Source: Myxococcales bacterium
Lineage (GTDB): Bacteria > Myxococcota_A > Polyangia > Palsa-1104 > SHYY01
Length of the DNA: 41,861 nt
NCBI GenBank assembly: GCA_009692555.1
Contig: SHYY01000027.1
Location: 1 to 41,861 of the forward strand
Reading direction: 5' to 3'
Below, one piece after another: positions 1-41,861 of the stretch. The notes beneath the pieces were generated by a model, which saw only the letters and a program-made list of their open reading frames with translations, searched no databases and was not told where the DNA came from. Position numbers and translations under genes: made by a program. Numbering within the stretch: the first letter of the stretch is position 1; each line of letters opens with the position of its first letter.

Positions 1-230
1 GGGCTCCGCGATGGAGTGCAAGGCGATCGTGGATGCCCTTGCGGTCCTGCAACTCGCCTTGGAAGACACTCGGCGACAGGCCATGGAGTTGCTGACCCGC
101 ATCGTGGAGATGCTCACGCGCTTGTGCCGGAGAGGTGATCCCCCGCGCGCGAGTGCCCCTGAATCGACTACGACTACGACTACGACTACGACTCCGTGAG
201 CGGAGGGACCCCCTTCTCCGTCAAGCACCG
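1..230 (+). repeat. Right part of dispersed element (copy 1) with CGACTA repeats
   Basis: Bases 1 to about 230 match 37564-37781 almost base for base. The differences are a few substitutions and two extra CGACTA units near 165-192. The right end here reads GTCAAGCACC at 220-229, a variant of the GTTAAGCACCC terminal inverted repeat of the copy at 37331-37781. The left end lies outside the window. Confidence 0.75.
2..199 (+). pseudogene. C-terminal part of a four-helix-bundle (23S rRNA IVS-like) protein, cut by the window edge
   Basis: The frame is open from base 2 and ends at TGA 197-199. The visible residues (GSAMECKAIVDA, then a helical stretch ending in LTRIVEMLTRL) match the last two helices of the four-helix-bundle family related to proteins encoded in 23S rRNA intervening sequences. 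The tail is a run of nine threonines encoded by a CGACTA hexamer repeat. Nearly the same DNA occurs at 37564-37780, so this is one copy of a dispersed repeat. The gene may be complete upstream or truncated like the second copy; the window does not show it. The molecular role of stand-alone members is unknown. Confidence 0.55.
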
Positions 231-285
231 GCGAGGGCGAGGGCGCTTGATCCCGCTCTTCGCGTCGCGTAACACTCGCGCCGCG

Positions 286-1302
286 ATGTCCACGCGCGCT
301 CGCCCCTTTTTCGACCCGGGCCTGCCGGTCGCCGCGGCCGGCGGTGAAGCGTGGGCGCGCTGCGTCCGCACCCCCGGCGGCTACGCCTGGTGGTACTTCG
401 ACGCGCTGAGCAAGGCCGGTGATGGGCTGGTCTGCATCTTCTTCGTCGGATCGGTCTTCTCGCCCAGCTACGCGGCGCGCATCCGGCGCGGCCGGCGCAC
501 CCTGCCCGACGAGCACACCGGCGTGAACCTGGCGCTCTACCGCGGCGGGAAACAGGTGGCGTGGGTGATGTCCGAGTACCCCGGGCTGGAGGCGCTCAGC
601 GACGAACGGATCGCGATCGCCGGCTCCGTCATCGAGCGCGACGGCGCGGGCTGGCGGATCACGATCGCCGATCGCCAGGCGCCCTACCACCAGCGCATCG
701 AGGGGACGATCTCCGTCGCACCGCTGACCGGTCCGTTCGGCCCCGCCGAGATCACCCGCTGCGTCGGCGGTGGCGCCCACGGGTGGCGCGTCCTGGCGCC
801 GCGCGCGCATGTGCGGGCACGCTTCACCAGCCCCGGCTTCTCCCTCGACGGCATCGGCTATCACGATCGCAACCACGGCGACGGACGCCTCGAGGACGCC
901 TTCTCGCGCTGGGGCTGGGCGCGCTTCCATGGCCCGGCGGCGACCACCGTGGTCTACTCGATCACCGATCGCGGCGGGGGCCGGCGCGCCTTTGTCGCCC
1001 GCGCCAGCGACGGGGAGAGCGCCACTCCGGTCGAGCTGCCCCCTGATCCGGAGCACGGCTCGAGGCGAGTCGGCTGGGGCCTCGATCTCCCGCGCGAGTT
1101 CGGCGCCGGCGGACTCACCGTCGCGCCCACCACGCTGCTCGAGCAGGCGCCCTTCTACGCGCGCTACCAGGCACGGCTCCGCGGCGGCGACGACGGCGCA
1201 GCGGCGGAGGGGCTCGGCGAACACCTCGATCTCGACAGCTTCCGTCGTGGCTGGATCCAGTTCCTCCTGCGTTACAAGATGCTCGGCGCATGGAGGATCT
1301 GA
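286..1302 (+). CDS. Carotenoid 1,2-hydratase-like (CrtC family) protein
   Basis: 338 residues from ATG 286; an in-frame ATG at 196 would add a basic, low-complexity leader encoded by the repeat copy, so 286 is preferred. CrtC-family features include WWYFDA near the N terminus, a lipocalin-like beta-rich body and the motif GYHDRNHGDGRL in the middle, which corresponds to the conserved YHDHNWG-type motif of hydroxyneurosporene synthases. Family members add water to the terminal 1,2 double bond of acyclic carotenoids, but many CrtC-like proteins outside phototrophs have untested substrates. It overlaps the glycosyltransferase by 13 bases, so the two are probably co-translated. Confidence 0.75.
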   Translation: MSTRARPFFDPGLPVAAAGGEAWARCVRTPGGYAWWYFDALSKAGDGLVCIFFVGSVFSPSYAARIRRGRRTLPDEHTGVNLALYRGGKQVAWVMSEYPGLEALSDERIAIAGSVIERDGAGWRITIADRQAPYHQRIEGTISVAPLTGPFGPAEITRCVGGGAHGWRVLAPRAHVRARFTSPGFSLDGIGYHDRNHGDGRLEDAFSRWGWARFHGPAATTVVYSITDRGGGRRAFVARASDGESATPVELPPDPEHGSRRVGWGLDLPREFGAGGLTVAPTTLLEQAPFYARYQARLRGGDDGAAAEGLGEHLDLDSFRRGWIQFLLRYKMLGAWRI

Positions 1303-2075
1303 TCGCCACCCTGCCCCCCGCGCTGGCGGTGGTGATCGCCGCCCACAACGAGGAGCACGCGATCGGGCGGTGCCTGGAGTCGGTCCTCGCGTCACGGTCC
1401 GATCTCCAGAATCGGCTCCCGGCCGGGCTGCCCTGCGAGGTGATCGTCGTCGACAACCGCTCGACCGATCGCACCGCCACCGTCGCCGCCTCGTTCCCCG
1501 GCGTGCGGGTGGTGGAGTGCGCCCTCCTCGGCGCGGTCCATGCCAAGACCGCCGGCGTCGCCATCGCCGTGGCGCCGCTCGTGGCGGTGATCGATGCCGA
1601 TTCCACGTGCCCGGCCGACTGGCTGGCAAAGATCGTCGCCGCCTTCGCCGCCGAGCCCGATCTGGTCGGCCTCTCGGGCCCGGCGCGCTACCGCAAGCCC
1701 CGCCTCTGGGTGCGGGGAGTGATGGTCCTCTGGTACGGGTGGTGGAAGACCATCGCCTGGTGCGCCGGCAAGGCCTTCTACGCCACCGGCACCAACGTCG
1801 CGTTCCGTCGCGCCGCCTACCTCGCGGCGGGCGGCTTCGACACCAACGTCCTCGTCGGCGGCGACGAGGTCGGCTTCTTCCACCGCCTGCGCAAGCGCGG
1901 CATGACCCGCTTCACCGACGATCTGTGGGTCGAGACCGACCCGCGCCGCACCGAGGTCGGCTTCCTCCGCTTCTTCTTCTCGACGGTGATGCTGCGCTAC
2001 GTGATCAACTACACCATCTACCGGATCACCGGCCGCTCGCTCGTCAAGGGCTACCTCCCCGGGTCGAAAGTCTAG
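1290..2075 (+). CDS. Family 2 glycosyltransferase
   Basis: 261 residues. The N terminus has the GT-A nucleotide-binding start AVVIAAHNEEHAIGRCLESV. VIVVDNRSTDRT follows, and then VIDADS, which supplies the DxD metal/nucleotide-sugar motif. A C-terminal hydrophobic stretch (FLRFFFSTVMLRYVINYTIY) suggests membrane association. Members transfer a sugar from a nucleotide donor to lipid, carotenoid or polysaccharide acceptors; the acceptor cannot be read from sequence. The neighbouring CrtC-like and desaturase-like genes make a glycosylated carotenoid or lipid a reasonable inference. It overlaps the end of the upstream gene, with no room for a separate promoter. Confidence 0.85.
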   Translation: MEDLIATLPPALAVVIAAHNEEHAIGRCLESVLASRSDLQNRLPAGLPCEVIVVDNRSTDRTATVAASFPGVRVVECALLGAVHAKTAGVAIAVAPLVAVIDADSTCPADWLAKIVAAFAAEPDLVGLSGPARYRKPRLWVRGVMVLWYGWWKTIAWCAGKAFYATGTNVAFRRAAYLAAGGFDTNVLVGGDEVGFFHRLRKRGMTRFTDDLWVETDPRRTEVGFLRFFFSTVMLRYVINYTIYRITGRSLVKGYLPGSKV

Positions 2076-2154
2076 GATCCTGTCAGGGTAGTCAGGGCCC
2101 GCGGCGGTCTGTGATCCTCGCCTGCCGTCCCTCCGCATGCGATAGTCCCACCCC

Positions 2155-3627
2155 GTGCCCACCAGCTTCTACGACGTCGTCGTGATCGGCGATGAGCTGG
2201 CCGGCACCGTCGCTGCGGCGCTGCTCGCCCGGCGTGGCTTCCGCGTGCTGATGCTCTCCTCCACGCCGGTGGAACGCGACGCGGTCGGGCCCCATCAGGT
2301 GCCGCGCGCCCCGCTCGCCCTCACCGGCCTCGAGTCGCCCACGCTGAAGCGCGTGGTCGGCGAGCTCAACCTCCTCCAGCTCCTCCGCCGCCGCGTCGAG
2401 CCGAACCGCCCCGGCTGGCAGCTCCTCCTCTCCGATCACCGCCTCGATGTCGACGAGGATCTGCCCCGCGAGCTGGCGCGCGAGCTGCCCGACGAGGCGG
2501 CCGCGTCCCTGTCATGGCTCGCCCGCGCCCGGGAGATCTCCGCCACCTTCGAACCGCTCCTGGCGCAGGACGTGACGCTCCCGCCCGACGGATTCTGGGA
2601 TCGTCGCGACCTGAAGCGGATCACCGCCCAGCTCCCCCCCGAGGGCACCGCCCAGGCACTCGCGGATCCCTACACCCCCCTCGCGCCGGGCCCTCCCCGC
2701 CTGCTCGCGTCGCTGCCGGCGCTGTTCGCCTCCGATCTCCACCGCCCCGGCGTCACCGCCAGCGCCCGCCTCGCCGACCTCCACCGACGGGGAACCTGGC
2801 GTCTCGACGGCGGCCGCGAGGCGCTCCGGCAGCTCCTCATCGAGCGCATCCGCACCTACTCCGGCGAGGTCCGCCACGACGTGGGCGCGCGCACGCTCGT
2901 GATCAAGCGCGGTCGCGCGATCGGCGTCGGCATCGGCGACCGCGACGAGACCGTGGGCTGCGCCCAGGTGATCGCCGGCCTCGCGGCGCGCGATCTGGTC
3001 GACCTCCTGCCCGAACGCCCCCCGCGCCGCCTCGCCGACGCCGCCCGTCTCGGCGTGGCCTTCCATCGCTACCGGATCCATCTCGTCGCGCCGCTCGAAG
3101 TCTTCCCCGACGCGCTCGGTCCGCTCGCCTTCGCGCTGCGGGATCCCGCCGCCCCCGAAGCGGACGGCAACGCCCTGGCGATCCACCTCACCCCCGGCCA
3201 CGACCGTCACGCCACGCTGACCGCCGAGGCGCTGGCCACCGATCCATCTCCGGCAGGGCTCGATCGCGTCCGCCGTGCCACCCTGGCCCATCTCGACGCG
3301 ATCTTCCCGTTCCTCGACCGCCACCTCGCCGCCCTCTGGTCGCCCCACGACGGTCTGCCGGCCGAGGGCGCCTCCATCCACCAGCCGGTGGTGGTCCCAC
3401 CGATCGCCCTCGACGCCATCTGGGACCTGCCGGGTGCCCGCCCACTCGGCCTGTGCGGCCTGCCACACGCCTCCGGCATCAAGGGTCTCTATCTCGCCTC
3501 CCGCCAGGTCCTCCCCGGTCTGGGCTTCGAGGGCGAGCTCGCCACCGGTTGGGGCGCGGCCCGGCTGATCACCTCCCGCTCGCAACGCCGCGAGGTCGAC
3601 AAGACGGCGCTGCTCGTCGGAGGCTAG
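2155..3627 (+). CDS. FAD/NAD(P)-binding oxidoreductase, phytoene desaturase-like
   Basis: 490 residues from GTG 2155. The N terminus is a Rossmann dinucleotide-binding fold (DVVVIGDELAGTVAAALLARRG), with one glycine of the usual GxGxxG replaced. A C-terminal block around LPGLGFEGELATGWGAARLI resembles the FAD-contacting end of CrtI/amine-oxidase-type flavoproteins, and the length fits that group. The middle region is divergent, so the substrate is unknown; a role with the CrtC-like gene 79 bases upstream is inferred. It ends 2 bases from the convergent PilZ gene. A -10-like GATAGT lies 8 bases before the GTG, so it may also have its own start of transcription. Confidence 0.7.
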   Translation: MPTSFYDVVVIGDELAGTVAAALLARRGFRVLMLSSTPVERDAVGPHQVPRAPLALTGLESPTLKRVVGELNLLQLLRRRVEPNRPGWQLLLSDHRLDVDEDLPRELARELPDEAAASLSWLARAREISATFEPLLAQDVTLPPDGFWDRRDLKRITAQLPPEGTAQALADPYTPLAPGPPRLLASLPALFASDLHRPGVTASARLADLHRRGTWRLDGGREALRQLLIERIRTYSGEVRHDVGARTLVIKRGRAIGVGIGDRDETVGCAQVIAGLAARDLVDLLPERPPRRLADAARLGVAFHRYRIHLVAPLEVFPDALGPLAFALRDPAAPEADGNALAIHLTPGHDRHATLTAEALATDPSPAGLDRVRRATLAHLDAIFPFLDRHLAALWSPHDGLPAEGASIHQPVVVPPIALDAIWDLPGARPLGLCGLPHASGIKGLYLASRQVLPGLGFEGELATGWGAARLITSRSQRREVDKTALLVGG

Positions 3628-3629
3628 CG

Positions 3630-3980
3630 CTACGTCGGGCCGTGCTGCTCCACGAACCGGGCGATCTCCCGCGCGTGGTCTGGCGCCATGCCGGCGAAGC
3701 GCACACCGACGGTGCGACCGCCGCTCTCCGGGCGATCGAACACCACCTCGGCGCGCACCTGGATCAGCGGGCCGCCCGGCAGCGCGAAGGTCAGCGCCAC
3801 CGGCGTTCGCACCGCCCAGGCCGCGTCCCCGACGTGCCGGAGCGTCATCCCCAGCGGGCCGATATTGGCCGCCTGGGCCAGGTGCACCGTTTCTCCCGCC
3901 CGCTTCACCACCGCCGCGACCAGCGGCCTGCGCGCGGCCGAGCGCCGCTCCCGGGGCGATTGTCTCCGTTCGAGTATCAT
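3630..3980 (-). CDS. PilZ-domain protein
   Basis: 116 residues from ATG 3980. An in-frame upstream start would add 15 residues that overlap the promoter, so the shorter form is chosen. RRQSPRERRSAARRP at the N terminus supplies the arginine-rich switch, and NIGPLGMTL matches the (D/N)xSxxG strand in a degenerate form with P in place of S. VRFAGM and a closing helix complete a single PilZ beta barrel. PilZ domains bind cyclic di-GMP and act on motility, exopolysaccharide or gliding machinery; the degenerate motif leaves real binding uncertain. It is the last gene of a minus-strand group with the Trm112-like and metallophosphoesterase genes, but has its own promoter. Confidence 0.75.
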   Translation of the reverse strand: MILERRQSPRERRSAARRPLVAAVVKRAGETVHLAQAANIGPLGMTLRHVGDAAWAVRTPVALTFALPGGPLIQVRAEVVFDRPESGGRTVGVRFAGMAPDHAREIARFVEQHGPT

Positions 3981-3986
3981 GGTCCG

Positions 3987-4015
3987 ATCGTACCGGCCCC
4001 CGACGGAGAGCGCAA
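3987..4015 (-). promoter_or_regulatory. Sigma-70-type promoter of the PilZ gene
   Basis: On the minus strand: TTGCGC (4010-4015), 17 bases, TACGAT (3987-3992), then six bases to the ATG at 3980. Transcription would start at or next to the start codon, giving a leaderless mRNA. Confidence 0.55.
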
Positions 4016-4053
4016 TTTTTCGCACCTTTCCCTACCCCTGCCCCACCGCGGGA

Positions 4054-4227
4054 TCAACCCTCGATCGGGCGCGCCTCCTCGGCCAGGAGCTGCGGGATAT
4101 CGTCGATCACCGGGTAGAGCAGCTTGCACTTCGCGCAGCTCAGCCCGTCGCCGGCGGCGGTTTGCGCCAGCTCGCCGCGGCACTTCGGGCACCGCACCAG
4201 GTCGAGCAATTCAGGGTGGATCGCCAT
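4054..4227 (-). CDS. Trm112/YcaR-family small zinc-binding protein
   Basis: 57 residues, starting MAIHPELLDLVRCPKC. The family signature is clear: LLDLVRCPKCRGEL, then LSCAKCKLLYPVIDDIP and LLAEEARP. The two CxxC pairs (residues 13/16 and 31/34) could bind one zinc. In eukaryotes and archaea Trm112 activates several methyltransferases; bacterial members are usually conserved but less well defined partners, often near lipid A or cell-envelope genes. The length is typical of the bacterial family. It lies 74 bases downstream of the metallophosphoesterase on the same strand. Confidence 0.9.
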   Translation of the reverse strand: MAIHPELLDLVRCPKCRGELAQTAAGDGLSCAKCKLLYPVIDDIPQLLAEEARPIEG

Positions 4228-4301
4228 GGCGACGGCTTACCAGCAAAGGAGCGCGCCGTCTACCGCGTGAGGACGGATGGAGGAGGGATGGAAGGAGGCT
4301 A

Positions 4302-5690
4302 CTAGACGAGGCGGGTGCTCGAGCCGCCCTGCCAGCGACAGAGCTCGGCGCGCGGCTCGTCCTCGCCGGAGATGATGAGGTGGGTGAATGCCTGCTCCGG
4401 GCCGCCGTCCCCCTCGGAGGACAGCCAGGTGCCGGTGTTGAAGTAGACGCCCCCGTCGGCCAGCTTGATCTCCTCCGGGTGATGCGAGTGGCCAAACACG
4501 ATGAACCGCGTGCGCACGATCCGGAGGATCGCCTCGGGCACCCGTCGCAGGAGCGCCGCCGAGTCAAGCAGCCGCAGCCGCGCCAGGAGCTGGTTCGCCG
4601 CCGCCGCCGCCGCCACGATCCCCGCTGCCGCCCCGATGCGCGGCCACCCTCGCATCGTCGCCACCACCACCGCCAGCATCATCACCGTCGCGATCCCGAG
4701 GAGGAACCGGTCGAGGAACAGCGCCACCAGCAGCTTGTGAAAGCTCTTCAGCACCGGCAGCCGCCGCAGCCCATCGAGCGCCACCACCTTGTCCACTGCC
4801 ATCCGGTAGGAGTCCGCCAGCGTGTGCAGCCGCGCCCGGTGCAGCTCGGCGCGCAGCGCATCCGATTGCCGGTCGGTGAGCTGCGCCCAGATCTCGATCA
4901 GCTTGCGGATCATCCCGGCGTAGAACAGCAGCAGCCGGGCCGCGCCGCGCGCTCCCTGGGCCGCCGCCCAGCGCGCGTAGTCGATGAAATTCCACGCCTC
5001 GGCGCAGTGCGGATCCATCTGCGGCACGAGGTTGGCGAAGTAGCGCACCCCGGCATGGGCCAGCGAGAGCGCCACCCCGCCCGTCGAGGCCACCGGGTGA
5101 AGCTGGTAGTCGAACGAGCAGTGCTCGTCGTACTGATGCCCGTGCTCGACGTAGACCAGGTTCTCCTCGTAGTAGAACCACGGGCAGAACCGGATGCTCT
5201 CGGCCGGCGCGCCGTGCCCCTCGAGCACCTCGACCAATCGCCGTTGCACCGCCTGGTAATGGAACTCGACGTCGTGGTTCCCCATCACCACCACCAGCTC
5301 GTTCCCCGCCGCGACGAACCGCCCGAGCTGCCGGAACACCTCCTGATGCCGCTCCACCACCCGATCGAGCTTGTGCCGCGACTGCGGCTCGCCGTGGCCG
5401 AGGCCGAACCGCTGCTCGTCGTCGTCACTGGGCGCGGCCGCGAGGTTGCCCTGCCCGGGCGCCGGCAGGATGTGCACCGACATGAAATCGACCATGTCGC
5501 CGTTGATCACCAGCCGCCATGCCCGCCCGCCGATCCGGTGCTCGGTGTAGTGCGTGAGGAACGCGATCAGCTCCCGCTCCAGCGCGACCAACCGTCTCAG
5601 GTATGACACGGTCGCCGTGGTCGGCCGCAGATCCTCACCCAGATGCAGATCCGAGATGACCAGGATGTTCTTGTCGAGACGGCCAATCAT
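4302..5690 (-). CDS. Membrane-tethered metallophosphoesterase
   Basis: 462 residues from ATG 5690. The calcineurin-like metal-binding motifs appear in order: ISDLHLGE near the N terminus, INGDMVDF, MGNHDVEF, EHGHQYDE and, near the C terminus, FGHSHHPEE followed by YFNTGTWL. The phosphoesterase fold is interrupted before the GHSHH motif by about 200 residues, which include a hydrophobic pair (LLGIATVMMLAVVVATM and IGAAAGIVAAAAAA) likely to form a membrane hairpin. It resembles large UDP-2,3-diacylglucosamine hydrolase/Ser-Thr phosphatase-like proteins, but the substrate is unknown. It is transcribed divergently from the Fe-S oxidoreductase at 5920. Confidence 0.85.
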   Translation of the reverse strand: MIGRLDKNILVISDLHLGEDLRPTTATVSYLRRLVALERELIAFLTHYTEHRIGGRAWRLVINGDMVDFMSVHILPAPGQGNLAAAPSDDDEQRFGLGHGEPQSRHKLDRVVERHQEVFRQLGRFVAAGNELVVVMGNHDVEFHYQAVQRRLVEVLEGHGAPAESIRFCPWFYYEENLVYVEHGHQYDEHCSFDYQLHPVASTGGVALSLAHAGVRYFANLVPQMDPHCAEAWNFIDYARWAAAQGARGAARLLLFYAGMIRKLIEIWAQLTDRQSDALRAELHRARLHTLADSYRMAVDKVVALDGLRRLPVLKSFHKLLVALFLDRFLLGIATVMMLAVVVATMRGWPRIGAAAGIVAAAAAANQLLARLRLLDSAALLRRVPEAILRIVRTRFIVFGHSHHPEEIKLADGGVYFNTGTWLSSEGDGGPEQAFTHLIISGEDEPRAELCRWQGGSSTRLV

Positions 5691-5841
5691 GTGAAAACGC
5701 TGCCTTCCTCTGCTGAAACCTTGATCCGGCCCAGGCGCCGGAGCAACCCTGTTTCCTCTCGGTTGCAAGCACGAGGCCGTTCATTCGCGATTCTGTTGCC
5801 GATTCGGCCGACCGGCGCCCCGGACCAGCCCGCGGCCGCGG

Positions 5842-5869
5842 TTGGCGACGCGAAGGCGCTGTGTTATAG
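5842..5869 (+). promoter_or_regulatory. Promoter candidate for the Fe-S oxidoreductase
   Basis: TTGGCG (5842-5847), a 16-base spacer and TTATAG (5864-5869) lie in the 229-base divergent gap between 5690 and 5920. The same TTATAG hexamer occurs before the gene at 13418. Confidence 0.4.
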
Positions 5870-5919
5870 GCGAAGCAGCCCATGACGCACGGCTCCGCCA
5901 CCGCATCCCCGGGGACTTC

Positions 5920-8028
<2,109 letters not shown>

Positions 8029-8054
8029 TAATCATTTATGTTTCAAGATAGAGA

Positions 8055-8083
8055 TTGAAAGGTCCGACCAATTTACCTATCGT
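8055..8083 (+). promoter_or_regulatory. Promoter of the GMC oxidoreductase
   Basis: TTGAAA (8055-8060), 17 bases, TATCGT (8078-8083), in an unusually AT-rich gap. The -10 ends six bases before ATG 8090, so a leaderless start is likely. Confidence 0.5.
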
Positions 8084-8089
8084 CCCTTC

Positions 8090-10012
8090 ATGCGTAGCCA
8101 GCCCGCCCCGCGCACCGAGTGCTTCAGCCCGCGCGAGCGCCGCGGACTCGCCGCAGTCGCCGAGACCGCCGTGCCCGCCGGCCGCGTCTTCCCGGGCGCA
8201 GGGGAGGCGTGCATCGCCAAGGTGGAGCGCTATCTCGCCGACGCGGGCACGGCCGCGTCCACCGGCTATCGCGCGCTGTTCTACGCCCTCGACGGCGCGG
8301 CGATCCTCAAGCACGCGCGCGGCTACGAGAACCTCACCCCGGGCGAGCGGCTGGCGCTCCTCGACAGCTGGCGCACCGCCAACTACGCGCGCCGCACCGC
8401 CCTCCGCGCGCTGCTCGCGCCGATCAAGATCTCCCACTTCAACGATCCCGAGATATACCGCCACGTCGGCTGCGTCTACGGGATCACCCCGCCGGCGACG
8501 ATCGAGCGGCCGCGCTACCTCGATCGCGCGCTCTCCGCCGCCGACGTGGCCGGCGAGACCCTCGAATGCGACGTGGTGGTGATCGGCACCGGCGCGGGCG
8601 GCGCGGTGGTGGCGCGCGAGCTGGCGGAGCAGGGCGTGGCGGTGGTGATGCTCGAGGAGGGCGAGTGGTACACCCGGGCCGACTTCAACGGCCACGCGAT
8701 CGAGATGCAGAAGAAGATGTTCCGCGACATGGGCGCGACCATCTCCGTCGGCAACGTGGCGATCCCGATCCCGATCGGCCGGACCGTCGGCGGCACCACG
8801 ACAATCAATTCAGGCACCTGCTACCGCGCGCCGGAGCGCGTCCTGAAGAGCTGGCGCGATCAGCACGGCCTCTCCGATTTCTCGTCGGAGATGCTGGATC
8901 CCTACTACCGCCGCGTCGAGGAGGTGCTCGGCGTGGCCGAGGCGCGCGGCGAGTTCCTCGGCGGCATCGCGCGCCTGATCGGCCGCGGCTGCGACGCGCT
9001 CGGCTACCAGCACAAGCCGCTCCGCCGCAACGCCCCCGACTGCGACGGCAAGGGCGTCTGCTGCTTCGGCTGCCCCACCGACGCCAAGCGCTCCACCAAT
9101 GTCTCCTACGTGCCACTCGCCCTGCGCGCCGGCGCGACGCTGGTGAAGGGCGTGCGGGCCGACGAGGTGCTTTGCGAGCGCGGCCGCGCGGTGGGCGTGA
9201 AGGCGAGCGCGCGCGGCGGGGTGCAGGTCACGGTGCGCGCCAAGGCGGTGGTGGCCTCCTGCGGCTCGCTGATGACGCCGGTGTTCCTGCTCGGCAACGG
9301 GCTCGCCAACTCCTCGGGGCAGGTCGGGAAGAACCTCTCGATCCACCCCGCGGCGGCCCTGTTCGCGCGCTTCGACGAGGACGTGAGCGGCTTCAACGCC
9401 ATCCCCCAGGGCTACTCGATCGAGCACTTCCACGACGAGGGGCTGCTCTTCGAGGGCGCGTTCGCCCCGCTCGACGTCGGCGCGGCGTCGATCACCCACA
9501 TCGGCCCGACCTTCACCGACATGATGGAATCCTACGATCGCCTGGCCTGCTTCGGCTTCATGATCGAGGACAGCTCGCGCGGGCGCGTGCGCCGCGGCCC
9601 GGGCGGCAAGCCGCTCATCACCTACATGCTAAACCGCCACGATGTGGCAAGAATGAAGCGCGGTGTGGAGATCCTCGGCCGGATCTTTTTCGCCGCCGGC
9701 GCGCGCACCGTCTACCCGGCCCTGAACGGCTTCGACGAGTGGCACAGCCTCGCCGACATGGAGCCGTTCTACCGCGCCACGCTGCACGCCCGCGACTTCG
9801 ATATCAGCGCCTACCACCCGCTCGGCACCGCGCGCATGGGCCTCGACGCCCACACCTCGGTGGTCGGCCCCGATCACCAGAGCCACGACGTCCCCGGCCT
9901 CTACGTCGTCGACGGCAGCGCCGTTCCCTCGTCGCTGGCGGTCAATCCGCAGCTGACGATCATGGCGCTCGCCACGCGCGCCGCGGAGAAGCTCGCCGCG
10001 CGGATGGGATAG
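8090..10012 (+). CDS. GMC-family FAD oxidoreductase with N-terminal gluconate-dehydrogenase-like helical domain
   Basis: 640 residues. Residues 1 to about 150 are helical and resemble the small-subunit-like domain often fused to GMC enzymes. The FAD-binding motif is VVVIGTGAGGAVVARELAEQ, followed by GRTVGGTTTINSGTCYRAP. A cysteine-rich insert (CDGKGVCCFGCPTDAKRS) is typical of long-chain alcohol or sterol oxidase relatives. The C terminus has YHPLGTARMG and the DGSAVPSSLAVNPQLTIMAL signature with the catalytic His/Asn positions. The family oxidises alcohols using FAD; the substrate here (fatty alcohol or sterol) is a guess. It lies 61 bases after the Fe-S oxidoreductase but has its own promoter. 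Confidence 0.88.
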   Translation: MRSQPAPRTECFSPRERRGLAAVAETAVPAGRVFPGAGEACIAKVERYLADAGTAASTGYRALFYALDGAAILKHARGYENLTPGERLALLDSWRTANYARRTALRALLAPIKISHFNDPEIYRHVGCVYGITPPATIERPRYLDRALSAADVAGETLECDVVVIGTGAGGAVVARELAEQGVAVVMLEEGEWYTRADFNGHAIEMQKKMFRDMGATISVGNVAIPIPIGRTVGGTTTINSGTCYRAPERVLKSWRDQHGLSDFSSEMLDPYYRRVEEVLGVAEARGEFLGGIARLIGRGCDALGYQHKPLRRNAPDCDGKGVCCFGCPTDAKRSTNVSYVPLALRAGATLVKGVRADEVLCERGRAVGVKASARGGVQVTVRAKAVVASCGSLMTPVFLLGNGLANSSGQVGKNLSIHPAAALFARFDEDVSGFNAIPQGYSIEHFHDEGLLFEGAFAPLDVGAASITHIGPTFTDMMESYDRLACFGFMIEDSSRGRVRRGPGGKPLITYMLNRHDVARMKRGVEILGRIFFAAGARTVYPALNGFDEWHSLADMEPFYRATLHARDFDISAYHPLGTARMGLDAHTSVVGPDHQSHDVPGLYVVDGSAVPSSLAVNPQLTIMALATRAAEKLAARMG

Positions 10013-10017
10013 CCCCC

Positions 10018-10377
10018 TCAGGCGAAGCGGACCAGTTTCGACTTGCGGATCCGCTTGTCGCGGGTCATCAGCGGAAGGCCGTGGACGACGCTGGTGGCCG
10101 CGATGATCTCGTCGGCGGGATCGCTCCGGAAATCGAGGCGGGTGGAGGCGCGGCTGACCGCGAGATCGAGCGGCCAGACGTGGAGGGAGCTGAGCACGCG
10201 GATGACCTCCGGATCGTCGAGGTCGATCGTGATCCGGCCCAGCTGCGCGAGCTTGGCGACCTCCCAGAGGACGATCGCCGAGATGGTCCATCGCTCCGCC
10301 GAGAGCACCCGCCGTTCGCGAAGGGTGAGTTCGTCGCTCAGCGCGAAAATGAGGATGTGGGTATCAAGATTCAGCAT
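10018..10377 (-). CDS. PIN-domain toxin (VapC-like)
   Basis: 119 residues. PIN-nuclease acidic residues are in place: D5 in LDTH, E39 in LWEVAKL, D86/D89 in SDPADEIIAATS and D107 in MTRDKRI. PIN toxins cleave tRNA or rRNA with Mg2+ or Mn2+. The start overlaps the end of the upstream antitoxin by 14 bases, the usual toxin-antitoxin arrangement. It is closest in pattern to the PIN proteins paired with Phd/YefM antitoxins. It is convergent with the GMC gene, five bases apart. Confidence 0.88.
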   Translation of the reverse strand: MLNLDTHILIFALSDELTLRERRVLSAERWTISAIVLWEVAKLAQLGRITIDLDDPEVIRVLSSLHVWPLDLAVSRASTRLDFRSDPADEIIAATSVVHGLPLMTRDKRIRKSKLVRFA

Positions 10378-10588
10378 CCGCGTCCCAGCGCTCGCCCGTG
10401 GACAGGATGTCGCCCCGCACCTCGATCCGCCCCTTGAGACAGCCGATCAGCGCGCCCGACTCCCGCTCGATCGGGATCAGCCTGGCGACGGGCCGGCCAT
10501 GCTTGGTGATCACGATCCCCTCGGGCTCCAGCCGATCCAGCAGCGCGAGACACTGCTCCTTGAACTTCGCGGCGCCGAGCTTCGTCAT
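10364..10588 (-). CDS. Phd/YefM-family antitoxin
   Basis: 74 residues from ATG 10588, which has GGAGGG four bases upstream; a GTG at 10612 would add eight residues but lacks such a site. AAKFKEQCLALLDRL, then IVITKHGRPVARLIPI, is the Phd/YefM DNA-binding and dimerisation fold. The C-terminal part (GDILSTGERWDADAES) would wrap the PIN toxin. It should repress its own promoter together with the toxin. Confidence 0.88.
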   Translation of the reverse strand: MTKLGAAKFKEQCLALLDRLEPEGIVITKHGRPVARLIPIERESGALIGCLKGRIEVRGDILSTGERWDADAES

Positions 10589-10669
10589 GCCCTCCAGGAT
10601 GGATCTGGACACTTTTTCTGTCCAGTCCTTTTCGCCGGCCAGAAGCGGTAGGACCGGGTGGTGGGCGGC

Positions 10670-12004
10670 TCAGCTCCACATCGCGCGGGCGCGGGCCACG
10701 TCGGCGCCGATCCCGGCGACCAGGCGCGGATCGCTGAAGACGTTCAGGCGCGGAGCGAGCAGCTTGGCGTAGCGGTCGAAGAACAGCATCTGCTTGGTGA
10801 CCAGGATGAACTCCTTCGGGAGGTGCATTCCGTGCTTCACCGACACCCGCATCACCGACGGGAGAAGCTCTCCGTACTTGAGCTCGCCGAAGGAGAGCGA
10901 GAGCCAGGGCGCGTAGACCGCCTTCAGGTCGACCGCCAGCTCGTCGAGGTCGACCTGGGCCCCCACCGAGCCCATCTCCGCCATCACCGCGGCGAGGCGG
11001 CGGTAGTCGCCGGTGGCGAAGGAGATGATGTAGTCCGTCACCTGCCGGCGCTGCAGCGGCGTGAAGCGGCCGATGATCCCGAAGTCGAGGAAGCCGAGCC
11101 GCCCGTCGTCGAGGACCAGGAGGTTTCCGGCGTGGACGTCGCCGTGGAAGAATCCGTAGAGGATCATGCACTGGAACCAGGCGTGCATCCCGTGGACGAG
11201 CGTGCCCTCGGCGTCGCTGGTGCGCGCCCGCACCGCCGCGACATCGTCGACGCGGACGCCGTAGAAGCGCTCCATCACCAGCATCCGGCGCGTGGTGTAT
11301 TCGGGGATCACCGTCGGTGCGACGATGTCGCCGTGCCCGAGCGCGCCCATGATCCGGTTGAACTCGACCATGTTCTCGGCCTCGCGCACGAAGTCGAGCT
11401 CCTCGTGGATCGTGGCGTCGAAGTCATTGACGATCGCCACCGGGTTGGCCAGCTCCACCCGCGGCACGAGGGCGAACACGCGCGCGGCGAGGTGGAGGAT
11501 CCGCACGTCGGCGTCGACGCGATCCTGGATGTTCGGCCGCTGGATCTTCACCACCACGTCGCGCCCGTCACGGAGACGCGCGGCGTGGACCTGGGCGATC
11601 GACGCGGAGGCGAGCGGCGCGGGATCGAGCGAGGCGAACACCTCCTCGATCGGGCGGCCGAGATCGGCGCGCAGGATCCGCACGGCGTCGGCGAACGGGA
11701 ACGGGCGGACGCGATCGAGGCAGTGGCGGAACTCGGCGACGTAGCGGCGCGGGAAGAGCCCCTGGCTCGAGGCGACGATCTGTCCGAGCTTGATGTAGGT
11801 GGGGCCGAGATCCTCGAAGGCGCGCCGCACCAGCGACGGGGTGACGTCCTTCCGGCCAGCGAGCCGGGCGGCGATGCCGAGCGCGACGTAGCGCGCGATC
11901 ACCAGCCCAGCGAGGAGCACCCGCCGCACGGTGCGCGAACCGAGGAGCACTCCGAGGCAGGCCCCGAGAGCGACGAGCCACGGCAGATCGAGCGGGGTGC
12001 CCAT
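10670..12004 (-). CDS. ABC1/UbiB-family atypical protein kinase
   Basis: 444 residues. The UbiB hallmarks are present: FEDLGPTYIKLGQIVASS (KxGQ motif), ASASIAQVHAARL (alanine-rich nucleotide loop), the invariant lysine region VVVKIQRP, HGDVHAGNLLV and LDFG. N-terminal hydrophobic segments (LVALGACLGVLLG and VLLAGLVIARYVALGI) suggest a membrane anchor, whereas UbiB usually has C-terminal ones. The family supports quinone biosynthesis or isoprenoid-lipid handling through ATPase activity. It follows the patatin gene by 12 bases on the same strand and likely shares its transcript. Confidence 0.88.
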   Translation of the reverse strand: MGTPLDLPWLVALGACLGVLLGSRTVRRVLLAGLVIARYVALGIAARLAGRKDVTPSLVRRAFEDLGPTYIKLGQIVASSQGLFPRRYVAEFRHCLDRVRPFPFADAVRILRADLGRPIEEVFASLDPAPLASASIAQVHAARLRDGRDVVVKIQRPNIQDRVDADVRILHLAARVFALVPRVELANPVAIVNDFDATIHEELDFVREAENMVEFNRIMGALGHGDIVAPTVIPEYTTRRMLVMERFYGVRVDDVAAVRARTSDAEGTLVHGMHAWFQCMILYGFFHGDVHAGNLLVLDDGRLGFLDFGIIGRFTPLQRRQVTDYIISFATGDYRRLAAVMAEMGSVGAQVDLDELAVDLKAVYAPWLSLSFGELKYGELLPSVMRVSVKHGMHLPKEFILVTKQMLFFDRYAKLLAPRLNVFSDPRLVAGIGADVARARAMWS

Positions 12005-12016
12005 CGATAGGGGAGG

Positions 12017-13321
12017 CTAGCCGCGCGATTCGCGCAGGTTCGGGCGGCGCTTGTGCTCGTCGTCGGCGTTCGGGGGCGGCTGATCGCGCAGCGGCCGCAT
12101 CTCGATGCCGTGGGCGCGGAACACGCCGGCGAGGAGCTGATGGTTCGAGGCCAGCGCGCTCGCCACCGCCTCGTAACCGTGCGTGGAGGCGACGTCCTTG
12201 TTCCAGAAGTTCATCGGGTTCATGTTGAAGAAGGCGTAGTCGTCGGAGGCGGGCTCGATGAACACCACGTCCGCCTGGATCGTCTCGTCGCGGTAGACCA
12301 GCTCCTTGGCGAGATCGAGGCGCGCCCCGATCAGCGTGCGCGCAGCCTGCGAGATCAGCGTCGGCAGGCCGTGCTCGTAGAGCGAGCGGCCGGCGCGATC
12401 GTAGCGGATGCGGGTGAAGGGGTTGTAGCAGATCACCAGCTCGCAGCCCTTCTCGACGGCGACCCGCACATTGGCGGTGCGCATCAGGCCCCCGTCGGCG
12501 AGGTCGAGGCGGTCGGGCTCGCCCGGCTCGCCGACGCGCGGGTTCTCGATCAGCATCGGCTTGTACCAGATCGGAATGGCGCACGAGGCGGCGATGGCGC
12601 GCGACACCGGGATGCTGGCGTACGGCTCGTCGTGGCCGAAGACGACCATCTCGCCGCGGTTGAGATCGGCGGCGGTCAGGTAGAGCGCCTTGCCGGTGCG
12701 GCGGAAGCTCTCGTTGAAGTCGTCGGGGAGGCCGGCGCGGCGCATGTTGCGGCGAAGGTAGTGCTCGAGCGCGGTCGGGTCGAAGAGGCCGGTGGGCAGG
12801 AGGCGCGCGGTGGCCTGGGTCATCTTGCCGACGGTGGTGCGGAAGCTGAACGCCTGGCCGGTGCGGGAGTCGGTGGCGCCGGAGAGCCAGTTGGTGAACA
12901 GCTCCTGCTGCTTGTCGAGGAACAGCCCGCCGCGGTGGAGCAGCTCGAAGGCGTTCGGCCGCATGAAGTGCCACGGCTTGAACGGCTCGTAGGTCTCGCT
13001 GGTGCCGCGAAGGATGCGGAACACCTCGTCGGGCGAGATGCCGGCGGCGAGCACCGACGCCAGGATCGAGCCGGCGGAGAGCCCGACAAAGATATCGAAG
13101 TCGGTCAGGCCGAAGGGCTGGCTGGCGCCGTGGGGCAGCTTGCGCCGGAGGAACGCCTCGTCGAGCGCGCGCAGGCCGCCCGCCTTGAAGGCGCCGCCCG
13201 AGACCGCTCCGCCCGCGAGCACGATCCCGACCTTGCCCCGCCGGAGACGCGGCAGCGAGGGATCCAGCTTCTGGATCACCGAGATGCCGCGGTGCTGGAG
13301 GAAGCGCTTCTCGAAGCCCAT
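12017..13321 (-). CDS. Patatin-like phospholipase
   Basis: 434 residues from ATG 13321; the frame is open far upstream but that part is out of register with any conserved domain. The anionic-hole loop is LAGGAVSGGAFKAGG (35-49), the nucleophile elbow GLSAGS puts Ser at 82, and LADGGL carries the Asp of the Ser-Asp dyad. Family members hydrolyse acyl esters of phospholipids or neutral lipids; some are secreted effectors, but there is no signal peptide here, so a cytoplasmic or membrane-surface role is likelier. It is the first gene of a two-gene unit with the UbiB-type kinase. Confidence 0.88.
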   Translation of the reverse strand: MGFEKRFLQHRGISVIQKLDPSLPRLRRGKVGIVLAGGAVSGGAFKAGGLRALDEAFLRRKLPHGASQPFGLTDFDIFVGLSAGSILASVLAAGISPDEVFRILRGTSETYEPFKPWHFMRPNAFELLHRGGLFLDKQQELFTNWLSGATDSRTGQAFSFRTTVGKMTQATARLLPTGLFDPTALEHYLRRNMRRAGLPDDFNESFRRTGKALYLTAADLNRGEMVVFGHDEPYASIPVSRAIAASCAIPIWYKPMLIENPRVGEPGEPDRLDLADGGLMRTANVRVAVEKGCELVICYNPFTRIRYDRAGRSLYEHGLPTLISQAARTLIGARLDLAKELVYRDETIQADVVFIEPASDDYAFFNMNPMNFWNKDVASTHGYEAVASALASNHQLLAGVFRAHGIEMRPLRDQPPPNADDEHKRRPNLRESRG

Positions 13322-13328
13322 GGAGCCG

Positions 13329-13357
13329 AGTATCGGCCACCGTTGGCGCGGTTGCAA
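13329..13357 (-). promoter_or_regulatory. Promoter of the patatin gene
   Basis: On the minus strand: TTGCAA (13352-13357), 17 bases, GATACT (13329-13334), then seven bases to ATG 13321. There is no ribosome-binding site, so the mRNA is probably leaderless. Confidence 0.55.
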
Positions 13358-13417
13358 ACCCGGGAATTCGGTCGCCGCGGGCCCCCGCGCGCGGCTTCCC
13401 GGTGTTATAGAGCGCCC

Positions 13418-14053
13418 ATGGCACGCACCAAGACCGAGGCTGCGCTCGCCGAAGCCGAGCGCGAGCATGCCGGCGACCCGGTGCGCGCGGAGCTGCTGGC
13501 GCGCGCGCGTCGCTTCAAGTCGAGCTGGCTGGAGCTGGCGGAGTCGCTCTCGTCGCTGCGCAAAGGCGGACAGTGGAAGCACTGGGGCCACGCCTCGTTC
13601 GACGAGTACGCGAAGAAGGAGCTGCACCTCCGGCAGGAGACGGTCGACAAGCTGACCGGGTCGTTCCTGTTCCTGCAAAAGCGGGCGCCCGAAGTGCTCG
13701 CGCGCGACGGGGTGGGCAGGCCGATCCCGAGCTACCAGTCGGTCGATTTCCTGCGGCGCGCCGAGGAGCGCGAGGGGGCGCCGGCGGAGGCGGTGACCGA
13801 GATCCACCGGCGCGTGATCGACGAGGCGGCGTCGCTGCCGTCGCTGGCGCGGAAGTACAAGGAGGTGGTCTTTCCGCTGGACGACGACGAGCGGCGGGAG
13901 AGGGATTCCGCCGCGATCCGGGCAGCGGCGCGCCGGCTGCACGAGCTGCTCGACGGAACCGAGGCGGTGCCGAAGCGGCTGGCGGGCGAGGTGCGGACCG
14001 CGATCGAGAGGCTGATCGAGGCGCTGCCGGAAGAGGAGTCGGAGGCGGCGTAG
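13418..14053 (+). CDS. Uncharacterised charged, helical protein
   Basis: 211 residues from ATG 13418, with a -10-like TTATAG at 13405-13410 just before it. It is rich in Glu, Arg and Ala and mostly helical; WKHWGHASFDEYAKKELHL near residue 50 is the most distinctive block. It resembles uncharacterised proteins with a small DNA-binding-like N-terminal fold, but I cannot name a family with confidence. There is no signal peptide or membrane segment, so it should be cytoplasmic. It is divergent from the patatin gene (96-base gap) and convergent with the gene at 14059. Confidence 0.65.
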   Translation: MARTKTEAALAEAEREHAGDPVRAELLARARRFKSSWLELAESLSSLRKGGQWKHWGHASFDEYAKKELHLRQETVDKLTGSFLFLQKRAPEVLARDGVGRPIPSYQSVDFLRRAEEREGAPAEAVTEIHRRVIDEAASLPSLARKYKEVVFPLDDDERRERDSAAIRAAARRLHELLDGTEAVPKRLAGEVRTAIERLIEALPEEESEAA

Positions 14054-14058
14054 CCCCC

Positions 14059-14457
14059 CTACCTGCCCTCCGCCAGCACCTGGCGGTACCACTCCTTGGT
14101 CGTCAGGTTGCGCTCGATCCCGATTCGAGTGGCCGAGACCAGGAACGGGACGTGGAAGTCGTTGGCGAGGCCGCGGGCGAAGCCGGTGATCGCCCACTCG
14201 CCGTCGAGGGGGTGGTCCTTCTGGTGGATCTGGACGAGACCGCCGTTGTGGGTCTCGCACAGGATGCGCCCGAGGAAGCAGCCGAGGCGGGTGGCCTCGT
14301 CCTCGTCGAGCGGCGCCTCGTGCTCGGCGAGCCAGGCGTCGATCGCTCGCAGGGTGGCGGGGCTGAAGCTCCGCGGGTCGGTTTCGAGGCCCAGCTCCTC
14401 CGCCAGCTCCTCGCTCGCCTGGAGCAGGAGGGTCCACATCTGGTCGGGCGTGCTCAT
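14059..14457 (-). CDS. Uncharacterised acidic protein
   Basis: 132 residues from ATG 14457; upstream in-frame starts would run through the divergent promoter region. It is acidic, with a helical N-terminal half (LLLQASEELAEELGLE) and a beta-rich middle (LGRILCETHNGGLVQI, GEWAITGFARGLANDFHVPF). No catalytic motif is recognised and it looks cytoplasmic. It could belong to a family of small proteins of unknown function. It is convergent with the gene at 13418, five bases apart. Confidence 0.6.
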   Translation of the reverse strand: MSTPDQMWTLLLQASEELAEELGLETDPRSFSPATLRAIDAWLAEHEAPLDEDEATRLGCFLGRILCETHNGGLVQIHQKDHPLDGEWAITGFARGLANDFHVPFLVSATRIGIERNLTTKEWYRQVLAEGR

Positions 14458-14486
14458 CGCCGAGGAGTAGCACGCCCCGTCGCTGA

Positions 14487-14516
14487 TTGACACCGCGGAT
14501 CGGCTCGCACTATCGT
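14487..14516 (+). promoter_or_regulatory. Promoter of the MotA/ZorA-like operon
   Basis: TTGACA (14487-14492), 18 bases, TATCGT (14511-14516). The predicted start near 14523 leaves a leader of about 65 bases before ATG 14588. That leader holds a 21-codon ORF (14526-14591) whose TGA overlaps the ATG. Confidence 0.55.
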
Positions 14517-14587
14517 GCAAAGCGCATGCAGGCTGGACCGTTGCAACGACTCGTCGCGGCGGCGCGCGCGCTCTCCGGCGAGCGGGC

Positions 14588-16432
14588 ATGACGCGCCTCC
14601 GCTGGGGGCTCGGAGCGGCGCTGACGCTGCTCTCGCTGGGGACGATCCGATCGGCCCTGGGCACTTACGTCGCGCACCACCTGTGGCTCGGCGCAGCGAC
14701 GGTGATCGTGCTCGGCATCATCGCCGTCGGGGGCTTCGCCAGCCTCGCCTTCGCCCGCCGCCGCCTGGGGCGCGAGCTCGCGGGCCTGTCCCGCGAGCCC
14801 GCGACCGGAGAGCTGATCGACGGGCGACGGCGAAGGCTGGAGGAGATCCGCCGCACCGGCGCCACGCCCGACCTCGACGCGCTGGCGCAGGCGAGCGCCG
14901 CCGAGGAGACCGGGCGCGCCTACATCGGTCGCTACCTGGTCGCGGTGACGGTCCTGGTCGGTCTGGTCGGCACCTTTGCCGGCCTGATGGAGACGCTGCG
15001 CGGTGTCGCGCCGCTGCTCAGCGAGGACCAGGGTGCGACGCTCAAGCTGATCGCCGCGCCGCTGGCCGGGCTCGACGTGACCTTCGGCGCGAGCATCGTC
15101 GGGATCCTGGTGACGCTGGCCCTGGCCCTGGTGCAGGGCGATCTCGTGCTCGCCGAGGAGCTGGCGCTGGCGCGGCTCGAGGAGCGCACCACGCACTGGC
15201 TCGTCCCGTCGCTGTGGCCGCCCGCGGATTCGGCGGCCGAGCGCGCGGCGCGTGAGCTCGCGGCGCTCCGCACCGAGCTCTCGGGCTTCCTCCATGCGTC
15301 CGTGGATGCGACCAGCGGCAAGGTCGCGGCGGCGGCGGCGACCGGGATCGAGTCGCTGGTCCGCGAGGTGAAGGGACTGCTCGCAGCGACGGTGAAGGAG
15401 AGCGCCCTGGCGATGCAGGCCGCGATGGCCGGCCTGCCTGCGGAGTTCGAGAAGCAGCTCCGGCCGGTCCTGGCCAAGGAGGGGGCACGCATCGGCGAGC
15501 TGCGCGAGGCGGCCGCCAGCGCGATGAAGAGCGCGCTGGCGGAGGTCACCAGGGCTTCCGCCGAGGTAAGCGCCACCCTCGAAAAGAGCGCTGCAGCGAG
15601 CGCCGCGACGCACGGACAGCTGATCACCCAGGCGGCCGAGCACACCGCGGCGGTTCGGAGCGGGGCGCAGGAGACTGCGACCCGCGCCGAGGCTGCCTTC
15701 GGGCGGATCGGCGAGGCCCATGCGGCCCGGCTCGACGCTGCGGTCAAGTCGCTGATCGATCTGGTCGCCGGGCGCGGCGAGGAGATCCGCGACTCGGCCA
15801 GCGCGAACGCGGCTCACTTCGACGCGGTGGCAGCGACGCTTCAGGACGTCGGGGCGCAGATCGCCCGCACCGGCGAGCGGCTGCTCGAGCAGGCAGCCGC
15901 GCAGGCGAGGGCGCTGGTCGGCACCGGCGAGGCGGTGGGGCAGCGCACCGAGGCTGCGCTGGCGCAGCTCGCGCAGGCGCACGCGGCGCGGCTCGATGCC
16001 ACCACGCGATCGCTGCTGGCGTCGGTGGACCGCTCGGTGGCGGGCACGGCCAAGAGCTTCGAGGGCGTCGCCGCGAGCCTCGATCGCACCGCGGGACAGA
16101 CCGCGGGGGGCCAGCAGAAGCTGATGGAGCAGGCCGCCGCGCAGGCCGCCGCGCTGGCCCTCGCGGCCGATGCGATGGCGCAGCGAGCGGAGGCGATCTT
16201 CACCCAGCTCGCGCAGGCCCACGCCACGCGCCTCGACGCCACGGTGCGCTCGCTGCTCGGCGCGGTGGAGCGCTCGGTGGGCGAGCAGGGCACGAAGCTC
16301 GAGGCGGCCGCGGGCGCGCTCGCGAAGGCGGCGGCGGATCGATCGACGGTGGCCGGGGAGCTGGGGCGGCTCGGCGACGGGCTGGCGCGGCTCGAGGCGC
16401 TGGTGAAGAACGCCCGCGAGGGCGGCGGGTGA
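14588..16432 (+). CDS. MotA/TolQ/ExbB-type proton-channel subunit with long repetitive tail (ZorA-like)
   Basis: 614 residues. Two N-terminal hydrophobic helices are followed by a channel core with VAVTVLVGLVGTFAGLMETL and FGASIVGILVTLALALV, the two conserved helices of the MotA/TolQ/ExbB family. From about residue 215 the protein is a long Ala/Glu-rich coiled tail with at least three related repeats keyed by AHAARLDAAVKSL, AHAARLDATTRSLL and AHATRLDATVRSLL. A MotA-like channel with a long cytoplasmic tail is the ZorA design of Zorya anti-phage systems, but the ZorC, ZorD or ZorE partners are absent here. It overlaps the OmpA/MotB-like gene by four bases (GTGA). Confidence 0.8.
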   Translation: MTRLRWGLGAALTLLSLGTIRSALGTYVAHHLWLGAATVIVLGIIAVGGFASLAFARRRLGRELAGLSREPATGELIDGRRRRLEEIRRTGATPDLDALAQASAAEETGRAYIGRYLVAVTVLVGLVGTFAGLMETLRGVAPLLSEDQGATLKLIAAPLAGLDVTFGASIVGILVTLALALVQGDLVLAEELALARLEERTTHWLVPSLWPPADSAAERAARELAALRTELSGFLHASVDATSGKVAAAAATGIESLVREVKGLLAATVKESALAMQAAMAGLPAEFEKQLRPVLAKEGARIGELREAAASAMKSALAEVTRASAEVSATLEKSAAASAATHGQLITQAAEHTAAVRSGAQETATRAEAAFGRIGEAHAARLDAAVKSLIDLVAGRGEEIRDSASANAAHFDAVAATLQDVGAQIARTGERLLEQAAAQARALVGTGEAVGQRTEAALAQLAQAHAARLDATTRSLLASVDRSVAGTAKSFEGVAASLDRTAGQTAGGQQKLMEQAAAQAAALALAADAMAQRAEAIFTQLAQAHATRLDATVRSLLGAVERSVGEQGTKLEAAAGALAKAAADRSTVAGELGRLGDGLARLEALVKNAREGGG

Positions 16433-17058
16433 GGCGGCGCGGGCACCGGGTGCTGTTTCCGATCAACGTGTGGCCACCGATGGTCGACGCGCTGACGCTC
16501 GCGCTGGCGGCGTTCGTGGTGCTGATGATGGTGGCGGCGGCGGCGCAGCGCGGGCTCCTGGCGCGGCTGCGCGAGCGGGATCGCCAGGTCGAGCAGCTGC
16601 AGAAGGACAAGGAGCGCATCGAGCGGCGGCTGCGCGCGGTCGCGCCGGCGGGGATCGTCGAGGTGGAGGAGGGCAAGGTGATCCTTCAGGGCGAGGTGCT
16701 GTTCGACTCGGGCAGCGACGAGCTGACGCCAGCGGGCCAGGTGCATCTCGCCACCCTGGCGGTGCCGCTCGCCGAGCTCCTTCGCAGCGAGCCCGACCAG
16801 ATGGTGCTGGTCGGGGGCCACACCGACGATATTCCGATTCACAACCTCCGCTTCTTCTCGAACTGGGAGCTCTCGACGGCGCGCGCTGTGGCGGTGGCGC
16901 GGGTGTTGACGGCCGCCGGACTGGCACCGCGTCAGGTGCTCGCTGCCGGCTTCGGGCCCTACCACCCGAGGCTGCAGAACCAGGACGAGGTCAGCCGGCG
17001 CCGCAACCGCCGGATCGAGGTGACCCTGGTGCCGATCCGATCGGTGGCCACGCGCTAG
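16429..17058 (+). CDS. MotB/OmpA-family protein (ZorB-like)
   Basis: 209 residues from GTG 16429. One N-terminal membrane helix (ALTLALAAFVVLMMVAAAA) is preceded by Asp20 in PPMVDALT, the position of the proton-carrying Asp of MotB and ZorB. A coiled stretch follows, then an OmpA-like peptidoglycan-binding domain (VLFDSGSDELTPAG, GGHTDDIPI, FFSNWELSTARA, RRRNRRIEV). It should form an ion-driven complex with the upstream protein, anchored to peptidoglycan. The TAG stop lies inside the CTAG end of the 17055-17246 inverted-repeat element. Confidence 0.88.
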   Translation: MRRRGHRVLFPINVWPPMVDALTLALAAFVVLMMVAAAAQRGLLARLRERDRQVEQLQKDKERIERRLRAVAPAGIVEVEEGKVILQGEVLFDSGSDELTPAGQVHLATLAVPLAELLRSEPDQMVLVGGHTDDIPIHNLRFFSNWELSTARAVAVARVLTAAGLAPRQVLAAGFGPYHPRLQNQDEVSRRRNRRIEVTLVPIRSVATR

Positions 17059-17246
17059 TGTCCTGTCCGAGAAATTCTTTGCAGAATTTCTCAGCCAGAA
17101 CACTAGCCTCGATCCCACGGTGCGTGCCGCCCCGCCCCGTCGGCGGAGCCGCCTGGGTCCCCACCCCTGCTCACGGCGGCACTTGCCGCCGGGCCGCGGC
17201 CGTGCGCGGCCTTTTTCTACTGCGAACTTCTGTGTCGGGACACTAG
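17055..17246. repeat. 192-bp inverted-repeat (MITE-like) element
   Basis: The ends are CTAGTGTC (17055-17062) and GACACTAG (17239-17246), and the inverted match extends imperfectly for about 23 bases. The first 52 bases (17055-17106) are themselves a hairpin: CTAGTGT/ACACTAG outside and GAGAAATTCT/AGAATTTCTC (17069-17078 and 17083-17092) inside. The AT-rich arms contrast with the GC-rich neighbours. No ORF lies inside. Confidence 0.65.
17192..17216 (+). terminator. Rho-independent terminator
   Basis: Stem GGCCGCG (17192-17198) pairs with CGCGGCC (17205-17211), with a six-base loop and TTTTT after it. It lies inside the inverted-repeat element and would end the MotA/OmpA-like operon. Confidence 0.75.
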
Positions 17247-17258
17247 GCCAGATCGAGA

Positions 17259-18260
17259 CTAGCTCCGGGCCATCTGCTCGAGCTGATCGAGCTGCGGCTG
17301 CGGCCCGAGCGTGACCAGCGTGTCGCCTGCCTCGATCGAGACGTCGGCCGGCGGGTTGAACCGCATCGTTCCGCTCGGCTTCTGGATCGCCACGACGACG
17401 ATCCCGAGGCCGCGCAGCGGGCTGTCCTTCAGCACCACGCCGGCGAGGCGACTGCCCGCCGCGATCCGCGTCTCCTCGAGTTGCAGCTCGACGTGCTCGC
17501 TGCGCGTCGCCAGTTCGAGGAAGTCCACCACCGCCGGCCGCAGCACCGCCTGCGCCACCCGGTGCCCGCCGATGACGTAAGGCGAGATCACGCGGTTCGC
17601 CCCCGCCCGCAGCAGCTTCTCCTCGGCGCGCTCGTTCTCGGCCCGCGAGACGATGTTCATCTTCTCGTTGAGGAAGCGCGCGCTCATCGTGATGTAGAGG
17701 TTGTCGGCGTCCGACGCGAGCACCGTCACCAGGCCGCGTGCGCGCTCGATGCCGGCGCGCTTCAGCACATCGTCGTGGGTCGCATCCCCGTGCAGAAAGA
17801 TCCCCTGCTCCGGCCGCCGCTCGCCGATCCCGTCCGGCGCCTCGGGCTCCCGCTCGATCACCACGAAGGGCATCCCCTTGGCCGCGAACTCCTTGCACAC
17901 GAAGCGCCCCATCCTCCCGTAACCACACACGATCAGGTGGTCCTTCAGTGCCGCCAGGCTGCGCTCCATCCGTTGCCTCCCGAGGGCGGCCGCAAGCTCG
18001 CCCGTGACGATCAACCGGATCAGCTCCGTCGCCGCATAGAACAGCGCGAAGATCCCCCCGAGCGAGAGCACCATCGTGAAGGCCCGTCCGGTGTCGGACA
18101 GCGGGTGGACCTCGCTGAAGCCGACGGTGGTGAGGGTGATCACGCTCATGTAGAGCGACTCGAAGTAGGACCACCCCTCGACCAGGTGGAAGCCCAGGGT
18201 CCCGAACGCGATCAGGCCGAAGGGAACGGTGAGGGCCGCGATAAAGCGGACGGGGCGCAC
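17259..18260 (-). CDS. Two-helix potassium channel with RCK (TrkA-N/TrkA-C) domains
   Basis: 333 residues from GTG 18260. A first helix (IAALTVPFGLIAFGTLGF), a pore loop with selectivity filter TLTTVGF, and a second helix (AFTMVLSLGGIFALFYAA) form a 2-TM channel. The TrkA-N domain starts at HLIVCGYGRMGRFVCKEF and carries a conserved acidic residue in VVIERE; a TrkA-C domain closes the protein. It resembles Kch/MthK-type channels gated by ligands binding RCK domains. It is convergent with the ZorAB-like pair, separated by the 192-bp element. Confidence 0.9.
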   Translation of the reverse strand: MRPVRFIAALTVPFGLIAFGTLGFHLVEGWSYFESLYMSVITLTTVGFSEVHPLSDTGRAFTMVLSLGGIFALFYAATELIRLIVTGELAAALGRQRMERSLAALKDHLIVCGYGRMGRFVCKEFAAKGMPFVVIEREPEAPDGIGERRPEQGIFLHGDATHDDVLKRAGIERARGLVTVLASDADNLYITMSARFLNEKMNIVSRAENERAEEKLLRAGANRVISPYVIGGHRVAQAVLRPAVVDFLELATRSEHVELQLEETRIAAGSRLAGVVLKDSPLRGLGIVVVAIQKPSGTMRFNPPADVSIEAGDTLVTLGPQPQLDQLEQMARS

Positions 18261-18316
18261 GCACGTTCGCTAGCCGCGCGCGTGGAAAGTTGCAAGGACA
18301 AAGGCTGCGGAGAGGG

Positions 18317-18389
18317 TGCCCCAGGGCGGAATCGAACCGCCGACACGCGGATTTTCAATCCGCTGCTCTACCAGCTGAGCTACCGGGGC
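18317..18389 (-). tRNA. tRNA-Phe (GAA)
   Basis: 73 bases fold into a full cloverleaf on the minus strand: acceptor GCCCCGG/CTGGGGC with one G-U pair, D arm GCTC/GAGC, anticodon stem GCGGA/TCCGC with loop TTGAAAA (anticodon GAA), and T arm GGCGG/CCGCC with TTCGATT. The discriminator base is A. The CCA end is not encoded (CCC follows). Confidence 0.97.
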
Positions 18390-18504
18390 GTGAGTGCAAG
18401 GCGCCATGTATGCAACGCCGCGCGGCGCGAAGTCAAGCCCGCACGGCGGGCGCGGGCGAGGTTGCGCTTGCCGTCGAATCATCGGGTTGTGGTATGTTGC
18501 GCGC

Positions 18505-19353
18505 GTGGCAGACCCGGACGGGCGTGGCCGGCGCGATGAGGCGAAACCGGCGATCGACAGCGGCGGCGCGGCAGCCAGTCCCCTGGCCACCGCACGGGCC
18601 TATTTTGCCGAGATCCAGAAGCAGGACTTCTACCTCTCCCTCGGCGTCGCCCGCGAGGCCGGACCGGACGAGATCCACCGTGCCTTCCTGCGCCTTGCCA
18701 AGCGCTGGCACCCCAACCTGCATGCGCTCGAGAACGCCGAGGTGCGCTCGCTGGTGGAGGAGATCTTCATCTTCCTCAAGCGCGGGCACGACACGCTGAT
18801 GGATCCGGCGAAGGCCAGCGCCTACCGGACCCGCGTGCCGACCGCCAACCCGGTCCCACCCGCGCCCGCGAAGCCGGCCGGCAATGCGGCCGCAGCGACG
18901 GCCAAGACGCCCGTCCGCACCCCCGCGGTGGCCTCCAAGGCCGCAGCTTCACGACCCACCACCGGACCGCCCCTCCCCGCCGCCAGGGCGATCCCGGCCG
19001 CCGCGAAGGCAGCGCCCGCGGCCCGGACGCCGCCGCAACCGGACGACATCGACAAGGTCATCCAGATCGGCAGCGATCTCCTGACCGCGTATGACTTCCG
19101 CCTCGCCCGCGCCGCGTTCGAGCGGGCGCTGGCGCGCGACCCGACCCACCCCGGAGTGCGCGCGCTGCTCGCCGTCGTCGCGGCGCGGGAGTTCCAGGTC
19201 AACGGGCAGCTCCCTGCCGCCGTGAAGCAGTACGAGGCGGCCCTCGCCATCGACCCCAGCTGCGGGCTGGCGCGCGCGGGCCTGAACCAGATCGAAGAGA
19301 TGCAGGCCGCACCGAAGCGCGGGCTGTTCCGCAAGTTCTTCTTCGACGAATGA
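18505..19353 (+). CDS. J-like-domain and TPR protein
   Basis: 282 residues from GTG 18505, with a -10-like TATGTT seven bases before it. Residues about 40-105 form a J-type domain (DFYLSLGVAREAGPDEIHRA), but the catalytic HPD motif reads HPN (69-71). A long Ala/Pro linker follows, then two TPR-like helix pairs from about residue 185. Classical J proteins stimulate Hsp70 ATPase through HPD, so this one may bind without full stimulation. An Hsp70-family gene begins 28 bases downstream, so a partnership is likely. Confidence 0.82.
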   Translation: MADPDGRGRRDEAKPAIDSGGAAASPLATARAYFAEIQKQDFYLSLGVAREAGPDEIHRAFLRLAKRWHPNLHALENAEVRSLVEEIFIFLKRGHDTLMDPAKASAYRTRVPTANPVPPAPAKPAGNAAAATAKTPVRTPAVASKAAASRPTTGPPLPAARAIPAAAKAAPAARTPPQPDDIDKVIQIGSDLLTAYDFRLARAAFERALARDPTHPGVRALLAVVAAREFQVNGQLPAAVKQYEAALAIDPSCGLARAGLNQIEEMQAAPKRGLFRKFFFDE

Positions 19354-19381
19354 TGGACAGGCCAGCGAAAGAAGCACTGCG

Positions 19382-20938
19382 TTGAGCGCGATCGTCGGTA
19401 TCGACCTCGGGACGACCAACTCCTGCGTGGCGGTGCTCGAGGGCACGGAGGCCACGGTCATCCACAACGAGCTCGGCGGGCGCACCACGCCGTCGGTGGT
19501 CGCGTTCAAGGAGGATGGCGGGATCCTCGTCGGCGCGGCGGCCAAGCGCCAGGCGGTGACCAACCCGCGCGACACGTTGTTCGCGGTCAAGCGGCTGATC
19601 GGACGAAAGTTCGACTCGCCAGCGACGGCGGAGCTGCGGCGGACGATGCCCTACGAGATCATCCGGGCGAACAACGGCGATGCCTGGGTGCGGGTGGGCG
19701 ACCGCGACATGAGCCCCCCCGAGGTCTCCGCGCACGTGCTCGGCCACCTGAAGAGGATCGCCGAGGAGTACCTGGGCAAGGAGGTGACGCAGGCGATCGT
19801 CACCGTCCCGGCCTACTTCGACGATGCCCAGCGCCAGGCGACCAAGGACGCCGGACGCATCGCCGGGCTCGAGATCCGGGCGATCCTGAACGAGCCGACC
19901 GCGGCGGCCCTCGCCTACGGCGTGCATCGCACCCCGACCGGCAGCGTGATCGCGGTGTTCGACCTCGGCGGCGGGACCTTCGACATTTCGATCCTCCGCA
20001 TCGAGGACGGCGTCTTCTCGGTGATGGCGACCAGCGGCGACTCGTTCCTCGGCGGCGACGACTTCGACCGGATGGTGATCGACGCGCTGGTGCACGAGTT
20101 CCAGGAGGAGCACGGCGTCGACCTGGGCGAGGATCCGGTGGCCCTGCAGCGTCTCAAGGAGGCGTCGGAGCGGGCCAAGCAGGAGCTCTCCTCGTCGCTC
20201 GACACGGAGGTGCACCTGCCCTTCGTCGCCGTCGGGCCGCAGGGGCCGCTTCACCTGGTCCGCAAGCTCACCCGCGACTGGCTGGAACAGCTCACCAGGC
20301 CGCTGCTCGAACGTCTGGAGGGGCCGTGCCGGCGCGCCATCGGGGACGCCAAGCTGAACGCGGCGGAGATCGATCAGGTGGTGCTGGTCGGCGGCATGAC
20401 CCGCATGCCGGCGGTGGTGGAGAAGACCTTCAATATCTTCGGCAAGCGGCCGGTCAAGGGGGTCAACCCCGACGAGATCGTGGCGATCGGCGCGGCGACG
20501 CAGAGCGCGATCATGCGCGGCGGATTGAAGGAGGTCGTGCTCCTCGACGTCACCTCCCATTCGCTCGGCATCCGCGTCGAGGGGAATCGCTTCTCGGCGC
20601 TGATCCACCGCAACACGCACATCCCGGTGCGCGAGACGAAGATCTTCGCCACCACCGAGAACGATCAGGAGTTTGTCTCGGTGGAGGTGTTCCAGGGCGA
20701 CACGCCGCTGGTGTCGGGCAGCCGGCTGCTCGGGCAGTTCCTGCTCGGCGACCTGCCGCGCGGGCCGGCGGGCTCGGTGCAGGTGCAGGTCTCGTTCACC
20801 CTGGACGTCGACGGCATCCTGTGCGTGGACGCCAAGGAGATCCGCACGGGGAAGGTCACCTCGAAGCGGATTCTTGCCTCGTCGGGGCTGTCGCGTGACA
20901 CGGTGGAGGAGCTCTCGAGAGCCTACGCGGGCCGCTGA
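19382..20938 (+). CDS. Hsp70 (DnaK-like) chaperone lacking the C-terminal lid
   Basis: 518 residues from TTG 19382; no ATG or GTG gives a better start. Hsp70 signatures: GIDLGTTNSCV (phosphate 1), FDLGGGTFDIS (phosphate 2), VVLVGGMTRMPAVVE (adenosine), and the linker EVVLLDVTSHSLGI. The nucleotide-binding domain and beta substrate-binding domain are complete, but the protein stops about 100 residues short of typical DnaK (610-640), removing the helical lid. It lies between two J-like proteins and probably serves a dedicated client rather than general folding. Confidence 0.92.
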   Translation: MSAIVGIDLGTTNSCVAVLEGTEATVIHNELGGRTTPSVVAFKEDGGILVGAAAKRQAVTNPRDTLFAVKRLIGRKFDSPATAELRRTMPYEIIRANNGDAWVRVGDRDMSPPEVSAHVLGHLKRIAEEYLGKEVTQAIVTVPAYFDDAQRQATKDAGRIAGLEIRAILNEPTAAALAYGVHRTPTGSVIAVFDLGGGTFDISILRIEDGVFSVMATSGDSFLGGDDFDRMVIDALVHEFQEEHGVDLGEDPVALQRLKEASERAKQELSSSLDTEVHLPFVAVGPQGPLHLVRKLTRDWLEQLTRPLLERLEGPCRRAIGDAKLNAAEIDQVVLVGGMTRMPAVVEKTFNIFGKRPVKGVNPDEIVAIGAATQSAIMRGGLKEVVLLDVTSHSLGIRVEGNRFSALIHRNTHIPVRETKIFATTENDQEFVSVEVFQGDTPLVSGSRLLGQFLLGDLPRGPAGSVQVQVSFTLDVDGILCVDAKEIRTGKVTSKRILASSGLSRDTVEELSRAYAGR

Positions 20939-20968
20939 CATTCGGGATCCACAGGATAGGGGTCGTGT

Positions 20969-22555
20969 GTGGGACGGGAGCCGGTTGCGCAGTATGCCGA
21001 GAACGAGGTGCGATACTCCGATGTCGCGGGGCTGACCCTCGACCTCGATCCCTACCTTTCGCTCGGCGTGCTGTGGACGCACGGACGTGACTTCCCGCCG
21101 CCGCTCGAAGAGTTCCCGTTCCGCCTCTCGCTCCCCGACGGGACACACTTCTCGCTGCGCGGGCAGATCCTCTCGCACGTCGGCGACAATGCGCTGATCC
21201 AGGTCACCAACTGGACCTCCAAGCACTACGCGGCGGCGCAGGCGGCGGCGCGCTATCGGGGAGCGCCGCGGACGCCGCTGCCTGCCCCTCCCCGTCCGGT
21301 CACGCCGTCGCTGACGCCGCAGCCCGCGAACGTCGCCCGCCCGGTCACCCCGCAGGCGATCGGCGCGATCGGCGGACGCGCCCAGACCCCCGTGCCGCGC
21401 TCCATCACCCCGCAGGTGATCGGCGCGATCGGCGGACGCGCCCAGACCCCCGTGCCGCGCTCCATCACCCCGGCGGTGAGTCTCGCCTCGGTGCCGGCCA
21501 GCGGCCCGCTGCGCAATCCGATGACGATCGCGGAGATGACCGCCCAGCCGCTGCGGCCCGACACCTCGGTCGGCCGGCCCCCGCAGGAGCCGTCACTGAT
21601 CTATCTGGCGCGCTGGCTGGGGCACTGCCGGGCGACCGGGATCCTCACCGCCCGCTCGGAGACCCGCACTTTGGAGGTGGCCTTCCGGCAGGGGCGCGTG
21701 CTGATCCCCGACCGCGGACACGACGCCAGCGGCGACGCCATCCTGTGGCCGCGGGCGAGCTACGCCTTCGCCAGCGGCAATGAGGAGGAGCTGCAGCAGG
21801 CGCGGAAGACCTCCGCCTCCTGGAACTGGGTGGTCGGGCTGCTCAAGCGCTGGCTGCGCGAGCAGCCGATGGACGTGCTGCGGGAGGCGCTGCCCGAGAC
21901 CCGCGCACCGCTGCTGCACACGCGCGGGCGGGATCTCCTCGCGGCGCTCGATCTCACCGGCACCGAGCTGCGCTTCTCCGAACACCGCCTCGACGGCCAG
22001 AGCGCGCTGTGCGACCTCTACCACGCCGCCGGGCTCTCCGACCTCGGGACCGCGCGCCTGGTCGCCATGCTCCATCTCCTCGAGTTCCTCGAGTGGCAGG
22101 AAGCCCCGGAGCGCCACGCCGAGACGCCGGAAGAGAAGCTGGTGCGGCTCTACGAGCGGCGCGCCGGTGGCTCGCACTTCCAGGCGCTGGGGGTCCACTA
22201 CAGCTCCGCCCCGTCGCAAATTCGCGCTGCATATCATGCATTTACGGCTGACTACGGCGTGAAATCGGCAGCCCACGAGGTCTCCGCGGAGTACGCGGGG
22301 CGGATGATCGATCTGGCGCACAATGCCTGGGCGGTCCTCGGCGACAAGGCGTCGCGGCAGCAGTACCGCAACGAGACGCTCAAGGTGAACGCGGTGGCGT
22401 GCGCGCAGCTGCTGTTCGATCAGGCGAAGATGGTGCTCCTGCGCGGCGAGGTGACGGAGGCGACGGAGATGCTCGAGGAGGCGATCGACCTCGATCCGCA
22501 GCCGGAGTATCGGGCGCAGCAGGCAAAGATCGCGCCGCGTACCAAGACCGAGTAG
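20969..22555 (+). CDS. PATAN/DUF4388-like protein with J-like domain and TPR
   Basis: 528 residues from GTG 20969. An N-terminal PilZ-like or small beta domain (residues 20-95) is followed by a Pro/Thr/Ala linker with a perfect 20-residue duplication. Next is a PATAN-like helical domain (SLIYLARWLGHCRATGILTA, residues about 205-370). A J-like segment (HFQALGVHYSSAPSQIRAAY, about residues 395-460) lacks any HPD motif. It ends in a TPR-like pair. PATAN domains appear in gliding or regulatory proteins of delta-proteobacteria. Being next to Hsp70 suggests a dedicated chaperone complex. Confidence 0.75.
   Translation: MGREPVAQYAENEVRYSDVAGLTLDLDPYLSLGVLWTHGRDFPPPLEEFPFRLSLPDGTHFSLRGQILSHVGDNALIQVTNWTSKHYAAAQAAARYRGAPRTPLPAPPRPVTPSLTPQPANVARPVTPQAIGAIGGRAQTPVPRSITPQVIGAIGGRAQTPVPRSITPAVSLASVPASGPLRNPMTIAEMTAQPLRPDTSVGRPPQEPSLIYLARWLGHCRATGILTARSETRTLEVAFRQGRVLIPDRGHDASGDAILWPRASYAFASGNEEELQQARKTSASWNWVVGLLKRWLREQPMDVLREALPETRAPLLHTRGRDLLAALDLTGTELRFSEHRLDGQSALCDLYHAAGLSDLGTARLVAMLHLLEFLEWQEAPERHAETPEEKLVRLYERRAGGSHFQALGVHYSSAPSQIRAAYHAFTADYGVKSAAHEVSAEYAGRMIDLAHNAWAVLGDKASRQQYRNETLKVNAVACAQLLFDQAKMVLLRGEVTEATEMLEEAIDLDPQPEYRAQQAKIAPRTKTE
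21343..21472 (+). repeat. 60-bp tandem duplication inside the PATAN-protein linker
   Basis: Units of 60 bases at about 21353-21412 and 21413-21472 are almost identical, encoding two copies of IGAIGGRAQTPVPRSITP. It is in frame and lengthens the linker by 20 residues. Confidence 0.9.
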
Positions 22556-22608
22556 GGGACGCGGGGGCCCCTTGCAATTCGTCCGCGCCCGAATATCCTC
22601 ACCGGCGC

Positions 22609-23121
22609 ATGGTCAGCGGGGCAGCACTGTTTCTTGCCGCGGTCGCGTCGACGACGACGCCGGCGCTGGACCATGGGTTCTCCGAGCAGCCGCTATGCGA
22701 CGAGGACAGCGGGTTCGAGGAGCTGTTCATCGACGCGGGCGCGCCGCCACTGGCCCTCGCGCCGGCCGCCGGGCCCACCTGCGCGGCGCCGGTCGTGCCG
22801 GTGGTGATCGAGTGCAGCGATCCCCGGGCCAGCCTGTGGGTGCAGGAGATGATCGGCTCGTGCGACATGCCGCGCAGCGCCTCCTACGGCCTGCGCGCGC
22901 GTCCGATCCACGATCACAAATCGATCTGTCGCAGCACCGGCTGCGAACGCGATCCCATTCCGCTCCGTGCCGCTTCCCGGCTCGACGACGGCTCCTCGTC
23001 ACTCGTGGCGCGCGGCGTCGGAACCGCCGTTCCCCCCGTCGGTGTGCGGCTTCCGCAGCACCCGCCGCGGCGCCTCCGCGGGACCTTCTCGCCCCGCCTC
23101 GATCGCCCGCCCCGCGGATAG
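22609..23121 (+). CDS. Small predicted exported protein with six cysteines
   Basis: 170 residues from ATG 22609. The start MVSGAALFLAAVASTTTPAL looks like a short signal peptide. Six cysteines (30, 58, 69, 85, 107, 112) lie in the first two thirds, and the C-terminal third is basic and Pro/Arg-rich. I do not recognise a family. The even cysteine number suggests disulfide bonds in the periplasm or outside. It lies 74 bases upstream of the predicted Dsb selenoprotein on the same strand, which makes it a candidate substrate (inference). There is a weak -10-like TATCCT nine bases before the start. Confidence 0.5.
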   Translation: MVSGAALFLAAVASTTTPALDHGFSEQPLCDEDSGFEELFIDAGAPPLALAPAAGPTCAAPVVPVVIECSDPRASLWVQEMIGSCDMPRSASYGLRARPIHDHKSICRSTGCERDPIPLRAASRLDDGSSSLVARGVGTAVPPVGVRLPQHPPRRLRGTFSPRLDRPPRG

Positions 23122-23154
23122 CATTCTCCCCGCTTCCGACTCCCGTTTTCTCAC

Positions 23155-23176
23155 GCCGGGCGAAGGTGCGCCCGGC
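23155..23176 (+). promoter_or_regulatory. GC-rich hairpin in the 5' region of the selenoprotein gene
   Basis: GCCGGGCG (23155-23162) pairs fully with CGCCCGGC (23169-23176) over a six-base loop. There is no T run, so it is not a clear terminator. It ends eight bases before the GAGGTG ribosome-binding site (23185-23190). Confidence 0.4.
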
Positions 23177-23195
23177 CTTCCATTGAGGTGTACCC

Positions 23196-25883
23196 ATGAG
23201 CAGCGACCATCCCGAAAGCAGTAGCAGCAGCGGCCCGAAGGGCATGTCCACCGGCGGAGCGATCATCGGCATGTTGATCGCCGCCATCCTCGGCTTCCTC
23301 CTCCGCGGCGCGATCGACGGCCGTGGCGGCGGGAGCACGGGCGGCGGCGGGGGCGCGGATGTCGACATCGCCGTCGTCCCCCCGGGAGCCGTCGACCCCT
23401 CGATCGATCGCTTCAAGATGACCCTCGGCAGCGCGCCGGTGAGGGGGAGCGCGACCGCCAAGGTGACGATCGTCGAGGTCTCCGACTTCCAGTGACCCTT
23501 CTGTTCGAGGGTCGGTCCGACCCTCAAGCAGATCGAGCAGAAGTACGGCAAGGACGTCCGCTTCGCCTTCAAGAACAACCCGCTCCCGTTCCACCCGAAC
23601 GCGATGCCCGCCGCCGAGGCTGCCCTCGCCGCGCACGAGCAGGGGAAGTTCTGGGAGATGCACGACAAGATCTTTGCCAACCAGCGTGAGCTCTCCGCCG
23701 AGGCGTACGAGAAGTACGCCAAGGAGCTCGGGCTCAACCTGGAGAAGTTCAAGGCGGCGATCTCGACCGGCAAGTTCAAGGCGCAGATCCAGGCGGAGCA
23801 GGCCGAGGCGGCGCGCTTCGGCGCACGCGGCACGCCGGCCTTCTTCATCAACGGGCGCTACCTCTCGGGGGCGCAGCCGTTCGACTCGTTCAAGGCGATC
23901 GTCGATCAGGAGATCGCCGCCGCCAACCAGGCGATCAAGGCGGGGGTGGCGCCGAATCAGGTCTACGCCGCGCTGATGAAGAGCGCCAAGACCGGCGAGC
24001 CGCAGGTGGCCCTCCCCGCCCAGGCGGCGGCCGCCCAGCCAGAGCGCAAGGCGCCGCCGCCGGAGACCACCGTGTACAAGGTCCCGGTCGGTGGCTCGCC
24101 GCAGAAGGGCCCGTCGACCGCGCTGGTGACGATCATCGAGTTCTCCGACTTCCAGTGCCCGTTCTGCTCGCGCGTAGGCGGGACGATCGATCAGGTCGAG
24201 AAGGAGTACGGCGCGAAGGTGCGGATCGTCTGGAAGAACAACCCCCTCCCCTTCCACGACAACGCGACGCCGGCGGCCGAGGCGTCGCTGGCAGCGCACG
24301 AGCAGCAGAAGTTCTGGCCGATGCACGACCTCCTGTTCAAGAACCAGCAGGCGCTCGACCGCCCGTCGCTGGAGAAGTACGCCGCAGAGCTCGGCCTGAA
24401 CGCCGGCAAGTTCAAGGCGGCGCTCGATTCGCACAAATTCAAGGCGTCGATCGAGGCGGACATGGCGCTGGCGGCCCAGGTGGGCGCGCGCGGCACGCCG
24501 TCGTTCATGATCAACGGCAAGCCGCTCCGCGGGGCGCAGCCGTTCCCGGCCTTCAAGGCAGCGATCGATGCGGCGCTGGTCGATGCCGAGGCGGCGCTCA
24601 AGCGCGGCGTGAAGCCGGCCGACCTCTACAACGAGCTGACCAAGGGCGGCCTCGAGAAGGCGGCGGCCCCCGCGGCGCCGCCCGGCCAGCCGTCGGACGC
24701 GGTGGTCTACAAGGCGCTGGTCGGCGACGCGCCGGTGAAAGGCGCGAAAAACGCGAAAGTCACGATTGTGGAGTTTTCGGACTTTCAGTGCCCGTTCTGC
24801 TCGCGCGTCGAGCTGACCGTCGACCAGGTGGTGAAGGCCTTCCCGAACGACGTGCGGGTGGCCTTCAAGCAGCTCCCGCTGCCGTTCCACGACAAGGCAC
24901 AGCTGGCGGCCGAGGCCACGCTGGCGGCCAAGGAGCAGGGCAAGTTCTGGGAAATGCACGCCACGCTGTTCAAGAACCAGCAGGCGCTCGACCGGCCGTC
25001 GCTCGACAAGTACGCGGCGGAGCTCGGGTTGAACATGGCGAAGTTCAAGGCGGCGCTCGACGGCGGGAAGTTCACCCAGAAGGTCAAGGACGAGATGGCC
25101 GAGGGCAACAAGATCGGCGCGCGCGGCACGCCCTCGTTCTTCATCAACGGGAAGAGCTTCGTCGGGGCGCAGCCGTTCGAGAGCTTCAAGGCGAAGATCG
25201 AGGAGGAGATCAAGAACGCCGACAATCTCACGGCGGCGAAGCACGTCACCGGGACGAAGATCTACGACGAGCTGATGAAGGACGCCAAGGACACCGTGGC
25301 GGCGGCTCCCGCGGCGGCGCCCGCCCCCGGAGGCGATGACGTCAAGGCGGCCGAGGTGATCAAGGTGGATCCGGGCAATGGCCCGTCGAAGGGGCCGAAG
25401 AATGCGCCGGTGGTGATCGTGGCGCTCTCCGACTTCCAGTGACCGTTCTGTTCGAGGGTCGGTCCGACCCTCAAGCAGATCGAGGAGAAGTACGCCGGCA
25501 AGGTCCGCATCGTGTGGCGCAACTACCCGCTGCCGTTCCACGCCAACGCGATGCCGGCCGCCGAGGCGGCGATGGCGGCGCATGAGCAGGGGAAGTTCTG
25601 GGAGATGCACGACAAGATCTTCGCCAACCAGGGCTTCCTCGACCGGCCGACGTTCGAGAAGCACGCGCAGGAGATCGGCTTGAACATGGCGAAGTTCAAG
25701 AGCGCGCTCGACTCGGGGCGCAACAAGGCCGGAATCCAGGCGGACGTGGCCTACATCAACACGCTGCCCGGCGGCGGCGTCGGCACGCCCACCTTCTTCA
25801 TCAACGGGCACAAGCTGGCGGGCGCCTATCCGTTCGACGAGTTCGCGAAGATCATCGACGCGGAGCTGAAGAAGAAGGGCTAG
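23196..25883 (+). CDS. Predicted double-selenocysteine protein with four DsbA-like domains
   Basis: 895 residues with Sec predicted at 100 and 749; ATG 23196 follows GAGGTG by five bases. TGA at 23493-23495 and 25440-25442 are in frame with one continuous gene ending at TAG 25881-25883. A membrane anchor (residues about 20-40) places the rest in the periplasm. Four DsbA/DSBA-like thioredoxin domains follow; active sites are UPFC (100-103), CPFC (321-324), CPFC (532-535) and UPFC (749-752), spaced 211-221 residues. Each site follows SDFQ, and each domain has a cis-proline loop (GTPAFFING, GTPSFMING, GTPSFFING, GTPTFFING). Homologues with Cys would make or shuffle disulfides. Sec should raise reactivity. 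Calling TGA as stop splits it into three false genes (23196-23495, 23604-25442, 25512-25883). Confidence 0.9.
23493..23531 (+). promoter_or_regulatory. Sec codon and predicted bacterial SECIS 1
   Basis: UGA 23493-23495 is followed by a hairpin at 23501-23531. The upper stem GAGGGTCG (23507-23514) pairs with CGACCCTC (23518-23525), and a lower stem CTGTT/AGCAG is separated by one C/A mismatch. The apical sequence GGTCC recalls the GGUCU loop of E. coli fdhF. The loop is about 18 bases after the UGA, within the usual range for SelB recognition. Confidence 0.8.
25440..25478 (+). promoter_or_regulatory. Sec codon and predicted bacterial SECIS 2
   Basis: UGA 25440-25442 followed by a hairpin at 25448-25478 identical to the first one. 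Between UGA and the end of the hairpin the two sites differ at one base only (CCC against CCG for Pro). The Cys-type domains 2 and 3 do not have this sequence. Confidence 0.8.
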
Positions 25884-25904
25884 AAATCACCGGATGAACG
25901 TCGA

Positions 25905-25940
25905 GGAGCCGGGGAGGCGATCTCCCCGGCTCCTTTTTTT
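25905..25940 (+). terminator. Rho-independent terminator of the selenoprotein gene
   Basis: GGAGCCGGGGA (25905-25915) pairs with TCCCCGGCTCC (25923-25933) over a seven-base loop, followed by seven T. It sits 21 bases after the TAG stop. Confidence 0.93.
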
Positions 25941-25968
25941 CGCCTCGCGCCGGGGCTACACTTCAAGC

Positions 25969-26529
25969 GTGTTCAACCTCGACCTCATCACCCCCGAGAA
26001 GCCCCGTCGGATCGCCCGTGCCGAATACGACCAGATGGTCAGCATGGGCCTCTTCGACGACGAGCGGCTGGAGCTGATCGACGGAGTCATCGTAGCCATA
26101 AGCCCGAACAATCCGCCTCACGCCTCGCCGGTCGAGATCCTGAACGAGATGCTGGTCCTCGCGCTCCACGGCCGTGCGCGCGTCCGCGTCCAGCTCCCGA
26201 TCATCGCCACGGGCGAGTCGGAGCCCGAGCCCGACATCGCGGTCGTCCCGGTCGCCGACTACTCCGAGCGCCATCCCGATCGCGCGTTCCTGGTCATCGA
26301 GGTGGCCGACTCGTCGCTGCGGAAAGACCGCAACGTCAAAGGACCGCTCCATGCGGCCTCCGGTTTCGCTGAATACTGGATCATCAACGTCGTCGCGCGA
26401 GTGGCCGAAGTGTACCGAGGCCCATCGAACGACGGCTGGACGAGCATCACTCGCCACGGCCGCGACGAGACGCTGCGCATCGAAGCCTTCCCCGACGTCG
26501 CGATCAAGATCGCCGACATCCTGCGCTGA
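25969..26529 (+). CDS. Uma2-family (DUF820) PD-(D/E)XK-like protein
   Basis: 186 residues from GTG 25969. An ATG at 25894 would put 25 extra residues through the terminator, so it is rejected; TACACT six bases before GTG is a -10-like element. ERLELIDGVIVAISPNNPPH, then EPEPDIAVVP and FLVIEVADSSLRKDRNVKGPLHAASG, are the Uma2 motifs, with Glu, Asp and Glu-x-Ala/Ser-x-S positions of a restriction-endonuclease-like site. The function of the family is not settled. Confidence 0.9.
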   Translation: MFNLDLITPEKPRRIARAEYDQMVSMGLFDDERLELIDGVIVAISPNNPPHASPVEILNEMLVLALHGRARVRVQLPIIATGESEPEPDIAVVPVADYSERHPDRAFLVIEVADSSLRKDRNVKGPLHAASGFAEYWIINVVARVAEVYRGPSNDGWTSITRHGRDETLRIEAFPDVAIKIADILR

Positions 26530-26820
26530 CCCGATGACGGTCGCAAGGCGCGCCCTTGCCCGGTTCGCTCTGGCGCTGATCGGTTGCTCTTCGAGCTGAT
26601 CATCGAGTGCAGGGACGGGACATGGCACCTTGTCTGTTCGGCCAACTCCTGCTGGGAGGACCTGAGCGGACCGGAGGATCTGAGCGTGAAGCCGCCGTCC
26701 GACATGGCGACGCCGATCGACGGGGCTGCGGAGCTCCGCTCCAGCGACAGCGGCGACAAGGGGTGACCGCGCCCCACGGCGAGCCGCGCGCCGGGCCGCG
26801 ATCTGCTATACCCTCGCGCC
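26530..26820 (+). other. Short region with only weak coding signals
   Basis: A 21-codon ORF at 26534-26599 ends ALIGCSSS, like a lipoprotein signal peptide cut short. A second frame at 26584-26766 (60 residues, TTG start) has some coding-like composition, with IIECRDGTWHLVC near its start. Together they could be remains of a frameshifted lipoprotein gene. I see no known family. A -10-like TATACC at 26807-26812 precedes the DAHP synthase. Confidence 0.3.
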
Positions 26821-27846
26821 ATGTTGATCCTGATGAGACCGGACGCCTCCCCGTCGCAGATCGACGAGGTGATGGAGCGCATCCGCGAGCTCGGCTTCAC
26901 CGGGCATCCGATGCCGGGCACGCAGCGGGTGGCGATCGGCGTCACGGGCAACGACGGGGCGATCGAGCCGGCCCATTTTTCGCGCTATCCGGGGGTGGTC
27001 GAGGCGGTGGCGGTCTCGAAGCCGTGGAAGCAGGTTTCGCGCGAGTGGCGGCCCGAGGACACGGTGATCACCCTCGCCGGGGCGGCCGGGAACGCCCAGT
27101 TCGGTGGCGGGCGCTTCGGGGTGATCGCCGGGCCTTGTGCCGTCGAGAATCGCGAGCAGCTGTTCGCCAGCGCCGACGCGGTCAAGGCGGGCGGGGCGCG
27201 CGTGCTGCGCGGGGGAGCCTACAAGCCGCGTACATCGCCCTACAGCTTCCAGGGGATGAAGGAGGAGGGGCTCAAGCTGCTCGCGGAGGCGCGCGCGCGC
27301 ACCGGCTTGCCCGTCGTGACCGAGGTGGTCGACACCGCCAACGTCGAGCTGGTGGCCGAGTACAGCGACATGGTGCAGGTGGGCGCGCGCAACATGCAGA
27401 ACTTCGCGCTCCTCGAGGCCGTCGGGCGACTGAAGAAGCCGGTGATGCTGAAGCGCGGCCTCTCGGCGACCATCCAGGAGTTCCTGATGGCGGCCGAGTA
27501 CATCATCAAGAACGGCAACCGCGAGGTGCTGCTATGCGAACGCGGCATCCGCACCTTCGAGACGATGACCCGCAACACGCTCGACCTCGGATCGATCCCG
27601 CTCATCAAGCGGCTCACCCACCTGCCGATCATCGTCGATCCCTCGCACGGCACGGGCGACTGGCGCTCGGTGCCGGCGCTGGCCCGGGCGGCCCTCGCGC
27701 TCGGCGCCGATGGGCTGATGGTGGAGGTGCATCCCGATCCGGCGAAGGCGCTCAGCGACGGTCCGCAGTCGCTCACACCGGCGAAATTCGGCGAGATGAT
27801 GGAGTCGCTGCGGGCGATCTCGCACGTCGTGGGACTGGAGCTGTAG
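26821..27846 (+). CDS. aroF: 3-deoxy-7-phosphoheptulonate (DAHP) synthase
   Basis: 341 residues. It catalyses condensation of phosphoenolpyruvate and erythrose 4-phosphate, the first step of the shikimate pathway. An N-terminal regulatory ferredoxin-like domain (residues 1-70, [20 protein letters not shown]) is fused to a TIM barrel, as in the Thermotoga-type enzyme. Barrel motifs: [59 protein letters not shown] and [10 protein letters not shown], which hold the substrate and metal ligands. The gene directly precedes the glutaredoxin-like gene by one base. Confidence 0.96.
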
Positions 27847-27847
27847 C

Positions 27848-28093
27848 GTGCGCGTGGAGATTTTCTCGCGGCGGGAGTGCCACCTCTGCGACGAGGCGAA
27901 GGCGGTCGTCTTGCGGGTGCGTGCGGACACGCCCTTCGAGCTGGCGGTGATCGACGTGGACGAGGATCCCGCGCTCGCGGAGCGACACGGTCTCGAGGTG
28001 CCTGTGGTGGTGGTCGACGGGCGGAAGCACGCCAAGTACCGGGTCGATGAGCAGGCCTTTCGGCGGCGCCTGGCCGGGCAAGCCGACGCATGA
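27848..28093 (+). CDS. Glutaredoxin-like small redox protein
   Basis: 81 residues from GTG 27848. CHLC (residues 11-14 region, [12 protein letters not shown]) is the active site and [11 protein letters not shown] supplies the cis-Pro strand. It belongs to the short 'glutaredoxin family protein' group. It lies one base after aroF, and its TGA overlaps the ATG of the TlpA-like gene (ATGA, 28090-28093). Likely cytoplasmic; the partner is unknown. Confidence 0.85.
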
Positions 28094-28692
28094 AGCCACT
28101 GGTGTGGATCGTCGTCACCGCGGTGTGCGGGCTCCTCGCCGCGGCGTTCCTGCGCGCACTCCCGGGGGCGGTGGAGAGGCAGCGCACGGGGCGCGAGGCC
28201 GCGCTGAAGGCGGTGTGCGAGCCAGCGCTTCGGCCCGAGGCGCACAGCGCCGCGCTCGGGCAGATTGGCCCCGAGGGCGCCGCCGCGCCCGAGTTCACGC
28301 TCAAGGACTGGGCCGGGCGCAAGGTGGCGCTCTCGTCGCTGCGGGGCCGGGTGGTGCTGGTGAACTTCTGGGCGACCTGGTGCGACACCTGCGTGGTGGA
28401 GATGCCTGGGCTCGATCAGCTCGCGGCGGCGGAGAAGAACCGGCCCTTCAGTCTGCTGGCAATCTCTGTCGACGAGAACTGGGACGTGGTGCGGCAGTTC
28501 TTCGCCCAGGGGACGGCGCTGACGGTGCTGCTCGACAAGGAGAAGAGCGTGCCGCCGCGCTACGGCACCGAGAAGTTCCCCGAGTCGTTCCTGATCGATC
28601 GCGACGGCAAGGTCCGCTACTTCGTGGTCTCCGACCGGAACTGGGCCTCCCCCGATATTCGCGCCTGCATCGACCAGCTGATTGATGGCTGA
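28090..28692 (+). CDS. TlpA/ResA-like membrane-anchored thioredoxin
   Basis: 200 residues. An N-terminal hydrophobic helix ([21 protein letters not shown]) anchors it with the domain outside the cytoplasm. [17 protein letters not shown] is the active site (WCDTC), and [16 protein letters not shown] contains the cis-Pro loop. TlpA/ResA proteins reduce disulfides for cytochrome c maturation or copper insertion. Its TGA stop is half of a palindrome shared with the convergent gene at 28693. Confidence 0.92.
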
Positions 28693-29565
28693 TCAGCGGC
28701 GGCCCTTCGGAAGGGTCGCGGCGAGCAGCGGCGCGGGGATGGCGCGATCATCGGCGTCAGCGACGAGCAGGAGTTCGATCCTGCCATCCGTCGTGAGGGT
28801 GGCGTGGACGCCCTCCACCTTCACCGGAGCGTCGATCGGATCGATCCAGACGACGCCGCTGTCGTCGAGCAGGCCGATCACTGCGCCTGCGCATGGGCCG
28901 TCGCGGTAGCTGTCGGGGCTGTCCTCGGCGGCGGCGGTGAAGATCAGGCGCCCATCGGGCAGCGGGGAGGCGTCGGTGAAGCCCAGCGGGACGCCGTCGA
29001 TCGATCCGAGAGCGACGCGATGCACCGAGCAAAGCAGCGCCCCATCGAGCGCGCACCCGTCGGCGAGGTCGCGGAGGAGCCCATCGAGATCGAGCTCGAT
29101 CACCGCGTTCTCGCCCGACGGCCCCGCCGCGCGGTGCAGGAGCCGCAGGCGATCGCCCGTCGCTGCCGCGCCCTCGATGTTGAGACCGGGCAGCTCACCG
29201 GCGAGCGCGCGGTAGAGTGGCGCGAGGTCGATCGCGCGCGCCGGGCCGAGCAGCTCACCGTCGGTGGCGAGCGGCACCAGCGCTCCGCGGGCGCGCCGGG
29301 TGGTCGCCCCGGATCCGAGCGCGAGCAGCGCCCCGGGGAGCAGCGCCAGCGTCTCGAAGTCGGGCTTCGCCGCCTTGCGCGCCGCGGGACGGGCGGGGAG
29401 AACACCGGGGAGCAGCGCCAGCCGGCGCCCCGGCCCGGTCTCGCCGCGACGGTAGATCGCGAGATCGAGCTCGTCATCGACCACCACGAAGAGCTGCTCC
29501 CCGACCGCGACCAGCCCGCTGGCGGCAGAGACATCGAGGGTCCGGACCATTCGTGTCACGATCAT
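28693..29565 (-). CDS. Uncharacterised predicted beta-propeller protein
   Basis: 290 residues from ATG 29565. Repeating beta-strand blocks (for example ASGLVAVGEQLFVVVDDE, FTDASPLPDGRLIFTAAAED, VHATLTTDGRIELLLVADAD) suggest a propeller-like fold, possibly of the DUF6929 type. No signal peptide or catalytic residues are seen. It is convergent with the TlpA-like gene; both stops lie in TGATCA. Confidence 0.65.
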   Translation of the reverse strand: MIVTRMVRTLDVSAASGLVAVGEQLFVVVDDELDLAIYRRGETGPGRRLALLPGVLPARPAARKAAKPDFETLALLPGALLALGSGATTRRARGALVPLATDGELLGPARAIDLAPLYRALAGELPGLNIEGAAATGDRLRLLHRAAGPSGENAVIELDLDGLLRDLADGCALDGALLCSVHRVALGSIDGVPLGFTDASPLPDGRLIFTAAAEDSPDSYRDGPCAGAVIGLLDDSGVVWIDPIDAPVKVEGVHATLTTDGRIELLLVADADDRAIPAPLLAATLPKGRR

Positions 29566-29589
29566 GACGCGGAGATGCCCAGGCGCGCG

Positions 29590-29892
29590 CTAGAATGGCG
29601 GGCCCTGCCCTCGGGAGCAGTGCCAGATGGCGCGCACCTGGACGACAGCGGTAGCCTCGTCGACGAAGTCATAGACGTGGTAACGGGATCTAGGCATCAG
29701 GACACGGCGAATCTGCGGGACGGGCTTGTATTCGGTTCCGGCCGAGGGAGCTGTTTCGAGCTTGCCCACGGCGCCCGCCAGCTCGTCGCGGAATAGCGTC
29801 GGCCCGGCCGGGCGGTGGTCGTTCCACCAGGCCGCCACGCTCTCCGCCTGATCACGCGCCTCCGGGGAGAACTCGACCCGGTAGGCTCTCAC
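29590..29892 (-). CDS. ParE/RelE-superfamily toxin
   Basis: 100 residues. VEFSPEARDQAESVAAWW, then GTEYKPVPQIRRVLMPRSRYHVYDFVD and AIWHCSRGQGPPF, is the ParE/RelE fold with its basic central strand. RelE members cleave ribosome-bound mRNA and ParE members attack gyrase; which applies cannot be told. Its start overlaps the antitoxin stop by four bases (ATGA, 29889-29892). Confidence 0.88.
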   Translation of the reverse strand: MRAYRVEFSPEARDQAESVAAWWNDHRPAGPTLFRDELAGAVGKLETAPSAGTEYKPVPQIRRVLMPRSRYHVYDFVDEATAVVQVRAIWHCSRGQGPPF

Positions 29893-30128
29893 TTTGCGTC
29901 GGGTCCGCCGAAACGCCGAAGCACATCGGCGGCGGGGATTCCCCGGCCGGCGCGGAACTGCTCGGCCGAGCGCTCCAGCGCCGCATGCAGGCGCACGCGA
30001 TCCTCGTCGTCGAGATTGTCGCCCTCGTCGACGGGCACCAAGTCAACCTCGCTGCCCTCGGGCAGATCAAAGGGCTCGTCGAGGATCAGCCGGCCACCTC
30101 GCACATGGGCTTTCAGGGTCAACGTCAC
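29889..30128 (-). CDS. Antitoxin of the ParE-type toxin
   Basis: 79 residues. The N-terminal half (LKAHVRGGRLILDEPFDLPEGSEVDLVPV, in two strands around GGRLILDEP) is a small beta-barrel DNA-binding module of the AF2212/PG0164 type. The C-terminal half is helical and acidic (EDRVRLHAALERSAEQF) and should bind the toxin. It precedes the toxin in an overlapping pair. Confidence 0.85.
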   Translation of the reverse strand: MTLTLKAHVRGGRLILDEPFDLPEGSEVDLVPVDEGDNLDDEDRVRLHAALERSAEQFRAGRGIPAADVLRRFGGPDAK

Positions 30129-30202
30129 AGGGTGATTTTAGCACCGCCTCGCCGCGATCGAACGCCTGTTGAGCATTTCGGGCGCCTGCGCGGGGGCGGC
30201 GA

Positions 30203-33133
30203 TCAGAAGGGGTTGTTCAGGTAGAGGTAGACCTGATCTTCGCCGCCGGTCATGAAGCCGCGCGCGTAGCCGAGCTGGAGGGCGACCGGGAGGTACCAGG
30301 CGATCTGCGTCTCGAGGCGCAGCTCGGTGCCGGCGCCGAGGCGGAACTGACGGGGGTCGAAGGCGCCGGAGAAGGCGCTCCCGAAGTCGGCGAACAGCGC
30401 GCCGTGGAGCCGCTTCAAGTAGACCGGCAGCGTCCCGTGGCCGCGCTCGATCGCCCAGATCGGGAAGCGGTACTCGGCGTTCAGCACGTGCATCTGATCG
30501 CCCTCGAAGGCGCCGTAGGGATAGCCCCGGAGCGAGGCGCGGCCGGGGCGGGTGAAGTCGACCAGCGAGCGCAGCGGATCGGGCTGGGGCGCGTAGCCAC
30601 CGACGGAGAAGACACCACGGCGACGGAGATCCCCGCCCGCGAGGCCGCCGGCGTAGGAGAGCGCCAGCACATGGCGCGCGCCCAGCGTGACATATTCTGT
30701 CCAGCTCCACGAGGCCGAGTAGACCTCGTGCTGGGAGCCGATGCCGCGCAGCGCCAGCGACAGCCGGAGCCCGAGCTGGCGCCCCTTCTCGTTGCTGATC
30801 GAGAAGGTGTAGCGCCGCACGTTGGACCAGCCCCAGGTGATCCCGAGCGACGCCACGCGGCCGGTCTCCGGCAGGCGGGTGGTGATCAGGTCGGGATCGA
30901 GCGGCACCTGATCGCGATCGACGTGGCGGAGGTAGGCGAAGTTGTAGCCGAAGCTGAGCGTCGAGGATTCGGCCAGCCGGCGCACCACGGGGAGGGTCAC
31001 CGCGGCCGTGGCGGAGTAGTCGTCCTCGATGTAGGCGCGCTGGATCCCGTCGACGTACAGGCCGCCGCGCCGGGTGAGCGTGCGGTGGCCGCTCAGGGTG
31101 AAGGTGGGGAAGAGGCGCTGGTAGACGTAGATCGCCGAGGCCTGGATCGCGTCCCAGCGCGCGAGGCTGAAGTCGACGCCGAGCGCCCAGGCGTGCTGGC
31201 CGACCACGTCGCTGCCGCCCAGGCGGAAGCCGATCGTCTGGCCGAAGGCGTCGGGAAAAAAGGTGAAGCTGAGGGTGCGCGGCCAGAGCGTGGCGAGCGG
31301 CTGGTAGGGGCGCGAGGGGAGGCCTGCGCCACCCGGGGGCAGCGGGACATCGGGGCGATCGAGCAGCGCGGGGAGAGCGGGGCGGAAGGTGGCGGGATCG
31401 AGATCGATCGTCTCGAGGCGCCAGCCGTCGGCGACGAAGCCGACGTAGACCGCGCGCCGCCCGTCGGGGGAGATCGCGACGTCGAAGGCGCCACCGACGA
31501 GGTTGGTCACCTGGAGGGTGCGCTGCGTGGCCGGCTCGAAGGCGTAGAGGTTGTAGACGCCGCCGCGATCCGACGAGAAATAGATCAGCTCTCCGTCGGG
31601 GGACCAGCGTGGATCCATGTCGATCGCGCGGTCGGCGGTGATCCGGGTGAGCGCGCGGGTCGCGACGTCGATCGTCCACAGGTCGCGGTAGCCGCCGTCC
31701 CGCCACCAGGAGAATGCGAGCGTGCGCCCGTCGGGGGACCAGGCAGGGGTGTAGACCTGCGAGAGATCGTCGCGCTTTCCGAGGAGGTAGGTGAGCGGGC
31801 CGCCCGCGGCGGGCATGGTGACGAGCGAGCGGGAGCCGCGGTCGTTGACGTCGAAGGCGAGCGTGCGCCCGTCGGGAGAGAGGTCGGGCTCGGCGGCGCG
31901 CAGGCCGCTGGTGAGGCGGCGCTTCTCGCCGGTGGCGAGATCGAGCGCGTACAGGTCACGGTAGAAGTAGATGTTGCGGTGGATGTCGCCGGCGTCGAAG
32001 TAGAGCGTTCCACCGTCGGGGGAGAGGGTCGATCCCCCCGCGGCGTCGACCTCCAGGAGGGTGCGGGGGCGGCCGCTGCCGTCGCTGGCGACGCGGCGAA
32101 GCTGGGGGCGCGAGGCGTTGTCGTAGTCCGACCAGATCACCTCGCGGCCATCGCGGGTGAAGATCGGGCGCACCGCGACGTCGCGTGGTCCGGTGAGCGC
32201 GCGCGACGGCGTGATCCCAAGGAAGGCGATCGCATCGCGTTGTCGACGGTACTTCTCCTCCAGCGAGGCGCGGAAGTCGACGTAGAGATCGCTCCAGGTG
32301 CGGCCGATGATCCGGCGCAGCGCGCGGTTCACGCCACCCGGGATCCAGGCGCCACCGTAGTCGTGCGAGAGCCTGCGCCAGAGGTCGGTGCCGTAGCGCG
32401 AGGTCACCCAGCGGATGAAGGCGGCTCCGTAGAAGTGCGCCGAGCCGCCGCGCGGGAACTGCAGCGGGCCGTTCGAGAACTGATCGAGGCGCTGCAGCTT
32501 GCCCTCGAGCGTGGCGGTGCGCAGCCACATGTCGTAGAGCGACGAGCGGTGGCGCCCACCGCCGGTGAGGCCGCTCTCGTGAAGGACGGCGATTCCCTCC
32601 AGGATGAAGGCGGGCTGCGAGGTGTTGGGGGCGTAGAGGGTGCCGCGCTCGCCGAAGCCGAGCACCCAGTTCAGGACGCGCGCGACGCCGTGGATGGTGT
32701 CGGTGTGGAGGATGTGGCTGTACTCGTGGATGATCAACTCGGAGAGCCAGTCGTCGTAGTCGTTCAGCTCCGAGCGATCGTCGGGGGCGGTGGCGTAGAG
32801 GTGCAGGTTGGCGTACGGAAGCACGGTGGCGTAGCCGTTCGCATCGTCGGTCTCGTCGCTGAGCACCACCTCGGTCTTCTGGCGCGGGGCGTGATCGAAG
32901 AGCGGGACGAGCTTCCGGTGGGCGTCCTCGGCGACCACCGCGAGGCGCTGCGCGAGGGGCTCCTCGCCGTCGTGATAGGAGATGACGAAGTGCGCGCTCT
33001 CCAGGGTGCGCCACGTGCGGAGCGGATCGCCGGCGCTGGCGACGGTGGGCGCCCCCAGGAACAGCAGCCCCAGCACGAGCAGGGGCAGCCGATTTCTCGT
33101 CGCAGCGGGCGTGGCGGTGCCCCGGCGTTTCAC
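30203..33133 (-). CDS. Exported metalloprotease-like / TolB propeller / beta-barrel outer-membrane protein
   Basis: 976 residues from GTG 33133. A signal peptide ends at about residue 35 (VASAG). Residues 36-330 resemble the peptidase MA (gluzincin) group: zinc motif HEYSH at 136-140 and a third-ligand Glu179 in PAFILEGIAVLHE. Residues about 340-640 carry TolB/PD40 propeller repeats (LSPDGRTLAFDVND, WSPDGRTLAFSWWRD, WSPDGELIYFSSDRGG, ISPDGRRAVYVG). The last 330 residues are rich in alternating strands and end in YLYLNNPF, as in Omp85/surface-antigen barrels. It probably displays a protease on the cell surface. It starts two bases after the GNAT stop, in a four-gene operon. Confidence 0.82.
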   Translation of the reverse strand: MKRRGTATPAATRNRLPLLVLGLLFLGAPTVASAGDPLRTWRTLESAHFVISYHDGEEPLAQRLAVVAEDAHRKLVPLFDHAPRQKTEVVLSDETDDANGYATVLPYANLHLYATAPDDRSELNDYDDWLSELIIHEYSHILHTDTIHGVARVLNWVLGFGERGTLYAPNTSQPAFILEGIAVLHESGLTGGGRHRSSLYDMWLRTATLEGKLQRLDQFSNGPLQFPRGGSAHFYGAAFIRWVTSRYGTDLWRRLSHDYGGAWIPGGVNRALRRIIGRTWSDLYVDFRASLEEKYRRQRDAIAFLGITPSRALTGPRDVAVRPIFTRDGREVIWSDYDNASRPQLRRVASDGSGRPRTLLEVDAAGGSTLSPDGGTLYFDAGDIHRNIYFYRDLYALDLATGEKRRLTSGLRAAEPDLSPDGRTLAFDVNDRGSRSLVTMPAAGGPLTYLLGKRDDLSQVYTPAWSPDGRTLAFSWWRDGGYRDLWTIDVATRALTRITADRAIDMDPRWSPDGELIYFSSDRGGVYNLYAFEPATQRTLQVTNLVGGAFDVAISPDGRRAVYVGFVADGWRLETIDLDPATFRPALPALLDRPDVPLPPGGAGLPSRPYQPLATLWPRTLSFTFFPDAFGQTIGFRLGGSDVVGQHAWALGVDFSLARWDAIQASAIYVYQRLFPTFTLSGHRTLTRRGGLYVDGIQRAYIEDDYSATAAVTLPVVRRLAESSTLSFGYNFAYLRHVDRDQVPLDPDLITTRLPETGRVASLGITWGWSNVRRYTFSISNEKGRQLGLRLSLALRGIGSQHEVYSASWSWTEYVTLGARHVLALSYAGGLAGGDLRRRGVFSVGGYAPQPDPLRSLVDFTRPGRASLRGYPYGAFEGDQMHVLNAEYRFPIWAIERGHGTLPVYLKRLHGALFADFGSAFSGAFDPRQFRLGAGTELRLETQIAWYLPVALQLGYARGFMTGGEDQVYLYLNNPF

Positions 33134-33135
33134 GG

Positions 33136-33690
33136 TCAGAGATCGCGCGACAGGACCTGGCTCACCAGGCCGAAGCCGAGCGCGCGGTAGAAGCCCTCCG
33201 CCGCCGGGTTGCCCGCCCACACCGTGAGCAGGATCTGATCGGCGCCCCGCGCGCGGCTCCACTCGGTCGCCGCGACCACGAGGCGGCGGCCGATCCCGCG
33301 GCGGCGCTCCTCCCCGGCGACGAGGATCTCCTCCACCTGCGCGCGTCGCCTCGGCACCATCGCGGGCGACCGCGGCGTCTCGTAGATCGCGATGTGGGCG
33401 AAGCCGACCGCGCGCCCGTCGCGCTCGGCGACCAGCACGGCCTGATCGGCGCCGTGCGAGGCGCGATCGACCTCCCACAGGGCGTGCTCGGTGCCGCGCG
33501 GCGCGCGAAAGAAGCCCGGCGCAATGCCCGCGTGCAGCGACGCCATCTCGCCCCACATCGCCGCCAGGGCCGCGCGGTCGGAGAGCCCGGCGAGCCGGAT
33601 CCGCAGACCGCGCGGGTCAGCCCCCGAAGACCCAGGGGACGCTGTGGTGCCGCCTGCGGCGGGCCTTTTAGGCTCAGCGCGCGGGGGCAC
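33136..33690 (-). CDS. GNAT-family N-acetyltransferase
   Basis: 184 residues from GTG 33690, overlapping the receiver gene by 17 bases. The acetyl-CoA loop is VEEILVAGEERRRGIGRRLV and the closing motif is NPAAEGFYRALGFGLVS. GNAT enzymes acetylate amines on small molecules or proteins; the acceptor is unknown. A disordered Ala/Pro start of about 28 residues makes the exact start uncertain. Confidence 0.85.
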   Translation of the reverse strand: MPPRAEPKRPAAGGTTASPGSSGADPRGLRIRLAGLSDRAALAAMWGEMASLHAGIAPGFFRAPRGTEHALWEVDRASHGADQAVLVAERDGRAVGFAHIAIYETPRSPAMVPRRRAQVEEILVAGEERRRGIGRRLVVAATEWSRARGADQILLTVWAGNPAAEGFYRALGFGLVSQVLSRDL

Positions 33691-34144
33691 GTCCCGCCGC
33701 CCGCCCCGGCCTCGCGCCCTGGATCACGCCGCGGATCACGTCCTCGACGGCGCGGCGCTGCACCGGCTTCTTGAGGTACCCGTCGGCGCCCAGAGCCAGC
33801 GCGTGCTGCACCGCAGCATCGGCCCCCTCGGTGGAGACCACGACGATGCGCGTGCCGGCGAGGGAGGCGTCATCGCGTATGCGCTGGATCACCTTGTGGC
33901 CGTCCATCACCGGCATGTTGAGATCGAGGAACACCAGGTCGAAGCGCGCCCGGGAGAGCGCCTTCAGCGCGCCCACGCCATCTCGAGCCTCCTCCACCTC
34001 GGCGCCCTTGGCGCCCGCGATCAGCGACAGGAGCTGCCGCATCGCCGGTGAGTCGTCGACCACCAGGACGCGTGGCGGGCCAGGCGCCGTGGGCTCGGTC
34101 GCCGCGCCCGGGGGACCTGGAGCCGCCTTCGGCGGGTCGATCAC
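33674..34144 (-). CDS. Stand-alone response regulator receiver (CheY-like)
   Basis: 156 residues. Acidic pocket D30/D31, phosphoacceptor D74 in LDLNMP, S104/T105 switch and K125 in YLKKP are all present. The first 24 residues are a Pro/Ala-rich tail. There is no output domain. Its ATG overlaps the TGA of the hydrolase (ATGA, 34141-34144). The cognate histidine kinase is not in the window. Confidence 0.93.
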   Translation of the reverse strand: MIDPPKAAPGPPGAATEPTAPGPPRVLVVDDSPAMRQLLSLIAGAKGAEVEEARDGVGALKALSRARFDLVFLDLNMPVMDGHKVIQRIRDDASLAGTRIVVVSTEGADAAVQHALALGADGYLKKPVQRRAVEDVIRGVIQGARPGRAAGRAPAR

Positions 34145-35001
34145 GCGGACGGGCCCACGACCTGCGGGCCGGCGCCGTCCTCGCCGAGCAGGAACGGCAG
34201 CGCGACGCGGAGCAGCTCGTCGGGGCGCTCCTCGTGCGGGGAGTGCCCGCAGGCGGGAATCACCTCGAGGCGCGCGCCCGGGATCTGCCGCGCCAGCCGC
34301 TTGCCGTGGGCGAGCGGGATGATGCGGTCCTCCTCGCCCCAGGCGATCAGCGTCGGCGCGGTGATCCGCCCGGGGTCACCGGTGTTGTCGGCGAGCGAGC
34401 CGAGATACTTGAGCGTCGCGTAGTAGGCGGCGCGCGCGCCGGCGCGGTTGAAGCGCTCCCAGAAGTAGTCGATCAGCTCCTCGGTGCCGAGGGTGGGGTC
34501 GCGGTAGGCGTTGCGGAGGTGCTTCCGGAGATCGCTCCGCCGATAGACGTTCTTGAAGAGGAACGGGCCGATCCCGGGGAGGAGCGCCAGCCGGCCCTCG
34601 AGGGAGATCGGCAGCGGGTAGACCGCGGGATCTTCGAGCAGCAGCCGCTCGACGCGGTCGGGGTGGCGCGCGGCGAGAGTGAGCGCGATCCCGCCGCCCA
34701 TCGAGTGGCCGTAGAGGCGCACCTTCCCGACACCGAGCGCGTCGAGCGCGGCGACGACGAGATCGGCCATCGCCGGGAAGTCGTAGCCGAAGCGGTCGGG
34801 CGGCGGGTTGTCCGACTCACCGTGGCCCGGGAGGTCGAGCGCGATCACCTCGAAGCGCTCCGCCAGCGGCGCGATCACCGGGCGGAAGTACCAGTGCGAG
34901 ACCAGGAAGCCGTGGAGCAGCACCAGCGGCGCGCCCTGCCCCGAGCGATGGACGAACAGGCGTGCCGGGGCGAGATCGAGGAGGCGACCGGGGAGACTCA
35001 C
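34141..35001 (-). CDS. Alpha/beta-hydrolase
   Basis: 286 residues from GTG 35001. LVLLHGFLVS (oxyanion region), DLPGHGESDNP, nucleophile GHSMGGG (Ser), an Asp in IAWGEEDRIIP and the catalytic His in PACGHSPHEERP form the usual triad. A lid domain lies in residues about 130-215. Substrate unknown; esterase/lipase-like. It is the first gene of the run that continues through the receiver, GNAT and outer-membrane genes. Confidence 0.92.
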   Translation of the reverse strand: MSLPGRLLDLAPARLFVHRSGQGAPLVLLHGFLVSHWYFRPVIAPLAERFEVIALDLPGHGESDNPPPDRFGYDFPAMADLVVAALDALGVGKVRLYGHSMGGGIALTLAARHPDRVERLLLEDPAVYPLPISLEGRLALLPGIGPFLFKNVYRRSDLRKHLRNAYRDPTLGTEELIDYFWERFNRAGARAAYYATLKYLGSLADNTGDPGRITAPTLIAWGEEDRIIPLAHGKRLARQIPGARLEVIPACGHSPHEERPDELLRVALPFLLGEDGAGPQVVGPSA

Positions 35002-35027
35002 GCGCAGGAATCTACCAGATCGAGCGG

Positions 35028-35309
35028 CTACTGCGGGACGATCGTCACGCGGTCCGGCGCGGGACCGTTCGCGGCCGCCGCCGAGACCAGCGACGAGGGA
35101 GCCGCGGTCGTCGCGCCCTGGCGCTGGACCTTGCGGACCACACCGAGGACGACGAAGAAGAGCGCGAACGGCACGAGCATGAACACGCCGACGAGACGGA
35201 GGGTCGAATTCACCCGGTCGTTGCCGATGCAGTTCGGGCAGGCGAGCGCCGGCCCGGCCCACGCACAGAGCGCGACCGCTACCATCGCCATGCGCGCCGG
35301 AAGGTTCAT
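35028..35309 (-). CDS. Small exported membrane protein with CxxC, in the oxidase cluster
   Basis: 93 residues from ATG 35309, overlapping the subunit IV stop by four bases. An N-terminal signal-like helix (MAMVAVALCAWAGPALA) is followed by CPNC, then a membrane helix (LVGVFMLVPFALFFVVLGVV) and a short tail. Similar small proteins sit at the end of oxidase operons; the CxxC could bind a metal such as copper, but this is inference. Confidence 0.7.
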   Translation of the reverse strand: MNLPARMAMVAVALCAWAGPALACPNCIGNDRVNSTLRLVGVFMLVPFALFFVVLGVVRKVQRQGATTAAPSSLVSAAAANGPAPDRVTIVPQ

Positions 35310-35602
35310 CGGGCGGTGTAGAGCACCGTGTGCCACGCCGCCTCGAACATCAGGACGATCGCGTAGAACGGGGGGAAGAGCATCGGCAGGCCGAGGATCA
35401 TCCGCAGGTACTTCGTCTCGCTCCGGAGGTGCATGTAGTACTGCGCCACGGCGAGCGCCTTGGTGACCGCCATACCGACCAGCAAGGCGATGATCACGGC
35501 CCGCGAGATCTTCAGGTACACCACGCCGATCTCGAGGAGGGTCAGCGCGGCCAGCACGCCGGCGACGACGAGGTACTGCTTCCTGCTGTGGGCGGCGCTC
35601 AT
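35306..35602 (-). CDS. Cytochrome c oxidase subunit IV-type protein
   Basis: 98 residues from ATG 35602. Three hydrophobic helices (YLVVAGVLAALTLLEIGVVYL, AVIIALLVGMAVTKALAV and MILGLPMLFPPFYAIVLMF) with AQYYMHL between the second and third match the prokaryotic COX4/CyoD-like family. It stabilises the CuB site of subunit I in related enzymes. It lies two bases after the subunit III gene. Confidence 0.88.
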   Translation of the reverse strand: MSAAHSRKQYLVVAGVLAALTLLEIGVVYLKISRAVIIALLVGMAVTKALAVAQYYMHLRSETKYLRMILGLPMLFPPFYAIVLMFEAAWHTVLYTAR

Positions 35603-35604
35603 CG

Positions 35605-36252
35605 TCACGCTCCGGGCGGGGGGCTGGGGATCAGGTAGATGAACGTGAATACCAGGATCCAGACGAGATCGACGAAGTGCCAGAACAGGCCCGCGATCTC
35701 GAGCATGTTGCAGTGCTTGGCGTCGAGCTTCCGGCGCGTGCTGAGGAGGAGCATGATCGACAGGTAGAGCACACCGGTGAAGACGTGCGCACCGTGGAAG
35801 CCGGTGATCACGAAGAACGTGCCGCCGAAGTGATCCGCGGTGACGGTCAGCCCCTCGTGGATGAGCTCGCTCCACTCGACCACCTGGCCAATCAAAAAGA
35901 ACAGGCCGCCACCGACGGTCGCGGCGAGCCACCCGCAGAGCGCCTTCCGGTTGCCCTCCTGCGCCGCGGCCAGCGCCATGACCATCGTCACCGACGAGAG
36001 GATGAGCACGAAGGTCATCGCCGCGGTGAACGGAATGCCCAGCTTGTCGAGCTCGGGATTGGGCGGCCAGGTCGGCGCCCCGGCCCGGAGGATCGCCAGG
36101 CCGATCAGCAGCCCTGCGAACCCGAACCCGTCGGTGAGGAGGAAGATCCACATGCCCAGCTTGCCGTGGGAGGCGGTCCCGAAATGGGGATCGACCTTCC
36201 CGGTCAGGGAGGGCGCGTGTGAAGCCTCTGCGTGGCTCGCTGCTTGGCTCAT
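35605..36252 (-). CDS. Cytochrome c oxidase subunit III family protein (first of two)
   Basis: 215 residues. About five membrane helices with GKLGMWIFLLTDGFGFAGLL, WSELIHEGLTV, FFVITGFHGAHVFTGVLYLS and GLFWHFVDLVWILVFTFIYL; the HGxHV and WHFVDxVW motifs are the subunit III signature. A second, shorter subunit III gene is at 40509 on the other strand. It heads a three-gene minus-strand operon with subunit IV and the small CxxC protein. Confidence 0.93.
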   Translation of the reverse strand: MSQAASHAEASHAPSLTGKVDPHFGTASHGKLGMWIFLLTDGFGFAGLLIGLAILRAGAPTWPPNPELDKLGIPFTAAMTFVLILSSVTMVMALAAAQEGNRKALCGWLAATVGGGLFFLIGQVVEWSELIHEGLTVTADHFGGTFFVITGFHGAHVFTGVLYLSIMLLLSTRRKLDAKHCNMLEIAGLFWHFVDLVWILVFTFIYLIPSPPPGA

Positions 36253-36342
36253 TGGGGCTGGCGGCTCCTGGTCAGGCGAGAGGAATTTGCGCGGAGGAAC
36301 CTATCATGTTGATCGCGCGGCAACAAGACGCTCATTCTTCGC

Positions 36343-36543
36343 TCATTCTTCGCCGATGTCGTCGGACGGGAAGCGGCCCTCAATGTAGTGATGGCATTTC
36401 GCGCACTCGAGCCGCGTCACGCGCTCGCGCCTCGTGACGGCGATGATGCCCTCCTGGCAGAACGGGCACTTGATGTCCTTCGGCCGTCCCGCCATCACCG
36501 CCTCGAGAGCGTCCTGCCAGTAGATGACGTCGTCTTCGCTCAT
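36343..36543 (-). CDS. Small zinc-ribbon protein
   Basis: 66 residues from ATG 36543. IKCPFCQEGIIAVTRRERVTRLECAKCHHYIEG (shown by CPFC near residue 26 and CAKC 21 residues later) is a four-cysteine zinc ribbon. The rest is acidic and helical. No further function can be assigned. It is divergent from the Sco gene, with which it shares an 86-base promoter region. Confidence 0.75.
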   Translation of the reverse strand: MSEDDVIYWQDALEAVMAGRPKDIKCPFCQEGIIAVTRRERVTRLECAKCHHYIEGRFPSDDIGEE

Positions 36544-36578
36544 GGTCGCCGTCGAACTTGCCCCGGGCGCCCCTCCCC

Positions 36579-36596
36579 TGTCAAGACGCCTTGACA
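36579..36596. promoter_or_regulatory. Back-to-back -35 boxes forming a palindrome
   Basis: TGTCAAG, four bases, CTTGACA: a perfect 7+7 inverted repeat made of two divergent TTGACA boxes. The right half is the -35 of the Sco promoter; the left half may serve the zinc-ribbon gene. Confidence 0.5.
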
Positions 36597-36620
36597 GCGC
36601 GCGTACCGCATTCCTAAATA
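36591..36620 (+). promoter_or_regulatory. Promoter of the Sco gene
   Basis: TTGACA (36591-36596), 18 bases, TAAATA (36615-36620), then nine bases to GTG 36630, with no ribosome-binding site. A leaderless start is likely. Confidence 0.6.
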
Positions 36621-36629
36621 CGCCGCATC

Positions 36630-37289
36630 GTGCCTCCCCACCCGGCCGCACTCCATCGCCTGCTGCGCCGTCCGCTCTTCTGGATCGCGCTTTTCGGGCT
36701 GCTCTTCGGCCTGCCGCTCGGCCGATCGTTGACCCGCAACCTCCCGTCGCGGCTACCGGTGCTCTCCACGCTGCCCGACTTCCGGCTCACCGACGAGAAC
36801 GGCCAGCCATTCGAGAAGAAACAGCTCGCCGGCAAGGTGTGGGTGGCGAGCTTCATCTTCACCCGCTGCCCGACCGCCTGCCCGCTCCTCTCGGCGAAGA
36901 TGGAGAAGATCCAGAAGCGCACACGCAACCTCGGGCGCGCCTTCCATCTCGTCTCGTTTTCGGTCGATCCGGAGAACGATACCCCCGCCGAGCTGCACGC
37001 CTACGCACGAAGGTTTCACGCCAACCCCCGGGGCTGGACCTTCGTCACCGGGCCCCTCGATGCGATGCAGGCCGCGGTGGTCAAGGGGTTCAAGATCGCG
37101 ATGGTGAAGGAGCCGATCGCTGCCCCGGAGGCCGCGGACGGCGGCGCGACAGGCTTCTTCGACATCATCCACGGGGAGCACCTCGTGCTGTGCGACCAGC
37201 AAGGCCGTATCCGGGGCTACTTCGAGGCCAGCGACGACGGGATCAACGCGCTGGTGGCCGGGATCGCGCAGCTGGTGAACGGCCAGTGA
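36630..37289 (+). CDS. Sco1/SenC-family copper chaperone
   Basis: 219 residues from GTG 36630. An N-terminal membrane anchor (LFWIALFGLLFGLPLG) is followed by a thioredoxin-like fold with FTRCPTACPL (C80 and C84) and a His at 181/184 in IIHGEHL, the Cu ligands of Sco proteins. It delivers copper to the CuA site of subunit II, and the coxB gene lies downstream. The 451-bp element now separates it from coxB, which has its own promoter. Confidence 0.93.
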   Translation: MPPHPAALHRLLRRPLFWIALFGLLFGLPLGRSLTRNLPSRLPVLSTLPDFRLTDENGQPFEKKQLAGKVWVASFIFTRCPTACPLLSAKMEKIQKRTRNLGRAFHLVSFSVDPENDTPAELHAYARRFHANPRGWTFVTGPLDAMQAAVVKGFKIAMVKEPIAAPEAADGGATGFFDIIHGEHLVLCDQQGRIRGYFEASDDGINALVAGIAQLVNGQ

Positions 37290-37330
37290 GCGCCTCGACA
37301 AGGCCTCGTAGCCCGTTGACAGCCCGTTGA

Positions 37331-37781
37331 GGGTGCTTAACAGCGGAGGGGGCCCTCTTGCTGGCTCTTGCTCGTCACGTAGTCGTAGTCGTCGTCGTAG
37401 TCGTAGTCGTCCCGTCCGCAGCGACGGCAATCGAACTTCCTCCCGCAACAAATTCCTCCTGCCAACCGACCCCCCTGGCCACCCAGGAGGATGCCCCCTA
37501 CATCGCCGAGGGAGCGGGCCGGTTCGGAGCGCCGGAGGGCGCCCGCTTCTACAGCATCGCCCGGGGCTCCGCGATGGAGTGCAAGGCGATCGTGGATGCC
37601 TTCGCGGTCCTGCAACTCGCCTTGGAAGACACTCGGCGACAGGCCATGGAGTTGCTGACCCGCATCGTGGAGATGCTCACGCGCATGGGCCGGAGAGGTG
37701 ATCCCCCGCGCGCGAGTGCCCCTGAATCGACTACGACTACGACTCCGTGAGCGGAGGGACCCCTTCTCCCGTTAAGCACCC
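37331..37781 (+). mobile_element. 451-bp TIR-bounded element with 9-bp flanking direct repeats
   Basis: Perfect 11-base inverted ends: GGGTGCTTAAC (37331-37341) and GTTAAGCACCC (37771-37781). Directly outside lie GCCCGTTGA at 37322-37330 and at 37782-37790, as expected for a target-site duplication; a third copy of GCCCGTTGA at 37311-37319 makes the left target tandem. Inside, GTAGTC repeats (about 37378-37410) and GACTAC repeats (about 37728-37742) are inverted with respect to each other. It carries only an IVS-like gene fragment, so it would be non-autonomous. A second copy is at the start of the window. Confidence 0.8.
37358..37750 (+). pseudogene. Truncated four-helix-bundle (23S rRNA IVS-like) protein
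   Basis: The open frame (130 codons from TTG 37358) starts with a Val run from GTAGTC repeats and unrelated residues. Recognisable family sequence begins at about residue 50: IAEGAGRFGAPEGARFYSIARG, seen as IAEGAGR then ARFYSIARGSAMEC, followed by two helices ending in LTRIVEML. Intact members have about 50 residues of helix 1 and 2 before IAEGAGR, which are absent, so this is probably a remnant. The tail has five Thr, against nine in the copy at 2-199. Confidence 0.65.
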
Positions 37782-37797
37782 GCCCGTTGACTTCGCC

Positions 37798-37826
37798 TTG
37801 ACACCCACCAACCCCGCCGCTATTGT
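37798..37826 (+). promoter_or_regulatory. Promoter of the coxBAC-cytochrome c operon
   Basis: TTGACA (37798-37803), 17 bases, TATTGT (37821-37826), seven bases right of the element's flanking repeat. The coxB ribosome-binding site TAGGAGG follows at about 37862. Confidence 0.7.
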
Positions 37827-37880
37827 CCTGACGCTTTTTTCCCCCTTCCGCACGCACCAGGTAGGAGGCCAGACCCCACC

Positions 37881-38696
37881 ATGACGCGCCCCCGGAACAT
37901 CTTCCTGCTCGCAGCCGCCGTCGTCGCTGCGTCCTGCGGAGTCGCCCACGCCCAGTTCATCGGCGGGCGCCCGCTGGACGTCTCCCTCGATGGGCATCGT
38001 GGCGACTGGCTGTTCGATGTCACGACCCTCTCGGTGACGCTGCTGTTCATCATCATGGTCGGGATCATGCTCGGGGCGGCGCTGCTGCACCGCGACAAGC
38101 CGGGGCGCAAGGCCCACTACGAGACCGGCATCGGCAGGAGCCACCTCGTCCTGACCGCGGTCATCTCCTCGGTGATCTTCTTCGGGGTCGACGGCGTGCT
38201 CCTGGTGAGCTCGTTCAACTCGCTCACCGAGGGCTTCTGGAAGTGGCCGGCCAACGACGGCAAGACCGTCACCGTCGAGGTGATGGCGCAGCAGTGGGGA
38301 TGGAACCTGCGTTACCCCGGCAAGGACGGGAAGTTCAATACCCCCGACGACATCCTGACGTGGAACGATATGCCGATCCCGAAGGACGTTCCGGTGATGA
38401 TCAAGATGATGTCGAAGGACGTCATTCACTCGTTCTACCTGCCGAACTTCCGCACCAAGCAGGACGCCGTGCCGGGGCAGGTCACGCAGCTCTGGTTCCA
38501 GGCGGTGGAGAAGGGCGAGTTCGAGATCGGCTGCGCCCAGCACTGCGGGGTCAATCATTACAAGATGAAGGGGATGCTGAAGGTGGTGGAGCAGGCCGAC
38601 TTCAATCAGTGGCTCGAAACCGCCGGCGCCGATGCCGTGCGCCGCTACGACGCAGCCGACACCGAGGCCCACTGGGGCTGGGACTGGGAGAGCTAG
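37881..38696 (+). CDS. coxB: Cytochrome c oxidase subunit II
   Basis: 271 residues. A signal sequence (LLAAAVVAASCGVAHA), two membrane helices (residues about 48-68 and 88-112) and a CuA cupredoxin domain with H183, C218, C222, H226 and M229. The usual CxExC reads CAQHC, with Gln220 where Glu normally supplies a backbone ligand. QQWGWNLRYPGKDG is the conserved aromatic region for electron entry. There is no fused cytochrome c domain; a separate diheme protein is encoded downstream. It receives electrons from cytochrome c and passes them to subunit I. Confidence 0.95.
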   Translation: MTRPRNIFLLAAAVVAASCGVAHAQFIGGRPLDVSLDGHRGDWLFDVTTLSVTLLFIIMVGIMLGAALLHRDKPGRKAHYETGIGRSHLVLTAVISSVIFFGVDGVLLVSSFNSLTEGFWKWPANDGKTVTVEVMAQQWGWNLRYPGKDGKFNTPDDILTWNDMPIPKDVPVMIKMMSKDVIHSFYLPNFRTKQDAVPGQVTQLWFQAVEKGEFEIGCAQHCGVNHYKMKGMLKVVEQADFNQWLETAGADAVRRYDAADTEAHWGWDWES

Positions 38697-38700
38697 TCCG

Positions 38701-40506
38701 ATGAGCGAACACGCAGCGGCCCACGACGAAGCGCACGGCGAGCACGGCGACCACGATATCCACCCCGAGCCGACCAGCTTCCTTCGCAAATACGTCTTCT
38801 CCACCGATCACAAGGTGATCGCCAAGCAGTTCATCTGGCTCGGCCTGATCTTCATGTTCATCGGCGGCTCGATGGCGATGATGATCCGGTGGCAGCTCGC
38901 CAATCCCGGCGAGCCCTTCCCGATCCTCGGCAAGCAGATCTTCTCGAACTCGGGCGGCATCGTCTCCCCCGCGGCCTACACGTCCCTGTTCACGATGCAC
39001 GGGACGATCATGATCTTCTACGCGATCACGCCGATCATGATCGGCGGCTTCGGCAACTTCTGCATCCCGCTGATGATCGGCGCGCGCGACATGGTGTTCC
39101 CGAAGCTGAACGCCTTCAGCTTCTGGATGATGTTCGTCAGCACGATTATCCTGGTGATCTCCTTCTTCGTACCGATGGGCGCGGCGGGCGCCGGCTGGAC
39201 CACCTACCCGACGCTGTCGACCACGATGGGCACGCCCGGGGTCGGGCAGACCCTGTGGGTGGTGGCGATCTACTGCGCCGGGGCCTCGACCCTGATGGGC
39301 GCGGTCAACTACATCACCACGGTGATTGTGCTGCGCGCGCCCGGCATGGGCTACTTCCAGATGCCGCTGACGGTGTGGGGTCTGTGGCTGACCGCAATCC
39401 TGAATGCGCTGTTCATCCCGGTGCTGGCGGCCGGAATGATCCTGCTGTTCCTCGACCGCGTGGTCGGCACCCACTTCTTCCTCGCCGGCACGATGGTCAA
39501 GGGCGGCGGTGACCCGATTCTCTACCAGCATTTGTTCTGGATCTTCGGGCACCCGGAGGTCTACATCCTGATCCTCCCGGGCTGGGGCGTGGTCTCGGAT
39601 CTGCTGTCGTTCTTCTCGCGCAAGCCCGCGTATGGATACAAGGTTACTGCGCTGGCGATGTCGGCGGTGTGCGTCCTGTCGGCGGTGGTCTACGGGCATC
39701 ACATGTTCACCACCGGCCTGTCGCCGCTGCTCGGTCAGGGATTCATGGTCCTCACGATGATCATCTCGGTGCCGGCGGAGATCTTCTTCCTGAACTGGCT
39801 GCACACTCTGTGGAAGGGCAAGATTCGCCTCACCGTGCCGATGCTGTTCGCGCTCGGGCTGGTGTTCGTGTTCGGCCTCGGCGGCCTCACCGGCCTGTAT
39901 CTCGCGACGATCTCGACCGATCTCTACCTCCACGACACCTACTTCGTGGTCGGCCACTTCCACCTCACGATGGCGGCGGCGGTGTTCCTGGGATCGTTCG
40001 CGTCGATCTACTTCTGGTTCCCGAAGATGTTCGGGCGGATGACCAATCCGCTGCTCGGCAAGCTGCACTTCTGGTTCTCGTTCATCCCGATCAACCTGAT
40101 CTTCTGCGGGATGCTCTACGTGGGCTTTGGCGGCATGCAGCGCCGGCTCTACGACCCGTCGGTGTACGCGACCTTCAAGCACCTCCTGCCGGTCAATCAG
40201 TTCATCAGCACCTCGGCCTATGTGCTGGGCTTCGGGAGCATCTTCTTCAGCATCAACTTCTTCTACAGCATGTTCTACGGAGCGAAGGCGCCGCAGAATC
40301 CGTGGGAGGTGACGACGCTGGAGTGGACGAATACGACGTCGCCGCCGCCGCACCACAACTACGATGTGATCCCGACCGTCCTCCGGGGCGCTCATGAGTT
40401 CGGCAATCCCGAGTTCATGAAGGCGACCGGCAAGGACTGGCTCGGTCAGGCCGAGGAGCTGCCGGCGGCGGGAGCCAAGGCTGCCGACAAGGAAACCGCG
40501 GAGTAG
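38701..40506 (+). CDS. coxA: Cytochrome c oxidase subunit I (A1-like haem-copper oxidase)
   Basis: 601 residues from ATG 38701, four bases after coxB. About twelve membrane helices. Ligands: H100 and H421 (haem a), H419 (haem a3), H284, H333 and H334 (CuB), Y288 cross-link tyrosine, H411 near the Mg site. The D-channel is present (D130, N119, N137 and E286). In the K-channel, T352 is kept, but the lysine position in VPTGIK reads F362 in VPAEIFF. A His/Glu-rich cytoplasmic N terminus and a long C-terminal tail are also seen. It reduces O2 to water and pumps protons. Confidence 0.97.
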   Translation: MSEHAAAHDEAHGEHGDHDIHPEPTSFLRKYVFSTDHKVIAKQFIWLGLIFMFIGGSMAMMIRWQLANPGEPFPILGKQIFSNSGGIVSPAAYTSLFTMHGTIMIFYAITPIMIGGFGNFCIPLMIGARDMVFPKLNAFSFWMMFVSTIILVISFFVPMGAAGAGWTTYPTLSTTMGTPGVGQTLWVVAIYCAGASTLMGAVNYITTVIVLRAPGMGYFQMPLTVWGLWLTAILNALFIPVLAAGMILLFLDRVVGTHFFLAGTMVKGGGDPILYQHLFWIFGHPEVYILILPGWGVVSDLLSFFSRKPAYGYKVTALAMSAVCVLSAVVYGHHMFTTGLSPLLGQGFMVLTMIISVPAEIFFLNWLHTLWKGKIRLTVPMLFALGLVFVFGLGGLTGLYLATISTDLYLHDTYFVVGHFHLTMAAAVFLGSFASIYFWFPKMFGRMTNPLLGKLHFWFSFIPINLIFCGMLYVGFGGMQRRLYDPSVYATFKHLLPVNQFISTSAYVLGFGSIFFSINFFYSMFYGAKAPQNPWEVTTLEWTNTTSPPPHHNYDVIPTVLRGAHEFGNPEFMKATGKDWLGQAEELPAAGAKAADKETAE

Positions 40507-40508
40507 CA

Positions 40509-41105
40509 ATGGCCGCGGCGATCACACCGCCCATGACGGCACTCCAGGGCTATTCCCGGCGCAAGGACACCGGCCCCTACGTGGGCATGGTGATCTTCCT
40601 CTCCGCCTTCGGGATGTGCTTCGCGGCGCTGTTCTTTTCGTATTCGGTGGTCCGCACCGGCGCGATGAGCTGGCCGCCCGCGGGTACCGAGCCCCTGCCA
40701 CTGGGCTTGCCGGCGCTGAATACCCTGGTGCTGGCGCTGTCGAGCTGGACGTTCCATCGCGCCTACGTGGCCGCGCGGCGGGGGCAGCCGGTGGTCGCCT
40801 GGCTGGGCGTCACGTTTTGCCTCGGGGCGCTCTTCATGGCGCTGCAGCTGGTGGTGTGGGTGTCGGTCTATCGGTCTGGGCTGCATCCGTCGAGCGGCAT
40901 CTACGGCTCGGTGTTCTACGCGCTCACGGTGTTCCACGCGCTGCACGTTGTATCGGCGCTGGTGACGATTCTGTACCTGCTGCCGGGAGCGCTCGTCGGG
41001 CGCTACGGAGCGGCGAATCACACCGCCGTGCGCCTCTCCGCCATGTTCTGGCACTTTGTGGACGTGATCTGGGTGGCGATGTTCCTCTCGGTCTACGTTT
41101 TCTGA
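40509..41105 (+). CDS. coxC: Cytochrome c oxidase subunit III (second of two)
   Basis: 198 residues. Membrane helices include VGMVIFLSAFGMCFAALFFSY and LGALFMALQLVVWVSVY; FHALHVVSALVTILYL and FWHFVDVIWVAMFLSVYVF are subunit III motifs. It is about 17 residues shorter than the gene at 35605 and not closely similar to it. It lies two bases after coxA and 12 before the cytochrome c gene. Confidence 0.93.
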   Translation: MAAAITPPMTALQGYSRRKDTGPYVGMVIFLSAFGMCFAALFFSYSVVRTGAMSWPPAGTEPLPLGLPALNTLVLALSSWTFHRAYVAARRGQPVVAWLGVTFCLGALFMALQLVVWVSVYRSGLHPSSGIYGSVFYALTVFHALHVVSALVTILYLLPGALVGRYGAANHTAVRLSAMFWHFVDVIWVAMFLSVYVF

Positions 41106-41117
41106 AAGGAAGCGGGA

Positions 41118-41861
41118 ATGCGATCTCGCCTGTTCATGCTGGCTCTCCCGCTCTCGCTCGCCTCCTGCGAGTGGGGTGGCGCGAAGTTCGATACCCCGCT
41201 CAAGCTCGGTGGGCAGGAGGTGCAGCCGCACACGCTGAAGAAAGGCTACGAAGCCTACCAGCAGTACTGCCGGCCGTGCCACGGCGACAACGGCGACGGG
41301 CGGGGCTATTCGTCGAAGGGCCTCCGGCCCCCGCCGCGTGATTTCACGCAGGCGCTGTTCAAGTTCGGCGGCGTTCCGGCGCCGGGCCTCCCGCCCGACT
41401 CCGAGATGAAGCGGATCGTGAAGAGCGGTCTTCACGGCACGGCGATGCTCCCGTGGGACATCACCGACGAGGAGCTGACCAACACCCTGCAGTACATCAA
41501 GACCTTCTCGCCGCGCTGGCAGGCCGAGGTGCCGGGCGAGGTGGTGAAGGGGGTCGACCCGAACTACACCGGCGACAAGAAGGTCCAGGCGATCGAGCTC
41601 GGCAAGAAGCTGTTCCACGCCAAGGCGCAGTGCTCCGCGGCCTGCCACGCCAACGCCGTCGGCCACGCCGAACTGTTCGAGCTGACCAAGGCAGCGACGG
41701 GGAACGAGCTGACCGAGTTCGCCGCCGACATGTACAACAGCAAGCTGAAGGACTCCGAGTACTGCCTGGAGTGGAAGCCGGGCTGGAAGAAGCTCGAGGA
41801 TCGCGAGTGCGCGCTCCCGGTCAAGATCATGCCGCCGGATTTCACGATCGACGATGTGCGC
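41118..41861 (+). CDS. Lipid-anchored diheme cytochrome c (3' end outside window)
   Basis: 248 residues are visible from ATG 41118, after GAAAGGA. MLALPLSLASC is a lipoprotein signal with Cys17 as the lipid site. The first haem motif is CRPCH (51-55), with M110 in GTAMLPW as a likely axial ligand. A second site reads CSAACH (172-177), three residues between the cysteines rather than two. It is the fourth gene of the oxidase operon and probably delivers electrons to the CuA site. The frame is still open at the window end. Confidence 0.9.
   Translation, partial: MRSRLFMLALPLSLASCEWGGAKFDTPLKLGGQEVQPHTLKKGYEAYQQYCRPCHGDNGDGRGYSSKGLRPPPRDFTQALFKFGGVPAPGLPPDSEMKRIVKSGLHGTAMLPWDITDEELTNTLQYIKTFSPRWQAEVPGEVVKGVDPNYTGDKKVQAIELGKKLFHAKAQCSAACHANAVGHAELFELTKAATGNELTEFAADMYNSKLKDSEYCLEWKPGWKKLEDRECALPVKIMPPDFTIDDVR

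Follow-up and report, generated by a model that had tools for sequence, protein, structure and literature searches.

Does the frame at 23196-25883 encode one protein in which two in-frame TGA codons are read as selenocysteine (Sec), or do these codons end separate genes? The window, meaning the whole stretch of 41,861 nucleotides that was analysed, comes from a MAG that is 80% complete. Translation from ATG 23196 to TAG 25881-25883 yielded a single open frame of 895 residues with two in-frame TGAs, in agreement with the initial annotation, which had traced the frame across TGA 23493 and TGA 25440 to TAG 25881. SDFQ directly precedes both TGAs and each TGA occupies the position of the first Cys in CPFC, in domains 1 and 4, again as first described. 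The elements of the gene are:

23196..25883, forward strand: predicted gene for a four-domain DsbA/DsbG-like selenoprotein, 895 codons plus TAG
23493..23495, forward strand: TGA, predicted Sec codon, residue 100 (frame, translation, covariance model)
25440..25442, forward strand: TGA, predicted Sec codon, residue 749 (frame, translation, covariance model)
23185..23188, forward strand: GAGG, 7 nt 5' of the ATG, read in the sequence and presumably a Shine-Dalgarno-like motif
25903..25935, forward strand: intrinsic-terminator-like site beginning 20 nt 3' of the TAG, with a 15-pair stem and a T run

GC3 was 0.92 before the first TGA, 0.95 between the two and 0.97 after the second. A scan with the terminator consensus returned 4 sites against 2.7 expected in shuffles, and the stem at 25903..25935 was the longest by far. 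No convincing operon partner was found around the gene, which is followed by this terminator-like site. Beyond it, the nearest genes with Pfam support are Uma2 and a DAHP synthase, and the redoxins lie another 2 kb away. A Pfam scan of 28 window ORFs matched no DsbB/DsbD-type family.

General recoding of TGA was rejected because TGA is the stop of 9 of the 16 Pfam-supported window ORFs checked, which bears out the initial annotation on this point. If the two TGAs were true stops, the locus would be a broken gene or three short genes of 99, 612 and 123 codons. Standard ORF finding does give 23196-23495, 23604-25442 and 25512-25883, and the 612-residue middle piece is present in the database as protein P0010. 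We regard this reading as highly improbable since protein-level selection persists beyond both TGAs. Amino acid identity to all-Cys orthologues was 47-53% before, 61-67% between and 63-70% after the TGAs. The proportion of nonsynonymous differences was below that of synonymous differences in 15 of 15 comparisons (each of the three parts against five orthologues), with some dS values near or above 1 and the middle part of one orthologue (G003) covering 424 of 648 codons. Also against true stops, both TGAs hit the catalytic Cys and bear hairpins that are absent from nearly all Cys sites, and the genome encodes Sec machinery, as described below.

Truncation of the homologues at the TGA sites, raised beforehand as a possible objection, was not seen; they continue through both positions with Cys. 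Because 36 of the 37 four-domain ORFs fetched as DNA were all-Cys (a count that includes duplicates and leaves out one CCU row, which is this gene in part), the four-domain gene has been seen with predicted Sec in one genome only. Database proteins come from ordinary gene calls, which would cut Sec forms at TGA, and therefore they cannot show rarity; the DNA count is the fairer one. No four-domain copy was found in a genome of the same genus (G001), and in a genome of the same family (G002) all three domains found carry Cys.

Each TGA is followed at the same distance by a predicted hairpin:

23507..23525, forward strand: predicted bSECIS hairpin GAGGGUCG-GUC-CGACCCUC, 3' of the first TGA (core, folding, covariation, model)
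25454..25472, forward strand: predicted bSECIS hairpin, 3' of the second TGA, its 19-nt sequence identical to that of the first

Published bSECIS criteria are a loop of 3-9 nt, a stem of 4-16 bp, a UGA-to-loop distance of 16-37 nt, a G at loop position 1 or 2 and an MFE <= -7.5 (PMC13188914, Fig. 2 legend). With a loop of 3 nt and a stem of 8 bp, both hairpins lie within these ranges. The loop G is present in both (GUC, or G-GUC-C counting the closing pair), and the loop begins 19 nt from the UGA, or 18 nt if the closing pair is counted as loop. The MFE was -22.7 and -24.3 at the two TGA sites. Relative to shuffled sequences, folding gave z values of -3.95 and -3.68 at the TGA sites compared to -0.82 and 0.13 at the Cys sites of the same gene. 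The hairpin core was found at 21 of 21 predicted Sec sites but at only 2 of 362 Cys sites; the count covers sites whose codon is preceded by [SATGIMV][DE][FY][QE], a requirement that excluded L159 and L173. In a wider set, the exact core was present at 39 of the 48 domain-bearing predicted Sec sites; the remaining nine have other hairpins, one of them as weak as -8.0 kcal/mol. The three Rfam matches scored far short of their gathering thresholds, and no SECIS family was among them.

The codons in the hairpin also bear on a second alternative, namely that a sequencing or assembly error changed TGC to TGA twice. In favour of it, close four-domain relatives have Cys at both positions, yet Sec and Cys sites differ over the next 30 nt (AGG, RVGPTLK), which a base error cannot produce. 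The peptide following the Sec sites is RVGPTLK, while relatives mostly have RVEPT or RVVPT; in the database proteins that have CP[FY]C four times, [RK]VGPTL was seen in 0 of 112 first domains and 1 of 112 fourth domains. In a control restricted to sites with the same peptide, the Arg/Lys codon was AGR/AAR at 21 of 21 Sec sites and CGN at 11 of 11 Cys sites. Read errors in TGC are implausible because each TGA of the four-domain gene has a hairpin with the Arg codon AGG, used by none of those 11 Cys sites, and we consider this explanation highly improbable.

Covariation in the stem was examined at the 39 Sec sites with an exact core, excluding the nine other domain-bearing sites. Paired cells amounted to 97.4% and 14 cells had changed on both sides; for either measure, 0 of 500 shuffles were as high. 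Measures that count types were no higher than in shuffles: 83 of 500 were as high for pairs changed on both sides and 380 of 500 for further pair types. When 21 sites were used, 316 of 500 shuffles equalled these two measures. A covariance model trained on 35 sites from other genomes (source genome excluded) gave the first TGA 70.7 bits and the second 69.5 bits, compared to 13.3 and 11.5 bits for the Cys sites of the gene. Across the whole genome, where 150 of 4103 first-look candidates were scored, only four sites exceeded 27 bits and all are Sec sites. The highest score of any Cys site in 34 loci that lack a Sec site was 42.5 bits, because the model takes in coding flanks.

A search for sel genes had been proposed with the initial annotation, and the same assembly proved to contain SelA (560.9 bits, cut-off 267.9), SelB (329.6 bits, cut-off 242.25), SelD (353.6 bits, cut-off 125) and tRNA-Sec (71.9 bits, cut-off 47; anticodon TCA). 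SelD is itself of the Sec type, with an in-frame TGA within GGUAAK. Of 29 genomes in which a Sec site matching the scanned pattern had passed the domain check, 28 have SelA, compared to 135 of 317 in the class. At the level of sequence these results confirm the predicted selenoprotein gene as real. Very probably it is one gene, in which UGA 100 and UGA 749 would be decoded as Sec within a membrane-anchored four-domain DsbA/DsbG-like chain. The genome's own SelA, SelB, SelD and tRNA-Sec would decode each UGA by way of the predicted bSECIS hairpin directly 3' of it, and translation presumably does continue through both.

The predicted chain consists of a membrane helix and four thioredoxin-fold domains:

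23256..23315, forward strand: predicted single N-terminal membrane helix, residues 21-40 (hydrophobic sequence, low confidence in AlphaFold2; topology inferred)
23427..23924, forward strand: Thioredoxin_4 domain 1, residues about 78-243, UPFC (Pfam, alignment, AlphaFold2 model)
24087..24581, forward strand: Thioredoxin_4 domain 2, residues about 298-462, CPFC, Cys codon TGC 24156
24720..25220, forward strand: Thioredoxin_4 domain 3, residues about 509-675, CPFC, Cys codon TGC 24789
25374..25874, forward strand: Thioredoxin_4 domain 4, residues about 727-893, UPFC (Pfam, alignment, AlphaFold2 model)

The CPFC/UPFC motifs start at residues 100, 321, 532 and 749. The domains score above the curated Pfam cut-off (Thioredoxin_4 / DSBA), and each has C/UxxC and the cis-Pro TP motif; in the orthologue alignment T213-P214, T434-P435 and T645-P646 are invariant and T864-P865 is at least 90% conserved. 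The AlphaFold2 model has a pTM of 0.48 and does not predict the mutual arrangement of the four domains. The charges flanking helix 21-40 show no clear preference for either orientation, and the chain is presumably anchored in, and located outside, the inner membrane. Residues 1-99 contain no Cys, and thus no lipobox Cys.

By its sequence, the gene is a variant of the known DsbG-like kind described by NF041057 (DsbG-like, Rcas_1661 family thioredoxin-like (seleno)lipoprotein), with four tandem domains and two predicted Sec. The NF041057 model hits the chain in four stretches with 411.5 bits, above its equivalog cut-off of 190, and members share a UxxC with the first Cys replaced. They differ in having one domain, matched once by the 247-position model, where the present chain has four, and in being listed with one Sec (PMC13188914 Table 1). 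The helix here also lacks the lipobox Cys expected from the lipoprotein of the family name, and we therefore file the chain as a tandem relative of NF041057 and not as a strict member. DsbA-like selenoprotein form 1 (PF01323) likewise belongs to the DSBA family and has UxxC but is listed with one Sec (PMC13188914 Table 1); the DsbA-like selenoprotein of Anaeromyxobacter dehalogenans shares family and UxxC (PMC1794560). The same architecture and length are found in the all-Cys four-domain proteins of Myxococcota (most of P0003-P0121), which reach at best 71-74% whole-chain identity and, unlike this gene, have Cys in all four motifs. They are annotated as 'protein-disulfide isomerase' or 'thioredoxin domain-containing protein'.

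In most selenoprotein families of prokaryotes there is a single Sec (PMC13188914). UXX-star family 1, TsoB and the arsenite methyltransferase/AhpD selenoprotein have 2-3 Sec per chain, but none of the 2-3-Sec families in Table 1 of that paper is named as a Dsb-domain tandem with Sec in the repeated unit. The initial annotation had thought the membrane-anchored, four-domain, two-Sec architecture probably undescribed. It is indeed absent from that table, the largest published inventory among those consulted, but it is no isolated oddity because two- and three-domain relatives carry two or three predicted Sec. A scan of 590 genomes with one narrow 18-base pattern found two or three predicted Sec in each of 11 proteins, all tandem Dsb chains, in 8 genomes (the source genome and seven others of the phylum). 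The source genome also holds a two-domain, double-Sec paralogue (C235, P0124) with relatives in G006, G008 and G011, and G480 has two three-domain proteins with three predicted Sec (P0122, P0123). Like the four-domain chain, these are tandems of Thioredoxin_4 that have a hydrophobic stretch at the N-terminus and UPFC/UPYC motifs, and each TGA has a hairpin-forming sequence 3' of it; they differ in that all of their two or three domains carry predicted Sec, compared to two of four here. A literature search for multi-Sec two- and three-domain Dsb tandems found no description of them. The reversed pattern gave 3 matches compared to 23 real ones in 317 genomes and 4 compared to 41 in 377. Of 53 distinct pattern sites in the fetched loci, 48 have a domain and five (L159, L173, L182, L183, L214) have neither domain nor hairpin core; G369, which carries a pattern site, was left out of the domain check.

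How the two Sec sites arose was approached by comparing domains 1 and 4. DNA identity is 94-100% across the TGA and hairpin and 86% just upstream; further down it is 90% in one stretch and 57-76% in the other five. Protein similarity outside the site is 0.72, which 9 of 109 all-Cys orthologues match. It is possible, if doubtful, that the TGA and the 30-nt hairpin together form a portable 'selenium cassette' copied between domains and paralogues in Myxococcota, building UU, UUC, UUU and UCCU chains with [RK]VGPTL, the peptide that its sequence incidentally encodes, overwriting the loop after CxxC. If so, an RNA signal would dictate protein sequence and selenium supply would set the number of heads per chain. 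Identity of the block can also arise from SelB constraint, so copying by gene conversion stays unproven. In the domain tree, domains 1 and 4 of the window fall inside Cys clades and four label changes are needed for Sec; an old Sec state with many losses may also explain the distribution.

Sec is a fast nucleophile of low pKa, and UPFC forms a selenylsulfide; the selenylsulfide of UxxC is more reducing than the disulfide of CxxC. Isomerases typically have several heads on one particle, and PDI, ScsC and UGGT are Cys proteins, of which PDI and ScsC have several catalytic heads. The likeliest mechanism, to which we give about even chances, is that of a tethered thiol-disulfide reductase/isomerase with several heads, working in the cell envelope. 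Sec would be the nucleophile in both end domains, the middle two would have an ordinary CPFC, and the heads could shuffle disulfides of envelope proteins as in PDI or ScsC. The resemblance to eukaryotic PDI (a-b-b'-a'), bacterial ScsC and the UGGT tandem, with several thioredoxin-fold heads per particle, is one of working and not of membership. The order U-C-C-U would place Sec heads at both ends, like the catalytic domains of PDI (PMC4030966). A DsbA-like oxidase, or a scaffold reducing peroxides or electrophiles, is a less probable function that we hold tentatively. The Pfam matches to DSBA and Thioredoxin_4 would suit it, as would the best PDB matches by sequence and fold (DsbA and TsdA of Corynebacterium diphtheriae) and ScsC, alpha-DsbA and BdbD among the other fold matches, which also include UGGT; the reducing selenylsulfide and the number of heads would speak against it.

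In E. coli, recoding is 30-40% efficient per UGA (PMC4513850). Independent recoding at that rate, which may not hold here, would leave about 10-16% of started chains full length, and full-length output would therefore depend on selenium supply. The second UGA might then act mainly as a selenium-dependent switch, with a 748-residue three-domain form being usual and the fourth head added only when selenium is plentiful. A complete three-domain chain does precede domain 4, but constraint is as strong downstream of the second UGA as in the middle part, and we think this use of the second UGA unlikely.

ORF finders split multi-Sec chains at TGA, and the class is therefore likely under-counted; 11 such proteins came from a single narrow pattern. 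These chains pose the question of how bacteria decode two or three UGAs per message. The predicted mixture of Sec and Cys in one repeated Dsb chain, and the existence of all-Cys orthologues of equal length, offer a natural experiment on the contribution of Sec, in which a comparison with and without it can be made at the same four domain positions.

The frame from ATG 23196 to the TAG at 25881 (window 23196-25883, + strand, 895 codons) contains in-frame TGAs at codons 100 (23493) and 749 (25440). Four Thioredoxin_4 and four DSBA stretches were recognized in its product by Pfam, and the chain exceeds the NCBIfam cut-off of NF041057 (Rcas_1661 family thioredoxin-like (seleno)lipoprotein). As the initial annotation had proposed, each TGA stands in place of the first Cys of CPFC, giving UPFC in domains 1 and 4, versus TGC at the corresponding position of domains 2 and 3. 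The gene is referred to hereafter as UCCU, where U denotes TGA (predicted Sec) and C denotes Cys in successive Thioredoxin_4 domains from the N-terminus. Two flanking signals accompany the frame:

7 nt upstream of ATG 23196, + strand: GAGG, read in the sequence
beginning 20 nt past TAG 25881, + strand: terminator-like site with a 15-pair stem, from a sequence scan

An AlphaFold2 model built on a 70-sequence alignment gave four confident domains (mean pLDDT 88.2) and a low-confidence N-terminal helix (residues 21-40); with a pTM of 0.48, the mutual arrangement of the domains is not reliable. Fold matches included DsbA and TsdA of Corynebacterium diphtheriae, the UGGT thioredoxin-like tandem, ScsC, alpha-DsbA and BdbD. 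Two kb downstream (window 27848-28692), a small glutaredoxin-like ORF overlaps a TlpA/AhpC-TSA-like redoxin that has a hydrophobic N-terminal stretch; this redoxin pair has no in-frame TGA.

The claim that the frame is open across both TGAs as one gene was borne out by comparison with five all-Cys orthologues for which DNA was available. Amino-acid identity was 47-53% for codons 1-99, 61-67% for codons 101-748 and 63-70% for codons 750-895. Nonsynonymous differences were proportionally fewer than synonymous ones in 15 of 15 comparisons (five orthologues by three parts), indicating same-sense constraint before, between and after the TGAs, with synonymous divergence near saturation in some comparisons and 424 of 648 codons compared in the middle part for genome G003.

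The source assembly (G000; 6.1 Mb, 80% complete, the window being contig C162) encodes all the sel functions sought: SelA and SelB by profile matches, SelD, and one tRNA-Sec above the cut-off with anticodon TCA. Its SelD gene (L014, contig C31) has an in-frame TGA within GGUAAK, and the published table in PMC13188914 gives UxxK for SelD; judged from sequence, this UGA-bearing SelD independently points to Sec decoding by the genome. Directly after mnmA on contig C263 lies a gene for a UXX-star family 1 glutaredoxin-like selenoprotein (L001; NF041114, 110.9 bits against a cut-off of 72) with two TGAs, one in the active site and the other as the third-last codon.

After each TGA of the UCCU gene comes the hairpin-forming sequence GAGGGUCG-GUC-CGACCCUC, and the predicted hairpins lie within all four bSECIS limits quoted in the Fig. 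2 legend of PMC13188914 (loop size, stem length, UGA-loop spacing and energy). In the first set of fetched loci the core GTCGGTCCGAC was present at 21 of 21 distinct Sec sites versus 2 of 362 Cys sites, and an 8-pair helix was possible at 18 of 21 versus 16 of 362. When sites encoding the same peptide (xPxCx[RK]VGPTL) were compared, the Arg/Lys codon was AGR or AAR in 21/21 Sec sites and CGN in 11/11 Cys sites. In a wider set the exact core was found at 39 of 48 domain-bearing Sec sites; the other nine had different predicted hairpins (-8.0 to -18.7 kcal/mol). Just one pair was changed on both sides among the first 21 sites, and three outer pairs (14 cells) among the 39 core sites. None of 500 shuffles reached the percentage paired, the number of changed cells or the covariation score of the 39 sites, kinship of the sequences not being removed; two further count measures were not above the shuffles. 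Five pairs are uninformative on covariation because they are invariant across the 39 sites.

A covariance model built from 35 sites of other genomes scored the two TGAs at 70.7 and 69.5 bits, the Cys sites of the same gene at 13.3 and 11.5, and the same palindromes read on the opposite strand at 26.4 and 25.5; since the model includes coding flanks, part of each score reflects protein conservation. Across the whole source genome, scoring 150 out of 4103 first-look candidates gave values above 27 bits only at the four Sec sites on C162 and contig C235. The top Cys-site score among 34 loci with no Sec site was 42.5 bits.

A match was present in 57 of the 58 genomes searched. The seven relatives of the same order that align across nearly the whole chain have no internal stop; homologues are not cut at the TGA sites. 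At the DNA level, with TGA read as open, 37 ORFs had four matched sites, one UCCU and 36 all-Cys, a count that includes genomes fetched twice. Among the best 120 of 7361 database matches, 113 proteins had four sites, all Cys, a count biased because Sec forms would have been truncated in gene calling; the closest full-length proteins were 71-74% identical to the UCCU chain. No four-domain match was found in the same-genus genome G001, and the same-family genome G002 had Cys in all three domains found. In this G002 four-domain relative (contig C281, L033/L143), domain 4 was not found, and the frame contains a TAG and, in domain 1, an apparent break, possibly assembly damage.

In the domain tree, UCCU domain 4 grouped with Cys domains 4 (support 99/93), whereas its domain 1 fell among Cys domains 1, with support of 91/71 for the nearest group and 96/89 for the wider one. 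Because each lies within its respective Cys group, Sec would most simply have arisen twice inside an all-Cys four-domain gene. RVGPTL is present in both Sec domains, and among 112 proteins with four CP[FY]C sites, from the same best 120 matches, [RK]VGPTL occurred 0, 1, 0 and 1 times in domains 1 to 4; on this basis the peptide seems to have been dictated by the RNA element. The machinery, the hairpins and the all-Cys orthologues together uphold the reading of a selenoprotein gene with two predicted Sec.

Similar chains were sought with the pattern F-[Q/E]-U-P-[F/Y]-C in 590 different genomes (by handle). The class scan (317 genomes) returned 23 matches in 16 genomes (reversed control 3) and the phylum scan (377 genomes) 41 in 25 (reversed control 4). 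Once domains and reading frames had been checked, these distinct Thioredoxin_4 proteins with Sec remained: UCCU (1), UUU (2), UUC (1), UU (7), UCC (4), UC (2) and single U (21), the shorter patterns being minima because some proteins sit at contig ends. Two or three predicted Sec occurred in 11 proteins from eight genomes (G000, G006, G008, G011, G426, G449, G480 and G500). Single-domain relatives with EFAUPFC were seen at L153 (G053, C57) and L156 (G021, C206); as this context lies outside the pattern, the census is a lower bound. Of the 29 domain-checked genomes in which the pattern occurs, 28 gave a SelA match and G123 (71% complete) did not; the class background was 135/317. Five pattern sites had no domain or hairpin core, three in SelA-negative and two in SelA-positive genomes.

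The source genome has a second double-Sec gene:

C235, about 4626-6220, - strand: L055, two Thioredoxin_4 domains, both UPFC

Its product begins with a hydrophobic stretch and a Cys-rich segment, CDCGCPHG..CKKEDPGCPRAP, for which there was no Pfam match at 1e-5, followed by the two domains. This double-Sec form is kept in G006, G008 and G011, and the G002 counterpart is U then C. G480 encodes two three-domain Thioredoxin_4 proteins (L196 on C11 and L197 on C139) in which every domain has UPxC with predicted Sec; the hairpin at the third site of each protein differs from the common core.

What can be read from the gene itself stops at a Dsb-like chain with four heads, of which the first and last have TGA in place of the catalytic Cys. 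The chain may reside in the envelope and may act as a reductase or isomerase, and its length might depend on selenium. With UGA recoding of 30-40%, as given for E. coli in PMC4513850, the full-length share would be 10-16%, the square of that range for two UGAs.

The inventory in PMC13188914 comprises 119 families or subfamilies, the vast majority with one Sec and a small subset with two or three. DsbG-like NF041057 is inventoried there with one Sec, whereas the UCCU gene has two predicted Sec. In the literature, searched at the level of titles and abstract openings and with sparse coverage of subscription journals, no selenoprotein made of tandem Dsb domains with more than one Sec turned up. 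Both what was observed and its principal interpretation stand, and the UCCU gene is a variant of already known Dsb-like selenoproteins; multi-Sec tandem Dsb chains as a class are of more interest than the single gene.
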